Of a DNA stretch of 64,000 nt, positions 1 through 64,000 are shown one piece after another. The position numbers were made by a program, and so were the translations under genes. Numbering within the stretch: position 1 is the first letter of the stretch; every line of letters starts with the position of its first letter. This DNA is from Agarivorans albus (GTDB lineage Bacteria > Pseudomonadota > Gammaproteobacteria > Enterobacterales > Celerinatantimonadaceae), in NCBI RefSeq assembly GCF_019670105.1, contig NZ_AP023032.1, positions 499,501 through 563,500 on the forward strand, in the 5' to 3' direction. Under the pieces are notes generated by a model. The model did no database searches. It saw nothing but the letters and a program-made list of their open reading frames with translations, and was not told the origin of the DNA.

Positions 1-440
1 TTGTTAATCATCAGTGGCATCAATTAACTAGGTTTAAAGCAAATTATTATTTACCACGACAGGTGAGTATAGGCATCAGCTGGCTTATTACTTTTACATG
101 TGTAGTGTTTGCATGGGTAGTATTTCGTGCAGAGTCTTTAGAGGTAGCAATGCAGATATGGAAATCTATGCTAGGGCTTAGTCCATTTTATGATAGTAGT
201 GGGAGCTTATTCTACAATGACCTATTCAGAAAGCATTTTTCTGTAACTAAATGGATATTGGGGTTAACTGTTGCTGTATTGGTTTTACCAAATAGCTTGC
301 AGATTGTCGGTTTACTTCCCGGTGCTGATAAAGTTAGATTCCGAGCTAACTTTGTTTGGGCTGTTTTGATTTCAATTCTTGCACTACATGTCATTCTTAA
401 TATGAATAACGTTAGTGAGTTCCTGTATTTTCGGTTTTGA
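1..440 (+). CDS. MBOAT-family O-acyltransferase, C-terminal part (runs in from the left)
   Basis: The reading frame is open from base 3 to the stop at 438-440, so the gene starts outside the window; the ATG-like starts near 63 are internal. The visible 145 residues have a hydrophobic segment containing VVFAWVVFRAES, a second segment near the middle and a C-terminal segment ending in EFLYFRF. This is how AlgI-type membrane-bound O-acyltransferases usually end. Family members move acyl groups, usually acetyl, across the inner membrane onto exported polysaccharides such as alginate. The next gene encodes an SGNH protein of the AlgX/AlgJ type and the two overlap or nearly touch, which supports a polysaccharide O-acetylation pair. 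The catalytic His lies upstream and cannot be seen. The substrate cannot be told from this piece. Confidence 0.8.
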   Translation, partial: VNHQWHQLTRFKANYYLPRQVSIGISWLITFTCVVFAWVVFRAESLEVAMQIWKSMLGLSPFYDSSGSLFYNDLFRKHFSVTKWILGLTVAVLVLPNSLQIVGLLPGADKVRFRANFVWAVLISILALHVILNMNNVSEFLYFRF

Positions 441-442
441 TT

Positions 443-1504
443 ATGTCTAGTTTTCATCGTTTTAATTGTCTTGTCATTTTGTCTATTGGTTTTTTCAGTA
501 TTGTATTGGTGGCGACTAGTGCATATTTGGAATCACCGACCATAGGCAACTTAACTCGAACTGCCGGATTCAGTGAGAATGATTTTGGATGGAACCTGCC
601 CCAAAATTTTTATCGCGATGCACTTTTTCAAAAAAATAAGAAAAGCTACCAATTCTATAGTGACGTAGTCGTGCTAGGTGATTCATTTTCACAGGATGAT
701 CTTAATAACAACTGGGTGAACTACTTTGTTGAAGCTACTGGGCTTACCGCACAAGTGCTACACTTTAATCAGGGTGGAGCCAGTCGACTGCTATCTAGCC
801 CATTGTTTCTGGAAAAACCACCAAAGCTATTTGTTTTTCAAAGTGTAGAAGCAAGCTTATATAAACGTTCCTCACAAAAAGACTGTCAGTTCCCACAGAA
901 AATTTCTCACTCAGAGTTACCAACAATTCAACTAGACAATAATCGCCACTATTCAACTTATTCTGTAGCTAGAGAGGTTAATCACTTTAGCTTAGATTTA
1001 GATCAGGCTAGCCATTATCTATTAAAAGCTTTATCCCGAACGATTGGGCTAAACGTTAGTGACACTGTTGCTCTTGAGGTTACGCGCCTGGGGCTGTTTT
1101 CTAGCCAGGTGCAACACCAGCTGTTGATACATGAAAACGACTTCGACAAGCAATATTTGGAGGCTGAAGATCTTGAACTTATGGCCTGTAATTTATTAGC
1201 TATTCAGAAAGCTGTTGAGAAAAATGGTAAAACTCGATTTGTGTTAATGATCGCACCCGACAAATTATCAGCTTATTCGAAGGTTCTTGCTGATCAGCAA
1301 TATGCAAACTTCAGCCTTATTCCCTCATTGGGTAAATACTCTGAGTTATCGATGCTTCGATTGGATAGTTTGATTCAGGACGAAGTTGAACGTGGAACTG
1401 TTGATATTTACTTGCCGAATGACACACACTGGGGATCTGAAGGATATAGATTTGCAGCAGAACAGTTAATCGATTATCTAAATTCGAGTGCTAATAGACC
1501 TTAG
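443..1504 (+). CDS. AlgX/AlgJ-like SGNH-fold polysaccharide O-acetyltransferase partner
   Basis: The protein of about 353 residues has an N-terminal hydrophobic segment (signal anchor or signal peptide), then a periplasmic domain. Block I is VVLGDSFS, giving the likely nucleophile Ser. Near the C terminus NDTHWGSEG supplies the Asp-x-His-Trp pair, as in ALGX/ALGJ SGNH-like domains. Family members receive the acetyl group from an MBOAT protein and pass it to the polymer in the periplasm. The gene directly follows the MBOAT gene. A TTG at 437 overlaps that gene's stop and would add two residues; I prefer the ATG at 443, although neither start has a strong ribosome-binding site. The middle of the protein is poorly conserved to my eye, so the polymer is unknown. 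Confidence 0.72.
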   Translation: MSSFHRFNCLVILSIGFFSIVLVATSAYLESPTIGNLTRTAGFSENDFGWNLPQNFYRDALFQKNKKSYQFYSDVVVLGDSFSQDDLNNNWVNYFVEATGLTAQVLHFNQGGASRLLSSPLFLEKPPKLFVFQSVEASLYKRSSQKDCQFPQKISHSELPTIQLDNNRHYSTYSVAREVNHFSLDLDQASHYLLKALSRTIGLNVSDTVALEVTRLGLFSSQVQHQLLIHENDFDKQYLEAEDLELMACNLLAIQKAVEKNGKTRFVLMIAPDKLSAYSKVLADQQYANFSLIPSLGKYSELSMLRLDSLIQDEVERGTVDIYLPNDTHWGSEGYRFAAEQLIDYLNSSANRP

Positions 1505-1580
1505 CTTAAGGAAGTGAGCTGTCAGGAAAATGAATGATTTAAGCTCAAGTTAGTACATTGTAATAGCTAGAAAAAATAAA

Positions 1581-1612
1581 AAAGCCAAAGTGAAATTACT
1601 CACTTTGGCTTT
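1581..1612. terminator. Bidirectional rho-independent terminator
   Basis: A 13-bp perfect stem (1581-1593 with 1600-1612) encloses a 6-base loop. It is flanked by A-rich sequence on the left and T-rich sequence on the right. It lies between the end of the SGNH gene and the end of fis, which converge, so it can serve both. Confidence 0.9.
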
Positions 1613-1638
1613 TTAATCAATGCCTTATGAACAGATGT

Positions 1639-1938
1639 TTAGTTCATGCCGTATTTTTTTAGTTTCTTGCGTAAAGTACCGCGGTTGATACCTAACATGA
1701 TTGAAGCGCGGGTTTGGTTGCCGCGAGTGTATTGCATAACTACGTCAAGCAACGGAGCTTCAACTTCAGATAGTACTAATTCGTACAATTCAGACACATC
1801 TTCGCCATTTAACTGTGCGAAGTAGTTGCGCAATGCTTGCTCAACTGAATCGCGTAATGGACGTTCTTTCACTTCAGTGCTAGTTGCACTGCTAGTCATA
1901 GTAGAAAGTGTGTTTGTGGTGGTATTTGAATCAAACAT
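1639..1938 (-). CDS. fis: Nucleoid-associated DNA-binding protein Fis
   Basis: The 99-residue protein is close to the 98 residues of E. coli Fis. The core contains [12 protein letters not shown] and the end is the Fis helix-turn-helix ([20 protein letters not shown]), almost identical to the enterobacterial protein. Fis is a homodimeric nucleoid protein that bends DNA, activates rRNA and tRNA promoters and assists site-specific recombinases. It follows dusB on the same strand with a 35-bp gap, the dusB-fis operon found across gammaproteobacteria. The N terminus is Ser/Thr-rich and variable, as is normal for Fis. A terminator follows the stop. Confidence 0.98.
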
Positions 1939-1973
1939 ACTTGACGCTCTTTTTAATTAATTAATGATCACAA

Positions 1974-2930
1974 CTATTCGAAAAACTGTTCAATCGCGGA
2001 CGTTTGTACCAGGGCTGATTCAAGCTGGTTAAACTGGCTACGAAACTCATCCGTGTCCGCTAATTGCTTCAAGTACCACCCCACATGTTTGCGAGCGATA
2101 CGAACCCCTTGGTACTCCCCATAATGTGAATATAGGTTGTCTAAGTGGTGAAGCATTACTTCCTTCACTTCTTCGGCTTTGGGTGCATCTAAATGCTGCC
2201 CGGTGCTTAAAAAGTGATTAATTTCTCTGAAAAGCCAAGGGTTACCTTGCGCTCCTCGACCTATCATGATGGCGTCCGCGCCGGTGTAATCCAAAACATG
2301 CTTGGCTTGCTCCGGTGTGGTGATATCACCATTTGCCACAATAGGTATCGAAACCTCTTGTTTTACTGCTTTGATGGTGTCGTACTCGGCTAAACCTTTA
2401 TACATACACGCTCGCGTCCGACCATGTATGGCTAAAGATTGAATACCGGCAGCTTCTGCAAGCTTGGCAATTTGCAAAGCATTGCGATGTTCTGGTGACC
2501 ACCCAGTACGAATCTTAAGTGTCACAGGTACATCAACTGCTTGTACAACAGCATCAAGAATTTGTTTAACTAACTCGGGTTGCTGTAATAGCGCCGAACC
2601 AGCTAACTTTTTGTTTACCTTTTTAGCGGGGCAACCCATATTGATATCGATGATTTGCGCGCCATTTGCCACATTATGTTGGGCGGCGAGAGCCATCAAT
2701 TCTGGATCTGAACCTGCTATTTGAACGCTGCGTATGCCACATTCATCTAGGTGAACCATACGGTTTAGTGATTTTTGGCTGTTCCAAACCCGTGGGTTAC
2801 TGGACACCATCTCCGAAACCGTAAGCCCCGCACCTAAACGCCAACATAAGCGACGAAAGGGTTGATCGGTAATTCCAGCCATAGGCGCTAGTATCACCGG
2901 ATTGTCCAGCTTGTAACTGCCTATTTGCAT
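1974..2930 (-). CDS. dusB: tRNA-dihydrouridine synthase B
   Basis: This FMN-dependent TIM-barrel enzyme reduces uridine to dihydrouridine in the tRNA D-loop. Visible motifs are [14 protein letters not shown] near the N terminus, the active-site segment NMGCPAKKV with the catalytic Cys, the HGRTRACMY flavin segment, and ANGDI and GRGAQGNPW in the phosphate-binding region. I place the start at the ATG at 2930 (MQIGSYKLD, 318 residues), which matches the E. coli N terminus; an in-frame upstream start at 2948 would add MRRTTV. The gene heads the dusB-fis operon, so fis regulation probably acts at the promoter upstream of dusB in 2931-3093. Confidence 0.97.
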
Positions 2931-3051
2931 GACTGTCGTTCTTCTCAATCTCAGGGCGGCGTAGTTTACGACTTTTTAGGCACGCTGAAAAGGCTATATT
3001 TTGAACATTTTTCAAAAAAAAAGCTGGATTTTTAGCTACAGAATATGGCAG

Positions 3052-3074
3052 CAAACCCTTTAGTAGAGGGTTTG
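3052..3074 (-). terminator. Weak hairpin after prmA
   Basis: An 8-bp stem (3052-3059 with 3067-3074) has a 7-base loop and lies just past the prmA stop. No T-run follows on the minus strand. It may attenuate readthrough into dusB or be incidental. Confidence 0.35.
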
Positions 3075-3093
3075 TGCCACATTATTGGTGAAC

Positions 3094-3972
3094 TTAGCGC
3101 TTTGTTCCGCTTAATCGACACCATTCTTGATCAAGAACAACCGGATCCATATTGCACTGTGTTTGATAGGCGGCAACTACTTCATCGCTTTGTTCTTCTA
3201 AAATGCCTGATAGGGCAATTGAACCTTGCGGCTTTAAATAGGCTAGGATGATTTCGCTGAGCTCTTTAAGTGGGCCAGCTAATATATTGGCAACTACAAT
3301 GTCTGCTTGGAAATCTTTAGGCTGGGCTTTAGGTAGGTAGAGTTCGAGCTTGTCGGCCACGCTATTGCGTTCGGCATTGTCGCGGCTAGCTAAAATTGCT
3401 TGTGGGTCAATGTCTATCCCAACCACCCGTTTAGCGCCTAACTTAATCGCGGCAATGGCTAATATGCCGCTGCCACAGCCAAAGTCCACGACGGTTTTGT
3501 TGCTAAGGTCGAGCTGGTCTAACCATTTTAAGCAAAGTGCTGTGGTTGGGTGAGTACCTGTGCCAAAGGCTAGGCCTGGGTCTAGCATTACGTTTACCGC
3601 GCTAGGATCTGGTACGTCTGTCCAGCTAGGGCAAATCCACAAGCGTTCGCCAAACTGCATCGGATGAAAGTCTTTCATCCATTCGCGTTCCCAGTCTTTG
3701 TCTTCTAGTTGGTCTAGTTTGTAGTTGCCTTCCTCTAGAATAAGCGCTTCGGTTAAGAAGTTAAGGATAGGCGACATATCGGTAGCGGCATCGTATAGGC
3801 CCTGCACATCGGTATCTCCCCATAACGGCGTTTCACCTAACAAGGGCTCAAATACAGGCGTGTCGTGGCGGTCTAAGAATGTCACGGCTTGGCAGCCGGT
3901 TTCCATTAAAATGTCTCCAATGGCGTCGGCAGTATCTTTAGTGGCGTTTATTTTTAGCTGGATCCAAGGCAT
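3094..3972 (-). CDS. prmA: Ribosomal protein L11 methyltransferase
   Basis: This is an S-adenosylmethionine-dependent enzyme that trimethylates ribosomal protein L11. The N terminus MPWIQLKIN and the segments [11 protein letters not shown] and [10 protein letters not shown] match the PrmA substrate-recognition domain. The methyltransferase domain has [31 protein letters not shown] (SAM-binding motif I), GIDIDPQA and [10 protein letters not shown] (motif IV). The start is the ATG at 3972 (292 residues): it matches E. coli and has a GAGGAG ribosome-binding site at 3979-3984. A longer frame from 4002 would place that site inside the coding region. The gene lies upstream of dusB-fis with a 163-bp gap, a common gammaproteobacterial order. 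Confidence 0.97.
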
Positions 3973-4138
3973 TGTCCGCTCCTCTTCTAGATTAGGCGGC
4001 AAGTGTACTGCGTTAGATAAGGCTTATCATCTAAAAATTGAAATCCCTTAATGCGGAGAGAGCGCAACTAGCATTTGTTGTCTCTAATGGGAGAGCTTGT
4101 TTATAAGCCAAGGCCGCTATTTATTGGCTTGAGTAAAC

Positions 4139-4169
4139 AAAAAAGGCTAGGGATAAGCTAGCCTTTTTT
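4139..4169. terminator. Rho-independent terminator
   Basis: A 12-bp stem (4139-4150 with 4158-4169) has a 7-base loop, with A-runs and T-runs on opposite sides. It lies just beyond the stop of the minus-strand membrane gene at 4188 and can also act on the other strand. Confidence 0.88.
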
Positions 4170-4187
4170 TAAACAGATTTTTGCTGG

Positions 4188-4568
4188 TTAATTGGCAGGG
4201 CTTAAGCCGCGATTGCGATACTGCGCGCGCTTGTACAATAAAACTAAACCACGACATCCCGCTAAAGCTGCAACAATTAGCGCAGGTGTATTAAACATAA
4301 GACTTAATACCAGTACGCTGCAGGCAAGGTATAAAAAGGGAATAAATTCGTAAACTGGCTCGGGAATCGCCTTGGTTTTGCGGGTAAATGATTTTTTGTA
4401 CTTATCGTAACGGCGGTAGTTTGAGCGAAGCACCCAAATAAGCGCGCCCATACAAAATAGTAATGCACCACCAACATGAGCTAGCCAAGGTTCAAGCAAT
4501 AGCATTGACCCAGTACCAGCAGATAAATATCCGCTTGGCAAAATCTCGTATATGGCACGTGGCAACAT
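4188..4568 (-). CDS. Small inner-membrane protein with a duplicated YExxP motif, paralog 1
   Basis: The function is unknown. The 126 residues hold about three to four hydrophobic segments. Two halves resemble each other. The first begins with YEILPSGYLSAG at about residue 7 and ends in a basic RSNYRRYDK turn at about 48. The second begins with YEFIPFLYLA at about residue 73 and ends in a basic RAQYRNR turn at about 114. The upstream neighbour on the same strand (4676-5071) is a clear paralog with the same layout, so this is a tandem gene duplication of an internally duplicated protein. A terminator follows the stop. No catalytic motif is visible. Confidence 0.8.
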   Translation of the reverse strand: MLPRAIYEILPSGYLSAGTGSMLLLEPWLAHVGGALLFCMGALIWVLRSNYRRYDKYKKSFTRKTKAIPEPVYEFIPFLYLACSVLVLSLMFNTPALIVAALAGCRGLVLLYKRAQYRNRGLSPAN

Positions 4569-4675
4569 AAGCCCTCCCTGTTACATGTAGCAACCTTCCA
4601 TTAACATAATTAAGCATAGACTCAATTACGAGAGTTAGCCAAATTGTCTGTTTGTATGTTTATTGGTAACTAAGG

Positions 4676-5071
4676 CTAGTTGCTGGTTTTTACGGCGCTG
4701 GGCACTTTTTGCCAAGTATGTCGACGGTAACGATGACGCATGTAAAGTAAGGAACAGCCTCGGTATAAACACAGTGCTGCAATGGCGTAGGCGGCAATAG
4801 ATTGCTGTGTAGATGCTAAGGAGAGAGCCAAGCCAATAAACAAAAAGGGCATAAATTCGTATAAAGATTCAGGAATATTGAAGCGTTTACCAGCATGATC
4901 CGCTTGGTCTAAACGTCGAAAGTTAGAGCGCATTACCCAAATAAGCGAGCCAAGGCAAAATAGCAGCACACCACCTGCTACTCCCAGGGTAGAGTCTATC
5001 CATATTACCGAGCTTGAGCCGGCAGCCAAGTAAAGGCTCGGCAATATTTCATAGATTGGTTTAATAATCAT
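4676..5071 (-). CDS. Small inner-membrane protein with a duplicated YExxP motif, paralog 2
   Basis: The function is unknown. This 131-residue paralog of the gene at 4188-4568 shares IYEILPSLYLAAG at the N terminus, the central GSLIWVMRSNFRR turn, a second copy YEFMPFLFIG at about residue 71, and a basic RHRYRRHTW end. It lies upstream of its paralog with a gap of 107 bp, and the two probably arose by tandem duplication. No conserved charged residue appears inside the membrane segments, so a transporter or enzyme role cannot be argued. The promoter should lie in 5072-5317, which is shared with the divergent hydrolase gene. Confidence 0.8.
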   Translation of the reverse strand: MIIKPIYEILPSLYLAAGSSSVIWIDSTLGVAGGVLLFCLGSLIWVMRSNFRRLDQADHAGKRFNIPESLYEFMPFLFIGLALSLASTQQSIAAYAIAALCLYRGCSLLYMRHRYRRHTWQKVPSAVKTSN

Positions 5072-5244
5072 GGCATTGCACTCATTTCTGTTCTAGGTGT
5101 TGGCTAAATTATCACTTCCCAAAGCATAACTTTGCTCTAACTAAGATGGTTTAAGTGTAAGACAAATTTTGGAAACTGCAGGCTCAAGCCATCGCCCAGT
5201 TAGATATTGCTGTAACAACTTGCTTACATTTGACGTCTCAAAAT

Positions 5245-5288
5245 AAAGTAAACCAATGGGTTTACTTTGGTGTTTGTTGAAAGTAAAC
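5245..5288. promoter_or_regulatory. Inverted plus direct repeat AAAGTAAAC, candidate operator
   Basis: AAAGTAAACC (5245-5254) is followed after 4 bases by its exact reverse complement (5259-5268). A third copy of AAAGTAAAC lies at 5280-5288. The cluster sits 30-73 bp before the hydrolase start at 5318, where a repressor or activator could act on the divergent promoters. No regulator is identified. Confidence 0.4.
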
Positions 5289-5317
5289 TCCTCGGTGTAA
5301 TTTAAGAGGGCGCCACG

Positions 5318-6391
5318 TTGAGCACACGAAACAAGGTAATTAGTTTTTGTTTGGGAGGATTAATGAGTACACCATTCGCTTCAGCCTTAGCGGCTGACAA
5401 CACGGTTTTTACCACCCAAGTTAATAATGGTAAGTACCAAAACGCACAAGCAATGCCAGCTAATGCCTCGGCTTGGGGTATTTTGTGGCGATATGTGAGT
5501 GAGCAGCGTGTAGATGCCACGCCAAGTAATGGCATTCCTGTGATGCCTTTGAGCGCTTCTCAGCTTGACGCTTTACCTGCCGATCAAAGCAGTGTTATTC
5601 GCTTTGGTCATTCGAGTGTTTACATGCAAGTGGCTGGGCAACGCTGGTTGATTGACCCGGTATTTTCGCAGCGAACATCTCCTTTTAGCTTTATTGGCCC
5701 AAAGCGTTTTCATCAACCCCCGCTCGAGCTCAGTGAGTTGGACAGTATTGATGGGGTAATTATTTCCCATGATCACTACGACCATTTAGACAAGCACAGC
5801 ATCAAGCTGTTAAAAGATAAGGTTCAGCATTTTGTGGTACCTGAAGGGGTTGATCAACACCTGCTAGATTGGGGCGTGAATAGCCAAAAAATTCAACGCT
5901 TACGCTGGTGGCAGTCGGCCAATTTTGGTGAGTTAACGGTGACAGCTACGCCTACTCAGCATTTCTCTGGTCGCGGCTTATTTGATGCTAACCAAACGCT
6001 TTGGGCATCTTATGTGATTGATGCGCCGGAGCAGCGAATATTTTTTAGCGGTGACTCTGGTTACTTCGATGGTTTTAAGCAAATTGGTGAGCGTTATGGC
6101 CCCTTTGATTTAACCATGATGGAAACCGGTGCTTATGACAAAGATTGGTCAGCGGTACACATGACGCCAGAGCAAACCTTGCAAGCTCACTTGGATTTAA
6201 AAGGGAAGGCCTTAATGCCGGCGCATAACTCCACCTTTGATTTGGCTTTTCACTCTTGGTATGAACCGCTTGAGAGAATTAGTCAGCTAAGCGAGCAAGC
6301 CAATGTGCAACTAGTGACACCTAAAATAGGTGAGGTGTTCACTGTTGGGCAAAGCCAAGGTACAGAAGCGTGGTGGCGAGCTCTTAACTAG
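5318..6391 (+). CDS. Exported MBL-fold hydrolase of the RomA / NAPE-PLD-like group
   Basis: This is a metallo-beta-lactamase-fold protein with the metal motif SHDHYDHLD (HxHxDH), followed by TPTQHFSGRG, FSGDSGYFDG and a final MPAHNSTFDLAFH. Together these place it with RomA and NAPE-PLD-like hydrolases, which act on phosphodiester lipids in characterised members; the bacterial substrates are mostly unknown. I choose the TTG start at 5318. It gives a convincing Sec signal peptide (basic STRNK, hydrophobic core, cleavage after SALA), and AAGAGGG lies 7 bases upstream. The internal ATG at 5363 has a GGAGG before it but would remove the signal peptide. The gene stands alone and ends at a strong terminator. 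It is predicted to be periplasmic with two metal ions. Confidence 0.82.
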   Translation: MSTRNKVISFCLGGLMSTPFASALAADNTVFTTQVNNGKYQNAQAMPANASAWGILWRYVSEQRVDATPSNGIPVMPLSASQLDALPADQSSVIRFGHSSVYMQVAGQRWLIDPVFSQRTSPFSFIGPKRFHQPPLELSELDSIDGVIISHDHYDHLDKHSIKLLKDKVQHFVVPEGVDQHLLDWGVNSQKIQRLRWWQSANFGELTVTATPTQHFSGRGLFDANQTLWASYVIDAPEQRIFFSGDSGYFDGFKQIGERYGPFDLTMMETGAYDKDWSAVHMTPEQTLQAHLDLKGKALMPAHNSTFDLAFHSWYEPLERISQLSEQANVQLVTPKIGEVFTVGQSQGTEAWWRALN

Positions 6392-6406
6392 TCTCGCTAT
6401 ACAAAG

Positions 6407-6438
6407 AAAAAGGCCTTAAGTATTCTTAAGGCCTTTTT
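6407..6438. terminator. Bidirectional rho-independent terminator
   Basis: A 14-bp perfect stem (6407-6420 with 6425-6438) closes a 4-base loop, with A-run and T-run ends. It lies between the convergent hydrolase gene and accC. Confidence 0.92.
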
Positions 6439-6458
6439 TAGTTTTAACAGCTGGCGAA

Positions 6459-7799
6459 TTACATACCGAGTTTTTTCTCTAGGTAGTGAATATTCGCTCC
6501 ACCAAACTGGAAGTTCTCGTCCTGCATAATTTTCTCTTGCAGCGGAACGTTGGTTTTAATACCGTCGATCACCAGCTCAGAAAGGGCGTTCTTCATACGC
6601 GCTATGGCGATGTCACGGTTCTCTCCGTAGGTAATTAGTTTACCTATCATCGAGTCATAGTAAGGCGGAACTGAGTAACCCGCATATACATGTGAATCCC
6701 AACGAATGCCCATGCCACCCGGTGGGTGGAAACGGTTAATGCGACCTGGAGATGGGATAAAGGTTTCCGCATCTTCAGCATTAATACGACACTCAATCGC
6801 GTGGCCGGTTAACTTCACTTGCTCTTGGCTAAATGACAAAGGTTGTCCAGCAGCAATGCGTAACTGCTCTTTAATTAAGTCGATGCCGGTAACCATTTCA
6901 GTTACTGGGTGTTCAACCTGAATACGGGTGTTCATTTCAATGAAGTAGAACTCGCCATTTTCATACAAGAACTCGAATGTGCCTGCACCGCGGTAGTTAA
7001 TTTCGATACATGCACGAGTACAGCGTTCACCAATGTTGCGACGCATGTCTTCGGTAATGCCTGGTGCTGGAGCTTCTTCAACCACTTTTTGGTGGCGACG
7101 TTGCATTGAGCAGTCACGTTCACCTAGGTGAATAGCGCCACCTTGGCCGTCTGATAATACCTGAACTTCTACGTGGCGAGGGTTCTCTAGGTATTTCTCC
7201 ATATAGACGATGTCGTTACCAAAGAATGAGCCAGCCTCGGTACGGGTTAAATCGATAGAGGTATGTAGCTCGTCTTCACTGTAAACAACGCGCATACCAC
7301 GACCACCACCGCCGCCAGCAGCTTTAATGATAATCGGGTAGCCAATGCGTTTGGCAATGGCCGCATTTTGTTTTTCATCGCTGCCTAGTGGGCCATCAGA
7401 ACCCGGTACACAAGGTACACCGGCTTTTTTCATGGCTTTAATCGCTTCAACTTTATCACCCATCATGCGGATGGTTTCAGCTTTAGGACCGATAAAGATA
7501 AACCCGCTTTTCTCTACTATTTCAGAAAACTCAGCGTTTTCAGATAAGAAACCATAACCCGGATGAATGGCCACGGCATCGGTAACTTCGGCAGCAGCAA
7601 TAATGCGCGGAATGTCTAGGTAACTTTCAGTTGCCGCGGGCTTACCAATACAAATTGATTCGTCGGCTAACAATACGTGTTTAAGGTCACGATCGGCTGT
7701 TGAGTGCACAGCTACCGTTTTAATGCCTAGCTCTTTACATGCACGTAAAATACGCAGGGCAATTTCACCACGGTTAGCAATAACTACTTTATCTAGCAT
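6459..7799 (-). CDS. accC: Acetyl-CoA carboxylase, biotin carboxylase subunit
   Basis: The 446-residue ATP-grasp enzyme carboxylates biotin on AccB, the first half-reaction of fatty-acid synthesis. It begins [20 protein letters not shown], as all AccC proteins do. The glycine-rich ATP loop [11 protein letters not shown], the [15 protein letters not shown] segment, the catalytic [14 protein letters not shown] and the C-terminal [12 protein letters not shown] are all present. The length matches E. coli (449). It is the last gene of aroQ-accB-accC, 12 bp after accB, and is probably cotranscribed and translationally linked with it. A terminator follows. Confidence 0.98.
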
Positions 7800-7811
7800 A
7801 CAAATGCCTCT

Positions 7812-8264
7812 TTATTCGATGATGAATAGCGGTTCATCAAACTCAACGGCGTCACCGTCTTCAACCAAAATGGCTTTAATCACGCCAGATTTGTCGGCGT
7901 CGATTTGATTCATCATCTTCATGGCTTCAATGATACATAGGGTGTCACCTACGTTAACTTGTTGGCCTTCTTGCACAAATGGTTGCGCTTCTGGAGATGA
8001 AGAACGGTAGAAAGTACCTACCATTGGCGATAGTAATTGGTGGCCAGAAGCTACTTCGCTAGCAGCTGGAGCAGCAGGTGCTGCGGCTGGAGCTGCAGCA
8101 ACTGGGGCTGGAGCTGCAACAGGTGCTGGAGCGTATACGGCTTGAGCTGCACCGCTGAAGTTACGGCTGATACGTACTGCCTCTTCACCTTCGGTGATTT
8201 CTAGTTCAGCAACACCAGATTCTTCAACTAATTCGATTAATTTTTTAATCTTGCGAATATCCAT
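7812..8264 (-). CDS. accB: Acetyl-CoA carboxylase, biotin carboxyl carrier protein
   Basis: The 150-residue carrier has an N-terminal helix region ([17 protein letters not shown]), an Ala/Pro-rich flexible linker at about residues 40-70, and a C-terminal biotinyl domain. EAMKMMNQI in that domain carries the Lys that is biotinylated. The linker's repeated Ala-Pro stretch is normal for AccB. The protein carries carboxybiotin from AccC to the AccAD transferase. The gene lies 36 bp after aroQ and 12 bp before accC in one operon. Confidence 0.98.
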
Positions 8265-8300
8265 AAGGGCTCTCTTTATCGTATTAGGTTAATTAAATAG

Positions 8301-8747
8301 CTATTTCTGCAGCTTGTTTAGCGCTGCAGTTAAAGCAAATTGATATCCTTGACTACCTAAACCACATATCACTCCCTCTGCTTTGTCGGCAAGGAAAGAG
8401 TGATGACGGAAGGGTTCACGTGCATGCACGTTAGATAGGTGAATTTCTATAAACGGAATGTTCACACCCAATAGCGCGTCGCGCAGCGCTACGCTGGTAT
8501 GAGTAAAAGCCGCAGGGTTGATGATGATGAAATCGATCTCGCCCATGGCTTGATGAATGCGATTAATAAGTTCGCCTTCGACATTAGATTGGAAATCTTG
8601 CAGATTTACGCCCAGGTCATTGGCTTGCTGGCGTAGCTGTTCAACAATGTCGTCTAAACTCTGGTGACCGTAAACTTCAGGTTCACGTTTGCCCAGTAAG
8701 TTTAGATTTGGACCATTGAGTAACAAAATAGAGAATTTATCAGTCAT
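8301..8747 (-). CDS. aroQ: Type II 3-dehydroquinate dehydratase
   Basis: This 148-residue enzyme of the shikimate pathway dehydrates 3-dehydroquinate and forms a dodecamer in known members. [20 protein letters not shown] carries the catalytic Arg and Tyr at the N terminus. [18 protein letters not shown] and the [15 protein letters not shown] segment with its catalytic His are present. It heads the aroQ-accB-accC operon, a common arrangement in gammaproteobacteria, so the promoter lies in 8748-8890. Confidence 0.97.
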
Positions 8748-8797
8748 TTTCGTTGAAAAACCAGCTTAAATTATAGAACTTGTCGATTTCTTAAGAT

Positions 8798-8826
8798 TAG
8801 CACATTTATCAAAGATAAATGTGCTA
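8798..8826. promoter_or_regulatory. 13-bp inverted repeat between the MATE gene and aroQ
   Basis: A perfect 13-bp stem (8798-8810 with 8814-8826) has a 3-base loop. It lies after the MATE stop and 51-79 bp upstream of the aroQ start. No T-run follows on the minus strand, so it is an atypical terminator. It could instead be an operator or an RNA hairpin in the aroQ leader. Confidence 0.45.
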
Positions 8827-8890
8827 TGTCATCGACATTTTCGACAATTATAGGGTTTTCGCAGAAAATGGCAGCATTTTTCTGGTCTAA

Positions 8891-10276
8891 TCAGTTGGTT
8901 TCGGCGAGAGGCTCGGTAGTTAGGTTACGTAGCCATTTTTTCTGGTTCATGCGCCAAAAACACAACATAGCTTTAAATACTTCTTCACTTAATGCGATAC
9001 AGAAGGCGGTGATTAAGCTTACATCGAACACAAAAATGGCAATAGAAGTAAGCATTAAACCCACACCCCATTGGCAGAATGTATCCGACATTAAGCAAAA
9101 GCTATTGTCGCCGCCGCTGCGCAAAATACCGTTAATTAGCACCATGTTAAAAATGCGTAGCCAAGTAGAGGCTGCCAGCACTAACACTAATTGTTGGGCA
9201 AGTTGCAAAGTTTCTGACTCTAAAGCGCCAAACAAGTTCAATAAAGGATAGCTCAATAACCAAATAGCAACACCAATACCAATGGCGGCAATAGGGCTAA
9301 CTAACAAGGCTAAGCGTGCATCTACCCAAGCTTGGTTAAATTGGTTAGCCCCCAATTTGTTGCCCACCATTATTGAGCAAGCTGCTGAGAATCCCATGAA
9401 ACACGAGATGGCGATACCTTCTATTGGGCTAATTAGGCTCATAGCCGCCAATGCGTTCGTTCCCAATTGACCATACAAGGTGGCAAATACAAATACACCG
9501 CTCGACCAAATACTAAAGTTAATCACTAGTGGCACAGCAAGCTTGGCGTATTTGATTAGCTCAGCTTGTTTAAACTGCCAAAAACCAATTAAACATACTT
9601 TTAGTAATGGGTGTTTTTGCCACCAAAGGCTGGCCCACAATACAACGAGTTGCAGTAAACGTGCGATAACGGTAGCAACACCTGCGCCTACAATACCCAT
9701 AGCTGGGATCGAGCCAAAACCAAAAATTAATACTTGGTTAAGCGCGATATTGGCGACCACAGCAAAAACACTAATGTACAGCGGCAGCTTGGTATTGCCG
9801 CTAGCACGTAGTGCAGACTCAAACACAATCACTGGCAAGGTGAACAGAATCATCAAGGCGGTTGCGCGAATATAATCGCTGCCAATAGCAACTAAATGCG
9901 CATCGCTGCTGCCCCATTGCATAATGGTGCTAGGGCTGAAAAGCATGAAGGCTAAGGTTGCCAGGGTAAAAATAAGTCCAGCATAAAAAGATAAAGCCAC
10001 AGTGCGGCCAATGGCTGTCCAGTTTTTAGTGCCCCAGTGTTGCGCACTTAAAATGGCGCACGCTGTCGAGAAGCCATTTAAGATTACGATTGCCACAAAG
10101 AATGCGCGACCGGCATAACCTACTGCGGCGACTTCGGCATCACCTAAAGTGGCAACCATTAGTACGTCTACTAAGCCTAATAAGCTTAGTAATACTGCTT
10201 GTAAAGATATTGGCCAAGCTAGGCGCCAGAACTGCTCTAGCCATGAGCGATTCAAAGTAATAGGAGATGCGTACAT
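8891..10276 (-). CDS. MATE-family multidrug/cation antiporter
   Basis: The 461-residue integral membrane protein has about 12 hydrophobic segments in two similar halves. The N-half motif SLLGLVDVLMVATLGDAEVAAVGYAG is typical of MATE exporters of the NorM/DinF superfamily, which expel cationic drugs in exchange for Na+ or H+. The second half repeats the pattern around ALAAMSLISPIEGIAISCFMGFS. It is divergent from an AraC-type regulator gene with 142 bp between the starts, so that regulator is a plausible controller. The exact substrate cannot be read from the sequence. Confidence 0.88.
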   Translation of the reverse strand: MYASPITLNRSWLEQFWRLAWPISLQAVLLSLLGLVDVLMVATLGDAEVAAVGYAGRAFFVAIVILNGFSTACAILSAQHWGTKNWTAIGRTVALSFYAGLIFTLATLAFMLFSPSTIMQWGSSDAHLVAIGSDYIRATALMILFTLPVIVFESALRASGNTKLPLYISVFAVVANIALNQVLIFGFGSIPAMGIVGAGVATVIARLLQLVVLWASLWWQKHPLLKVCLIGFWQFKQAELIKYAKLAVPLVINFSIWSSGVFVFATLYGQLGTNALAAMSLISPIEGIAISCFMGFSAACSIMVGNKLGANQFNQAWVDARLALLVSPIAAIGIGVAIWLLSYPLLNLFGALESETLQLAQQLVLVLAASTWLRIFNMVLINGILRSGGDNSFCLMSDTFCQWGVGLMLTSIAIFVFDVSLITAFCIALSEEVFKAMLCFWRMNQKKWLRNLTTEPLAETN

Positions 10277-10418
10277 AACAACCTCAAAATGTGACTTGCA
10301 TCAGATAAAAGCTATCTAGTTATAAGTGGTGGTAAATAATTATGGGCGCGATACTATCTTATATATTGGGCTTTCCACATAATTGAAGCTATCAAAAATA
10401 TGTTCAAAACTATCATTT

Positions 10419-11261
10419 ATGGCTGAGCAACATTGGCAAGATAAGTTCGAGATAGGCCCCGCCTGTGTTGAGCGCTTTTTAACCACCGAACGATTTTCAG
10501 AGTTAACTAAATTGCAGATTAACTTATCTGGGGTGTCGTATTTGCGAGGTGAGTACTTTGTTAGCCGCAAAGCTCCACAGGAACACACTTTGTTGTTTTC
10601 TATGGCGGGAGCGGGCAGTTTACATACTTCAGAGTTTAGTCAGCGCTTGGGACCAAACGACTTTGTTATTTTGCCTGCTGGGGTTAATTACTCGCTCAGC
10701 TTGGCTAGCCACTTTTGGCGGCATAATTGGTTTCAGTTTTCTTCAGACATTAGTTGGTATCGCTTTCCCAAAAACGCCAAAGTATTGAAAATCAACTCTA
10801 GTCAAAATATTGATAAGTGCATGAAGTTGTTATTGGATGAGGAAACTAAAGCCAAGGCAGATCCTCTAGTAGAATCGGCCTTAACCCAACTTATCAAACG
10901 CTATTTATTGCAGTTGCTTAAGCCGCTAAAAAATGCCGAGCCAAGCCCATTGCACAAACTAGAGCAGCAATTGCGCTCTTCTTTACACTATCCATGGACA
11001 GTAGCCGAGATGGCGCAACGTTTGTCGGTATCGGAAGCGCACTGCTATCGCTTGTTTCAGCAAGAGTTTAAATGCAGCCCCAAGCAGTATCTAAGCCGTT
11101 TACGTTTGGAGCATGGCAGTTATTTGCTGCGCGAAAGCCGCTGGTCGATAGACGTGATCGCCAGTCAACTAGGTTACCAAGATGGTTTTGCCTTTGCGCA
11201 TCGCTTTAAGAAAAGCTTTGGGGTTTCTCCTGGACGTTATCGGCGCAGCTTCAACAAATAA
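10419..11261 (+). CDS. AraC-family transcriptional regulator
   Basis: The protein of about 280 residues has an N-terminal cupin-like sensing domain, with PQEHTLLFSMAGAG and FVILPAGVNYSLSL, and a C-terminal double helix-turn-helix. The latter includes TVAEMAQRLSVSEAHCYRLFQQEF and IDVIASQLGYQDGFAFAHRFKKSFGVSPGRYR. Such proteins bind a small ligand, often a sugar, and activate nearby genes. The ATG at 10419 is chosen over the TTG at 10383, since the domain starts soon after it; neither has a strong ribosome-binding site. The divergent neighbour is the MATE exporter. Confidence 0.88.
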   Translation: MAEQHWQDKFEIGPACVERFLTTERFSELTKLQINLSGVSYLRGEYFVSRKAPQEHTLLFSMAGAGSLHTSEFSQRLGPNDFVILPAGVNYSLSLASHFWRHNWFQFSSDISWYRFPKNAKVLKINSSQNIDKCMKLLLDEETKAKADPLVESALTQLIKRYLLQLLKPLKNAEPSPLHKLEQQLRSSLHYPWTVAEMAQRLSVSEAHCYRLFQQEFKCSPKQYLSRLRLEHGSYLLRESRWSIDVIASQLGYQDGFAFAHRFKKSFGVSPGRYRRSFNK

Positions 11262-11286
11262 CAACTAGCTGGATTGGTGGTGCGCC

Positions 11287-11937
11287 TTATTTACTCATGC
11301 TTTGCAAGCTGGCGGCTATTTTTGCACTGCTTACTCGCTTAAAGGTGTCTAAAGTGAGTGAAGCGACTTGCTGCAATTGTTTTTCTGTTGCGCCATTGGT
11401 GGAGTGAACATTTAAACCTTGTAACACAGTTGCCAAGTAGTGGGCTAGCGCTTCTGGGTCGGCATCGGCGGTGAGATCTTTTTCTTCTTTGGCGCGCTCG
11501 AAACGTTGCTGTAAGGCAACGCTGCCTTGGGCACGACGTTCCTGCAAGGCTTGTTTAATGGTGCTTGCAGACTCACTACACGACAGAGCACCTTGCACAA
11601 TCACACAGCCTTGCGGCTGCGAGGGATCGCTTAAATTGGCCACTGCACCTTTCAACATGTAATCCACTACGTCGTAAATGGTATCTTGCTCAAGGGCGGG
11701 ATAGAAATAGGCTTGAGGACGAGATTCGTAAAGCTCTATGGCCTGCAAAAATAACTGTTCTTTATTGCCAAAAGCCGCATACATACTGGGTTTATTAATG
11801 CCCATGGCTTGGGTTAAATCATTTAACGATGCCCCTTCGTAGCCTTTTTGCCAAAATACTTCTAAGGCTTTTTCTAGCGCTTGGTTTGCGTCAAAGCTGC
11901 GTGGACGACCAATGTGAGAACAGCACTTGGGGGACAT
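11287..11937 (-). CDS. TetR-family repressor, likely local regulator of the adjacent RND pump
   Basis: The 216-residue protein has an N-terminal TetR helix-turn-helix (about residues 12-58) containing GRPRSFDANQALEKALEVFW and LNDLTQAMGINKPSMYAAFG, and a helical ligand-binding C-terminal domain. It is divergent from the membrane-fusion and RND pump genes, with 182 bp between start codons. Two similar palindromes in that gap (12005-12016 and 12056-12067) are candidate operators. By analogy with other efflux-linked TetR proteins, ligand binding would relieve repression. Inducer and operator are inferred. Confidence 0.88.
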   Translation of the reverse strand: MSPKCCSHIGRPRSFDANQALEKALEVFWQKGYEGASLNDLTQAMGINKPSMYAAFGNKEQLFLQAIELYESRPQAYFYPALEQDTIYDVVDYMLKGAVANLSDPSQPQGCVIVQGALSCSESASTIKQALQERRAQGSVALQQRFERAKEEKDLTADADPEALAHYLATVLQGLNVHSTNGATEKQLQQVASLTLDTFKRVSSAKIAASLQSMSK

Positions 11938-12004
11938 TTTTCTACCTCAATTTATCATTAAACTGATCATAGCTAAGCCACTCAGACCTGTCTAGATATT
12001 TAAA

Positions 12005-12067
12005 TACCACTTGGTACAAAAAGATCTTGATCTCGATCATACTTCGTGATTAATATACCAGCCAGTA
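12005..12067. promoter_or_regulatory. Two TACCA-N2-YRGTA palindromes, candidate TetR operators
   Basis: TACCACTTGGTA (12005-12016) is a perfect 5-bp-arm palindrome. TACCAGCCAGTA (12056-12067) is a close second copy; both are followed by CAAAA. Centres are 51 bp apart, about five helical turns, inside the TetR/efflux divergent promoter region. They fit paired binding by a dimeric regulator. Confidence 0.6.
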
Positions 12068-12119
12068 CAAAACAAAATATCATCCATATATCAATTTATC
12101 ATCACTTGAGGGAACGAAG

Positions 12120-13343
12120 ATGGCATCAGTTTTTGATCTAACAAAACTCATCGCAGTAAGTGCTTTAAGCATTTTCCTAGTGGCTTGCGGAAAACCGGAA
12201 GCTGCGACCAATCAAGCACCTCCACCACCAAGTGTAGATGTAGCCGAAGTATTGCTTGAACGCATTACCGAAACCGATGTGTATACCGGTCGCCTGCAAG
12301 CACCACAAACCGTGATGGTGGTGCCGCGAGTATCGGGCTACATCGAACAAGTGCTGTTTAACGAAGGTAGCTTGGTAGAAAAAGGTGAAGTGCTGTTTAA
12401 AATCGACAGCCGCATTTTTGCCGCCGAAGTGGCTCGCCTAGAAGCTGAACTTCAAAGTGCTAAAAGTAGTTTAGAACTGGCGCGAAAAGGGTACAAGCGG
12501 GCCCAAGCCTTGAATAAGCAAAACGCCATTTCTGATGAAATTTTAGATAATCGCTTTTCGGCGCGAGAACAGGGCGCAGCGGCAGTGGCATCGATTACTG
12601 CAGCCTTATCGCGAGCTCGCTTGGATTTAGACTTTACCGAGGTGCGCGCTCCTATTAGCGGTCGAGTGTCTAACGCGCTAATCACCGAGGGTAACTATGT
12701 AAACCTTGGCGCTAGCCAGCTTACTCGTATTGTGTCTACCCAGCATATGCATGCCTACTTTGATGTAGATGAGCAAAGCTTTTTGAAATACCAAGAGTTA
12801 AGCAACGTATTGCCGCTGCAAGGCGCGCAAGAAACTGTAGCGGTAGTGCAAATGGCTTTGGCTGATGAGCAAATATTTAAGCACTTGGGCCAGATAGACT
12901 TTATCGATAATGCTGTTGCCAGCGGCACCGGTACTATCCGTTTACGTGCCAGCTTTGGTAATCCTAGTGGGGAATTACTGCCAGGTATGTTTGCCCGTTT
13001 ACAAATTGCAGGAAGTAGTTCTTATCAAGCGGTATTAATTGATGACAAAGCAGTCGGTACCGACCTAAATAACAAGTTTGTATTGGTATTGGACGAAAAC
13101 AACCAAGTGCAATATCGCCCGGTAGTATTAGGTGAGCGAATTAATGGCTTGCGGATTGTTTCCCAAGGTTTATCGGGTTCAGAGCGAATTGTGGTTAACG
13201 GTATTCAGCGGGTACGGCCGCAGATGCAGGTAACGCCAATTGCCACCGCGATGGCTAGCGAAGAGGTTGTTTCTGCCTTGCGTGAGTCTCAACAGTTACT
13301 TGACCAACAACATCAGCAATTAAGCCTTAACGCTAAGTTGTAA
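12120..13343 (+). CDS. RND efflux periplasmic adaptor (membrane fusion) lipoprotein
   Basis: The 407-residue protein starts with a lipoprotein signal ending in LVAC-GK, so it should be acylated. The adaptor segments are present in order: TVMVVPRVSGYIEQVLFNEG (lipoyl-like half), a helical hairpin at about residues 105-165, the second lipoyl half around FTEVRAPISGRVSNALITEG, then beta-barrel and membrane-proximal domains. It bridges the RND pump to an outer-membrane TolC channel. A GAGGGAACG ribosome-binding site precedes the ATG. The pump gene follows after 23 bp. No outer-membrane channel gene is present here, so one encoded elsewhere is needed. Confidence 0.94.
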   Translation: MASVFDLTKLIAVSALSIFLVACGKPEAATNQAPPPPSVDVAEVLLERITETDVYTGRLQAPQTVMVVPRVSGYIEQVLFNEGSLVEKGEVLFKIDSRIFAAEVARLEAELQSAKSSLELARKGYKRAQALNKQNAISDEILDNRFSAREQGAAAVASITAALSRARLDLDFTEVRAPISGRVSNALITEGNYVNLGASQLTRIVSTQHMHAYFDVDEQSFLKYQELSNVLPLQGAQETVAVVQMALADEQIFKHLGQIDFIDNAVASGTGTIRLRASFGNPSGELLPGMFARLQIAGSSSYQAVLIDDKAVGTDLNNKFVLVLDENNQVQYRPVVLGERINGLRIVSQGLSGSERIVVNGIQRVRPQMQVTPIATAMASEEVVSALRESQQLLDQQHQQLSLNAKL

Positions 13344-13366
13344 GTTCAACAAGGATAGATTCGCCC

Positions 13367-16300
13367 ATGTTTTCTCAGTTTTTTATTAAACGGCCGATTT
13401 TTGCGGCCGTTATATCGCTGCTGATGTTTATTGGCGGTGCCATTGCCGTATGGCAATTACCCATTACCGAGTACCCAGAAGTGGTGCCACCAACAGTAGT
13501 AGTTACAGCTAACTACCCTGGGGCAAACCCTAAGGTGATTGCCGAAACCGTGGCTTCACCGCTTGAGCAAGAAATTAACGGTGTTGAAGACATGTTGTAT
13601 ATGTCTTCTCAGGCCACCTCTGACGGGCGCATGACGCTGACCGTTACTTTTGCCATTGGCACCGATATCGACCAAGCTCAAACGCAGGTTCAAAGCCGGG
13701 TTGATCGCGCCACACCGCGTTTGCCCTTAGAAGTGCAGCGCTTAGGTATTGTGACCGAAAAGTCATCACCAGATCTTACTATGGTGGTTCACCTTAGTTC
13801 ACCAGAAGATCGCTACGACTTATTGTACCTGTCCAACTATGCGGCGCTTAATGTTAAAGACGAGTTAGCCCGAATTGAAGGTGTGGGTGCTGTGCGTTTG
13901 TTTGGTGCGGGTGATTACAGCTTAAGAATTTGGCTAGACCCTAACAAAGTGGCAGCTCTAGGTTTAAATCCAAACCAAATTATCGCCTCAATTAGAGAGC
14001 AAAACCAGCAAGCCGCTGCCGGTAGTTTGGGCGCACAGCCTAGCGGTGAGTCTGATTTTCAGATTTTGATCAACGTGAAGGGGCGCTTAAGTACTACTGA
14101 AGAGTTTGAGAACATCATCATTAAAGTGGGCGAGCAAGGCGAAGTTAGCCGCTTGCGAGATGTTGCTCGGGTTGAGTTGGGTGCTAGCAGCTATGCATTG
14201 CGCTCGTTACTCGACAACAAGGATGCAATTGCCATTGGTGTGTTTCAAGCATCTGGCTCGAACGCTATCCAGATCTCTGAAGATGTACGTGCGCGTATGG
14301 CCGAGTTAGCGAAAAGCTTTCCGGAAGGTCTAAACTACGACACCGTTTACGACCCAACCGTGTTTGTGCGTGGCTCTATTGAAGCGGTAGTTAAAACCTT
14401 GTTTGAAGCGGTACTACTAGTGGTATTAGTGGTGGTGCTGTTCCTACAAACTTGGCGCGCTTCTATCATTCCATTAGTGGCAGTACCGGTTTCTTTAGTC
14501 GGTACCTTTGCCTTTATGCACCTTATGGGTTTCTCGCTCAATGCCTTGTCGTTATTTGGTTTGGTATTGGCGATTGGTATTGTGGTGGATGATGCCATTG
14601 TGGTGGTGGAGAACGTAGAGCGAAATATTGCTGAAGGTTTAAGCCCGGTAGCGGCTACCCAGCGCGCCATGAAAGAGGTGACGGGGCCAATTGTGGCAAC
14701 TACCTTAGTATTGGCGGCAGTGTTTATTCCTACTGCTTTTATGTCTGGCTTAACCGGACAGTTTTACAAGCAGTTTGCCTTAACCATTACTATCTCTACC
14801 TTTATTTCAGCGATTAACTCATTAACCTTGAGTCCTGCTTTGTCTGCTTTGTTGCTAAAAGGTCACGACGAACCGAAAGACCGTTTAACTCGCATTATGG
14901 ACAGCTTGTTTGGCAGGTTTATATTTGTGCCGTTTAACCGCTTATTCAATAAAGGTGCCAATGTATATGGCGGCATCATCAAAAAGACAATTCGCTTGTC
15001 GGCTTTGGTAGGCATTATTTATGTGGGTTTATTAGGGCTTACGGCTTATCAATTTGACACCACTCCTACTGGCTATGTGCCAGGGCAAGACAAACAATAC
15101 TTAGTGGCGTTTGCTCAGTTGCCTGATGCTGCCTCTTTAGAGCGCACCGAAGCGGTAGTGAAAAAAATGTCTGAGATTGCCTTGGCACAACCTGGGGTTG
15201 AACACGCTGTGGCGTTTCCTGGCTTAAGCATTAACGGCTTTACCAACAGCCCAAACAGCGCGATTTTGTTTACACCTTTGGCCGATTTTGACCAACGCCA
15301 AGACCCTAGCCTTTCGGCTAATGCCATCGCTGGTGCGCTTAACCAACAGTTTGCTGGTATTCAAGAAGCCTTTATTGCGATATTCCCACCACCGCCGGTG
15401 CAGGGGTTAGGCACTATTGGCGGCTTTAGATTGCAAATCCAAGACCGCGCAAACCTTGGTTATGAAGAGTTGGCCAATGTCACCATGCAAGTGATGCAAA
15501 AAGCTTGGGCAACACCGGCACTTACTGGCATTTTCTCTAGTTACCAAGTAAATGTGCCGCAGCTTGATTTGGATTTGGATAGAACCAAAGCCATGCAACA
15601 AGGGGTGGCGATAGATGAAGTATTTTCTACCTTGCAAGCTTACATGGGGTCAACCTATGTAAATGACTTTAATAAGTTTGGCAGAACTTATCAGGTGAAC
15701 ATTCAAGCCGATGAGTCCTTTAGGCAATCGCCAGAGCAAATTAGCCAACTTAAGGTGAGAAATGCCGATGGTGCGATGATCCCGCTAGGCTCCTTTGTTG
15801 ATGTCTCTTATGTGGCGGGCCCAGACCGAGTGATGCACTACAACGGCTATACCACTGCCGAGATCAATGGTGGGCCAGCGCCGGGTTATAGCTCCGGTGA
15901 AGCGCAGGCTGCCATCGAGCAGATTTTGGCGGAAACTTTGCCCATCGGCATGACCTTTGAGTGGACCGAGCTTACCTATCAACAAAAGCTGTCGGGTAAT
16001 ACTGCAATGCTGATTTATCCCTTGGTGATTATTTTGGTATTTATGGTGTTAGCTGCTCAGTACGAGAGCTTGCGTTTGCCAATGGCGATTATTTTAATCA
16101 TTCCTATGACCTTGTTATCGGCCATTAGTGGGGTATTGCTTTGGGGTGGAGACAACAACATCTTCACTCAAATTGGTTTGATTGTATTGGTAGGCTTGGC
16201 TACCAAGAATGCCATTTTAATTGTCGAGTTTGCTAAGGAGTTACAAGACCAAGGTCGCACAGTTATGGAAGCGGTATTAGAAGCTTCACGCTTACGTTTA

Positions 16301-16546
16301 CGGCCAATTCTAATGACCTCTATCGCCTTTATTATGGGGGTTGTGCCAATGGTGTTTTCTACTGGTGAAGGGGCAGAGATGCGTCAAGCTATGGGCGTGG
16401 CGGTGTTCTCTGGCATGATTGGGGTTACCATTTTTGGATTGCTACTTACCCCACTATTTTACTACTTGCTTGCAAAACGTAACCCTAAAACCAGTGAGCA
16501 AGCCGAGCCGCTGGCGCTAGACGCTGATATATTGGCTGCTAAGTAA
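13367..16546 (+). CDS. RND multidrug efflux pump, HAE1 family (AcrB/MexF-like)
   Basis: This is the 1059-residue inner-membrane proton-driven exporter of a tripartite efflux system. The N terminus FFIKRPIFAAVISLLM and the GLVLAIGIVVDDAIVVVENV segment of TM4 are diagnostic. The paired Asp residues (about D408/D409) and the Lys in VGLATKNAILIVEF (about K947) form the proton relay seen in AcrB. Two large periplasmic porter regions lie between TM1-2 and TM7-8. The length matches the family. It is cotranscribed with the adaptor gene and probably repressed by the divergent TetR protein. Substrates cannot be assigned. Confidence 0.95.
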   Translation: MFSQFFIKRPIFAAVISLLMFIGGAIAVWQLPITEYPEVVPPTVVVTANYPGANPKVIAETVASPLEQEINGVEDMLYMSSQATSDGRMTLTVTFAIGTDIDQAQTQVQSRVDRATPRLPLEVQRLGIVTEKSSPDLTMVVHLSSPEDRYDLLYLSNYAALNVKDELARIEGVGAVRLFGAGDYSLRIWLDPNKVAALGLNPNQIIASIREQNQQAAAGSLGAQPSGESDFQILINVKGRLSTTEEFENIIIKVGEQGEVSRLRDVARVELGASSYALRSLLDNKDAIAIGVFQASGSNAIQISEDVRARMAELAKSFPEGLNYDTVYDPTVFVRGSIEAVVKTLFEAVLLVVLVVVLFLQTWRASIIPLVAVPVSLVGTFAFMHLMGFSLNALSLFGLVLAIGIVVDDAIVVVENVERNIAEGLSPVAATQRAMKEVTGPIVATTLVLAAVFIPTAFMSGLTGQFYKQFALTITISTFISAINSLTLSPALSALLLKGHDEPKDRLTRIMDSLFGRFIFVPFNRLFNKGANVYGGIIKKTIRLSALVGIIYVGLLGLTAYQFDTTPTGYVPGQDKQYLVAFAQLPDAASLERTEAVVKKMSEIALAQPGVEHAVAFPGLSINGFTNSPNSAILFTPLADFDQRQDPSLSANAIAGALNQQFAGIQEAFIAIFPPPPVQGLGTIGGFRLQIQDRANLGYEELANVTMQVMQKAWATPALTGIFSSYQVNVPQLDLDLDRTKAMQQGVAIDEVFSTLQAYMGSTYVNDFNKFGRTYQVNIQADESFRQSPEQISQLKVRNADGAMIPLGSFVDVSYVAGPDRVMHYNGYTTAEINGGPAPGYSSGEAQAAIEQILAETLPIGMTFEWTELTYQQKLSGNTAMLIYPLVIILVFMVLAAQYESLRLPMAIILIIPMTLLSAISGVLLWGGDNNIFTQIGLIVLVGLATKNAILIVEFAKELQDQGRTVMEAVLEASRLRLRPILMTSIAFIMGVVPMVFSTGEGAEMRQAMGVAVFSGMIGVTIFGLLLTPLFYYLLAKRNPKTSEQAEPLALDADILAAK

Positions 16547-16572
16547 CACAGACAGTGGCAATTACTCTAAAG

Positions 16573-16602
16573 CGCCGTTACAGATTATGTAGCGGCGTTT
16601 TT
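16573..16602 (+). terminator. Terminator after the RND pump operon
   Basis: A 9-bp stem with one G-T pair (16573-16581 with 16589-16597) is followed by a T-run. It lies just past the pump stop and before the convergent rhodanese gene. Confidence 0.8.
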
Positions 16603-16613
16603 GTATTGGGTGT

Positions 16614-16976
16614 TCAATGACTCTTTGAGGCGAGCATTTCCTTTAAGCCGCCACCGTTTACCACCTGCTGGTAACCCATAGCTTGTAATACTTGTAAGGC
16701 GTAACCAGAACGATTACCCGAACGACAATAAACCACGATAGGCTGGCTTTTATCTTTGGTGATGGCGGTGATCTGCTGGGCAATCACGGTGTGCGGAATG
16801 TTTTGTGCGTTACTCAAGTGCCCTTGGCTAAACTCTCCTTCGCTGCGAACATCAATGAGTATTGCGTGTTGCTGCTCTACACTTTGCCAAGCAAGGTCGG
16901 AGCGCTCTGAAGCGTGAGCTTGTGACAATAGACCTATAAAACCGCAAAGCACTAGGCTTTTAAGTACATTAATCAT
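16614..16976 (-). CDS. Exported single-domain rhodanese (PspE-like)
   Basis: The 120-residue protein has a Sec signal peptide (cleavage probably after AHA, about residue 22) and one rhodanese domain. DVRSEGEFSQGHLSNAQNIP gives the CDC25-like entry, and the active-site loop VVYCRSGNRSGYA holds the catalytic Cys. Periplasmic PspE-type rhodaneses transfer sulfane sulfur from thiosulfate to acceptors; the natural acceptor is not known. The gene stands alone, convergent with the RND operon. Confidence 0.88.
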   Translation of the reverse strand: MINVLKSLVLCGFIGLLSQAHASERSDLAWQSVEQQHAILIDVRSEGEFSQGHLSNAQNIPHTVIAQQITAITKDKSQPIVVYCRSGNRSGYALQVLQAMGYQQVVNGGGLKEMLASKSH

Positions 16977-17137
16977 CTTCTTCTCATCCTTGTTCAGAAG
17001 TTAGCGTGGTGATGTGAAATTGCTTAATAGTGTATCGGTAATTGATGACGAAATTCTTGATCTGGTTAAACGATTTTTTAAGCTTGCTGTTAACTTTTGG
17101 ATACAGATAGATACCAAGTTGCATAATTTTGGTCAGA

Positions 17138-17165
17138 AAAAAGCCGCTAACTAAAGCGGCTTTTT
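17138..17165. terminator. Terminator after acs
   Basis: An 11-bp stem (17138-17148 with 17155-17165) has a 6-base loop and A/T-run flanks. It lies immediately beyond the acs stop on the minus strand. Confidence 0.88.
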
Positions 17166-17176
17166 GGTTTTAGCAG

Positions 17177-19129
17177 TTAAGCTGCATTCGATTTTTCTTC
17201 TATCAGCTTATCAACCACCGATGGATCCGCTAGGGTCGAAGTATCACCTAGAGAGTCGGTCTCGTTGGTGGCAATCTTACGCAAAATACGGCGCATAATT
17301 TTGCCTGAACGGGTTTTAGGTAAAGCCTCTGCCCAGTGTAAAATGTCCGGTGTGGCAATTGGACCAATCTCTTTACGTACCCAGGCTTTCACTTCTTTAT
17401 GTAGTTCAGCGCTGGCCTCTTCACCGGCATTAAGGGTGATGTAAGCATATATGCCTTGGCCTTTAATTTCATGAGGAACACCTACCACTGCAGCCTCTGA
17501 AATTTTAGGGTGGGCAACCAGTGCGCTTTCAATTTCGGCGGTACCCATGCGGTGGCCACTTACATTTAGTACGTCATCTACGCGACCGGTAATCCAGAAG
17601 TAGCCATCTTCATCGCGGCGAGCGCCGTCTCCGGTGGTGTAGGTTCCAGGGAAGGTTGAAAAGTAGGTTTGCTCAAAACGCTCGTGGTCACCATAAACGG
17701 TGCGCATTTGTCCTGGCCAGCTGTCTTTAATAATCAGGTTACCTTCGGCAGCGCCTTCTAGCACATTACCTTCGTTATCTACTAGGGCTGGTTGCACGCC
17801 AAAGAATGGGCGAGTTGCCGAGCCAGGTTTAAGTGCGGTTGCTCCTGGTAGCGGAGTAATTAAAATACCGCCGGTTTCGGTTTGCCACCAAGTGTCTACA
17901 ATTGGACAGCGCTCGTCACCAATGGTGCGGTAATACCATTCCCACGCTTCCGGGTTAATCGGTTCACCTACCGAGCCCATAATCCGCAGGCTACTGCGGC
18001 TGGTACCTTGCACGGCGGCATCACCTTGCGCCATTAGGGCGCGAATAGCGGTTGGAGCCGTGTATAAAATCGTCACTTGGTGTTTGTCACATACTTCGCT
18101 CATACGTGCTGAGGTAGGGTAGTTAGGCACACCTTCAAACAAGATGGTGGTCGCACCATTGGCTAATGGCCCGTATACCAAGTAACTGTGGCCAGTAATC
18201 CAACCGACATCGGCGGTACACCAGTATATGTCGCCTGGATGATAATCGAATACATACCTAAAGGTCATTGTGGCGTAAAGCAGGTAACCACCCGTGGTAT
18301 GTAATACGCCTTTAGGTTTGCCGGTGGAGCCAGAGGTATAAAGGATGAACAGCGGGTCTTCGGCATTCATTGGTTCTGGCGGACAATCGGCCGCTTGGTT
18401 TTCGGTAATGTCGTGCCACCATACATCGCGGTTGGCATTCCAGTTTACTTCACCGCCGGTACGTTTTAGTACCACAACACTTTTAACAAACTCACAGTCT
18501 GGGTTTTCTAAGGCTTGGTCTACGTTGGCTTTAAGTGGTACGCCACGCCCGCCACGAACACCTTCGTCGGCAGTAATCACGTATTTAGAATTTGAATCAA
18601 TAATGCGACCCGCTAGTGCTTCTGGAGAGAAGCCGCCAAATACAATCGAGTGCACCGCGCCAATACGGGTACAAGCCAGCATGGCCACAGCTGCTTCTGG
18701 TACCATTGGCATGTACAAACATACTACTTCACCTTTTTTAACGCCTTGCTGTTTAAGCGCGTTAGAGAACTTACAAACTTGTTGGTACAGTTCGTTGTAA
18801 GTGAGTTTGCTGTCTTCTTCTGGGTTGTCGCCTTCCCAAATAATTGCTACCTCGTCACCGCGCTCTTGAAGATGACGGTCAATACAGTTGGCACTTACGT
18901 TTAGCAGGCCATCTTCAAACCATTTGATGCTCACATGACCAGGGTCGTATGAGGTGTTTTTTACTTTAGTATAAGGCTGGATCCAATCGAGTAACTCGCT
19001 ACCGTGCTTCCCCCAAAACTGATCAGGCTGGGTGATAGATTCTTGATACATATCTAGATATTGCTGATCGTTTAGTAAGCAGTTGTCTGCAATGTTAGCT
19101 TTAACGGGGTACAGCTTTTGTTCACTCAT
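17177..19129 (-). CDS. acs: Acetyl-CoA synthetase
   Basis: This 650-residue AMP-forming enzyme converts acetate, ATP and CoA to acetyl-CoA. The adenylation motif [16 protein letters not shown], the [11 protein letters not shown] core motif, the [20 protein letters not shown] hinge and the C-terminal [11 protein letters not shown] are present; the Lys in the last is the known acetylation switch in characterised Acs. The length matches E. coli (652). In vibrios and pseudomonads acs is activated by CrbSR-type systems; crbS and crbR homologs lie 5-13 kb away in this window, which makes that regulation likely. Confidence 0.98.
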
Positions 19130-19502
19130 CTTCCTCTCCTTGCTTCCTCGATGTGAGGCGGGATATCGTCATTGACGTCTCGGATTTTAATCTAGACTCG
19201 CACTGACACAGGTTGTCGACAATTAGACTTTTGGTTAATTATTTGTGAAGAATAGTAAAATGCTTTATTAATCAAAGTGATTTTTTATGTTGCGCGATGA
19301 AACTGAGAGGCGGCTCACGGCCTGTGTTGGATTAATTTGCGAGCTAAAGCAACACTTCCTAATTAACGCTATTTTGCTTTGGTGGTTTTTGCAGCTAAGG
19401 GAAACGGATTCAGCTGTTAGTTTCGCTTAAAGGTGTTCGTTTAATAACTTGTTCAAGTGCGGGTACATTTGGGTTTTTTAACAAGCTCAAATGGGAAACA
19501 CT
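19130..19502. other. Intergenic region upstream of acs and the lipoprotein gene
   Basis: This stretch of about 370 bp must hold the divergent promoters of acs and the lipoprotein gene. I find no convincing palindrome or activator site. An open frame of 47 codons at 19287-19430 (+) has no good ribosome-binding site or recognisable motif, so it is left unannotated. Confidence 0.5.
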
Positions 19503-20012
19503 ATGAAAAAACTTCTCGTCATTGCCATGGTTATTGTTACCAGCGCGTGCTCAAGTATGGCCGATCGTTATGATCCAGATGTACATAACTCTGATGAAAG
19601 TGCGGTTCAGGTGACACGAGCAGTGGTTCTTAGTGTTAAGCAGGTAAGAGTAAAAACCTCTGATATAGATAAGCAAGGCCTACATACTGGACTCGCTGTC
19701 GCGACTGCTGGTGGTCTTATGGCTGGTGCAGGGCGTAGTGAAAACGCACGAGATGCGGGAGCGGCGTTAGCGGTAATTGGTTTAGTGGGTGCGGCAATTG
19801 AAGCCAACAATAATAAAGAGATAGAGGCTTTTCAGTACTTGGTGGAGTCTAACTCAGGTGAGGTGATGGAAATAACTCAAGCCGATGAAGTGGCTTTGAA
19901 GACCAACTCAAAGGTTATGATTACCCGCTACAATACTGGCAGAATTAAACTCACTGTTGATAACACTCAAGGTGAGGTGTTTGATAGAACCAGTGAGACT
20001 CAATATAACTAA
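19503..20012 (+). CDS. Small outer-membrane-type lipoprotein with glycine-zipper segment
   Basis: The protein of about 169 residues starts MKKLLVIAMVIVTSAC-SS, a clear lipoprotein signal. Its middle, at about residues 60-105, is Gly/Ala-rich with small residues spaced as in glycine-zipper proteins of the SlyB/Pcp type (LAVATAGGLMAGAG and VIGLVGAAIEA). The C-terminal part looks like a small beta domain. The in-frame ATG at 19491 adds four residues; I prefer 19503 because it gives the standard MKK signal start. The function is unknown; family members help outer-membrane integrity. Confidence 0.75.
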   Translation: MKKLLVIAMVIVTSACSSMADRYDPDVHNSDESAVQVTRAVVLSVKQVRVKTSDIDKQGLHTGLAVATAGGLMAGAGRSENARDAGAALAVIGLVGAAIEANNNKEIEAFQYLVESNSGEVMEITQADEVALKTNSKVMITRYNTGRIKLTVDNTQGEVFDRTSETQYN

Positions 20013-20101
20013 GCTGAGCTCGCCAGAAACATGACACTAGATTAAGTACTTGGGGGCAAAGTCTTCCTTATCCCTGGTTCAGGTTAACTAGTTTTTAAAG
20101 A

Positions 20102-20123
20102 ATCCCAGCTAGTTGGCTGGGAT
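20102..20123 (-). terminator. Weak terminator after the GH16 gene
   Basis: An 8-bp stem (20102-20109 with 20116-20123) has a 6-base loop. It lies 12 bp past the GH16 stop, with a short T-rich stretch on the minus strand. Confidence 0.45.
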
Positions 20124-20134
20124 CCTTGATTGAG

Positions 20135-20947
20135 TTACTCGCTGTAGTCTAAATCCATGCCTTCGGCGCTTAGGCTAAGAACTAGCTTACCGTTAACAAT
20201 GTTGGCATTGTTCGGTGAGAAGGTGACTAAGTTTGACTCAAAGCCCCAATCGCCTTTGCCCCAGCGCTTTTGGTCAAAGTTGTCAAAATCGTCACGCCAA
20301 GTTAAGGCAAACTCTCCGTTATCTTGGTATTCGTGATACTCAATCCAATCTACAACTTGGTGAAGTGGCAAGCTACTGGCTTTAAAGCGACCTACCCAGC
20401 CAATGGCTTCCGAAATCCAAATGTTCATGCGGTAGCTTTGTGGAATGTCGCGCATGGCGATAACTTGCTTTGAATTTTCGGCGGTGTCGTGTCGGATTGT
20501 TTCGCCATCAACATCCCAAATAATCTCGTTTGGTGTCCAGGTAATGGCGTATTCAACAAACTCTTCTAGCTGTGGAACTTTGTGTTTCTTTTCGCTGTGT
20601 TTGCGTTTATTGGCTTGGCCAGTGATGAGGTTGGTTTGCAGCTGATGAGGCGTTTTACCAATGGCTTCGAAGTCTATTTCGCTCCACGGAATGCCATTGC
20701 CTTGCCAAGATTCGTTGTCGTAAGTGAAAAACGACGAAACTACTCCGGGCTCGGATACTAACTTCATGCGTACCACAAATTTGCCGTAAAGCACTTTGTC
20801 GTTGCTGTAAACTTCGGCGCCAAATAGCGGCGTTTTACTGCTGTTTAGCGCACCGGTTTGAGCCAAGGTATCTTGGTTTGGCTGCTCTGCAAAGGCGGAG
20901 TAAGAGACTGAACTGGCAAGTAAAACTAATAGGGCGAGTTTTTTCAT
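20135..20947 (-). CDS. Secreted GH16 beta-glucanase with circularly permuted domain order (Fibrobacter lichenase-like)
   Basis: The 270-residue protein has a signal peptide cleaved near residue 20 (SAFA-EQ). It carries the GH16 catalytic signature SEIDFEAIG, with E90 as likely nucleophile, D92 as helper and E94 as acid/base. Strands run GAEVYSNDKVLYGKF, MKLVSEPGVVSSFFTYDN, YAITWTPNEIIWDVDGE and VVDWIEYHEYQ. The C-terminal 50 residues (LTWRDDFDNFDQKRWGKGDW onward) match what is normally the N-terminal strand region of GH16 enzymes such as Bacillus lichenase. This order is known in the naturally permuted Fibrobacter succinogenes 1,3-1,4-beta-glucanase, which this protein resembles throughout. 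Mixed-linkage glucan or laminarin-type substrates are likely but unproven. Two palindromes lie upstream. Confidence 0.85.
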   Translation of the reverse strand: MKKLALLVLLASSVSYSAFAEQPNQDTLAQTGALNSSKTPLFGAEVYSNDKVLYGKFVVRMKLVSEPGVVSSFFTYDNESWQGNGIPWSEIDFEAIGKTPHQLQTNLITGQANKRKHSEKKHKVPQLEEFVEYAITWTPNEIIWDVDGETIRHDTAENSKQVIAMRDIPQSYRMNIWISEAIGWVGRFKASSLPLHQVVDWIEYHEYQDNGEFALTWRDDFDNFDQKRWGKGDWGFESNLVTFSPNNANIVNGKLVLSLSAEGMDLDYSE

Positions 20948-21023
20948 TTAACCTTCCAAACTGGAGAAAACTAAGGCTAATGTAGCCTTAAAATATGCTT
21001 GGAACTAGCGGCTTTTCTTGGCA

Positions 21024-21050
21024 AATCACAGAGCTGTGATTAAGCGCTTA
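21024..21050. promoter_or_regulatory. Two adjacent palindromes upstream of the GH16 gene
   Basis: AATCACAG-AG-CTGTGATT (21024-21041) is an 8-bp-arm palindrome. It abuts TAAGCGCTTA (21041-21050), a perfect 10-bp palindrome with the core typical of LacI/GalR-family operators. They lie 77-103 bp upstream of the glucanase start and after the stop of the exonuclease gene. The same TAAGCGCTTA core occurs before the chemoreceptor at 35955. Confidence 0.45.
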
Positions 21051-21109
21051 TAGCTTAATTGAACGATGAAATCCCATTCATACTAGCGTTTATTTTATCA
21101 ACAGGGTGG

Positions 21110-21742
21110 TTAAGCCGATATGGCTTGAGGCAGCGCACTGGTTGGCCTTGGGCCCAGTTGTAATCGCAAATATATCATCGCTGCAGTTATGGCGTCGTCA
21201 ATTGCTTGATGGCGGCCAGATAGCGGAATACCTAAACTTTGACATATATGCACTAAGTCTTGGTTGGGGCTTATACCCACGTGGTCTACATGTACTTTGT
21301 CGGCAAACATTCGACCTACATCGATGAGTGGGTTCACCAATTTGAAACCATAACGTTGTTTGCAATGGCGATTTAAAATCCGTTGGTCGTAGCCAATGTT
21401 GTAACCCACGATTGGCCGAGCGCCAATAAACTGCAGCAGTTTTGGCAAAGCCTCTTCAATGCTGCAGGCTTGGGCTAAATCACTGTGGCGAAGGCGATGT
21501 ACTTTAATTGAGTCGCCAGCAAGTTTATCGGTAGCGCGAATTTTTATATCAAAACACTGGCTGGCCAAAATACGATTTTCACTGATGATGACCGCACCCA
21601 TTGAGACGATATCGGCCAGTTTGGTGTCTAAGCTGGTGGTTTCTAGATCTAATGCTACGTATTCTTTACCGCGATAAGGGGCAAACAACGTGGCGAATTC
21701 GCTGTCTTTATATTTTCGTTGGTAAAGCAAACGCTGCAACAT
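21110..21742 (-). CDS. DEDDh 3'-5' exonuclease (DnaQ-like)
   Basis: The 210-residue protein has the three exonuclease motifs: YVALDLETTSLD (D32, E34), YNIGYDQRILNR, and RHQAIDDAITAA with the His and Asp of the DEDDh class. It resembles DNA polymerase III epsilon-type exonucleases but has no polymerase partner here. It follows the cNMP/CBS/DUF294 gene with an 8-bp gap, and this pair is often found beside acs and actP genes in gammaproteobacteria. The substrate and the reason for the pairing are not known. The operon is probably shared with 21751-23550. Confidence 0.88.
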   Translation of the reverse strand: MLQRLLYQRKYKDSEFATLFAPYRGKEYVALDLETTSLDTKLADIVSMGAVIISENRILASQCFDIKIRATDKLAGDSIKVHRLRHSDLAQACSIEEALPKLLQFIGARPIVGYNIGYDQRILNRHCKQRYGFKLVNPLIDVGRMFADKVHVDHVGISPNQDLVHICQSLGIPLSGRHQAIDDAITAAMIYLRLQLGPRPTSALPQAISA

Positions 21743-21750
21743 TTAACCGC

Positions 21751-23550
21751 CTAGTAATCGCGAATATTAAAGTGTAGCGCTAATAGCTGCTTAAACTTTT
21801 TCACTACGTGTAAGCCATGGCGTAATAAATCTCGCTGACTGTGATTTAACTTGTCTAGCTTAAGTACGTGATAGTCTTGGCCCTCTTCAGCCGGGAATAG
21901 CTGTTGAATACGCAGTTTAAAAAACAGCAATAGTGCTTCTTTAAGGTTAGCTGCACTGTCCTCGTCTATCACTTTTAATGAGGCGAGCTGTTCTATGCGC
22001 TCTAGGGTATTGGTCGCGCTAATTGCATGTTCTAAGGCTAGGGCGCGTACCCCATGCACAATAGGAAAAATCCCGCCTTTCTTGATATCTAAGCCTGCTT
22101 GTTTGGATTTAATATTGCCAAACATGGTGAGTGGGGTATGAAACTTTAAGGCTGGCTGAGCAAAAAACGCCAAGGTAACGCTGCGATTAGCCATTTGTGC
22201 CATTAGATCTTTGCGTAATCTACGCAGTAGGCTTTTATTACCCGCAATGGCGTGGGCATCTAATACTATGGCGAGGTTCATCATGGCATCGCCGTGGCCG
22301 GTTTCTATCCAATTGGCAATGGTTTTACTCCATTGGCTTTGTTGCTGCACCCAATCTGGGTTGTTCACCATTATGTTGCCGGGGCAAGGCGGGTAACCTA
22401 ACTCGAGTAGGTATTCGCTAAACTGATTTAGTTGCTGTTGTCGCTCTGGCCAATCGTATCCATCTTCGATGACTAAGCCGTTATCTTGGTCGGTTTTAAC
22501 GATTTGCTCGCCACGACCTTCACTGCCCATCACCATCAAACATATGTGGTTGTGATGTTGGTGTGGGATGCTCAGTTCAAACACTCGGCTAATAATTTGC
22601 TCATTCATGGTAGCGAGCAACTTCATAATAAATAAGGTGCGAATGCCGTTATTGCAGAGGTTTTCTACCAGTTTATTGAGGGTGTGTGCCGCTTCGCTGA
22701 GTTCTTCAATACTTGAGGCGCGAGCAATGCGTAAAGCCAATACGTGAGAGTGGGTCGAGAACAAGCTAAGCAGATGCGCCATCTCCAGTATGCCAATGAT
22801 CTTTTGCTGGTCTTTTACCACCACCCGCTCGATGCTGTTGCGCGTCATTAACAGCATGGCGTTAAACAAAAAGTCGCCTTTATTCACACTGATTAAGTTG
22901 AAGTTGGCTAGCTGGCAAACCGGAGTATCGAGAGATTGCTGCACCAGTACCGCAGCATGGAGTAAGTCGGTACCTGTTAGCATGCCAAAGCAGCCGTCGT
23001 GATTGACCAGTAATGACTCCAGCTTTTGCTCGCGCATAATTAGGGTGGCTTGCTGCAGCGAGGTCTCTCCTTCAATGACCACTGCGGGTTGTACGTTGCG
23101 TTCATCAATGGTGGTGAGGATGAATTCTGCCAAGTTCTTATTGCCTTCGCGAGACTCTACCAGTTGGTGACGGGTGGCTAAGTCACGCTGAAAATAGTCA
23201 CCAAAATCGCTGTTTTCACTCACTAAGCGGCGAAAGATTTGGCTAGGCAGGGCGTAACAAAGGGTTTCTTCTAGGGCGATGTAGTCATGTTTTGCATAGC
23301 CGCCAAATTGCGAGCGTACATCAAACCAGTCTTCTAGCGTGTAGTGGGCAAATACCTCATCATTATTGTCGGCGCGCTCTTCAACTTGGCCTTTAATAAT
23401 TATGAACAAACTGGAGGCCTGCGCGCCCGCTGTAACTATTTTTTGCTGGCTTTGAAAGTAGTGAATGTCTAGATTGCTAGACACCAGTTCACGCTGCTTG
23501 GGCTCAAGCTGATCAAAGGGCGGGTGCTGAAAATTAAAGTCGGTACTCAT
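21751..23550 (-). CDS. cNMP-binding / CBS-pair / DUF294 nucleotidyltransferase-like protein
   Basis: The 599-residue cytosolic protein has three visible parts. Residues about 15-130 form a cyclic-nucleotide-binding-like domain, residues about 150-265 form a CBS pair, and residues about 280-590 form the DUF294 region with the GlnD-like motif GSEGRGEQ (342-349) followed by KTDQDNGL (D354, D356). The last resembles the metal site of nucleotidyltransferases, so it may nucleotidylate a target or bind nucleotides; no activity is established. It is divergent from crbS and upstream of the exonuclease gene, suggesting a link to carbon or acetate control. A MITE-like element lies in its upstream region. 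Confidence 0.87.
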   Translation of the reverse strand: MSTDFNFQHPPFDQLEPKQRELVSSNLDIHYFQSQQKIVTAGAQASSLFIIIKGQVEERADNNDEVFAHYTLEDWFDVRSQFGGYAKHDYIALEETLCYALPSQIFRRLVSENSDFGDYFQRDLATRHQLVESREGNKNLAEFILTTIDERNVQPAVVIEGETSLQQATLIMREQKLESLLVNHDGCFGMLTGTDLLHAAVLVQQSLDTPVCQLANFNLISVNKGDFLFNAMLLMTRNSIERVVVKDQQKIIGILEMAHLLSLFSTHSHVLALRIARASSIEELSEAAHTLNKLVENLCNNGIRTLFIMKLLATMNEQIISRVFELSIPHQHHNHICLMVMGSEGRGEQIVKTDQDNGLVIEDGYDWPERQQQLNQFSEYLLELGYPPCPGNIMVNNPDWVQQQSQWSKTIANWIETGHGDAMMNLAIVLDAHAIAGNKSLLRRLRKDLMAQMANRSVTLAFFAQPALKFHTPLTMFGNIKSKQAGLDIKKGGIFPIVHGVRALALEHAISATNTLERIEQLASLKVIDEDSAANLKEALLLFFKLRIQQLFPAEEGQDYHVLKLDKLNHSQRDLLRHGLHVVKKFKQLLALHFNIRDY

Positions 23551-23705
23551 TGCCTCACCTAGTCGTGTTTAACTCAGGTATTTATCCGCATTTAGCATGA
23601 TATTTTTTGCTTAGCGAACCTAGACGACTTTAGTCTAAACGCGGCCTTAAGCGGATTTTGGCAGCTAGAAAATGCAGTTTTGTTAAGTCTAAATTCCCTG
23701 CTTTC

Positions 23706-23986
23706 CTAGGGTCTGTTGATCTTTGGTGTTGAAATTTTGTTCGAGATAAGCGGGCTTTAATCGCGGCGAGCACTTAGAAGCCTAGTGGGCTAAGCAAGAA
23801 GTGCTTAACAAAGAGTAAAGCTCGCTTATCCGAACCCTTTGGGCAGCATTCCTTAGCCATTTATTCAGCGTTAGCGAGTGGTTATTAAGCCCACCTTACT
23901 GCTCACTCACTGCCTTGCCTAAATGGCTAATAAACTGCTGCAAAAACCATCAGCAAAGATCAACAGCAAAGATCAACAGACCCTAG
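23706..23986. mobile_element. 281-bp MITE-like element with 20-bp perfect terminal inverted repeats
   Basis: CTAGGGTCTGTTGATCTTTG at 23706-23725 is repeated as its exact reverse complement at 23967-23986. Just inside the right end, CAAAGATCAACAG is repeated in tandem at 23954-23966. The interior has nested hairpins: the arms around 23739-23760 and 23815-23840 are near complements, and a smaller stem around AGCACTT/AAGTGCTT lies within. No transposase frame fits. The ends read C-TA-GGGTCT and AGACCC-TA-G, consistent with insertion into CTAG and duplication of TA (IS630-like habit) or of CTAG (some IS5 relatives). It sits in the 644-bp gap between the DUF294 gene and crbS; the rest of the gap shows only the leader frame at 24109. 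Confidence 0.82.
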
Positions 23987-24108
23987 TAATAGTTTGATAA
24001 CTCTTTGTATTAATCACAGTTATCGACAATCTTTTTTGCTAGCGTAAGCTAAGTGAACGAGCTGCAGATAAAATCAGCAGTAAATCAATGTTTGTAGGCA
24101 GATAGAAA

Positions 24109-24204
24109 ATGGATGTTGTTCTAGTTGCTGATAGTGAAGGCTGGGTTAAGCCTTGTATTAAATGGCTTAGTGATCACAAGGATAGAAAGAATAGATGCAA
24201 ATAG
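24109..24204 (+). CDS. Possible 31-residue leader peptide overlapping the crbS start
   Basis: An ATG at 24109 opens a 31-codon frame (MDVVLVADSEGW...) that ends at a TAG at 24202-24204, ten bases inside crbS. Such an overlap allows translational coupling. In Pseudomonas a small gene, cbrX, lies directly before the related kinase gene cbrA and is translationally coupled to it; no sequence similarity to CbrX is claimed. The frame has only a weak AGATAG-like ribosome-binding site. It could be chance. Confidence 0.3.
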   Translation: MDVVLVADSEGWVKPCIKWLSDHKDRKNRCK

Positions 24205-27200
24205 TAAGTGAGGGCTGGTTAGTTATCCCGCTGTCGTTGGCGTACTTGGGTTTGCTATTTGTGATCGCCTATTTTACCGATCAAAATGCCAGTGCCCGTT
24301 TGCGCTGGCAACCGGCTTTTTATAGCTTTTCTATTGCTGTTTATTGTACCTCGTGGACCTTTTACGGCACCGTGGGCCAAGCCAGCGAGAACTTCTTATC
24401 TTTTATTCCCATTTACCTTGGTCCGGTATTGCTATTTCTGTTTGGTTGGAAACTACTCGCCAGAGTGGTGTTAATCGCTAAACGCGAACACATCACAACA
24501 ATTGCCGACTTTATCGCAGCACGTTATGGTAAGTCACAAACCTTAGCGGTAGTTATTTCACTTATTTGTATTATTGGTGTATTGCCGTATATCGCATTGC
24601 AATTACGCGCCATTGTGATGGGTTTAGACTTGTTTGGCGGCGATGCAATGCGAGAAGCAGTGGGTAAAGGCAGTAGCTCGCAAATCGCCTTGTTTGTGAG
24701 TATCGCCTTGGCGATATTCACCATGTTATTTGGCACTCGCCATATTGATGCCACAGAGCATCACCGTGGGGTGATTGTAGCGATTGCTTTTGAGTCGCTG
24801 GTTAAGCTGGTGGCCTTTGTTTGTGTGGGTTTGCTAGCGGTATCGATATTGTGGGATTTGCCGCTTAGCGCCCAGCAAGCGGTAAGTGAGTCCTTTAGCT
24901 TTAAATGGCAAGAGATTAGCGTTGCCGATGTGACAGATTTGGTAATTGCCACGCTGTTAGCGATGTCGGCAGTTATTTGTTTACCCCGCCAATTTCATGT
25001 AACCGTGGTAGAAAACAACCAAGTTAATGATTTAAAAACCGCGCGTTGGCTATTTCCTGCCTATTTGGTGTTGCTGGCGATTTTTGTATTACCCATCGCT
25101 TTTGCTGGTGATGTTTTATTGCCAGCGAATACGCCCGCCGATAACTATGTGATTAGTTTACCGCTTGCGGCAGGGCATGATTGGTTAGGAATGGTGGCAT
25201 TTTTAGGTGGAACCTCCGCCGCCAGTGGCATGGTGGTGGTGTCTACCATTGCTTTAGCCATTATGGTTAGCAATGACCTAGTGTTACCACTGCTGCTAAA
25301 ACAAGGCGGTTTGAGCCGTCGCAATTTTGCTCAGTTTAGCGAACTACTGCTTAATGTCCGTCGCACCACCATTTTGGTGATTCTGTTGCTAGCTTGGGGC
25401 ACCTTCTTGATGTTGGGCGAGCTAACAAACCTTGCTGACATTGGCTTCTTATCTTTTGCTGCAATCGCTCAATTAGCGATTCCACTTATCTTTGGTTTGT
25501 ACTGGCGAGAAGGCAATCGAACCGGCGTTTATGCTGGTTTGTTAGTGGGCATGAGCTTATGGCTACTCAATTTACTCAATATGACTGATGGCCTAAATCC
25601 CTTGATTTTTAACCAATGGATTGCCGATTGGCTGACTGCGCCGCAACTTGCTGGTCACGCGCTGATCTCCAATGAAAACTGGGGCATTGTGCTTAGTTTG
25701 TTGGGTAACCTGTTGGCGTATTTATTGGTGTCTAAGTTATCTAGCCCAGCCGTTTCCGAATGGTTGCAAGCCAGTAACTTTGTTGGCCAAACTGGTAAAA
25801 GTGATGATGCCGGTGCTCTATACCAATCAAAGGTGAGCGTAGAAGAGCTTCACATGCTGGCATCACGCTTTTTGGGGACTCAACGCATAAGCGAGGCATT
25901 TGGTAAATATGCGAGCTCTCGAGATCTGGACCTTAGCCCTAATCAACAAGCACCGGTGGAGCTGATTGCCGAAACGGAACGCATGTTAGGTGGGGTATTT
26001 GGTTCATCGTCGGCGCGTTTAGTGCTGGGTTCTGCCCTGCAAGGTAAGCAAGTTCAACTTGAAGAGTTTGCCTCGATAGCCGAAGAAGCTTCGGAGCTAC
26101 TGCAGTTTAATAAACACTTGCTACAAGGTGCCATTGAGCACATTGATCAAGGCATTGCCATTGTAGATAAAGAGTTAAAATTGGTGTCGTGGAATCGCCG
26201 TTATACCGAGCTATTTGATTTTCCTAATGGCATGATTGCAGTAGGTCGGCCGATTGAAGATCTGATTCGCCATAATGCTATTAATGGTTTGTGTGGTCCG
26301 GGTGATATTGAAGAACATGTAGAACGTAGGGTAGAGCATTTGCGTCGTGGCAATAGCCACACATCTTCACGGATCAGGCGTGATGGTCGAGTGATCCAAG
26401 TGCAAGGTAACCCGATGCCAAATGGTGGCTATGTAATGACCTTTAGTGACATTACCACCTTTCGCCAAGCAGAAGACATGCTCAAGCAAGCTAACGAAAT
26501 TCTTGAGGCGCGAGTTGCGCAGCGTACTCAACAGTTATCGTCTATTAACCAACAATTAGTGCATGCTACCCATGCCGCCGAGCAAGCTAACCAATCTAAA
26601 ACGCGCTTTTTGGCGGCGGTAAGCCACGACCTTATGCAGCCGTTAAATGCCGCTAAGCTGTTTGCTGGCTCTTTGCTTGAGGCCGACTTAGAAAACGACA
26701 CCAAGTTTTTGGCTGCGAGCATCGATAAGTCGCTGTATTCTGCCGAGGAAATCATTAGTGATTTGCTAGATATTTCGCGTCTTGAGTCAGGCCGCGTGGT
26801 GGTGAGTAAAGAGCAGTTTGAAATAGGCCATTTGCTTGACCATATTCATGCCGAATTTATCCCCTTAGCCCAGCAACAAGCGGTGGAGCTCAAGTTACAT
26901 ACCAGCAAGCTTACCGTAAGCAGCGACAGTAAATTATTACGCCGCATTTTGCAGAACTTTCTCACCAATGCATTACGTTACAACCCTAAAGGTAAGGTTT
27001 TATTGGGGGCGCGTCGCAAAGGCAATAGCTTACGTTTGGAAGTATGGGACAACGGCCCAGGTATTGAGCAAAGCAAACAGCAGCAAATTTTTGAAGAGTT
27101 TCAACAGTTACAAAAGTCTGGCCGGGCTCGAGAAGAAGGCTTAGGTTTAGGTTTAGCAATTGCCCAAGGCTTTGCCGAGTTATTGGAAATTCCCATTGGT

Positions 27201-27716
27201 GTTGAGTCGGTACTTGGCAAAGGCTCGGTATTTTACGTTACTGTTCCTGTGGTTGAAGCAGCCAATATCTATAAAGCTAAGCAATTAGAAGGTGCTCCCA
27301 TTAGCACTACTCAAGGCGCAAAAGTACTCTGTATTGATAATGAGCCCGACATTCTTGCCGGCATGGAAAGTCTGCTAAGCCGTTGGGGCTACGAAGTGAT
27401 TTGCTGTGAAGATGCTGATACCGCCGCAGAGGTAATAGAGGGCGGTTGGGTGCCAGAATTAATTCTTAGTGATTATCATCTCGACTATGACAAAACCGGA
27501 TTAGAAGCGCTGCAGCGCTTAATTCATCAAGGCCAACTCTCTTGTCATGGCATAGTTATTAGCGCCGATAGGCAAACTGATCTAATCGATCGCGTACGCG
27601 CTCAAGGCTTTGCCTACTTAAGTAAACCACTACGCCCATTACGTTTGAAAAAACTCTGCCAGCAGCTGCTTAATAGCCAAAAAGGCGCTAATGATTGGCT
27701 AAAGCCGAGCTCTTAA
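24195..27716 (+). CDS. crbS: SLC5-type hybrid sensor histidine kinase CrbS (acetate switch)
   Basis: The 1173-residue protein carries, in order: a sodium:solute symporter-like domain with about 13 membrane segments (residues 5-520), a STAC linker (about 550-640), a PAS domain (about 645-760), a HisKA domain with SHDLMQPLNAAKLF and phospho-acceptor H811, a HATPase with NFLTNALRYNP, DNGPGIE and GLGLGLAI, and a C-terminal receiver with D1093 in SDYHLD. This is the CrbS/CbrA layout. CrbS with CrbR activates acs in Vibrio and Pseudomonas; both acs and a CrbR homolog are nearby. AAGGA lies 12 bases before the ATG, which is long, and a small frame overlaps the start. No terminator separates it from the next gene, 93 bp on. 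Confidence 0.92.
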   Translation: MQIVSEGWLVIPLSLAYLGLLFVIAYFTDQNASARLRWQPAFYSFSIAVYCTSWTFYGTVGQASENFLSFIPIYLGPVLLFLFGWKLLARVVLIAKREHITTIADFIAARYGKSQTLAVVISLICIIGVLPYIALQLRAIVMGLDLFGGDAMREAVGKGSSSQIALFVSIALAIFTMLFGTRHIDATEHHRGVIVAIAFESLVKLVAFVCVGLLAVSILWDLPLSAQQAVSESFSFKWQEISVADVTDLVIATLLAMSAVICLPRQFHVTVVENNQVNDLKTARWLFPAYLVLLAIFVLPIAFAGDVLLPANTPADNYVISLPLAAGHDWLGMVAFLGGTSAASGMVVVSTIALAIMVSNDLVLPLLLKQGGLSRRNFAQFSELLLNVRRTTILVILLLAWGTFLMLGELTNLADIGFLSFAAIAQLAIPLIFGLYWREGNRTGVYAGLLVGMSLWLLNLLNMTDGLNPLIFNQWIADWLTAPQLAGHALISNENWGIVLSLLGNLLAYLLVSKLSSPAVSEWLQASNFVGQTGKSDDAGALYQSKVSVEELHMLASRFLGTQRISEAFGKYASSRDLDLSPNQQAPVELIAETERMLGGVFGSSSARLVLGSALQGKQVQLEEFASIAEEASELLQFNKHLLQGAIEHIDQGIAIVDKELKLVSWNRRYTELFDFPNGMIAVGRPIEDLIRHNAINGLCGPGDIEEHVERRVEHLRRGNSHTSSRIRRDGRVIQVQGNPMPNGGYVMTFSDITTFRQAEDMLKQANEILEARVAQRTQQLSSINQQLVHATHAAEQANQSKTRFLAAVSHDLMQPLNAAKLFAGSLLEADLENDTKFLAASIDKSLYSAEEIISDLLDISRLESGRVVVSKEQFEIGHLLDHIHAEFIPLAQQQAVELKLHTSKLTVSSDSKLLRRILQNFLTNALRYNPKGKVLLGARRKGNSLRLEVWDNGPGIEQSKQQQIFEEFQQLQKSGRAREEGLGLGLAIAQGFAELLEIPIGVESVLGKGSVFYVTVPVVEAANIYKAKQLEGAPISTTQGAKVLCIDNEPDILAGMESLLSRWGYEVICCEDADTAAEVIEGGWVPELILSDYHLDYDKTGLEALQRLIHQGQLSCHGIVISADRQTDLIDRVRAQGFAYLSKPLRPLRLKKLCQQLLNSQKGANDWLKPSS

Positions 27717-27809
27717 GTGGACAGAATGGTTGATGTTTTAACGCGTACTTGAACAACAATAGTCTTACGATGTCGCTAATTTTTCATTTCTATAAACGGG
27801 AGGGGTAGC

Positions 27810-28421
27810 TTGATTAGGTGGGGAGTAAATAGTTTTCTTAGCACTAATATGCGGCTGATGGCCAATTGGAATGGCAGTGCTTGGCAGGTGTTCGATTGTT
27901 TTATAGTGGCTAAACCTAAAACCTTACCCGCTCCAACTTGTAAGCTATCTCCAACCGGCAGTTGGCAAATTTTTGAAACTGCTGAAAGAACCTTGTATTT
28001 GTCTTTGGTTACTCGAGAGTTGCAAGTTAGTTGGGCAGAACTAATCCCATTGATGGCTGAATATAGTAAAGGTTTTGTGCAAACGATGCTCCGCCAAGAA
28101 GTCCAGAAGCTAGTATTAGAGGCAGAGAGTCACCCTCAAGAAGTAAAACGAGCGCGCCAATTGGGAATTAATGTTCATCAACTCTGGTGGTTGCAAGCGC
28201 TGGATCAGTATCCAGAAGAGCTGAGTTATCACAGTAAAACAAGTTCACATATAGCTGAATGGCGATGTGAGCAGCTCGAACCAGCATTTGCTAAGCCACT
28301 AGTGAGCCGTGATCTACGTGCTCTTACTAAGCTCGGGTGGTTGTCGTTTGATGGAGAGCGTTATCATCGTACCAGCAAATTTATCCCTCCGGCTGAGGAG
28401 CATGTGACTAAGATGTTTTGA
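27810..28421 (+). CDS. Uncharacterised protein upstream of the sheath gene
   Basis: I do not recognise this 203-residue protein. A TTG start at 27810 is supported by GGAGG six bases upstream; the next candidate is an ATG at 27849. It is soluble, Trp-rich (WNGSAW, GSWQIF, HQLWWLQ), with a helical middle (WAELIPLMAEYSKGF to KLVLEAESHP). The C-terminal stretch LVSRDLRALTKLGWLSFDG followed by RYHRTSKF has the look of a winged-helix recognition helix and wing, which is only a guess. It lies 93 bp after crbS and 96 bp before the sheath gene on the same strand, with no terminator in either gap, so cotranscription is likely. It could be a regulator, chaperone or partner of the sheath protein. Confidence 0.75.
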   Translation: MIRWGVNSFLSTNMRLMANWNGSAWQVFDCFIVAKPKTLPAPTCKLSPTGSWQIFETAERTLYLSLVTRELQVSWAELIPLMAEYSKGFVQTMLRQEVQKLVLEAESHPQEVKRARQLGINVHQLWWLQALDQYPEELSYHSKTSSHIAEWRCEQLEPAFAKPLVSRDLRALTKLGWLSFDGERYHRTSKFIPPAEEHVTKMF

Positions 28422-28517
28422 GTATGCGTAGTTTTCTTGGTTTGTTATATCTACCTCGACGCAGCAAAGAAGACCAAAGCCTCAGAAATATTAGTGGCTC
28501 TATAAGAGGAAAACGGC

Positions 28518-30008
28518 ATGAGAAACATAAAAACTCCCGGTGTGTATATTGTTGAAAAAAATGCGTTTCCAAATTCAGTCGTGGAGGTAGCAACTGCAGT
28601 ACCGGCATTTATCGGCTATACCCAAACCGCCAGTAAAAATAACAAGTCAGTACTAAACAAATCTATTCGGATAAGCTCTATGGCTGAGTTTCAAAGTGTT
28701 TTTGGCTTTGGAGCTAGTTTGCAGTTTGATTTTGCACAAGCCGCTGACGCCGCAAGCGCAGATATGTCTTTAGATGACAAGCACTATACGGTTGCAGCAA
28801 GCGGCAATAAGTATCGTTTGTACCAAAGTATGCAGATGTTTTTCTTAAATGGCGGCGGTCCTTGCTACATCGTATCGGTTGGTGATTACACGACAGACTT
28901 GGCTAAAGACGCAATGTTAGCTGGCATTACTACCTTAGTTGAAGAGCAAGAGCCTACCCTGGTGGTGATTCCTGATGCAGTCAGTCTTGCAGCTGCCGAT
29001 TGTTACGCGGTGCAGCAGCAAATGCTGATGCATTGTGGCAGTAAAATGCGCAGCCGTATTGCTCTGTTAGATGTTCATAACGGTTTTCAAGACGAAGAAG
29101 ATAGTGTGGCAGCGTTTAGAGCTGGAATATCAAATAAAGAGATTGGTGATTTTGGCGCAGTGTATTTCCCATGGCTAAACAGCACTTTGTTTAGTCATTC
29201 AGATGTTCACTTCGGCTTTTTAAGTGACGAAGGTAAAGCGGTATTGCAAGCGGCTATAAACGCAGAGCTTGGTGCGCCTGATGCCTCGTCAGTTATAGGT
29301 AAAATGTTGGCAGGACTTACTGCTACCGAAACGGGTGATGACGATCCTACTCCCGAAGTTATTGATAAAGGCTTACGTGCATCTTGTATTACTTACCCAG
29401 CACTTGTTAAAGAAATTTGCAGTCAACTCAATTTGCTGCCTCCATCAGGCGCGATGGCCGGTTTGTATACCATGAGCGACAATATGCAAGGTGTATGGAA
29501 AGCGCCTGCGAATATTGAAGTAGTTGGCGTCACTTCACCTGCTTTGATTGTTTCCGTCGAAGAGCAAGAAAGCTTAAACGTAGATGGCAATGGTAAATCG
29601 ATAAATGCGATCCGCTCATTTATAGGTCAAGGAACCTTAGTTTGGGGGGCTCGAACTCTGGATGGAAATAGCTTGGATTATCGTTACGTTAATGTGCGCC
29701 GCACCATGATTATGCTCGAACAATCGCTAAAACTAGCGGCTAAAGCATATGTATTTGAGCCAAACGATGCACAAACTTGGGTCACGATTAAAAGCATGAT
29801 TTCTAACTTCCTTACAGGAATCTGGAAACAAGGAGGCTTAGCTGGAACAGCGCCAGCTGAAGCTTTTAGCGTGCATGTTGGTTTGGGTGAAACCATGACC
29901 AGTGAAGATATTCTTGAAGGGATTTTAAAGATTACGGTACTTGTTGCGATCACTCGCCCAGCCGAATTTATTGAAATTACTTTCCAGCAGCAAATGCAAA
30001 AATCTTAA
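28518..30008 (+). CDS. Orphan contractile tail-sheath protein (injection-system / phage-tail type)
   Basis: The 496-residue protein begins KTPGVYIVEKNAFPNSVVEV and then VPAFIGYT, the N-terminal pattern of sheath proteins in extracellular contractile injection systems (Afp, PVC, MAC) and many phage tails. Further sheath features are MFFLNGGGPCYIVSVGDY, MQGVWKAPANIEVVGV, INAIRSFIGQGTLVWGARTL, YRYVNVRRTMIMLEQS, VFEPNDAQTWVTI and a C-terminal RPAEFIEITF. The length is normal for the family. AGAGGAA precedes the ATG and a terminator follows, so it is an intact unit. No tube, baseplate, spike, tail-completion or AAA+ gene is within 20 kb on either side. Its role without those partners is unknown; it lies between crbS and crbR. 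Confidence 0.88.
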   Translation: MRNIKTPGVYIVEKNAFPNSVVEVATAVPAFIGYTQTASKNNKSVLNKSIRISSMAEFQSVFGFGASLQFDFAQAADAASADMSLDDKHYTVAASGNKYRLYQSMQMFFLNGGGPCYIVSVGDYTTDLAKDAMLAGITTLVEEQEPTLVVIPDAVSLAAADCYAVQQQMLMHCGSKMRSRIALLDVHNGFQDEEDSVAAFRAGISNKEIGDFGAVYFPWLNSTLFSHSDVHFGFLSDEGKAVLQAAINAELGAPDASSVIGKMLAGLTATETGDDDPTPEVIDKGLRASCITYPALVKEICSQLNLLPPSGAMAGLYTMSDNMQGVWKAPANIEVVGVTSPALIVSVEEQESLNVDGNGKSINAIRSFIGQGTLVWGARTLDGNSLDYRYVNVRRTMIMLEQSLKLAAKAYVFEPNDAQTWVTIKSMISNFLTGIWKQGGLAGTAPAEAFSVHVGLGETMTSEDILEGILKITVLVAITRPAEFIEITFQQQMQKS

Positions 30009-30032
30009 GCTTAATTTATTGCATAAAACACT

Positions 30033-30060
30033 AAGCCCGACCAGCGGGCTTTCTAATTTT
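30033..30060. terminator. Terminator after the sheath gene
   Basis: A 7-bp G/C-rich stem (30033-30039 with 30045-30051) with a 5-base loop is followed by a T-rich stretch. It separates the sheath gene from the convergent crbR. Confidence 0.75.
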
Positions 30061-30071
30061 TCAGAAGCTAT

Positions 30072-30737
30072 TTAAATCTCGTTATCTTCTGGGCTTGGCT
30101 CTAGCTCTAATTGTTGCAAAGCGATTACTGCTTGGGTGCGGTTTTTCACGTTAAGTTTGCGGAAAATCGCAGTAACGTGGGCCTTAATCGTGGCCTCCGA
30201 TACATTTAGCTCGTAGGCAATTTGCTTGTTTAGCAGGCCTTCGTTAAGCATTACCAATACTTTGTATTGCTGTGGGGTAAGGCTGGCTAAGCGTTCGGCT
30301 AGAGGGTCTTCCTCAGCTTGAGCGCTAAAACTTATGCCTTCTGGGAACCAGTCGTCGCCTTCAATAATGTGTTGAATGGCGGCAACCAATTGTTGTAGTG
30401 GGGTCGATTTAGGAATAAAACCAGTTGCGCCAAGCTGCTTGGCTTTTTGCACTACGCTTACTTCCTCGCTGGCCGAGATCACCACAATCGGTAGCTCTGG
30501 ATATTGACCGTGCAAATGGGTAAATGCCGAGAAGCCATTAGCGCCGGGCATCTTCAAATCTAATAACAGTAGGTCGGGTTCGCGCTCTAGTTCGAGCAGT
30601 TTAAGTAGGTCGTTAACATTCTCAGCTTCTAGTAACTGAGCATCGGGAACGGCAGTTTGTACTGCCTGCTGAAGAGCACTACGAAACAAGGGGTGGTCGT
30701 CAGCGATAATGATCTTGTAGGTATCTTCCATAACCAT
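30072..30737 (-). CDS. crbR: LuxR-type response regulator CrbR
   Basis: The 221-residue protein has a receiver domain (DD at 13-14, phospho-acceptor D60 in LLLLDLKMPG, Lys in FIPKSTP) and a C-terminal LuxR/GerE helix-turn-helix (about 150-215, with LTPQQYKVLVMLNEG and NKQIAYELNVSEATIKAHV). This matches CrbR, the partner of CrbS that activates acs for acetate use in Vibrio cholerae and Pseudomonas. The homologous kinase gene lies 2.4 kb away on the opposite strand, separated by the sheath unit. ATG codons at 30737 and 30731 are both possible starts. Assignment rests on domain type plus context. Confidence 0.85.
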   Translation of the reverse strand: MVMEDTYKIIIADDHPLFRSALQQAVQTAVPDAQLLEAENVNDLLKLLELEREPDLLLLDLKMPGANGFSAFTHLHGQYPELPIVVISASEEVSVVQKAKQLGATGFIPKSTPLQQLVAAIQHIIEGDDWFPEGISFSAQAEEDPLAERLASLTPQQYKVLVMLNEGLLNKQIAYELNVSEATIKAHVTAIFRKLNVKNRTQAVIALQQLELEPSPEDNEI

Positions 30738-30799
30738 GATTCATCTGCCTTTTTTTTGACCATAGCACCAAGCCCTGCGGGTTTCAATTTGCAGAGGGC

Positions 30800-31408
30800 T
30801 TAACTGTGAAGACCGAGCAAAGTTCCCATTCCAAGTAGGGTTGTGCCGCTAAATTTATTCACCCATTGTTGGTAGCGTTGTAGCTGCATTTGCACTTTAT
30901 GATGCGACAAAATGCGCACTAATAGGTACCACAGCAATGCGGTTTCTAGTAACAAAGCTGCCCCGAGCATCAGCTTTTCGCTGAGTAGTGTTTCGCTACC
31001 AATAAACTGACTAAATACGCTTACTACAAAAACTAAAATCTTTGGGTTGAGTAGGTTACAAGCAATGCCGCTTAGCACCACTTTTTTAGCGCGCTTAGGT
31101 TTGCCTTGGCTGGCGAGTTCAATCAGCTCGGAGCGACTAAATAAGGTTCTTAAGCCTAGGAATACCAAAAAGCCTGCGCCGCCCCAACGCAATACTTCAA
31201 ACAATAAAGGCGATTGTTTAATGATGATAGATAAGCCGCCAATGGCTAGCGCGATATGGATACTAAAGCCTAGCAATACGCCCGCTACACACAATGCTGC
31301 TTGGCGTTTTCCGCTGCTGGCATGGCGCAATACCATTACCATGTCTGGGCCAGGGCTTAACATGCCTAATAAATTGATTAATAAAAGTGCGCTTAATGCT
31401 TCTAACAC
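30800..31408 (-). CDS. LysE/RhtB-family amino-acid exporter
   Basis: The 202-residue membrane protein has about six hydrophobic segments and the family motif INLLGMLSPGPDMVMVLRHA near the N terminus, then GVLLGFSIHIALAIGG and the central GGAGFLVFLGLRTL. LysE/RhtB proteins export lysine, threonine, homoserine and similar compounds. It lies upstream of crbR on the same strand with a 62-bp gap, but a functional tie is not evident. The substrate is unknown. Confidence 0.9.
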   Translation of the reverse strand: MLEALSALLLINLLGMLSPGPDMVMVLRHASSGKRQAALCVAGVLLGFSIHIALAIGGLSIIIKQSPLLFEVLRWGGAGFLVFLGLRTLFSRSELIELASQGKPKRAKKVVLSGIACNLLNPKILVFVVSVFSQFIGSETLLSEKLMLGAALLLETALLWYLLVRILSHHKVQMQLQRYQQWVNKFSGTTLLGMGTLLGLHS

Positions 31409-31672
31409 GCGTTCATCCCTGAAAAGTATTGAGATTTAAAAACTGCGACTAGTGTAGAAGTTGCTACTGCTTATAAAAATGGAATTGTAGGTATTTTTAA
31501 TATTCCAATTTGGAATTATGTGTGAGTAAACAATTTAAAACTGTGAGCTGGAATTTTTCAGCGCAGATTAAATTGATATTGCGTAAGTAGAAGTGTTTGG
31601 GCTAATGCTAAATTTTGTCGTCTTAGTGTTAATATGCGCGGGTAGTTTAGGCAGTAAGGTTAAAGGAAGAGC

Positions 31673-32158
31673 ATGCAAACGGCTGAAGTATCACTTAACA
31701 AATACCTAATGTGGTTCGCACTGGTTTATTTAGCCAGTTCGTTAGTTTTTGGCACAGTAGTGTCGTGGTTGGATTTAGAGTCGAATAGTTTTTTGGGCAT
31801 TATTGTCCTTATGCTGTCGGCCTCCATTGCGGTGCAGTTGTTTGTGAAAGACCATCAACGGGCGCTTATGCGTGCAGAGCTACGCTACTTGAGCTTTTGG
31901 TCGTGGCTTGCCTCGGTGTTTATCTCTGTTGCAGAGCTATTAGCGGTATTTGCCTATTCGTTTTACGAGATTTATGGCGTTATCGCATGGCTAGATGTGC
32001 AAGCCGAGCTAGCTGCTTTATTGTTTGAACTGTCGATTGACCTGCACGCACTTTATGCAATTATTGCCGTTGTATTGCTCATCTTCTGGGGACTAACTCG
32101 CTTAGCCTATGGCTTTGCTAATAAAGCTTTCACTAAGCAAGTAAACACTTTGGCTTAA
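31673..32158 (+). CDS. ABZJ_00895-type small membrane protein
   Basis: The 161-residue protein has four hydrophobic segments (about 10-32, 37-56, 75-98, 120-143). The motif KYLMWFALVYLASSLVFG followed by a loop with FVKDHQRAL after the second segment matches what I recall of the ABZJ_00895 family, whose function is unknown. AAGGAAG lies just upstream of the ATG. The 264-bp region before it, shared with the divergent LysE gene, shows no clear operator. Confidence 0.75.
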   Translation: MQTAEVSLNKYLMWFALVYLASSLVFGTVVSWLDLESNSFLGIIVLMLSASIAVQLFVKDHQRALMRAELRYLSFWSWLASVFISVAELLAVFAYSFYEIYGVIAWLDVQAELAALLFELSIDLHALYAIIAVVLLIFWGLTRLAYGFANKAFTKQVNTLA

Positions 32159-32187
32159 CTGTTATTTGCTGCTGGGTTTGTTTGAGT

Positions 32188-32571
32188 TTATTTAGGATAA
32201 GGGCAATGTCGACAGCCATTACCGCAGCAGGTGCCTCGTTTTAAGTGATACCAAGCGCTAAAAACCATTAAGCCATCTTCCATGCTGAAATCTAGATGTT
32301 CTTGCAAGGCAGCTTGTTGGTTAGCTGGTGTTCGGTAGCGCGCCGCTAATTCTAATAGTTCATGATGAGGCGTATTGGCTATCAACAGCGTTAATTTCTC
32401 GGCCAACTTTTTGGATAAGCATGTTTGACAAAGACATGCCCGCTCATTGAGATCTGCGCTTACCGGCAAAATAGCTGGCATATTCATACACCAGCATTGT
32501 TCATTGGCTGTGCAGCCGACTGAGGCTCCGCAGCCTGGGCAATCTGAAGGGACTTGTTGTGCCACGAGCAT
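32188..32571 (-). CDS. Cys-rich protein: CWC-like zinc ribbon joined to a DUF5522-like CCGNGCRHCPY tail
   Basis: The 127-residue protein has two Cys clusters. The N-terminal part reads CPGCGASVGC, then CWCMNMP and later CLCQTCL, resembling the bacterial Cys-rich CWC family. The C-terminal part (VFSAWYHLKRGTCCGNGCRHCPY) resembles DUF5522, usually a separate small protein. Together these give at least 13 Cys, which suggests bound zinc or an iron-sulfur cluster. No enzyme activity is known for either part. It is upstream of nothing on its strand and convergent with the ABZJ-type gene. Confidence 0.78.
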   Translation of the reverse strand: MLVAQQVPSDCPGCGASVGCTANEQCWCMNMPAILPVSADLNERACLCQTCLSKKLAEKLTLLIANTPHHELLELAARYRTPANQQAALQEHLDFSMEDGLMVFSAWYHLKRGTCCGNGCRHCPYPK

Positions 32572-32639
32572 GTTTCTTGGTTAATGTCTTTAACTCGAGC
32601 ATAAAGTATTTAGCCTTTGCTTCCTATGTGAGTTTGCAT

Positions 32640-33572
32640 TTAGTGGCTTTGATTTCCAACAAAACTGACAGTCTCAGCAATAACATGAGGGTCTTTTAGC
32701 AGGCGAAAGTGGCCTAGTCCTTCTGTTTGCTGGTGTTTTGCGTTTGGCCAGCACTGTTGAATTAGCTTAAATTGTTGTTGGCTAACTTCTTGGTCTTGGC
32801 TATCACTAATCAACAAACCTGGCGTAGCTTGCGGGGTTAAGCGCTCTACACTAAACAATTGCCAAGGATCGTCACCCGCCAACAACTTCTGCATTTTTTG
32901 TCCCACTTGTTCTTTAAAGGTAGCTTTAAGCTTCTGGCGTAGGCTTAGCAGATTGGCATAGGTAGAAAACATCTCTTCTACATCTAAATGAGGGGCCAAC
33001 ATAACTAGCTTGGTTGGAGCAAAACCACGTAACTGGGCTGTGGTAGTGGCCATAGCACCAAAGGAATGAGCAAGTACACAATGCACCTTGGCAACTTGCT
33101 GTTGAATGGCTAACAAGCTGTCACTAAATTCGAGTAAGTGGCTATGCGAATCTTGGTGACTGCCGTGTCCGGGGGCATCAAATGTCGCAACTTGGTAGCC
33201 AGCATCAACCAAAGGTTGAACAAAATGGCGAAACTGCACGCCGCTGCCACTCCAGCCATGCAAGCAAACCACTAAAGGTCCTTCCCCCCATAAGTGCAAG
33301 GGTAGCTTATGTTGGTTTACCTTGAGTGTGATGGTTTGCTCGGCACTTTGCCAAAAGGCTTGAGTATTAGGGCTAACCTTCCGCTTGAAAACACGAAACC
33401 ACAACTTAGCCAATGTGTTTGCTGCCCAGGCATGGTTTACCATGCCAGCCAGGTTAAATGCTAACCCTGCTGCTTGATAACGTAAGGGCACCACTCGCTG
33501 GTGTCGTTTTTGTTTGTTACTCGGTTGAGGGGTATCACAGTTTAGTGAGTTGGCTTGATTTGGCTGAGTCAT
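32640..33572 (-). CDS. Alpha/beta hydrolase
   Basis: The 310-residue protein has the oxyanion strand VVCLHGWSGSGVQF, the nucleophile elbow VLAHSFGAMA (Ser), an Asp after a late strand (LLISDSQDQEV) and the catalytic His in GLGHFRLLKDP. These are the features of an alpha/beta hydrolase, perhaps an esterase. No signal peptide is evident; a basic N terminus and one hydrophobic stretch precede the domain. It is divergent from a GlxA-type regulator gene. The substrate is unknown. Confidence 0.85.
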   Translation of the reverse strand: MTQPNQANSLNCDTPQPSNKQKRHQRVVPLRYQAAGLAFNLAGMVNHAWAANTLAKLWFRVFKRKVSPNTQAFWQSAEQTITLKVNQHKLPLHLWGEGPLVVCLHGWSGSGVQFRHFVQPLVDAGYQVATFDAPGHGSHQDSHSHLLEFSDSLLAIQQQVAKVHCVLAHSFGAMATTTAQLRGFAPTKLVMLAPHLDVEEMFSTYANLLSLRQKLKATFKEQVGQKMQKLLAGDDPWQLFSVERLTPQATPGLLISDSQDQEVSQQQFKLIQQCWPNAKHQQTEGLGHFRLLKDPHVIAETVSFVGNQSH

Positions 33573-33669
33573 ATAGTCTCTCCCTGAGATTTAGTCACTA
33601 GTATCCTATTTGCTGATAAGCTTAAAAAGTGTCATATTTGCCATTGTGATGGTGAAAATGGACAGGGTT

Positions 33670-34692
33670 ATGAAAGCGGCAATTTTGTTAATGGATAACT
33701 GCTTTGGCACGGGCATTAATGGCATATTAGATGCGCTTATTGCGGCTAATTACAGCTTGATTAAATCTGGTGCCATGCCGCTGTTTGAGTGGGAACTGGT
33801 GTCGCTAGATGGTAATAGGGTTACTCCCACCAATGGATTGCGCATTGAGGCCGATTGCGATTTAGCTAGTTTTATAGCGCGTCCTGAACAACCCGACATA
33901 TGGATCATTCCTGGCATTTATCAATCGGCTAGCAACTTTGAAAAAGTGCAAACGGCGATGCGCCAAAGCGAAGTAATGATACCTGTGCTTCAGCAGCATG
34001 TAGCAGATAACAAAATGATTGTGTGTATGTGCACTGGCGCTTTTTTGCTAGCGCAAGCCGATTTGCTGGGCAAGAATCCGGCATTAATGCATTGGCGTAA
34101 TGAGCACCACTTCCGCCGTGCCTTTCCGCACTTAAGCATTGATAGCCAGAATACCATTGCTGAGTATGGCAATTTACTGTGTTCGATTGGTGGCAGTATG
34201 GCTTATGAGTATTTAGTGCTGCGTCTTGTAGAGCGCTTTGCCGGGCATCAAACAGCCATCAATACCGCCAAGTTGCTGATGATGGATCTTAATGCCCCGC
34301 CAGCTGCGCCTTATCGTGCTCACCAGTACCAACCAGAACATCAAGATGCCTTAGTGCAACAGGCCCAGCTTTACTTGCAGCGAAATAGCAGCCAAGACAT
34401 TAGCATGGTGGAAGTGGCTCAAGAATTAAACATTAGTGATCGCCAACTAAAGCGCCGCTTTGCTGCGGCCCTAGATTGCTCCCCCTTGCAGTACCTTCAG
34501 CGGCTTAGGGTAAATCAAGCTTGCAGCCTACTCGAGGCGACCCAATTACCTAGCAATAAAATTGTGTTGGAAGTTGGCTATCAAGACGAAAGCAGTTTTC
34601 GTCGTTTATTTAAAAAACAAATGGCAATGACCATGGAAAGCTACCGGCAGCAATTTGGTATTCAACATCAGCAACATATGGCTGTTGGTTAG
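33670..34692 (+). CDS. GlxA-family transcriptional regulator (DJ-1/PfpI + AraC HTH)
   Basis: The protein of about 340 residues has an N-terminal class I glutamine-amidotransferase-like domain (MKAAILLMDNCFGTGIN; the elbow IVCMCTGAFLLAQADLL with a Cys) and a C-terminal AraC double helix-turn-helix (DISMVEVAQELNISDRQLKRRF; LPSNKIVLEVGYQDESSFRRLF). Such GlxA-like regulators often control amine or choline-type catabolism. I prefer the ATG at 33670, preceded by AGGG; in-frame starts from 33610 would add about 20 residues with no domain. The regulated gene is unknown; the divergent hydrolase is a candidate. Confidence 0.86.
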   Translation: MKAAILLMDNCFGTGINGILDALIAANYSLIKSGAMPLFEWELVSLDGNRVTPTNGLRIEADCDLASFIARPEQPDIWIIPGIYQSASNFEKVQTAMRQSEVMIPVLQQHVADNKMIVCMCTGAFLLAQADLLGKNPALMHWRNEHHFRRAFPHLSIDSQNTIAEYGNLLCSIGGSMAYEYLVLRLVERFAGHQTAINTAKLLMMDLNAPPAAPYRAHQYQPEHQDALVQQAQLYLQRNSSQDISMVEVAQELNISDRQLKRRFAAALDCSPLQYLQRLRVNQACSLLEATQLPSNKIVLEVGYQDESSFRRLFKKQMAMTMESYRQQFGIQHQQHMAVG

Positions 34693-34740
34693 CAAAGCCA
34701 TTTAATTTATGAGTAAGAGGGTAAGTAAGTGCTTACATGG

Positions 34741-35637
34741 CTAAGTCATTGCTTGATGGATTTGCTGTCTAAACCAAGTGTGAGCGGGATCGTGATGGTT
34801 GCGATGATGCCAAATCAACGAGTAGTCAAAAGGGCTAACCTCAAAGGGCAAAGCAACCATTGCTAAGGGGCGCTGTTTTAGCAGTTGTTTGGCGATTTTG
34901 GCGGGCAAGGTAAGAATGAATCTTGTCTCACTGAGAATTTGTACTGTGGCTGGATAGGAAGAGGCACGAAATTGAATTTGGCGCTGTAAACCTTGCTGGC
35001 TAAGGTGGCGGTCAATATGGCTGTTTTTGTCTGCACCAGTAGTAATGATGGCGTGTGGGTAGCGGCAGTAGTCGCTCATGCTGGGTTGCGCTATCGATAA
35101 ATAGGGGTGTTGTTGGTGCATTAAACACACTAAGTGATCGGTGCCTAAGGTGGTAGCGTGTAACTCAGTGCTATCCCGGGGAGGCAGTGTCATGCCTAGG
35201 TCTACTTCGCCACTGTGTAATAGCCTATTAGTGGTATGGTCCCAGTTACATAGCTCAATATTTAGCTGAGGCGCTTGCTGGTAGATACCACCGAGAACTT
35301 TTGGCAGTAAGTGTTCACTTACATAGTCTGAGGTAGCAATGGTGAAAGTACGCTGGCATAAGCTAGGCTCAAAGGCTTGTTGGTGTAGCAAGTTTTCCAC
35401 AGAGTCTAATAACGGTGCTACTTGGGCTTTTAGCTCAATGCCTTTAGGCGTTGCCTGTAGTTGTCCTTGCACTCGCACCAGTAAAGGATCGCCAAATACT
35501 TCGCGTAATTTTGCTAAGTGTTTACTCATGGCGGACTGGCTTAGGTGCATTTTTTCTGCAGCGCGAGTAACACTTTGTTCTTGCAGTAAATAATATAATG
35601 CACTGAGTAAATTTAAGTTAATTTTTCCAAGTTGCAT
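34741..35637 (-). CDS. LysR-family transcriptional regulator
   Basis: The 298-residue protein has an N-terminal winged helix (LNLLSALYYLLQEQSVTRAA and LSQSAMSKHLAKLREVFGD) and a C-terminal effector domain (FTIATSDYVSEHLLPKVLGG onward) typical of LysR activators. It converges with the GlxA-type gene and is divergent from the chemoreceptor gene at 35955, with 317 bp between starts, so that gene could be its target. No effector can be named. Confidence 0.9.
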   Translation of the reverse strand: MQLGKINLNLLSALYYLLQEQSVTRAAEKMHLSQSAMSKHLAKLREVFGDPLLVRVQGQLQATPKGIELKAQVAPLLDSVENLLHQQAFEPSLCQRTFTIATSDYVSEHLLPKVLGGIYQQAPQLNIELCNWDHTTNRLLHSGEVDLGMTLPPRDSTELHATTLGTDHLVCLMHQQHPYLSIAQPSMSDYCRYPHAIITTGADKNSHIDRHLSQQGLQRQIQFRASSYPATVQILSETRFILTLPAKIAKQLLKQRPLAMVALPFEVSPFDYSLIWHHRNHHDPAHTWFRQQIHQAMT

Positions 35638-35837
35638 ATTGAGCTCATCGTTAGTCTACGTGCCTAGCTTACTCGGCTATAGCGATTCTGTATAGCAAGC
35701 CAAAACTAATTTTATTTCATAACTAGAATGTGCTTTGTGCCACGGCTTAAGCCTTGCCCATTCTGGTTTTATGAGCCAAATCACCCTTTTAATCAGTAAC
35801 ATATTATTAACCTCAGCATAAAGATCGAGCAGCTCTC

Positions 35838-35873
35838 GAAAACGTGTTTTCATAAATTTATATTATGAAAACA
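35838..35873. promoter_or_regulatory. Overlapping palindromes upstream of the chemoreceptor gene
   Basis: GAAAAC-GT-GTTTTC (35838-35851) overlaps an 11-bp inverted repeat (35845-35855 with 35863-35873, 7-base spacer). They lie in the 317-bp gap between the LysR and chemoreceptor genes. They may be operators for a LysR or other dimeric regulator; no T-run suggests a terminator. Confidence 0.4.
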
Positions 35874-35902
35874 TAATCTTTAGCAGCTGGTCGCACGGTT
35901 AT

Positions 35903-35920
35903 TATGTAAGCGCTTACATA
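35903..35920. promoter_or_regulatory. Perfect 18-bp palindrome, LacI/GalR-type operator candidate
   Basis: TATGTAAGCGCTTACATA is its own reverse complement and contains the TGTAAGCGCTTACA pattern recognised by many LacI/GalR-family sugar regulators in marine gammaproteobacteria. It ends 34 bp before the chemoreceptor ATG, a position that would block transcription. The regulator itself is not in the window. Confidence 0.65.
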
Positions 35921-35954
35921 CGGAAGTGAACTAATTAAAGAAGTGAGATTAAAG

Positions 35955-37973
35955 ATGCTAGTACATAAAAAATTGTCCATTACCCAGTTGATTCTGGCGA
36001 CATTTTCAATGCTATGTATCGTATTGCTGGTGCTCGGTTTAGTTGCATGGAAACAAATGCAACAAGCAGAAAACACAATGGGTGAAGTGATCACTCAAGC
36101 TTTCCCTTTAATGGGGCATACGAACCAGCTTGATCGTAGTTTAACCGCGGTTGAACGTGTGCTGAATAACACCATTCAAGAACGCGATGAACAAAAAGTT
36201 AATCAACTTATTGCGCAATACCATCAACGCGTGGCCGATTACCAAGCGGCAGAGCAAGTATTGGTAAATTGGTTGTCGGAAAATGGCGTAGAAAGTGAAA
36301 ACTTTAGCCTTGTTCAACAGCAAAATGAATTGTTATTCGAAGATGCAGAATACCTTATTGAGTTGCATCAAGATGTTATCTCTAGTGGCACATCCCTGTC
36401 TGAGCGTACCGCAACTTTCCAAGGCATTTCCTTACGTATTAACTTGTTGTTAGGCCAACTGTTTGATGAAGCAGATCCTAATATGCTTAAAGTATTGCTA
36501 GACGCAGTAAGTGCCGATCTCTCGGCAATGCAACTGGCAACCATTAATGTGCTCAACTCAACCGATCCTCGTGAAGTTGGTAAGGTGATTACTAGCAATA
36601 ATGAAACTAAAAGCTACGTAGAAGAAGACTTTGGTGACTTGATCGTTGAGAAAGAGCTGAAAGGCGTTCAGGGCGAGCATGAACTAGTAACGCAAATTCC
36701 TTGGTTACTTAACGAAGTGACTGCGTTTGGTGGCCTGTTAGGCCAATACCAACAATACCTAATTAAGCAAAACAAACTGATGAAGCTTAAAGCATCAATT
36801 ACTGATCAGCTACAAGATGTGAATAGTAATTTAAGTGCACTTACTGCAGAGAGCCAAAGCGCCACCGAGCAGCAAATCGAAGAAGCTTCTGGCAGCATTT
36901 CTACCTTGATAAACAGTGGTGCGGTGGTTATTCCACTTACTATTTTGTTCTGTATCGCCATGGGTTTAATTATTCAGCAGTTGATTAGAACTCCGCTGAA
37001 GCAATTGATTAATACCCTTAAGCACTTAGCAGATGGTGATTTGAGCCAGCGCTGTCAGTATCAAAGTGGCAACGAGTTTGGCATGTTGAGCAACCAGCTA
37101 AACCAGGTTATTGAACAGCAGCGAGACACCGTAACGGGCTTGCGTGAAAAGAGTGAAGCACTAGGGCAAGCTTCTACCGTAAACCGTCAGCACGGTAGCG
37201 ACATAATGAAGCAGCTGGACGAGCAGCGTAGCCAATGTATCACAGTGTCGGCCGCCATGACCGAAATGGAACAGGCGATTCAAGATGTAGCACGCCGAGC
37301 AGACTCTGCTGCACAAGGTATGCGAGAGATCAGCGATAGCACGCAAGATGGCGTTCGCCTAACCGAAGAAGCCTTAGAAAACAACCAAGCTTTGGCCTCC
37401 AACATTGCTAGCTCAACCGACAGAGTGAAACATGTGAGCGAAAGCAGCAACGCTATCTTTGGCATACTAGAAGTGATTGAAGGCATAACCCAGCAAACCA
37501 ACTTGTTAGCGCTTAATGCCGCCATTGAGGCCGCACGTGCGGGTGAGCAAGGCCGAGGGTTTGCGGTAGTAGCCGACGAAGTTCGCCAGTTAGCCCAGCG
37601 CACAGCTTCCTCTACCACCGAAATTCAAACCATGATTGGTGGTTTGCAGCAAGATACTGAGCTAGCGGTGAAGGAAATTGAGCAGTGTAATAAGAGCATG
37701 GAGCTAAATGCGAGTAACGTGAATGCGATTAACCAAAAAATTGGTGATATTGCTAGCCACATTGAGCATTTATCGCTGCTTAACGAAGAGATTAGTGTGG
37801 CAACTAACCAACAGCAAACCACCAGTGTGGATGTGTCTTGCAGTATGGAAACCATCTCTAGCGCTGCTCAGCAAAACCTTACAGTAGTAACTGAGCTAAA
37901 CCGCTTGAGCGATGATTTGGAATCTGTAGCTAAAGAGCAGGTAGACTTAGTACAAGGTTTTAAATTTGCTTAA
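35955..37973 (+). CDS. Methyl-accepting chemotaxis protein
   Basis: The protein of about 672 residues has TM1 at about 10-35, a large periplasmic helical sensor region of about 300 residues, TM2 around [17 protein letters not shown], a HAMP domain after it, and a cytoplasmic coiled coil. The tip contains the invariant signalling hairpin [38 protein letters not shown] (shown in family form). No C-terminal CheR/B-binding pentapeptide is seen. I use the ATG at 35955; a GTG at 35943 would add four residues. The ligand is unknown. A LacI-type palindrome just upstream suggests sugar-linked control. Confidence 0.93.
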
Positions 37974-37997
37974 GCTTGACTCGCAATAATGAATAGT

Positions 37998-38023
37998 AAA
38001 AAGCCACCCTAGGGTGGCTTTTT
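37998..38023. terminator. Bidirectional rho-independent terminator
   Basis: This is a perfect 26-bp palindrome (13-bp arms) with A/T-runs at both ends. It separates the chemoreceptor gene from the convergent dsbD. Confidence 0.88.
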
Positions 38024-38029
38024 TATGGC

Positions 38030-39823
38030 TTATAAACCGTTAAGGATTAAATGTGCGGTAAAGGCTTCGGCGTTCATAAAGCCGGTGACTCTGGCTTGTT
38101 TTAACTCCTCACCGCTTTGGTCAAACAGCAATATGGTGGGCAAACCTAGCACTTCATAATGATTGAGCAGCTTAATGGCTGTGGCATTAGTTTGAGTAAC
38201 ATCAGCTTGGATTAGCACCATCTTATCCAGCTTGGCAGCAACTTGCGGAGCGTGAAAAGTCTTATTCTCAAAATCTTTACAGGCGGTGCACCAGTCTGCA
38301 TAAAAATCCACTAAAGCAGGTTTTCCTTGCTGTGCCGCTAGTTGCAGCTGTTGCTGCATTTCTTCTAGGTTGGCCACTTGAATAAACTCTCCCTGCTGCT
38401 GGGCTGGCGCAGGTGCAAACCATGGTTGAGCGGCCCACAACAAGCTGATCGCCATTATTGCTAGCAGCAATAGTTGCCTAAAGGTTTGCCAGCCACTTAA
38501 TAGGGCTAAGCGGTTTTGATGATAGTAATAACCACTGGCGCCAATGACTAATGCTGCCCACAGGATGCGAATCGCTTCGGCAGATAAAAAACGCTCTAGC
38601 ATTAAAATGGCAACCGCAAGCAGCATTACCCCAAAGAAGGTTTTTACGTGGTTCATCCACGCCCCTGCTTTTGGCAGTAAACGACCGCTGCTAGCGCCTA
38701 ACAGTAACAAGGGTAAGCCCATACCTAAACTCAAGCTGTATAGGGTAATCGCGCCTAAGGCGAGATCGCCACTTTGCGCTACGTAAATCAGTACCCCAGA
38801 GAGTGGGGCGGCGGTGCAAGGAGAAGCAACTAGGCCAGATATCATGCCCATTATGGCAGCACCTGATAACGAACCTGCCTGCTGCTGGTTACTTAAGCTA
38901 TTTAGCTTTTGCTGCAGGCTGCTGGGCAGTTGTAGGTTAAACAAGCCAAACATAGACAGCGCTAGCACCACAAAGAGCACGGCTAAGCCGCCTAATATGA
39001 TTGGGTGTTGCAGCGCCGCTTGAAACTGTAAACCCGCGCTGGCCACCACTAAGCCTAAGGCGGTAAAGGTAGCCGCCATACCTTGCACATAGGCCATCGA
39101 TAAACTAAAGGCGCGCTTAGTGCTTAGCTGTTTTCCCGCACCGGCAATAATGCCGGTAAGAATGGGATACATAGGAAATACACAAGGCGTAAAAGCGAGG
39201 CCAATGCCTAATACAAAAAACAGCAATACATTTAGCCAAATATTGTTGTTGGTGAGGCGATCGGCCAGCACCCATTGTTGGCTAATGGGAACCGAGCCTT
39301 CGTTGTTTGCAATTGGTGCAGCTGGTGTTGTGCTGGGCGCTTGTGTTGCAGCATTAGCAGCTGAAGATTGTGAAAGAAAAGCTGGCTTGGTTTCTGGCGG
39401 GTAACATAAGCCGGCTTCGGCACAGCCTTGATAAGTGACCTGAATATTATTGGCTTGATTTAGCTGGTTAAGCGGTACAGAGAAAGAGACATCTTGCGGG
39501 TAAATAAACACTTCACCAAAGTAAGCATCGTTATATAGCTTACCTTGTGGCAGTAGTTTGCTTAAATCAATCGACTGGCCGTCTGCCACAACTTTAAACT
39601 GAGCTTGGTAAAGATAGTATTGCTCGGCAACTTGCCAACTAAGGTGCAGGGCACCGTCTTGCTCAATAAAGTTGAAGGCAAAAGCGCTATCTACAGGTAA
39701 GAATTCATTTGCATTAGAACTAGGAGAGGCCTTTAGGCCGGGCAGTTGGTCGAGTAGGTTGTCGGCAATACTCGGTAAGCTCAAGCAGAGCAAAAATACT
39801 ATTGTAAAGAATCGTTTAGCCAT
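38030..39823 (-). CDS. dsbD: Thiol:disulfide interchange protein DsbD
   Basis: The 597-residue protein moves electrons from cytoplasmic thioredoxin to periplasmic DsbC/DsbG. It has a signal peptide (cleavage near SIA-DN), an N-terminal periplasmic domain with the Cys pair in CAEAGLCYPPE, an eight-segment membrane core with Cys in FTPCVFPMYPIL and SPCTAAPLSG, and a C-terminal thioredoxin-like domain with YADWCTACKDFE (CTAC; E. coli has CVAC). The start overlaps the cutA end by 25 bp, so the two are probably translationally coupled. The cutA-dsbD order is the same as in E. coli. Confidence 0.97.
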   Translation of the reverse strand: MAKRFFTIVFLLCLSLPSIADNLLDQLPGLKASPSSNANEFLPVDSAFAFNFIEQDGALHLSWQVAEQYYLYQAQFKVVADGQSIDLSKLLPQGKLYNDAYFGEVFIYPQDVSFSVPLNQLNQANNIQVTYQGCAEAGLCYPPETKPAFLSQSSAANAATQAPSTTPAAPIANNEGSVPISQQWVLADRLTNNNIWLNVLLFFVLGIGLAFTPCVFPMYPILTGIIAGAGKQLSTKRAFSLSMAYVQGMAATFTALGLVVASAGLQFQAALQHPIILGGLAVLFVVLALSMFGLFNLQLPSSLQQKLNSLSNQQQAGSLSGAAIMGMISGLVASPCTAAPLSGVLIYVAQSGDLALGAITLYSLSLGMGLPLLLLGASSGRLLPKAGAWMNHVKTFFGVMLLAVAILMLERFLSAEAIRILWAALVIGASGYYYHQNRLALLSGWQTFRQLLLLAIMAISLLWAAQPWFAPAPAQQQGEFIQVANLEEMQQQLQLAAQQGKPALVDFYADWCTACKDFENKTFHAPQVAAKLDKMVLIQADVTQTNATAIKLLNHYEVLGLPTILLFDQSGEELKQARVTGFMNAEAFTAHLILNGL

Positions 39824-40119
39824 TTCAGGTAGTCACTCGCTCCTTGTTCAATGGGTAGCGCAATAAATTCTGGGCAATCATAGGGATGATGCTGTTTAAA
39901 ATAACACTGTAAGGAATGTAAGCAGCGCAAATTGGTTTTAATTTGCAGCTGTACCTCACTACTGGATTCAATATTGTCTTGCCAGCGATAAATAGACCTG
40001 ACTTGCGGCAAAATATTAACACAAGCCGCCAATTTTTTTTCTACAAGCTGCTGCGCAAAGCGCTGAGCAGCATCTACATTATCAAAAGTGGTGAGAACTA
40101 AATAGCAAGCGGTTTCCAT
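39799..40119 (-). CDS. cutA: Divalent-cation tolerance protein CutA
   Basis: The 106-residue protein matches the small trimeric CutA family: ACYLVLTTFDNVDAAQRFAQQLVEKKLAACVNILPQVRSIYRWQ (family pattern in this region) and the later HPYDCPEFIALPI. The ATG at 40119 has AGAGGC just upstream and fits the family; the frame extends to 40146 but that adds nine unneeded residues. CutA has been linked to copper tolerance through its neighbour DsbD. It overlaps dsbD downstream. Confidence 0.95.
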   Translation of the reverse strand: METACYLVLTTFDNVDAAQRFAQQLVEKKLAACVNILPQVRSIYRWQDNIESSSEVQLQIKTNLRCLHSLQCYFKQHHPYDCPEFIALPIEQGASDYLKWLNDSLQ

Positions 40120-40291
40120 ATTGAGCCTCTGGTAAGCAGATGTCACTTTGAGTGTAGAAAGTAGCTATTGAAGCGCCATTAAATAAGCGAAATGTCCTGT
40201 TGTTTGCTGGTTTATTGAGCATAAGCCTTTAAATTTGCTCCAACTGCCCTCATATTTTACCCTTAAGGTGAAGCAGATTTTCAGCTTCTCC

Positions 40292-40795
40292 ATGACTTTG
40301 AGGAACTACGCCTTGTTTTTATATGTATTTTTATTGTTTGCTGGCCTGTCTTACGCAGAGATTTATGTGTTAATTCAGGTGGGCAGCCAGATGGGCGCGT
40401 TAAGCGCTATTGCCTTAACCATTCTTACTGCATTGGTTGGTGCATCTCTAGTTCGTAGCCAAGGATTACAAACCGCTTTTCAGGCGCGTTCGGCAATGGA
40501 GCGAGGAGAAACCCCTGCTCAACAAATGATTGAAGGCCTAATGCTAATCATTGCAGGTGCAATGTTAGTGATGCCAGGCTTTATTACCGATTTCTTCGGT
40601 TTGCTTATTTTACTACCGCCACTACGAGCCCTATTGGCTGCTCGAGTGTTAAAGTCTCAGGCCTTAAAAATGCAGTCTATGCGTTTTCAAACACCAGGGG
40701 AGGGCAATGTGAAAGACGCCAATCCACCTAGTGGCAAGGTTGATAATAAGCCAGGCAGCACCATTGAGGGTGAGTTTGAAAGAAAAGACGATTAA
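40292..40795 (+). CDS. fxsA: FxsA-family membrane protein
   Basis: The protein of about 167 residues has four hydrophobic segments and the FxsA features AEIYVLIQVGSQMG, TALVGASLVRSQGLQTAF, IEGLMLIIAGAMLVMPGFITDFFGLLILLPP (family pattern). In E. coli FxsA suppresses F-plasmid exclusion of phage T7; its cellular role is unclear. The hydrophilic C-terminal tail is longer than in E. coli. The start is uncertain: ATG at 40292 gives the family N terminus, but no strong ribosome-binding site precedes it, and a TTG at 40235 keeps the frame open. It lies between cutA and groESL as in E. coli. Confidence 0.88.
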   Translation: MTLRNYALFLYVFLLFAGLSYAEIYVLIQVGSQMGALSAIALTILTALVGASLVRSQGLQTAFQARSAMERGETPAQQMIEGLMLIIAGAMLVMPGFITDFFGLLILLPPLRALLAARVLKSQALKMQSMRFQTPGEGNVKDANPPSGKVDNKPGSTIEGEFERKDD

Positions 40796-40812
40796 TAACA
40801 AAATTTGGATAT

Positions 40813-40844
40813 AAAAAAAGAAGGGCAATAGCCCTTCTTTTTTT
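40813..40844. terminator. Bidirectional rho-independent terminator
   Basis: A 14-bp stem (40813-40826 with 40831-40844) with a 4-base loop and A/T-runs lies between fxsA and the convergent small gene at 40868. Confidence 0.92.
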
Positions 40845-40867
40845 ATCGATAATTGTTGCTCAGGCAA

Positions 40868-41050
40868 TTAGTGCCTTTGTGTTACCACTCGAGGATTCAA
40901 GCCTTTGCTGGTAGACAAAAACGAATCAAACTCGTCGGAACGTAGATGCTCTTCGGCTTCTTTAACGCTACCTTGAAAAGGTAAGTAAACAGTTTTCTCT
41001 TTGCTTAGAAAACCACTTAAACGCTCAAATGCAATATAGATTTGCTGCAT
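40868..41050 (-). CDS. Small conserved-looking soluble protein, 60 residues
   Basis: I do not recognise this protein. MQQIYIAFERLSGFLSKEKT followed by FQGSVKEAEEHLRSDEFDSF suggests two helices joined by a short strand; there is no signal peptide or Cys. The ATG at 41050 is favoured over a TTG at 41056 because GGGAG lies nine bases upstream of the ATG and only three before the TTG. It is divergent from groES and shares its upstream region. The terminator at 40813 serves its end. Confidence 0.6.
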   Translation of the reverse strand: MQQIYIAFERLSGFLSKEKTVYLPFQGSVKEAEEHLRSDEFDSFLSTSKGLNPRVVTQRH

Positions 41051-41271
41051 AATCAAGTGCTCCCGCTGTTACGCCAAATAAAACCAACATTTGTTATTAG
41101 TTTGTTATCTAATTGTTGGTATAACTGTCTAGTACGACCAGTCGCTGTGATCCTGCTCAAATTTTTGTCTGGGTTCAAGTGTTTTTTGTAAAATTTGTAA
41201 CTGAAAATGTTTTCATTTTGATATTGGCCAAGTTTTTAAGACAGAAAACCAAAAAAAAATTGCTAGCAACC

Positions 41272-41299
41272 CTTGTATGCAGCGTTTACGCCCCCATCT
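41272..41299 (+). promoter_or_regulatory. Heat-shock (sigma-32 type) promoter of groESL
   Basis: CTTGTA (41272-41277) is separated by 14 bases from CCCCATCT (41292-41299), very close to the sigma-32 consensus CTTGAA-N13-15-CCCCATNT. It lies about 80 bp before the groES ATG. The rest of the 331-bp region between the small gene and groES holds only the groES ribosome-binding site (AAGGAGAG at 41369-41376). Confidence 0.82.
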
Positions 41300-41381
41300 T
41301 AAATTCAACATTAAAGCTTTGTAGCCCTTGGCTGCATTTTCATAGACAAAACACGATTGTTTTATTTAAGGAGAGATAGCA

Positions 41382-41672
41382 ATGAACATCCGTCCGTTGC
41401 ATGACCGCGTTATCATCAAACGTAAAGACCAAGAGAGTAAATCAGCTGGTGGCATCGTGCTTACTGGCTCTGCGGCTGAAAAGTCGACTCGTGGTGAAGT
41501 ACTTGCTGTAGGCAAAGGTCGTATGCTTGACAATGGTGAAATCCAAGCCTTAGACGTAAAAGTTGGTGACACTGTTGTATTCAACGAAGGCTACGGCGTT
41601 AAAACTGAAAAAGTTGACGGCGAAGAAGTGCTGATCATGTCTGAGTCAGACATTCTAGCAATTGTAGAATAA
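41382..41672 (+). CDS. groES: Co-chaperonin GroES
   Basis: The 96-residue protein starts [20 protein letters not shown] and holds the mobile-loop sequence [20 protein letters not shown], followed by [17 protein letters not shown]. It forms the heptameric lid on GroEL. The gene lies 52 bp before groEL under a heat-shock promoter. Confidence 0.99.
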
Positions 41673-41703
41673 TCTCCCTTTTTTCTGGTTAAGAAAAAGC
41701 TGA

Positions 41704-43383
<1,680 letters not shown>

Positions 43384-43423
43384 TCATCGCTTCAGCTATT
43401 CATAGAAACTCATAAAGTTTCTT

Positions 43424-43454
43424 AAAGCCCGTAAGGCATTGCTTTACGGGCTTT
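43424..43454 (+). terminator. Terminator after groEL
   Basis: An 11-bp stem (43424-43434 with 43444-43454) has a 9-base loop and is followed by a T-run. The remainder of the 338-bp gap up to 43721 holds one more terminator and otherwise nothing I can identify. Confidence 0.88.
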
Positions 43455-43675
43455 TTTTATGCTTAAACCTTGGGCGATTAGTATTGCGTGGGCTAGCTGT
43501 GAATAAGGTTGTGTCCACAAGACTAGGTGTTAGAGGGCCTGTGATAAAGAAATTGAGGTAACAAGTCGCTTAGCTACGAAAGAACTATCACCAATTTATT
43601 CAAGCCATTTAAAGCTGAGTAAAACACTATTTGAACCAAGGGGCTTATTTCTAGTTGTGGTGTTTGGCGAAAGGA

Positions 43676-43706
43676 AACAAAACGCTCGATAGACGAGCGT
43701 TTTGTT
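43676..43706 (-). terminator. Terminator after the 43722-45713 gene
   Basis: A 13-bp stem (43676-43688 with 43694-43706) with a 5-base loop lies 16 bp past the stop of the minus-strand gene. Its ends are only mildly T-rich, so it may be weaker than the others. Confidence 0.7.
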
Positions 43707-43721
43707 GTTACATCATGAGGC

Positions 43722-45713
43722 TTAAGTCTTTGAGCACATGATGGGGTATTCGTTCCACCAGTTGGTGAGATTTAGGCCGCTCCAGCCGTCACCTGTGTAA
43801 ACACGCTCAACGTGCAATTGCATAATGTGGCAATTACCTTCTGGGTCTTGCATTGCTGCATGGAAGACAGTTTTTTGCAGCTGTGGTAAGCCGGTTAACG
43901 GGTGGTTCTCTTGCGTCCAGTTACTGTTGGTACGTATGGGAGTCGATATTAGCTTGCCATAGCTTTCGGTGCGCCCAATTACCTTGGCTAGCTGTTCTTC
44001 AACTTGCTGTTGATGGGTCTTATCTTGGCTGCTGGCTGCTTTTGGCATACGTGCGTCTTTTAACTCACTCTCTAGGCGCTGGCGCATGGTAGCCTCTCCA
44101 GCTGAGATTTTTTGTTCAAGTGCGGCTGATAGCTCTTGGTGGTTAGCGATGATGTCCTTGAGAACCTCTGAGTGACCATGCACGTTTTGCAAGCGGGGTA
44201 AAAGGGCCTTCAGCTGGGCATCGGCATCACGCATCTTATCGGCTTGCGCGCTACTGAAGTAGCGTTGCGCGGAGTTATCTTGGTAATCGGCCATTGCTGT
44301 CAGCATTGGTAGCAGATCTTTCTGATAGTGTTTATCTGCATTGTCTTCTAGGGCTGCAAAGTACTTTTCGATAAAGCCTAAGGAGAATTGAATACTTTCA
44401 TCATCGGCGTACAACTCGCGGAACTCTGCGATGCCTTCAGTGTATTCGCTAGAGGGGCCAATCGCTTCCCATTGCTCGATGTAGCTGTCTGAGATGTAGA
44501 ACTGGCTGGATAAGGTCATTAGTTGTCTATCTAGCTGTTGGAGCATCAGGCGTTGCTGGCGAACTTCTTGTGCTTCGGCATCGGCAGCATTGGCTTGTGC
44601 GTCCAAGCGGGCTGCTAGCTCGGTGTATAAGCTGAAATCATAGTCTGGATAATCAGTCTGAAGTTTTTGAAGTGTACGTTCATAGCGAGTGACCGTGTTG
44701 GACAAGGAAGCGAGTGGTGCTCCTTTGAAAATATCACGATGGATTTGCTGGAGGGCATTCTGTAAGTTCTTTACTTGGGTGTTAGCTTTACGGTCAATCG
44801 GCTCAAGTGGGTAGAATACTAGCGGTGGTAATAGCTCTATCTTTAGCTCGTTAGTGCCACGTTTATGATAGTTGTCCAATTGAGCAATATAGTGCTCTGC
44901 GTTGTCGGTATCTTTGGCGTTAATTGCTTTTTGCAGATCGCGTTGGCAGCGGGTGAACTGACGACTAAAGCCATCGTTACGAGAAGATTGAAGCTCGCTA
45001 TCTAACTGGCTAAAACATTTGTTTAGAGCGTCGTTAGTCTTGTTACCAGTGCTGCGCGCAGTGTTCTTCTTTTGCTTAGAGCTTTGCTCGGAGCTGTTAA
45101 CAACTTGTTGGTCAACTTCAGCTTGCTTTGTGGTAGTTGAAGATGCAGTTACTGAAGCTGCGGTTGCACTTGCACTTGGCTCAGCCTGTGCAGTTTTTGC
45201 AACAAGCTGGTCGCGTAGGGCATAGCTGCTGCTTAAGTCATAATCGGGATCGGCTTTTTTAACGCGCTTAGCGTAGCCTTCAAAGCGCTCATTGTGCCGA
45301 TTAACCGTCTTGTCGCTGCTTCCCTTTTGAATAGCTCGCTGCAACTGTCGCAGCTCATTTTGCATCTGCTCCAAGACTTTATGGTACTTAGTGTCTAGTG
45401 GTGCAACTTCAGTAATTAGCAAGAATTTGCCTAGTGCATCACCGCCTGCTTGCTCAAAATCTTGTTGGATTTGGTTTAGCTGACTGCTATACGCTTCAAC
45501 ATCAATATTGTTTTGCTGGTTGATGCTGGACTGTAACGTTCGCCAGCAGCGAGGGATGGCTGATTTAGCTCCCGCGAGTTTGTTTCCGCTAACCGCTTGT
45601 GCAGCTCGGTCGATACATTTGTTCATGTCGGCGTCGGTTGCCTGAGCAATAGGGACCACTAAAGCGATACTCAATCCCAGAAGAGTGAATTGAGTAATAT
45701 TTCTGCATTTCAT
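43722..45713 (-). CDS. Periplasmic protein with two 140-residue repeats
   Basis: The function is unknown. The 663-residue protein has a signal peptide (cleavage near residue 25, AQA-TD). Residues 30-170 and 230-370 are copies of one unit at an exact 200-residue offset: Cys33/Cys56 against Cys233/Cys256, and PDYDLSSSYALRDQL against PDYDFSLYTELAARL. An Ala/Ser/Thr/Gln-rich linker (about 172-226) joins them. A helical region follows, and the C-terminal 70 residues (QDPEGNCHIMQL and WSGLNLTNWWNEYPIMC) look like a separate small domain with two Cys. All three Cys pairs could form disulfides. The gene stands alone with 552 bp of non-coding sequence upstream. Confidence 0.82.
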   Translation of the reverse strand: MKCRNITQFTLLGLSIALVVPIAQATDADMNKCIDRAAQAVSGNKLAGAKSAIPRCWRTLQSSINQQNNIDVEAYSSQLNQIQQDFEQAGGDALGKFLLITEVAPLDTKYHKVLEQMQNELRQLQRAIQKGSSDKTVNRHNERFEGYAKRVKKADPDYDLSSSYALRDQLVAKTAQAEPSASATAASVTASSTTTKQAEVDQQVVNSSEQSSKQKKNTARSTGNKTNDALNKCFSQLDSELQSSRNDGFSRQFTRCQRDLQKAINAKDTDNAEHYIAQLDNYHKRGTNELKIELLPPLVFYPLEPIDRKANTQVKNLQNALQQIHRDIFKGAPLASLSNTVTRYERTLQKLQTDYPDYDFSLYTELAARLDAQANAADAEAQEVRQQRLMLQQLDRQLMTLSSQFYISDSYIEQWEAIGPSSEYTEGIAEFRELYADDESIQFSLGFIEKYFAALEDNADKHYQKDLLPMLTAMADYQDNSAQRYFSSAQADKMRDADAQLKALLPRLQNVHGHSEVLKDIIANHQELSAALEQKISAGEATMRQRLESELKDARMPKAASSQDKTHQQQVEEQLAKVIGRTESYGKLISTPIRTNSNWTQENHPLTGLPQLQKTVFHAAMQDPEGNCHIMQLHVERVYTGDGWSGLNLTNWWNEYPIMCSKT

Positions 45714-46265
45714 CTAATGTAAAACTCCATTTTAGCATTGGCTGTTTTTTGTTTGGTGATTACATGATTAATTGGCTTACTAACAACAACTTACACCAAA
45801 TATCAGTAAATACTGCGTAATATTGCATCAACTAGAGCCAAAAACAAACAGCTAAGTTCGAGTTATTGATGAAAGTGTTGGTGATTAGTGATGAGGGTAG
45901 TTATCTAAGCCTGAAATAATGTTCTCGTTATCGTTCAAAACTTAGCTAGCTTGGCGTAATAGAGAGCTAAAAAGTGCTCTGAATAAACAAAGGAGAGCCA
46001 GCGAGTTAAGCCGCTTATCACTTTTCTGACTAACTTTCTGATGTTGGGGGCATCCATAGCCAATCAAAAACTAGTTTGTTGGTTTGTGATTGATGGTTTG
46101 CTTTAATTGGCTTTCTTAACCGCTAAAAAGCTAAGGCTTTTTAGCTTGCCCTTTTTTATTGGCTAAAACTCCCGCATACTCAGGATACAACTGCAGCAAA
46201 TGCGCTATGGTTTATGATGAAGTAACTAGATATAGCGCAGCTAACCACGTTAAGGAGAACGAGTT
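45714..46265. other. 552-bp intergenic region with an orphan terminator-like hairpin
   Basis: No convincing gene is seen. A 10-bp stem (46122-46131 with 46136-46145) with a 4-base loop, followed by TTGCCCTTTTTTATT, looks like a plus-strand terminator, yet no plus-strand gene precedes it in this gap. It could end a small RNA transcribed from somewhere in 45850-46120. The promoter of the molybdopterin-fold gene should lie in 46150-46265. Confidence 0.45.
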
Positions 46266-46757
46266 ATGCGATTTTTGTTAGCATTAGGTTTATTGGTATG
46301 TTCCTCTTTCAGCTCTGCTGAATTACCCAGCCCACAAGACGAACCTATATTAACTATTGCCGGGCTTATTCTGCATGGAAACAACCAAGGCGCAGCTGAC
46401 TTTGATCTAAAGATGCTACAGGCCTTGCCGCAGCACACCATTGTTACGCGCCATCCTTGGGTTGAAACCCGCCATCACTACAAAGGCCCAAAAGTAGCCG
46501 AAGTACTAGAGTTAGCGGGAGCCCAATCGAGCAAGCTTACCCTAGTGGCCTTAAATAACTATGAAGTTGAAATCGACTTTTCCGACATTAAAAAGTTTGA
46601 GCCTATTTTGGCTTGGTCTGATAACGATCGCCCAATGCGGGTGCGCGATAAAGGCCCGTTATGGTTAATGCTGCCGATAGACGACCACCCAGAACTACTG
46701 CAAATGCCTTATAACGATTTTATGATTTGGCAGTTGCGCAGCATTATTGTTAAGTGA
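46266..46757 (+). CDS. Exported small molybdopterin-oxidoreductase-fold protein
   Basis: The 163-residue protein has a signal peptide (cleavage near SSA-EL) and one compact domain. DFDLKMLQALPQHTIVTRHPW, GPKVAEVLELAGA, LNNYEVEIDFSDIKKF and the final MIWQLRSIIVK match the SUOX-type molybdopterin-binding fold in reduced form. The catalytic Cys that ligates molybdenum is absent, so it is unlikely to be an enzyme and may bind a ligand. An AAGGAGAACG ribosome-binding site precedes the ATG. The GGDEF/EAL gene starts 12 bp after its stop, so the product may be a periplasmic input for that receptor. Confidence 0.78.
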   Translation: MRFLLALGLLVCSSFSSAELPSPQDEPILTIAGLILHGNNQGAADFDLKMLQALPQHTIVTRHPWVETRHHYKGPKVAEVLELAGAQSSKLTLVALNNYEVEIDFSDIKKFEPILAWSDNDRPMRVRDKGPLWLMLPIDDHPELLQMPYNDFMIWQLRSIIVK

Positions 46758-46769
46758 GCCTAGCTATTG

Positions 46770-48677
46770 ATGAATTGGCTTACCCAGCTTCCGCAAAAAT
46801 ATAAGAAGTTCTTAATTTCCTTAGTGGTATCGCTGTTTGTAGTTAGTGCGGTCATCAGTATTTATCAATTAAGACAAATTATTCAGCTACTTGAGTCGCC
46901 TAAGTCGTCGACGTCTTGGTCTGTGGTTCAGTTGCAAATGGAGCATCGCCGCTTTATTAATGCGCTGCAACTTTACCGACTTGGTGGCGTAAAGCATTCT
47001 GATTTAATGCTGCGTTATGACATTTTGTGGAGCCGTTTTCCGGTGCTGTTAGAAGGCCAAGAAAACGCCGGTTTTCACAATATAAAGTCTGCCAGACAAC
47101 TGGTTAGAGAGCTGTTTCAAGAGGTTCAGCGCATCGAGCCTCTGCTACAAGCCTTACCGCCTAGTCACGAGAAGTTTGTACAGGTGATTGAACGGCTGAA
47201 CATGTATTCTGCCCCTATCAATACCTTGGTGAATAAAGAGTTTCAGCGAAACAGCGAGTTTGATAAGAAAACTGACTTTAAGTTATTACAACTGCAGCTG
47301 ATTTTGTCTTTTGCCATTGGTGCGCTGTTAATTAGCGGCTCCATTTTAATTGTGATGATAGTGCGCGAGAATCATATTAATCGCTATCTTGCAAATCACG
47401 ATGTTCTCACCGGCTTACCTAACCGGGCCGGTTTACGAGAATTTATTGCGAGCCTAGAGAACAATCGCCGAGATTACGCGATTATGGTGCTAGACCTTAA
47501 CGGCTTTAAAGGCATTAACGATAGTTATGGTCACGAGTATGGCGACCGCATCTTAAATGTGGTGGCGCAGCGTTTAAACGGGCAAATGCGCCATTGTGAT
47601 TACGCGGTGCGTTTAGGTGGTGATGAGTTCGCCATTGTACAAACACGCGTGCGTTCAAGTGAAGACTGCTCTGGCTTTGCGCAGCGTTTAATTAACGTGA
47701 TAGAAAAACCAATGTCTTTGGAAGACCGAGAATGCTTTGTAGGCACCAGCATTGGTATTAGCACCGCCTTAGACAGCCAGGATGACTGGCTCACTATATT
47801 GGGCCAAGCAGATACCGCCATGTATCAGGCTAAGCAAGAGTCACGTTGCAGCTCTTGGCAGTTTTTCGAAGGGCAAATGCAATTGGCCAAAGAGCGAGAG
47901 CAGCATTTACTTAGCCAGTTTCGTGATGCTCTAGAAAACCAGCATTTGAGCTTGTTTTATCAACCTATTTTGGACTTAGCGAATGACAAAGTAGTGGGTG
48001 CCGAGGTGCAAGCGCGCTGGGAGCATCCGGTTTATGGCTGGGTAGAGCAGGCCGAATTGGTGGACATTGCCCACGCTTGTGGCTGTGTAGTGGCGTTAGA
48101 ATCTTGGGTACTTCGTGCATCTACTCAGCAACTTAAGCGTTGGCAGCATGGCTTAAATACCAACTTGCAATTGGCGGTGTCGATTTCTTCATCAACTTTA
48201 CACAACGATTTATTAGTACTGGTGAACAAAGTATTAATTGAGAGCCGAATATTGCCGCATCGCTTAATCATTAACATTATCGATAGTGACCAACAAATGC
48301 TGTTAGATTGTGTGGATGCGATTCGAGAGTTACGCCGCATTGGAGTGAGTTTATCACTGGATAATTTTGGTAGTGCAGAATGTCCCTTGGAATTGCTTAA
48401 TCACCTGCCAGTACAGTACTTGCGCGGTGCTAAATCCTTAATGTCGGATCTGCTCAATGCCAGCGACAAACAGCCTATGTTGATCGCCACGGTGATGTTT
48501 GCCAATCGCTTGGGAGTGAAATTAGTGGTAGATGGCGTAGAGAATCAACAGCATTTAGAGCAGCTTAAAGAGATTACAAAAGAAGTGTTGGTATTGGGAG
48601 CGGCTGTCGCTGCTTGGGCGCCAGCCGAAGAGTTCTCCCCCTACCTGAGAGCATTTGCAGAAAGCCCTAGCGAGTAA
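46770..48677 (+). CDS. Membrane GGDEF-EAL protein: intact cyclase, degenerate phosphodiesterase
   Basis: The protein of about 635 residues has TM1 (about 12-34), a periplasmic helical region, TM2 (about 175-198), a GGDEF domain and an EAL domain. GGDEF is intact (283-287) with an RxxD inhibitory site at 274-277 and NDSYGHEYGD, so it should make cyclic di-GMP. The EAL domain has AEVQARW for EALLRW, VSISSS where the metal-binding Asn belongs, INIIDS for LELTES and LDNFGS for DDFG, so hydrolysis is unlikely. A TTG at 46767 directly precedes the ATG used. It forms an operon with the upstream molybdopterin-fold gene and overlaps tail-to-tail with 48667-48981 by 11 bp. Confidence 0.9.
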   Translation: MNWLTQLPQKYKKFLISLVVSLFVVSAVISIYQLRQIIQLLESPKSSTSWSVVQLQMEHRRFINALQLYRLGGVKHSDLMLRYDILWSRFPVLLEGQENAGFHNIKSARQLVRELFQEVQRIEPLLQALPPSHEKFVQVIERLNMYSAPINTLVNKEFQRNSEFDKKTDFKLLQLQLILSFAIGALLISGSILIVMIVRENHINRYLANHDVLTGLPNRAGLREFIASLENNRRDYAIMVLDLNGFKGINDSYGHEYGDRILNVVAQRLNGQMRHCDYAVRLGGDEFAIVQTRVRSSEDCSGFAQRLINVIEKPMSLEDRECFVGTSIGISTALDSQDDWLTILGQADTAMYQAKQESRCSSWQFFEGQMQLAKEREQHLLSQFRDALENQHLSLFYQPILDLANDKVVGAEVQARWEHPVYGWVEQAELVDIAHACGCVVALESWVLRASTQQLKRWQHGLNTNLQLAVSISSSTLHNDLLVLVNKVLIESRILPHRLIINIIDSDQQMLLDCVDAIRELRRIGVSLSLDNFGSAECPLELLNHLPVQYLRGAKSLMSDLLNASDKQPMLIATVMFANRLGVKLVVDGVENQQHLEQLKEITKEVLVLGAAVAAWAPAEEFSPYLRAFAESPSE

Positions 48678-48981
48678 GCTGTTTAAAGTTGGCCAGTAAG
48701 CCGTGGATTTGCTCTAGTTTGGCAACCATTACTTTTAGTTGAGTCACAAAGTGCTCATCGTCTTGGCTTTCTTGTAGTAGCACCAAATCACTTGCTAACT
48801 CTTCCACATAGGGCAAAAACTGACGATCTTTGGCCTTAAATAAACTGTCTTTAAACAACTCGGTATACTTGGCTTTGCCTTGCTCTTGTTGCTGCTGAAT
48901 CACCGTGTCGGCATCAATGGCCTTGTGGTAGATGTCTTTGAGGTTTTCTTGAATTTGCTCAATGAGCTTGGTTTTATCCAT
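48667..48981 (-). CDS. Small coiled-coil protein of unknown function
   Basis: I do not recognise this 104-residue protein. It is almost entirely helical and charged (MDKTKLIEQIQENLKDIYHK; LFKAKDRQFLPYVEEL; FVTQLKVMVAKLEQIHGLL), with no Cys, signal peptide or membrane segment. A short cytosolic coiled-coil binding protein is likely. Its stop overlaps that of the GGDEF-EAL gene. It is followed by nothing on its strand until the convergent gene's end; epmB lies upstream with a 74-bp gap, so cotranscription with epmB is possible. Confidence 0.7.
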   Translation of the reverse strand: MDKTKLIEQIQENLKDIYHKAIDADTVIQQQQEQGKAKYTELFKDSLFKAKDRQFLPYVEELASDLVLLQESQDDEHFVTQLKVMVAKLEQIHGLLANFKQLTR

Positions 48982-49055
48982 GAATGTGGTCGCTGTATTT
49001 GGGTGAATACGTGCTTAACTTAAAAAGGAGTTAAGCCTTGTTCTGTTGCTTTAGT

Positions 49056-50078
49056 TTAGCTCAAGCCAATATCTATGGGTGTTTTACTGCGTTTGCCTGC
49101 TTGCTCGCGGGCTAAGCGAGGAACTAAGAAGCCAGGTAAGCGTTGATATAAGTCCTGCATTATCGTTACTGCGCTTTGCTCGTCAATATCGTAATGGGCT
49201 GCACCGGCAACTTTGTCGAGCAAAAATAAATAGTAAGGCAAAATATTAGCCGAGAATAAGGCCTCACTTAATTGCGCTAGAATGCTGGCATCATCGTTTA
49301 TATCCTTTAACAGCACTCCTTGGTTAAGCAAAGTAATGCCTGCTTCATGTAATTTGGCAAAGGCGCTGCTTAGCTCTTGGTTTATCTCGTTGGGGTGATT
49401 GATGTGGCTTACCACAATGGTTTGCAAACGAGTTTGTGCCAGTAGCTGAGTCAGCTCGATAGTAATTCTGCTTGGAATAACCACTGGTAATCGAGTGTGA
49501 ATACGCAGCCGCTTTAAGTGGGGAATTTGTTCTAGTTGTTCTATTAACCAAGCAAGCTGTTGGTCGTTAGCCATTAGTGGGTCGCCACCACTAAAAATTA
49601 CTTCATTAATTGCTTGATCTTGTGCGATATAATTTAGCGCTTGTTGCCAACCCTGTTTGTTTGGGCTGTTATCTTGATAAGGAAAGTGGCGACGAAAACA
49701 ATATCTACAGTTAACCGCACAACCACCACGTACAATAAATAATACTCGGCTTTTATATTTATGCAGTAAACCGGGTACAGCGGCTTGGTGCTCTTCTAAG
49801 GGATCTTCGTTAAAGCCTGCTACTTCAATAAACTCAGCGTGCTGAGGCAAAACTTGCAGTAGCAGTGGGTCATTAGGATTGGCTTTTTGCATGCGTTTGG
49901 CAAAGCTTAAAGGCACACGCATTGGGAATAATTTGCGGGCTGCAATGTCTGATTGGAAGTTTTCCGGGTCTAATTGCAAAAATTGCAGCAGATCTTTGGG
50001 ATCTGTGATGGCGTTTGCCAGCTCTTTTTGCCAATTACCCTGCACAGCAGCGTCGTTTCGCGGTATTATTCGCAACAT
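49056..50078 (-). CDS. epmB: EF-P beta-lysylation protein EpmB
   Basis: The 340-residue radical-SAM enzyme resembles lysine 2,3-aminomutase and converts (S)-alpha-lysine to (R)-beta-lysine for EF-P. The iron-sulfur motif GGCAVNCRYCFRRHFPY (CxxxCxxC), VIFSGGDPLM and the C-terminal PLP Lys region YYLFLLDKVAGAAHYD (family pattern) are visible. The frame extends to 50213, but the family start MLRIIPRN lies at 50078 and the rest overlaps efp on the other strand. It is divergent from efp with 34 bp between the start codons, so the two share a compact promoter region. Confidence 0.96.
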   Translation of the reverse strand: MLRIIPRNDAAVQGNWQKELANAITDPKDLLQFLQLDPENFQSDIAARKLFPMRVPLSFAKRMQKANPNDPLLLQVLPQHAEFIEVAGFNEDPLEEHQAAVPGLLHKYKSRVLFIVRGGCAVNCRYCFRRHFPYQDNSPNKQGWQQALNYIAQDQAINEVIFSGGDPLMANDQQLAWLIEQLEQIPHLKRLRIHTRLPVVIPSRITIELTQLLAQTRLQTIVVSHINHPNEINQELSSAFAKLHEAGITLLNQGVLLKDINDDASILAQLSEALFSANILPYYLFLLDKVAGAAHYDIDEQSAVTIMQDLYQRLPGFLVPRLAREQAGKRSKTPIDIGLS

Positions 50079-50112
50079 TGAAATTGATATTACCTTGTAA
50101 GTAGAGGACCAA

Positions 50113-50679
50113 ATGGCGTCATATAGTACCAGTGAATTCAAAGGCGGGCTAAAAATTATGCTCGACGGCGAACCATACGCAATTCTAGAAAACGAATTTG
50201 TAAAACCAGGCAAAGGCCAAGCATTTAACCGCGTTAAGTTACGCCGTTTATTAACCGGTAAAGTATTAGAAAAAACCTTTAAGTCGGGCGAATCTGTAGA
50301 AGCTGCCGACGTAATGGATTACGAATTAGCCTATTTATACAACGATGGCGAGTTCTACCATTTCATGAACAACGATACTTTTGAGCAAATTGCCGCTGAC
50401 GAAAAAGCAGTGGGCGATACGGCCAAGTGGTTAGTTGAGCAAGACGTATGTGTTATTACCACTTGGAACGAAAATCCAATTGCTGTAATGCCACCTAACT
50501 TTGTAGAGTTAGAAGTGACAGAAACAGACCCTGGCCTTAAGGGTGATACTGCCGGTACTGGTGGTAAACCCGCAACTCTAAGCACTGGCGCGGTTGTGCG
50601 TGTGCCATTGTTTATTCAGATTGGTGAAGTGGTTAAGGTTGACACTCGCAGCGCCGAATATGTAGGCCGTGTAAAGTAA
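50113..50679 (+). CDS. efp: Elongation factor P
   Basis: The 188-residue protein relieves ribosome stalling at poly-proline stretches. The N-terminal KOW-like domain holds the modified loop [11 protein letters not shown], with Lys34 as the site of beta-lysylation. Two OB-fold domains follow, ending in [13 protein letters not shown]. The length equals E. coli EF-P. AGTAGAGGA precedes the ATG. The modification genes epmB (adjacent, divergent) and epmA (55379) are both in the window, so the whole pathway except the hydroxylase EpmC is present here. Confidence 0.98.
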
Positions 50680-50699
50680 TCACTACTTAAAAAATAGTA

Positions 50700-50720
50700 G
50701 GGAGCTTCGGCTCCCTTTTT
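50700..50720 (+). terminator. Terminator after efp
   Basis: A 6-bp stem (50700-50705 with 50710-50715) closes the stable TTCG tetraloop and is followed by a T-run. The remaining 185 bp up to the next gene show no clear site. Confidence 0.88.
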
Positions 50721-50904
50721 TATTTCGTTTTTTGTTTAAGATCTAGTTTGATCAACTAACTTTTTAGATGAAAAATATGTTTGCTAGTTGAATAAAATTT
50801 CCTCGTTAATCGCTTTGATTTAAGTCAATTTTAAACTTTGCGCAAACGCCATTTGTCTGCAATGCTTAATCAACGACCCACTTAATGACAAAAAGGTTAT
50901 CAGT

Positions 50905-51123
50905 ATGGAAGCAGTGATAGAAGCACCTGTAGGGCATGTAAGTAAGCGTTACTCCCATAAACTGAGTTTTGCAAAAGGCGCAGGTGATTACCCAACCGGG
51001 GTGTTTGAGCAGTTAGCTTGTAAAGAAGCAGAATTGGATATGCTTAAACAGCGAGAGATGCAGTTAGAATCAGAAATTCGTTTACTTAAACGTAATTGCC
51101 AACGAGACTTGAAAGTAGGCTGA
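50905..51123 (+). CDS. Small hypothetical protein with C-terminal coiled coil
   Basis: I do not recognise this 72-residue protein. The first half is polar (GHVSKRYSHKLSFAKGAG); the second half, ACKEAELDMLKQREMQLESE then RLLKRN, is a clear amphipathic helix likely to dimerise. AAAAGG lies upstream of the ATG. It has no signal peptide. Confidence 0.6.
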   Translation: MEAVIEAPVGHVSKRYSHKLSFAKGAGDYPTGVFEQLACKEAELDMLKQREMQLESEIRLLKRNCQRDLKVG

Positions 51124-51183
51124 CCCCAACTCAGCGTATTTACTCTTTAAGCTAGTAAAAGTGTTATCTGTGATAATTGGTTT

Positions 51184-51417
51184 TTGACTGAGTGTATTGT
51201 TGCACTGGCCGCCCTTTTACTAGGCTTAACTATATTTTATTCCTTCCGGCATCCGCAGCTAAAGCAGCTTTATCGCAATTCCCCTCGACATTTATTCACC
51301 ACCAAAATGACTAAACTTGGGTTTTGCTATAGGGAGTCAGTTGTCTTTACTCCTCTAGCAACGCTTAGCAGCAGTGTTACGCTGTTCTATGTTTTGACAA
51401 GGTATGTTAAGTACTAA
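51184..51417 (+). CDS. Possible two-segment membrane protein, TTG start
   Basis: This 77-residue frame starts at a TTG with no good ribosome-binding site. It has an N-terminal hydrophobic segment (CIVALAALLLGLTIFY), a basic loop (QLKQLYRNSPRH) and a second segment near the end. The composition is like a real membrane protein, and the gene after it (51450) is a real membrane protein 32 bp on. I treat it as tentative. Confidence 0.4.
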   Translation: MTECIVALAALLLGLTIFYSFRHPQLKQLYRNSPRHLFTTKMTKLGFCYRESVVFTPLATLSSSVTLFYVLTRYVKY

Positions 51418-51449
51418 GTCTTTTTAAATTCCGAATCCAAGGAGTAGAT

Positions 51450-51812
51450 ATGCTGCTTGTTGTTGCGTCACTGATATTGCTCTTAATTGCGGTGGTGCAT
51501 TCCTATTTAGGTGAAAAGTACATTCTTATCCGTTTGTTCAAGCGCGATAACATTCCGCATTTATTGGGCGGTGATCATTTTACCAAGGGTACTCTGCGGT
51601 TTTGTTGGCACATATTGTCGGTATGCGCACTGGGCTTCGCCGCTCTATTGTTTACCGCTTCACCCGCCGACACTTTGTTGTTATTAATTATAGGCAGTGT
51701 GTTTTTTCTAAGTGCTTTGCTAGCCCTATTTTTTACCAAGGCTAAACACTTGTCTTGGCTGGCATTTGGGCTGATTAGTACGATATGTTTTATCGAGGCA
51801 CTTAGCGGGTAG
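51450..51812 (+). CDS. Four-segment membrane protein of unknown function
   Basis: The 120-residue protein has four hydrophobic segments (about 1-17, 53-66, 73-90, 98-116) and a conserved-looking cytoplasmic loop, HSYLGEKYILIRLFKRDNIP then LRFCWHI. This loop pattern (HS-x-x-GE with a later WH) recurs in small uncharacterised bacterial membrane proteins. AAGGAG precedes the ATG. The function is unknown. A terminator follows. Confidence 0.75.
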   Translation: MLLVVASLILLLIAVVHSYLGEKYILIRLFKRDNIPHLLGGDHFTKGTLRFCWHILSVCALGFAALLFTASPADTLLLLIIGSVFFLSALLALFFTKAKHLSWLAFGLISTICFIEALSG

Positions 51813-51852
51813 CAGCAATAAATTGCGAGCAGTTAGGGATGATGTAGTGGTG

Positions 51853-51888
51853 AAACAAAGTGGGCAATTAACTTAGCCCACTTTGTTT
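51853..51888. terminator. Bidirectional rho-independent terminator
   Basis: A 13-bp stem (51853-51865 with 51876-51888) has a 10-base loop and a T-run on the right. It lies between the membrane-protein gene and frdD, which converge. Confidence 0.85.
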
Positions 51889-51896
51889 TTAGCTAT

Positions 51897-52250
51897 TTAT
51901 ACTAAGCCCAGTAACAGCAGTGTTGCGCAGGCGATTGAGCCAGCGAAGGCTACGCCATAGCACAATGCTTTTACTAAGTTGCCAGCGTGAATGCCGAAGT
52001 CATGCAGGGTGTGATAGAGGCGATGCATACATAACCATAACGGCAGGCTAATCACTATCCAAATTACTGCTGCGCCTAACCAGTGTTGGGAGAAGGCTAG
52101 GAGTCGCTCATAGGAGAATTGTTCGCCCGGAATAATCCCCATAGGCACCAGTAAGCCAGTAATTAAAATAGCGATAGGAGTGAATAGCGCAGCAACCATG
52201 CCGCCAGCGCCAAACATTCCCCAAAATACAGGTTCATTAGAACGTTTCAT
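51897..52250 (-). CDS. frdD: Fumarate reductase membrane anchor subunit D
   Basis: The 117-residue protein has three membrane segments and starts with the FrdD pattern KRSNEPVFWGMFGAGGMVAA. LHRLYHTLHDFGIH lies in the loop before TM3. With FrdC it anchors FrdAB and binds menaquinol. It is the last gene of frdABCD; the gap from frdC is 9 bp. Confidence 0.96.
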   Translation of the reverse strand: MKRSNEPVFWGMFGAGGMVAALFTPIAILITGLLVPMGIIPGEQFSYERLLAFSQHWLGAAVIWIVISLPLWLCMHRLYHTLHDFGIHAGNLVKALCYGVAFAGSIACATLLLLGLV

Positions 52251-52259
52251 TGGTGTCTC

Positions 52260-52649
52260 CTAAATCAAAACCAAGATTAAGCCAGCTAAGCTAATCACAG
52301 CCAAAGCGCCGTACATTCCACTTACTATCCAGCTGTCGGGTACGCGCTTTTGGCCTAGCCAAATGTTGGCGGCTTTAGGGGCTAAGCTAAACCAGGTAAT
52401 GCTGTGATAAAGCGTCCAGGCAAGGCTAAGTAAGTGAAATACTACCCAGCCTGGTTGGCTCATTGCATCTAGCCAACCGTTAAAGGCCTCGGCCCCTTGG
52501 CTTAAACGAAATAGACCAAACAGCAATACAAAGCTGTAAATGGCAATCACTAGGCTTGAGCCTTCACGGATGATGTACTTGGTATGAAAAGTATTTTTGA
52601 GCCACCAAGTTGCACCCATCTTACGTTCATAAGGTTTACGTTTGCTCAT
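52260..52649 (-). CDS. frdC: Fumarate reductase membrane anchor subunit C
   Basis: The 129-residue protein has three membrane segments, begins KRKPYERKMGATWWLKN and contains HSITWFSLAPKAANI, both as in E. coli FrdC. It takes part in quinol binding. The start lies 2 bp after the frdB stop, so translational coupling is likely. Confidence 0.96.
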   Translation of the reverse strand: MSKRKPYERKMGATWWLKNTFHTKYIIREGSSLVIAIYSFVLLFGLFRLSQGAEAFNGWLDAMSQPGWVVFHLLSLAWTLYHSITWFSLAPKAANIWLGQKRVPDSWIVSGMYGALAVISLAGLILVLI

Positions 52650-52651
52650 GC

Positions 52652-53386
52652 TTACTCTCCTGGCTTGAACATGGCTATCACATAGTCTTTAGCGCTATCT
52701 ACTTTGCCGAGTTGAATAGCGGCGGCCGGATCGACGTCTTTCGGACAGACTTTTGAGCAGTAACCCACAAAGGTACAGCCCCATGCGCCTTCTTCAGCGT
52801 TGACTATTTTCATTCGCTCGGCCTTGCCTGCGTCACGGCTGTCTTGGTTGTAGCGGTGTAATAGTGCGAGTGCAGCCGGTCCAGTGAAAGATTTGTCTAA
52901 GCCATATTGCGGACATGCCGCGTAACAAAGGCCACAGTTAATGCACATCGAGAATTGACGATATTGCGCCATTTGCTTAGGTGATTGGGTGTGACAGCCA
53001 TCTTCTAAAGCGCGTGGATTATCGTTGATGATGTAAGGTTTTATGGCTTCTAACTTCTCAATGAAGTCGCTCATGTCTACCACTAAATCACGTTCGATGG
53101 GAAAGTTTGCTAGCGCTTCTACCTTCATGCCATTGGGGTAATCACGCAAGAAGGTTTTACAGCCTAACTTAGGAACGCCATCTACCATCATGCCGCAGCT
53201 ACCACAAATAGCCATGCGGCAAGACCAGCGGTAGCTAAGGGTAGGGTCAAGTTCGTCTTTAATGTAAGCCAAGGCTTCTAGCAGCGACATTTCGCGGGTG
53301 TAAGGAACGTCGTAGCTCTGCCATACCGGCTCGTGGTCGCTTTCTGGGCGGTAGCGCAGAATATCGATTTTCATCGTTTCGGCCAT
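52652..53386 (-). CDS. frdB: Fumarate reductase iron-sulfur subunit
   Basis: The 244-residue protein carries three clusters. The [2Fe-2S] ligands are in [16 protein letters not shown] and GC; the [4Fe-4S] and [3Fe-4S] ligands are in [12 protein letters not shown] and [12 protein letters not shown]. The ATG at 53386 is chosen: GGAGG lies upstream in the frdA end, only one base separates the frdA stop from the ATG, and a longer frame from 53449 would overlap frdA. It passes electrons from quinol to FrdA. Confidence 0.97.
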
Positions 53387-53387
53387 G

Positions 53388-55193
53388 TTAATTTGCCTCC
53401 GCTTGTTTTTTGGCTGCTTCTTGGGCATCGGCGGCTGCGCCGTAAACACGTTCGGCAGGTTGAGATTTGGTGATCTTCACATCGCTGTAGCTAATCTCTG
53501 GTGCACTGTCAGGGCGGTAATTAGCTAAAGTGTGTTTAAGGAAATTCACATCATCACGCTGCTCATAACCATCAATACGCTGGTGCGAGCCGCGGCTCTC
53601 TTTGCGGTTAATCGCCGAGACAGCCATCGCTTCGGCTACGTCTAATAAGTAACCAAGTTCTACAGCGTAGAGCCATTCGGTATTAAACACTTCGCTGTCG
53701 TCTACCAACTTAATGTTTTTGTAGCGCTGTTTTAGCTCGGCAATTTTATCGATGGTTTGTTGCATGGTTTCTGCGGTGCGGTAAATGCCCACACCAGCTT
53801 CCATGGTACGACCTAACTCGTTGCGAATGTCTGAGGTTTTTTCATCACCTTGATTCGATTTTAAGGCTTGGTACTTAGCCAGAGTTTGCTCTGCTTGCTC
53901 AAGCAATGAAGCACTGTCGCTATGCTCACTCACAATGGCATTGCGTGCTGCTGATTCGCCCGCCACCTGACCAAATACGGTTATTTCGGTGAGTGAGTTA
54001 GAGCCTAAACGGTTAGCGCCATGCAAGCCAACTGATGAACATTCACCTGCGGCATATAAGCCTTTTAGTGATGTGGCACAACGGCCGTCGGTTTCAATAC
54101 CGCCCATGGTGTAGTGCACGGTTGGGCGCACTGGAATCGGCTCTTTAACGGGGTCTACGCCCATATAGGCTTTTGCCAATTCGCAAATAAACGGTAAGCG
54201 TTCTAGTAAGTAGTCTTCGCCTAAGTGAGTAAGGTCGAGGTTTACGTAGTCGCCATTTGGCCCTTCAATGGTTCGGCCAAGTTGCGCTTCTTGCCAAAAG
54301 CACTGGCTTAAACGGTCTCGAGGCCCTAGCTCCATGTATTTGTTTTTAGGTTCGCCAACTGGCGTTTCTGGCCCTAGGCCGTAGTCTTGTAAGTAACGGT
54401 AGCCATCTTTGTTGGTAAGAATGCCGCCTTCACCACGACAGCCCTCGGTCATTAAAATGCCTGAGCCGGGTAAACCAGTAGGGTGATATTGGACAAACTC
54501 CATATCACGCAGTGCTACGCCATGACGATAAGCTAGGGCCATACCGTCACCAGTCACAATGCCGCCGTTGGTATTAAAGCGATAAACGCGACCTGCACCG
54601 CCAGTGGCAATAATCACCGACTTAGCTTGAATAAGCTTGGCTACGCCTTCGGCGATATCTAAGGCGATAACCCCTTTTACTTGGCCGTCTTCTACGACTA
54701 GGTCGAGCACAAAATGCTCGTCGTAGCGCTTAATGCTGGGATACTTGGTTGAAGTTTGAAACAAGGTATGAAGAATGTGGAAGCCACTTTTATCGGCTGC
54801 AAACCAAGTTCGCTCGATTTTCATGCCACCAAAACGGCGTACGTTTACACTGCCGTCGGGACGACGTGACCAAGGGCAACCCCAGTGCTCTAGTTGAGTA
54901 AGTTCTTTGGGAGCGCGCTCAACAAAAAAGTCCACCACGTCTTGTTCACACAACCAATCGCCACCCGATACGGTGTCGTTAAAGTGGTTATCAAAGCTAT
55001 CGTGATCTTGAGCTACACCTGCAGCACCACCCTCTGCGGCAACGGTGTGGCTGCGCATTGGATATACTTTTGAAATTAATGCTACTTCTAACTCGGGGTG
55101 TTGTTCTGCAACTTCAATGGCGGCGCGTAAACCTGCGCCCCCAGCGCCAACAATGGCGACATCAGTTTTGATTACTTCCACGCTTTTCTCCAT
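53388..55193 (-). CDS. frdA: Fumarate reductase flavoprotein subunit
   Basis: The 601-residue protein reduces fumarate to succinate. It has the FAD-binding start [17 protein letters not shown], the covalent-flavin His in SHTVAAEGG, the active-site segments [21 protein letters not shown] and [12 protein letters not shown], and [19 protein letters not shown] use the ATG at 55193 (MEKSVEVIK); an earlier start at 55253 would add 20 residues without a match to the family. A consensus FNR box lies 47-60 bp upstream, fitting induction without oxygen. The frdABCD genes are contiguous with overlapping or near-overlapping ends. Confidence 0.97.
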
Positions 55194-55239
55194 ACGAAAT
55201 AAGCCTACAATGATTGTGCGGGTATTAGCTTTTTGATGC

Positions 55240-55253
55240 TTGACTAAAATCAA
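55240..55253 (-). promoter_or_regulatory. FNR box upstream of frdA
   Basis: On the plus strand TTGAC-TAAA-ATCAA fits the FNR consensus TTGAT-N4-ATCAA with one mismatch; on the minus strand it reads TTGAT-TTTA-GTCAA. The centre is about 53 bp before the frdA ATG. Anaerobic activation of frd by FNR is well known in E. coli. The same gap also holds the epmA promoter. Confidence 0.75.
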
Positions 55254-55378
55254 ATATTGACGCTACTTTGTGCAAGCTGCTGAGATAATTTAGCTTTTGA
55301 GATATAACTCCCGCTTTTGTTAGCAAAGTGGTATAAAACCCCGCGACAATTTCTAACTCAATGCAGGAAAAAATTTGC

Positions 55379-56353
55379 ATGTCTGAAACACTTTGGCAAC
55401 CCTCTGCAAGTATTCAAACACTTCAGCAAAGAGCAAAAATCATTAACAAAATCAGATGTTTTTTTGCCAAGCGTGAAGTGATGGAAGTAGACACACCTTG
55501 TTTAAGCCAGGCCTGCGTGAGTGACGTGCACTTGCATAGCTTCAGCACAACTTTGTCTGGGCCGGCTGCACCCAAAACCATGCCTTTGTATTTACAAACC
55601 TCGCCCGAGTTTCATATGAAGCGTTTATTAGCTGCTGGTAGTGGCTGCATTTATCAGCTGGCAAAAGCTTTTCGTAATGAAGAGGCTGGGCGTTTTCATA
55701 ACCCAGAGTTCACTATGTTGGAGTGGTACCGTATTGGTTTTGACCATTTTGCCTTAATGGATGAAATGGATGAGTTAATCACCGAGGTCTTGGCTTGTAA
55801 TAAGGCAGAGCGTTTAAGCTATGTTGAAGCCTTTGAGCGACACCTTGGTATCAATCCCATCAATGCTAGCCAAGCTGAGTTTGTTGCTGTAGCTAAACGC
55901 CTATCGGTTGAAGATTTAGTGGTGAATGAGCCTGATCGAGACACCATTTTGCAGCTGTTATTTAGCTTGGGCGTTGAGCCTAAAATTGGCCAGCAGCGCC
56001 CTTGCTTTGTTTATCACTTTCCAGCATCACAAGCCGCGCTAGCTAAAATTTCAGCAAAAGACCCGCAAGTAGCAGAGCGCTTTGAGCTGTATTTTAAAGG
56101 CATAGAGTTAGCCAATGGCTTTCATGAACTCACCGACGCTAAGGAGCAAGCCGCGCGTTTTGCTAAAGACCAGCAGGTGCGGGAAAATATGGGCTTGGCT
56201 GCTGCGCAAGTGGATCAGCATTTTTTAGCTGCTTTAGCGGCAGGCCTCCCCGCTTGTGCAGGCGTTGCTCTAGGCATCGACCGCCTGTTGATGTTGGCAT
56301 TAGGCACGCCTAACATTCAAGCGGTGCAAAGCTTTAGTGTAGACAGGGCGTAA
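55379..56353 (+). CDS. epmA: EF-P--(R)-beta-lysine ligase EpmA
   Basis: The 324-residue protein is a truncated class II lysyl-tRNA synthetase that lysylates EF-P. It starts [21 protein letters not shown], like E. coli EpmA, and has the class II motifs [37 protein letters not shown] and [12 protein letters not shown]. It lacks the tRNA anticodon-binding domain, as expected. The ATG at 55379 is preferred to 55361: AGGA lies ten bases upstream and the family N terminus begins here. Divergent from frdA, as in E. coli. Confidence 0.97.
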
Positions 56354-56355
56354 AC

Positions 56356-56386
56356 AAATAAACGGGAGCTGTGCTCCCGTTTATTT
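56356..56386. terminator. Bidirectional rho-independent terminator
   Basis: A 14-bp perfect stem (56356-56369 with 56373-56386) has a 3-base loop and lies between epmA and the convergent DASS carrier gene. Confidence 0.9.
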
Positions 56387-56391
56387 TGGTG

Positions 56392-57795
56392 TTATAGGAA
56401 TATCATCATAGCCACATACAGTAGCGCCAAGCCGGTACAGCCAATAATCCCGCCTACTTTTATTAAGTCTTTGGTTTCAATAAAGCCGGTTGAGTAAGCC
56501 AAGGCGTTGGGCGGGGTGCTAACGGGTAACATCATGCCTAAGGAAGCCGACAGGGCGACAATAATTAGTAGGGTTGTGATGCCGCCGTCACCATCCAAAC
56601 CATGCAAGCTGGTGGCAACTGCCGCCGCGATGGGCATAATTAAGTTGGCGGTGGCCGTGTTCGACATAAAGTTCGCCATCACCACACAAATAATCGATAG
56701 CACCACAATTACGGCTAAGGTGGGCAGGCTAGCAAAGTCGATAGATGTAGCTATTTTGGCGGCTAAGCCACTTTTTTCTAATGCCATACCCATGGCAATA
56801 CCACCGGCCACTAACCATAATACGTCCCAGTTAAATAGCTTGAGATCGTCTTTGCCAATGACTCCCGTTAAGGTAAACACCGCTAAAGGAATAATTGCTA
56901 CCACGTAACTGTTCATGCCGTGCCACGCGGTGCTTAGCCATAATAAGATAGTGAGCGCAAACGTGGCATACACAATGTAAGCGCGAGTACTTCGTTGAAA
57001 ATGGCCTTTCAGATTCAGCTCTAATACACCGGTTTTTGAGGGATAGAGCTTGCACAACAAAAACCAGCCAATTGCTAGTTGAATAATCACAAAAGGAATA
57101 CCAAAAGCCATCCAAGAAGCGAAGGTAATTTGCCCCTCTGGAATATATTGCAGGGCAATGGCGTTGGGTGGCGTACCAATTGGAGTACCTATGCCACCGG
57201 TATTAGCCGCTACTGGAATAGCTAAAATCAAGCCTTTCATGCCCAAGTCATTACGCGGCGCAGCGGCAATTAAGGGGCCTACAATGGCCAGCATCATTAC
57301 GGTGGTAGCGGTGTTACTCATAAACATACTGAACACGGCAGTAATTAGCATAATGCCGAGCATGATCATTGGAATGCGTTTGCCAAATGGCTTGAGAAGT
57401 ACACGGGCTAAGTTGTTGTCTAGCTCAAACTTAGATGCGCCAATCGCTAAAGCAAAGCCGCCCATAAACAGGATGATAATTGGCGATGAAAAGGCATTAA
57501 ATATACTGGTATAGGGCAGCAGTTCACCCATTGGTGCTGGCCCAGTATCGGCCACAATGGCACTAATTCCCTGATTAGAGATAAGCACCAGTTCCAAGGT
57601 GATAATTAATAATGAAGTAGCAAACACTGGCACGGGTTCAAAAATCCATAACAGCGCCGCCAGTACAAAGATAGCAATGATACGGTGTTGAACCACGGTT
57701 AACTCTGGTAGTGGAATGGCACTAGTGGGAAGTGCCAGTATTAACAGGGGAACAATAAAACAAACCAGCAGCTTGAAATGTTTTTGCACGGCCAT
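56392..57795 (-). CDS. DASS-family (SLC13) anion:sodium symporter, likely dicarboxylate carrier
   Basis: The 467-residue membrane protein has about 11 hydrophobic segments and the two SNT signature regions of the divalent anion:Na+ family: MSNTATTVMMLAIVGPL in the first half and FMSNTATANLIMPI in the second, each followed by a GTPPNA- or STPPNA-like turn (GTPIGTPPNAIALQY; LPVSTPPNALAYS). It resembles the structurally known VcINDY. Likely substrates are succinate, fumarate or malate, which would suit a gene 1.1 kb from fumarate reductase. Substrate and ion use are inferred. Confidence 0.9.
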   Translation of the reverse strand: MAVQKHFKLLVCFIVPLLILALPTSAIPLPELTVVQHRIIAIFVLAALLWIFEPVPVFATSLLIITLELVLISNQGISAIVADTGPAPMGELLPYTSIFNAFSSPIIILFMGGFALAIGASKFELDNNLARVLLKPFGKRIPMIMLGIMLITAVFSMFMSNTATTVMMLAIVGPLIAAAPRNDLGMKGLILAIPVAANTGGIGTPIGTPPNAIALQYIPEGQITFASWMAFGIPFVIIQLAIGWFLLCKLYPSKTGVLELNLKGHFQRSTRAYIVYATFALTILLWLSTAWHGMNSYVVAIIPLAVFTLTGVIGKDDLKLFNWDVLWLVAGGIAMGMALEKSGLAAKIATSIDFASLPTLAVIVVLSIICVVMANFMSNTATANLIMPIAAAVATSLHGLDGDGGITTLLIIVALSASLGMMLPVSTPPNALAYSTGFIETKDLIKVGGIIGCTGLALLYVAMMIFL

Positions 57796-57865
57796 GATCG
57801 AGGGTCTCTGGGCTAATTAATTGAAATAGAGGTTTTTTATAGCCCTTAAGATAACAAAACCGTGC

Positions 57866-60800
57866 TCAGGGATTGAGAGATATATCTAATTGTGGGTAGG
57901 CTATCTCTATGTTATTCGCCTTAAACTTGTCATTGATCAAAGTGTACAGTTCATGGGTCATCGGTAAGCGGTAGCGCATTTCACTCACGTGAACACGCAT
58001 TTCAAATTTCATTCCGTTGTTGGTGTATTCGGTAAAGTATATTTCTGGTGCGGGGTTGGCTAGTACCAAGCTGTTAGCATCTACCGCTTCTTGCAATAGT
58101 TTGTTCACTAGCTGGTTATCAGAGCCTTGTTTAACTTGCACCATTAGCACCACACGGGTGATAGGATCGGTGAGCGACCAGTTAATAAATTGTTCCGTGA
58201 TAAAGGCCTTGTTAGGTACGATTATTTCTTTGCGATCCCAATCGACAATAGTGGTAGCGCGAGTTTCAATGTTAGAAATCGTGCCGGTAAGTTCGCGAAT
58301 TGTCACGGTATCGCCAATGCGAATTGGTTTTTCAAACAGAATAATTAAGCCTGAAATAAAGTTAGCAAAAATCTCTTGCAGACCAAAACCTAAACCTACG
58401 GTAAGTGCAGCAACCAACCACTGCAGTTTCGACCACTCGATGCCCAACAAACCAAAACCGCTGAAAATACTAAACAGTATTACCATGTAATTAATCATGG
58501 TGGTGATGGCAAAGCCGGTGCCGGGGTTAAGTGATAAATGCTGCAAGACCATCAGTTCTAACAAACCAGGTAAGTTGCGGATAAGCACTACTGCAAAAAA
58601 GAATACCAATAGGGCAGAGCCTAAAGAGCGCAGGGTAATGGCGTCTACCGTGGCTACACCGGCGCGGCTAGAGCTGCTTTCCCACAATGTGATGTTGTCT
58701 AGAAACGAAAACGCACTGGTCATTTCCGACCAACTCAAAAGCAGAACTAATACTAGAGACAGTACCAAGGCAGCACGCAATAGGCCCAAAGACTGGGCGC
58801 TAATGGTGTCGAGGTCGATGACGGGTTCCTCGATTGAATCAATCACTCCCTCATTTGAGCTAGAAGAGTCGTCTTCTTCAGATTGGCGTTGAGCAATCAT
58901 TTCAGCGCGGCGCACTTTTGCTCGGTCAAAAGCAATTCGGCGGCGTTGTAGTAGCATCCAACGGTGAATAAGCAAATAGCCCAATAAGAAAACCGCAGCG
59001 ATGATGAAGCTAAGCACTACCTGCCAATAAACCGTAAATGCGGTGGCAAAAAAGCCTGCTGCAGAGGCGAGTGCTGCCATTAAGGGGATGCTAATGGCGG
59101 CGCCCCAAATCAGCTTTTTCGCTAATTGTGGCGCTTTAAAAATGTCTAAGTGATAGTTCACCGGAAGCTCTATGCGATAAATACTGTGAAAGCCGTAAGC
59201 TACCCACAATAACAATGCAATAAAGGCCAAACGTGCCAAGCCACTATAGGCCGGCTGACTGGTTTGTAATATGCACAGATTAAGGATGAATACTAAGGGC
59301 AAGCTTACGTAAACCACGCGGCGGATTAAGGTAATTGCTTGGCTGATGTTTACCAAAGGCCATTTGAAATGCGTATTTAGCAGGCCATTTTTTTGGCAAA
59401 ACTGTTGTAACAAATGAAATAGCCATAACACGATGGCAACGTTAAATAGGGCATCTCCCAAGTCGCGAGCGAAGGAAGACTCCCATTCATACATCAGGGC
59501 AAAACCCACACTGCCAATAAATAGCGCCACGGGAGTAGCAAATACCGCGCTGACTAACAAATTGGCAAGGGTATAGCTAAATTTGTCGCGGGTAATGTTG
59601 CCGGTTTTTGAATCGATGCGCTGCAGGTAGCCTTTAAGCCAATGCTTTTTTAAATAGTAGATGTAAGCAACACTGGCTGCCACTAGCAATAACCAGCCTA
59701 ACCATAGCCAAGACAGTTTGGCGATGGCATCGCTGAGTTGTGAGTATTGCTGAGCGCTAAATAACCATATCAAAGAGTAACGAATATCACTGAAAAAGCT
59801 TAAATCGATGGCTTTTACATCGGCCGTCCAAAATAGCTCTTGGTTGGCTTCTTGGTTAATGGTGTTCAGTTGACTGTTTAGTTTTGAGTAATCCAGTTTA
59901 AGTCGAGCTAACTCAAATAGTCTTGCGTCTAACTCCAGTAAGTATTTGTCTGAAAGCTGCTGGTTAAGCTTCAAATGCTTGTTAAATATTCTGGCTTGTT
60001 CTTCGTTTAAGGTGGCGATGAACTCGCGCTGAGCCTTTCTTTGGCTTTGATTACGTTGGGTATAAAGTAGATTTTGGTGACGATGTTTACTGATCCGCAC
60101 TTCAATAATCTGTTGCTCTATTGGCGCAACTGCTTTGAATTTTGGCAAACTAGAGATCTGTTCTCGTAGGTATTCACCATAGGAGCGAGTGACCTTTAAC
60201 CAGGATACTTGTTCTTTAAAATTAGCGAAGGTGAGTTTGATGTGTTCAAGCTCGTCGTTTACTTCCTCCTGTAGGTCGGCAATCTCTTCACTTTGTTCAA
60301 ATAAGGCTGATAGCTCTGTTTGTAGTAACTGATTCTGTTCTACTAAGTTTTTCACTATCGGGTCATTAAGTAACTCGGGAGCGGCAAAAGCTAGCTGATC
60401 AGATAGCCGTTGAGCTTCTGCGCGATGCTCTAGTGACAAGCGATTTTTAACACTTTCTACAATCCGCTTTTCTGCCAACTGAGTGCGTTGTAGCAAGCTT
60501 ATTTCAAGCTGCAGCAGCTCGTTTCGGTGGTTGGCACTTTGCGCAGCGAGTTCCAGCATCGCCAACTGGGCAGTTAGGCTGGCTTCGTTAACTTGAGCGC
60601 GAACTCGCTCGGCTTCTTCCACTTCGTTAAGCACGCCAAACTCAAGCTGCTCTAGCTTCGCGCGAACGGTGTTTAACTGCTCGCGCAGCGGTCCACTGCG
60701 CTGGTGGTTTTCGCTTACGTCTAAATCGATACGGTATTGGCGCTGTTTTAGCTCGTCAATTTGGCTATTGGTATTGCTGAGCTTAGCCTGCCAAATAGTG

Positions 60801-61144
60801 AGTTGTTCATTTAATTGATTCGAGTTTAGCTCAGCTAAGTTTTCAATGACCGGCGCTTGATATTGATTAAGTTGCTCTTGTTGCTCTTTTCGTAGGCGAG
60901 AGAAGTTGTTGATAATACCGCGGTAGTATTTTGCTTTTTCGCGGTAACTATTGCCCTCTTTTAATAGCGCTAAGGATTCTTCATAGATGAGTTGCTGTTG
61001 CTGGGTGTTTAAGTTGCTAGGCTGGGTATCTAGCGAGCTGATTAAGCCTTTGAGATGAGATTCTCCGCCCACGTTTGCTTGTGCCGCTAAGCAAAAGAAC
61101 AGTAGCGATACGAGGAAACCGCGAGAGAAAATCGATAAAGTCAT
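57866..61144 (-). CDS. mscM: Mechanosensitive channel of the MscM (YjeP/KefA-type) group
   Basis: The 1092-residue protein has a signal peptide (cleavage near AQA-NV), a long periplasmic coiled-coil region (about 30-460), several membrane segments (about 480-900) and a C-terminal MscS-type pore and beta domain: VAALTVGLGFGLQEIFANFISG, FEKPIRIGDTVTI and DWDRKEIIVPNKAFI. It opens on membrane tension to release solutes. The length and the place directly before psd match E. coli MscM. The last portion (57866-58500) is the best conserved. Confidence 0.93.
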   Translation of the reverse strand: MTLSIFSRGFLVSLLFFCLAAQANVGGESHLKGLISSLDTQPSNLNTQQQQLIYEESLALLKEGNSYREKAKYYRGIINNFSRLRKEQQEQLNQYQAPVIENLAELNSNQLNEQLTIWQAKLSNTNSQIDELKQRQYRIDLDVSENHQRSGPLREQLNTVRAKLEQLEFGVLNEVEEAERVRAQVNEASLTAQLAMLELAAQSANHRNELLQLEISLLQRTQLAEKRIVESVKNRLSLEHRAEAQRLSDQLAFAAPELLNDPIVKNLVEQNQLLQTELSALFEQSEEIADLQEEVNDELEHIKLTFANFKEQVSWLKVTRSYGEYLREQISSLPKFKAVAPIEQQIIEVRISKHRHQNLLYTQRNQSQRKAQREFIATLNEEQARIFNKHLKLNQQLSDKYLLELDARLFELARLKLDYSKLNSQLNTINQEANQELFWTADVKAIDLSFFSDIRYSLIWLFSAQQYSQLSDAIAKLSWLWLGWLLLVAASVAYIYYLKKHWLKGYLQRIDSKTGNITRDKFSYTLANLLVSAVFATPVALFIGSVGFALMYEWESSFARDLGDALFNVAIVLWLFHLLQQFCQKNGLLNTHFKWPLVNISQAITLIRRVVYVSLPLVFILNLCILQTSQPAYSGLARLAFIALLLWVAYGFHSIYRIELPVNYHLDIFKAPQLAKKLIWGAAISIPLMAALASAAGFFATAFTVYWQVVLSFIIAAVFLLGYLLIHRWMLLQRRRIAFDRAKVRRAEMIAQRQSEEDDSSSSNEGVIDSIEEPVIDLDTISAQSLGLLRAALVLSLVLVLLLSWSEMTSAFSFLDNITLWESSSSRAGVATVDAITLRSLGSALLVFFFAVVLIRNLPGLLELMVLQHLSLNPGTGFAITTMINYMVILFSIFSGFGLLGIEWSKLQWLVAALTVGLGFGLQEIFANFISGLIILFEKPIRIGDTVTIRELTGTISNIETRATTIVDWDRKEIIVPNKAFITEQFINWSLTDPITRVVLMVQVKQGSDNQLVNKLLQEAVDANSLVLANPAPEIYFTEYTNNGMKFEMRVHVSEMRYRLPMTHELYTLINDKFKANNIEIAYPQLDISLNP

Positions 61145-61241
61145 TGGTAAACAGCCATGGTTAAGACCGCATCATTGCGCTTAGCTTTGTTAGTTATTTT
61201 ATATTAAATATTTGAAATAGCGTAATAATAAGCAGAATTGA

Positions 61242-61273
61242 ATAAGCCTTGGTAAAGAATTGCCAAGGCTTAT
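61242..61273 (-). terminator. Possible terminator after psd
   Basis: An 11-bp stem (61242-61252 with 61263-61273) with a 10-base loop lies 5 bp past the psd stop. The minus strand lacks a long T-run after it, so it may be weak. It separates psd from mscM. Confidence 0.5.
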
Positions 61274-61278
61274 AGCAG

Positions 61279-62133
61279 CTATTCAGCTTTAGTTGCAAAG
61301 TGAGTCCCCATTACGGTGGCAACTGTTGGCGCTAGTGATTGTTCAAACTCTATGGCGTCTTTGGCAAATAGCATCACCACGGTGGAGCCTAGTTTAAAGC
61401 GGCCCATTTCGGCGCCTTTATCTAGGCTAATGTCTTGGTCTTGATAATCCCAAGTGAATACTTGTTTTCCGCCCGGCGGCGTTACGGTGCCAGACCAAAT
61501 AGTTTCTATGCTAGCAACAATGGTTGCACCTACTAATACCACGGCCATTGGGCCGAACTCAGTATCAAAAATGGCAACTACACGCTCATTGCGGGCAAAC
61601 AGATTCGGCACATTAGCAGCAGTGAGAGGGTTAACCGAGAAAAGTTGCCCTGGTACGTAGACCATTTTGCGCAATTTGCCTTTACAAGGCATGTGAATGC
61701 GGTGGTAGTCTTTGGGAGCTAGATAGATGGTTGCGAAGTCGCCGTCGCTAAATTCTTCTGCTAAGGCTTTATCTCCACCAAGTAGTTCACGGGCGCTGTA
61801 GTCATGACCTTTGGCTTGAATTAACTGACCATGCTGGATGGGACCAAGTTGGCTTACTGCGCCATCCACCGGGTGAGCAAGCTTGTTGTCGCCTTCAACA
61901 ATAGGGCGAGTGCCAGGCTTTAACGGGCGAGTAAAAAACGCATTGAAGCTTGGGTAAGCATTGGCTTCGCTGTGAACCGCGTCGTTCATATCTACTTGAT
62001 AGTGGTTTATGAATTTTTTAATGATCCAATGACTCAACTTTCCTGCTTCAGCTTGAGCAAGCTTACCCACTAAACGGGATAAACCGTGTTGAGGGAAGCA
62101 GTACTGGGCGGCAACTTTAATTTTGTCTAACAC
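61279..62133 (-). CDS. psd: Phosphatidylserine decarboxylase proenzyme
   Basis: The 284-residue membrane-associated enzyme makes phosphatidylethanolamine. The self-cleavage site LGST (residues 248-251) is present, and cleavage before Ser250 gives the pyruvoyl alpha subunit. Conserved segments include [36 protein letters not shown] and [18 protein letters not shown]. The gene follows rsgA by 28 bp on the same strand, an operon also seen in E. coli, where mscM follows psd as here. Confidence 0.98.
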
Positions 62134-62161
62134 GCTAGGTTCTCGTTGTTTATTGGTTTAA

Positions 62162-63202
62162 TTATTTCTTTCCGGGAATAACCCGAGAAGGTTTGTTATT
62201 TTCCATCGTTTCGAGAATACGCTGGTAGCTGTCGAAACGCTGTTGCAAAATTTTGCCTGAGTCTATCGCTTCTTGCATCGCACAACCAGGGTCTCCTTGG
62301 TGCTTGCAATCACGAAAACGGCATTGATTTAACCAAGGGCGAAATTCGATAAAGCCCCAAGCTACTCGGTCTTTTTCAAGATGCCAAAGTTGAAATTCAC
62401 GTACTCCGGGGGAGTCGATTAAGCGGCCGCCACATACTAAGTGATACAAACGAGCGGTAGTGGTAGTGTGCTGGCCTAGGCCAGATACTTCAGATACTTC
62501 TTTGGTATCGATGCTTTGCTCTGGCAGAAGACTATTTACCAGCGAGCTTTTGCCTACGCCTGATTGGCCAACAAAAATACTGGTTTTATTGCTTAATTGT
62601 TGGCTTAAATCATCAAGCCCTTCAGCTTGTTTGGTGCTAGCGTAAATAACTTTGTAGCCAAGCTGCTGGTAATTTTTGAGTTGCTCTTCAATTATTTTGC
62701 GTTGCTCGGCATCAAGCAGATCAACTTTGTTCAGCAGGATAATGGGTTCAAGATCTACATCTTCAACGGCAACTAGGTAGCGATCTACAATGCTGGTGGA
62801 GAATTCGGGTAATACTGCAGAAACTATCACTACTTGGTCGATGTTGGCGGCAATGGCTTTAATACCGTCGTAAAAATCAGGGCGGGTAAGCACAGAACGG
62901 CGTTCGTGGCAGGCTTCAATAACCCCTCGAATACCGGACTGTTCTTCGTTGCCGGCTCGCCATACAACTTCATCTCCAGTGACTAAAGAGCCTACTGAAC
63001 GGCGCATATTACAACGGAATATTTCTCCATTGTTAGCTTCCACATCGGCATGTTGGCCGAAGCGGCTAATGATAGTTCCCTCTTGTTGAGGACCTAATTG
63101 GTCATCTAACCATTGGTGGCTATCTTGTTTTTTTAAGCGCTTTTCTTGGTTGCTGCGCACACGGCGAAGCTGACCTTGGCTCAGTTTCTTTCTCTTTGTC
63201 AC
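62162..63202 (-). CDS. rsgA: Ribosome small-subunit GTPase RsgA
   Basis: The 346-residue assembly factor for the 30S subunit has a basic N terminus, an OB fold (about 40-110), a circularly permuted GTPase with G4 (LLNKVDLL) before G1 (GQSGVGKSSLVNSLL) and G3 (DSPGVREF), and a C-terminal zinc motif (CRFRDCKHQGDPGCA). The permuted order is normal for RsgA. It precedes psd in an operon and is divergent from orn. Confidence 0.98.
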   Translation of the reverse strand: MTKRKKLSQGQLRRVRSNQEKRLKKQDSHQWLDDQLGPQQEGTIISRFGQHADVEANNGEIFRCNMRRSVGSLVTGDEVVWRAGNEEQSGIRGVIEACHERRSVLTRPDFYDGIKAIAANIDQVVIVSAVLPEFSTSIVDRYLVAVEDVDLEPIILLNKVDLLDAEQRKIIEEQLKNYQQLGYKVIYASTKQAEGLDDLSQQLSNKTSIFVGQSGVGKSSLVNSLLPEQSIDTKEVSEVSGLGQHTTTTARLYHLVCGGRLIDSPGVREFQLWHLEKDRVAWGFIEFRPWLNQCRFRDCKHQGDPGCAMQEAIDSGKILQQRFDSYQRILETMENNKPSRVIPGKK

Positions 63203-63295
63203 GAAAACTGCTATTCAAGTAAGTGTAATAAATCGCTATGATACCGCTTATCAAAGATTTGCGGAAAATATTTCCGAAATATAAATAGGGTCAAC

Positions 63296-63850
63296 ATGAC
63301 TGTTAGTGAACAGAACTTAGTTTGGGTTGATATGGAGATGACAGGTCTCGAACCCATGACTGATCGCGTTTTAGAGATCGCGACGATTATTACCGACGCT
63401 CAATTAAACATTCTTGCAGAAGGGCCGGTGATTGCTGTTCACCAATCTGACGAAGTTTTAGCGGGCATGGATGAGTGGTGTACCAACACTCATACTGGAT
63501 CTGGTTTGGTTGCTAGAGTTCGTGCCAGCAGTGTTGATGAGAAGCAAGCTGCCCAGCAAACTATCGATTTTATCAAGCAATGGGTGCCTAAGGGCGTATC
63601 TCCGATGTGTGGCAATAGCATTGGTCAAGATCGTCGCTTTATGCACCAGTACCTTCCTGAGCTTGAGCAGTTCTTTCATTACCGAAATATAGATGTAAGT
63701 ACGGTAAAAGAATTGGCTCGCCGTTGGCAGCCAGAAATTTTAGATGGCTTTACTAAAAGCGGTACTCATCTAGCTTTGGATGATATTCGCGAATCAATAG
63801 CAGAAATGCAGCATTATCAAAAAACCTTCTTTAAACTGGGCGAAAACTAA
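63296..63850 (+). CDS. orn: Oligoribonuclease
   Basis: The 184-residue DEDDh exonuclease degrades RNA dinucleotides, including pGpG, the last step of cyclic di-GMP turnover. Motifs are [25 protein letters not shown] and the final [17 protein letters not shown] precedes the ATG. It is divergent from rsgA, as in E. coli. Confidence 0.98.
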
Positions 63851-63890
63851 ACAAACAGTTTAAGAGCTGTAATTTTTTCTTTTGCAGCTC

Positions 63891-63918
63891 TTGCAAAGGC
63901 AAAATTTCCTCGTATAAT
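63891..63918 (+). promoter_or_regulatory. Strong sigma-70 promoter, possibly for a tRNA operon to the right
   Basis: TTGCAA (63891-63896) and a perfect TATAAT (63913-63918) are 16 bases apart, followed by a G/C-containing discriminator (TCGCAGCCC). No protein frame opens in the last 80 bases. In E. coli glycine tRNA genes lie beside orn, and the final eight bases GCGGCACT could start a stable RNA, which cannot be decided here. The weak 8-bp stem at 63862-63892 overlaps the -35. Confidence 0.6.
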
Positions 63919-64000
63919 TCGCAGCCCTAAACAACGTGAAGGCATGGCCTTAGACAGTTTAGGCTGTCACTTTGATTAGTGATAAAAATTAAGCGGCACT

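Follow-up and report, generated by a model that had tools for sequence, protein, structure and literature searches.

We found a contractile sheath gene of the eCIS kind in Agarivorans albus that has been retained under selection without a tube or terminator gene in its genome and without other cluster genes nearby. This orphan sheath is real, and it is not unique. The reading we favor, at a probability of roughly 0.4, is that the solitary sheath is kept under selection and most likely forms polysheath-like tubules with a selected structural or scaffold role. The window referred to throughout is the whole 64 kb stretch of DNA that was analyzed, and its genome (G000) is a single contig of 4,792,255 bases (4.79 Mb).

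The sheath gene and its absent partners

The gene lies on the forward strand at 28518 to 30008 and, by its open reading frame and its family and structure matches, encodes an eCIS-type contractile sheath of 496 residues. A ribosome-binding site read from the sequence, AGAGGA (28505 to 28510, forward strand), stands 7 bases 5' of the ATG. A sequence-only reading of this DNA had described an intact 496-residue sheath with its own ribosome-binding site, and both the reading frame and its coordinates were confirmed. The protein scores 38.8 bits against the sheath C-terminal domain PF17482, above the cut-off of 26.9, and 24.8 to 26.9 bits against the subtilisin-like sheath domain PF04984, under the cut-off of 31.4. 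PHROG tail-sheath families also match (best E of 9.3e-50), and the best solved relative is 9r9h chain T (E = 1.8e-163, aligned over residues 4 to 496), followed by AlgoCIS 7adz and the Anabaena protein 7b5h. The score above the PF17482 cut-off and the full-length match to a solved sheath together place the protein in the contractile tail sheath class. It is thus homologous, over its full length (9r9h) or most of it, to the sheaths of eCIS with a one-protein sheath, but unlike in those systems only the sheath is present here, tube and terminator being absent from the genome and other cluster genes from the vicinity.

No sigma-70-like site was found between 27500 and 30300 (against 4.9, sd 2.1, in shuffles), which leaves the sheath with no evident promoter of its own. 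The terminator at 30033 to 30051 had been assigned to the sheath as its own. Because its AGCCC..GGGCT stem at the 3' end of crbR reads on both strands and also occurs in three sheath-less genomes (G002, G005, and G006), we consider it part of the site, a two-way terminator that serves crbR from one direction and the sheath (or crbS) from the other.

In tblastn searches with 28 proteins of three eCIS clusters, which cover spike, PAAR, LysM, and baseplate J and include no AAA+ ATPase, there was no match anywhere in the 64 kb of the window, nor in the 40 kb around a second copy of the sheath gene, in genome G004; with the sheath added to these queries, only the sheath matched. This agrees with the earlier claim that no tube, baseplate, spike, or terminator gene is visible for more than 20 kb around. 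Genome-wide profile searches covered the sheath, tube, terminator, and gp25. The one PF04984 match in the genome of the window is the sheath itself, with no second PF04984 sheath. The tube profile PF06841 (Phage_T4_gp19) has no match in the whole genomes of G000 and G004 and two in the control G008, and the terminator profile Pvc16_N (PF14065) has none in the same two genomes and was found in the controls G008 and G138. The sole PF04965 (gp25) match of G000, at 175198, lies among genes that we take to be T6SS-like, and the gp25 match of G004 resembles it by score. We also considered that a tail or injection cluster lacking a sheath might stand elsewhere in the genome, a concern raised in the sequence-only reading. 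None was found in the tube, terminator, and gp25 searches, the only gp25 match being the one among the T6SS-like genes.

A second concern of that reading, a decaying prophage around relatives of the locus, was likewise not borne out. The crbS and crbR genes flank the site in all seven genomes of the genus and no close phage or viral-contig relative was found, and a prophage origin was rejected on these grounds. Among the 470 phage records matching the sheath, none does so over 80% of the query, and the best 10 of the 470 cover at most 50% of it at 26–36% identity; 50 viral contigs encode a relative, with best-segment identity of at most 48%. The same records bear on whether the protein is a decoy, as had also been suggested, or a poison that would upset tail assembly in phages or in competing eCIS. 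A lone co-assembling subunit could block assembly, an argument with nothing observed behind it, but the short, low-identity matches among the ten best phage records speak against this, as do PADLOC, which gives no match, and the fact that eCIS are assembled in the attacker and not in the target. We consider a decoy very improbable.

The crbS-crbR gap and the 203-residue reading frame

The sheath lies in the convergent gap (window positions 27717 to 30071) between two genes that, like the earlier reading, we take to be crbS and crbR. The left border is a crbS-like histidine kinase gene at 24195 to 27716 on the forward strand (PAS_7, HisKA, HATPase_c, and Response_reg), and the right border, known from an open reading frame call and a domain search, is a gene for a crbR-like LuxR-type response regulator at 30072 to 30737 on the reverse strand. 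Across species of the genus, this gap (also seen in L041, L042, and L043) is a variable cargo site. It holds a 203-residue open reading frame (ORF) and the sheath in G000, the ORF alone in G001 and G003, the sheath alone in G004, a 64-codon ORF in G005, about 3 kb of other genes in G006, and only a terminator in G002. As judged from the edges of DNA matches, a segment at 28413 to 30053 (forward strand) is present in G000 and absent from G001 and G003, which carry another short terminator instead. The sheath copy of G004 occupies the same spot with 74% identity to that of G000. It had been proposed that the sheath is expressed jointly with acetate use; because the cargo of the gap changes from species to species, such a link is unsupported.

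Divergence along this region differs from gene to gene. In G001, crbS is closest to that of G004 (dS of 0.44), and the CBS gene is closest to those of G000 and G003 (dS of 0.20–0.21). The mosaic divergence of window positions 21751 to 30737 from G001, G003, and G004 points to recombination between species.

The 203-residue ORF stands upstream of the sheath at 27810 to 28421 on the forward strand, with a ribosome-binding site, GGGAGGGG, read from the sequence at 27798 to 27805 on the same strand. Said earlier to belong to no recognizable family, it indeed has no match at E ≤ 1 in Pfam, PHROGs, PADLOC, or NCBIfam, and a search of solved structures returned four matches, the best with an E of only 0.59. 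Its dN/dS of 0.11–0.15 between three species indicates that it evolves as a gene. A structure model made from three near-identical rows has a mean pLDDT of 49, with only residues ~110–195 moderately confident, and in this weak model a helix and two strands at 166–187, in the C-terminal end, could possibly resemble a winged helix.

The sequence-only reading had made this ORF the regulator or partner of the sheath and asked whether the two travel together. A two-gene unit co-expressed with crbS would fit the shared strand and close spacing in G000, where a separate promoter was not found, but the distribution contradicts it. The ORF is present in three of the seven genus genomes (G000, G001, and G003) and the sheath in two (G000 and G004), so that they occur together in one of the four genomes having either and are parted in the other three. 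In 60 relatives, which did not include the lone-sheath genomes of other genera described below, the ORF turned up outside the genus just once, as a stop-containing match of 36 residues in G041, and the ORFs beside those other lone sheaths are unlike it by eye. The ORF is therefore a neighbor and not a partner of the sheath, and the pairing is largely refuted and hardly credible as an explanation.

Relatives of the sheath and the constraint on it

Relatives of the sheath were studied in the best 80 of 454 named records, which come from several phyla by their titles. A tube gene directly follows the sheath in 79 of the 80; the remaining one, contig L111, has a Pvc16 match upstream and stops 147 bases past the sheath match. 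No lone sheath was demonstrated among these best 80 of 454. The nearest cluster sheath found, at 63% identity, is that of G138, where matches run in the order terminator, sheath, two tubes, LysM, spike, PAAR, gp25, and baseplate J. In a quickly built tree of 61 selected rows, the G000 and G004 sheaths are sisters (support 100), and the G138 sheath is sister to this orphan pair (SH-aLRT 95). An eCIS cluster is also present in G008, which belongs to the window's family, and its sheath is at 59%.

Two relatives were of note in their own right. Glaciecola sp. XM2, one of the 80, carries a four-gene module, sheath-tube-spike-PAAR, in housekeeping surroundings (L110:10004-13868). The 21 kb examined there contain no match to a baseplate or terminator gene, and the sheath of the module is changed at 27 of 178 conserved columns. 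A cluster sheath in a Tannerellaceae MAG (L116) has one in-frame stop and was left out of the counts.

Both orphan copies, in G000 and G004, are open over all 496 codons, with a dN of 0.16, a dS of 0.89, and a dN/dS of 0.18 between them (0.12–0.22 in 100 codon bootstraps). Because this dS falls within that of neighboring genes in the same genome pair (crbR 0.36, a LysE-type gene 0.48, the CBS gene 1.30, and crbS 1.54), it is plausible that the two sheaths were inherited at the site from a common ancestor, though the region recombines between species. The neighbors have a dN/dS of 0.00–0.06, below the 0.18 of the sheath. Cluster sheath pairs with a GC3 below 0.67 (n = 29) range from 0.03 to 0.09 but are more alike, at 82–96%, and GC-richer pairs (n = 71) range from 0.08 to 0.49, with dS poorly estimated. 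We took as conserved the 190 columns kept in at least 95% of the 80 relatives, leaving 306 others. The two orphan copies differ at 17 of the 190 and at 114 of the 306, an approximately four-fold avoidance, yet cluster pairs of 70–77% identity (n = 264, not independent) differ at a median of only 1.2% and a maximum of 5.1% of conserved columns. Constraint on the orphan sheath is thus clearly present and clearly looser than in clusters. The loosening may in part be a trait of the clade, as departures from the consensus in the 190 columns number nine in G138, which is in a cluster, 13 in G000, and 19 in G004.

This weaker constraint relative to cluster sheaths makes slow decay nearly as good an explanation as a lone function. 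The sheath might be an eCIS fragment captured by recombination, or the sole remnant of a cluster since lost, now functionless and with constraint weakening, and we regard this as a serious possibility. The raised change at conserved columns and the raised dN/dS fit such a history, as do the patchy presence in two of the seven genus genomes at a variable cargo site and the recombination of the region between species; absence of the sheath from five of the seven and the failure to find a promoter for it also count against a retained function. If the copies were captured separately, constraint could partly predate capture, yet they are sisters with support 100. Decay is harder to reconcile with two copies open over 496 codons, a bootstrap range of 0.12–0.22 that is far under 1, differences that shun conserved columns (17/190 versus 114/306), and the lack of any match to the 28 cluster proteins in the 64 kb window, and the 9/190 departures of G138 suggest that the loosening is perhaps partly clade-wide.

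Terminal segments of the AlgoCIS sheath reportedly make the 'handshake' between subunits. We defined the terminal arms here as residues 1–35 and 476–496, borders of our own setting. Of 45 conserved columns in the arms, none is changed in G000 and two in G004, and of the remaining 145, 13 and 17 are changed; by this sequence criterion, the conserved N- and C-terminal linking arms are kept in the orphan sheath. In the reading of a retained function, an eCIS-kind sheath gene came to stand by itself between the convergent crbS and crbR genes of the genus, and its protein would polymerize unaided into contracted, polysheath-like cytoplasmic tubules, the contracted form being the one expected of a tubule without a tube. 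We consider self-polymerization most likely because the arms are almost unchanged. As reported in PMC6357053, a phage sheath made alone self-assembles, and PMC9230969 describes phage sheaths that polymerize without partners; in AlgoCIS, according to PMC8894135, the sheath subunits are linked by a conserved 'handshake' and grip the tube through a helix in domain I. Retention of the arms does not prove assembly: the sheath described in PMC6357053 can lose 25 residues at its N terminus and 100 at its C terminus and still self-assemble. Selection of the tubule as a structural or scaffold element would be the final and weakest step, in which we have low confidence. The sequence-only proposal of a domesticated sheath used alone thus finds backing in the intact gene, the dN/dS of 0.18, the little-changed arms, and the absent tube and terminator, although its 'decoy' variant has no evidence.

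Lone sheaths in other genomes

We searched for the sheath protein in three overlapping draws of genomes, from the order (394 genomes, E ≤ 1e-40), the class (369), and the phylum (398, both at E ≤ 1e-60). Matches were found in 20, 12, and 10 genomes, respectively, or 36 distinct genomes; two with weaker matches, G010 (which has its own tube genes) and G032, were excluded from these counts. In 26 of the 36, a tube gene lies beside a sheath; eleven of these were judged from a 1.5 kb flank, and in G757 the tube adjoins the second of two neighboring sheaths. Two more are cut by contig ends (G598, with a Pvc16 match upstream, and G686), and one, G171, has a tube-sheath pair only. The pair in G171 (L151:9684-11183) has a short sheath of 372 residues, with no other cluster-query match in 20 kb. 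The remaining seven, from five genera, have lone sheaths: G000, G004, G166, G291, G786, G1077, and G1079. The flanks examined were 17.9 and 3.3 kb in G291, 6.8 and 3.9 kb in G786, and about 9 kb per side in G1077 and G1079; G166 is a weak case, as its 3.9 and 1.8 kb make up the whole contig of an 80% complete assembly. Pvc16_N is absent from all seven genomes and from G171. Genome-wide tube searches gave no match in G000, G004, G166, G1077, and G1079 and one unlinked orphan tube each in G291 (L170:10006-11013) and G786 (L180:9258-9767).

In the tree, G166 falls within a nine-row set of Shewanella, Vibrio, and other cluster sheaths (support 100), and G786 lies next to the cluster sheath of G868 (90, not starred, long branch). 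G291 and the pair G1077/G1079 are on long branches of unsure placement, and G171 is outside the tree. The tree suggests at least three separate detachments, in the genus of the window, in G166, and in G786, the last two being less sure. The lone sheath shared by G1077 and G1079, two species of one genus, comes by eye after a peptide-transporter-like operon and has a dN/dS of 0.19, compared with 0.00–0.04 for four neighbors, from only 29 differing bases. As the query was a sheath and orphan tubes exist too, this census gives no measure of whether solitary sheaths are commoner than solitary copies of other parts.

The separate orphan sheaths and tubes of G291 and G786, along with reduced modules such as the tube-sheath pair of G171 and the sheath-tube-spike-PAAR module of L110, would suit a sheath that acts in trans as a spare part, either for an incoming eCIS or tail or for one that varies between strains, just as orphan hcp/vgrG islands may supply a T6SS. 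We find this unlikely here, as G000 and G004 lack tube and terminator genes, the only gp25 of G000 sits in a T6SS and that of G004 is alike by score, and the T6SS has its own two-part sheath. Our preferred reading, a retained sheath forming tubules, extends less securely to these other genomes. Solitary eCIS sheaths might be a recurring kind of domesticated gene, each encoding a protein that assembles by itself into cytoplasmic tubules and serves the cell, in several proteobacterial lineages, a generalization that is possible but doubtful.

A sheath protein is also used outside a contractile tail in phage N4, but it differs from the one described here in being part of the virion. Among the matches listed for the journal literature, there was no published description of lone eCIS sheaths. 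A close parallel is the polysheath of phage sheaths expressed alone, likewise a partnerless sheath protein for which self-assembly is expected, although the product described in PMC6357053 is recombinant and ours is a natural lone gene known from sequence. Orphan T6SS islands of hcp, vgrG, and PAAR, as presented in PMC13098142, are likewise parts of a contractile machine standing alone, but those parts belong to a T6SS, whereas no eCIS was found here. By their described filters, the eCIS survey PMC8213781 accepts only loci with at least ten core genes and the survey PMC12210884 requires baseplate, tube, and sheath-initiator genes; because such filters demand many core genes, lone sheaths would be invisible to both. 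If the lone sheath is functional, it would be a part of a contractile machine turned into a bacterial tubule, and its recurrence in a few other bacterial lineages hints at a stand-alone role. Even if it is decaying, it shows how eCIS clusters come apart.
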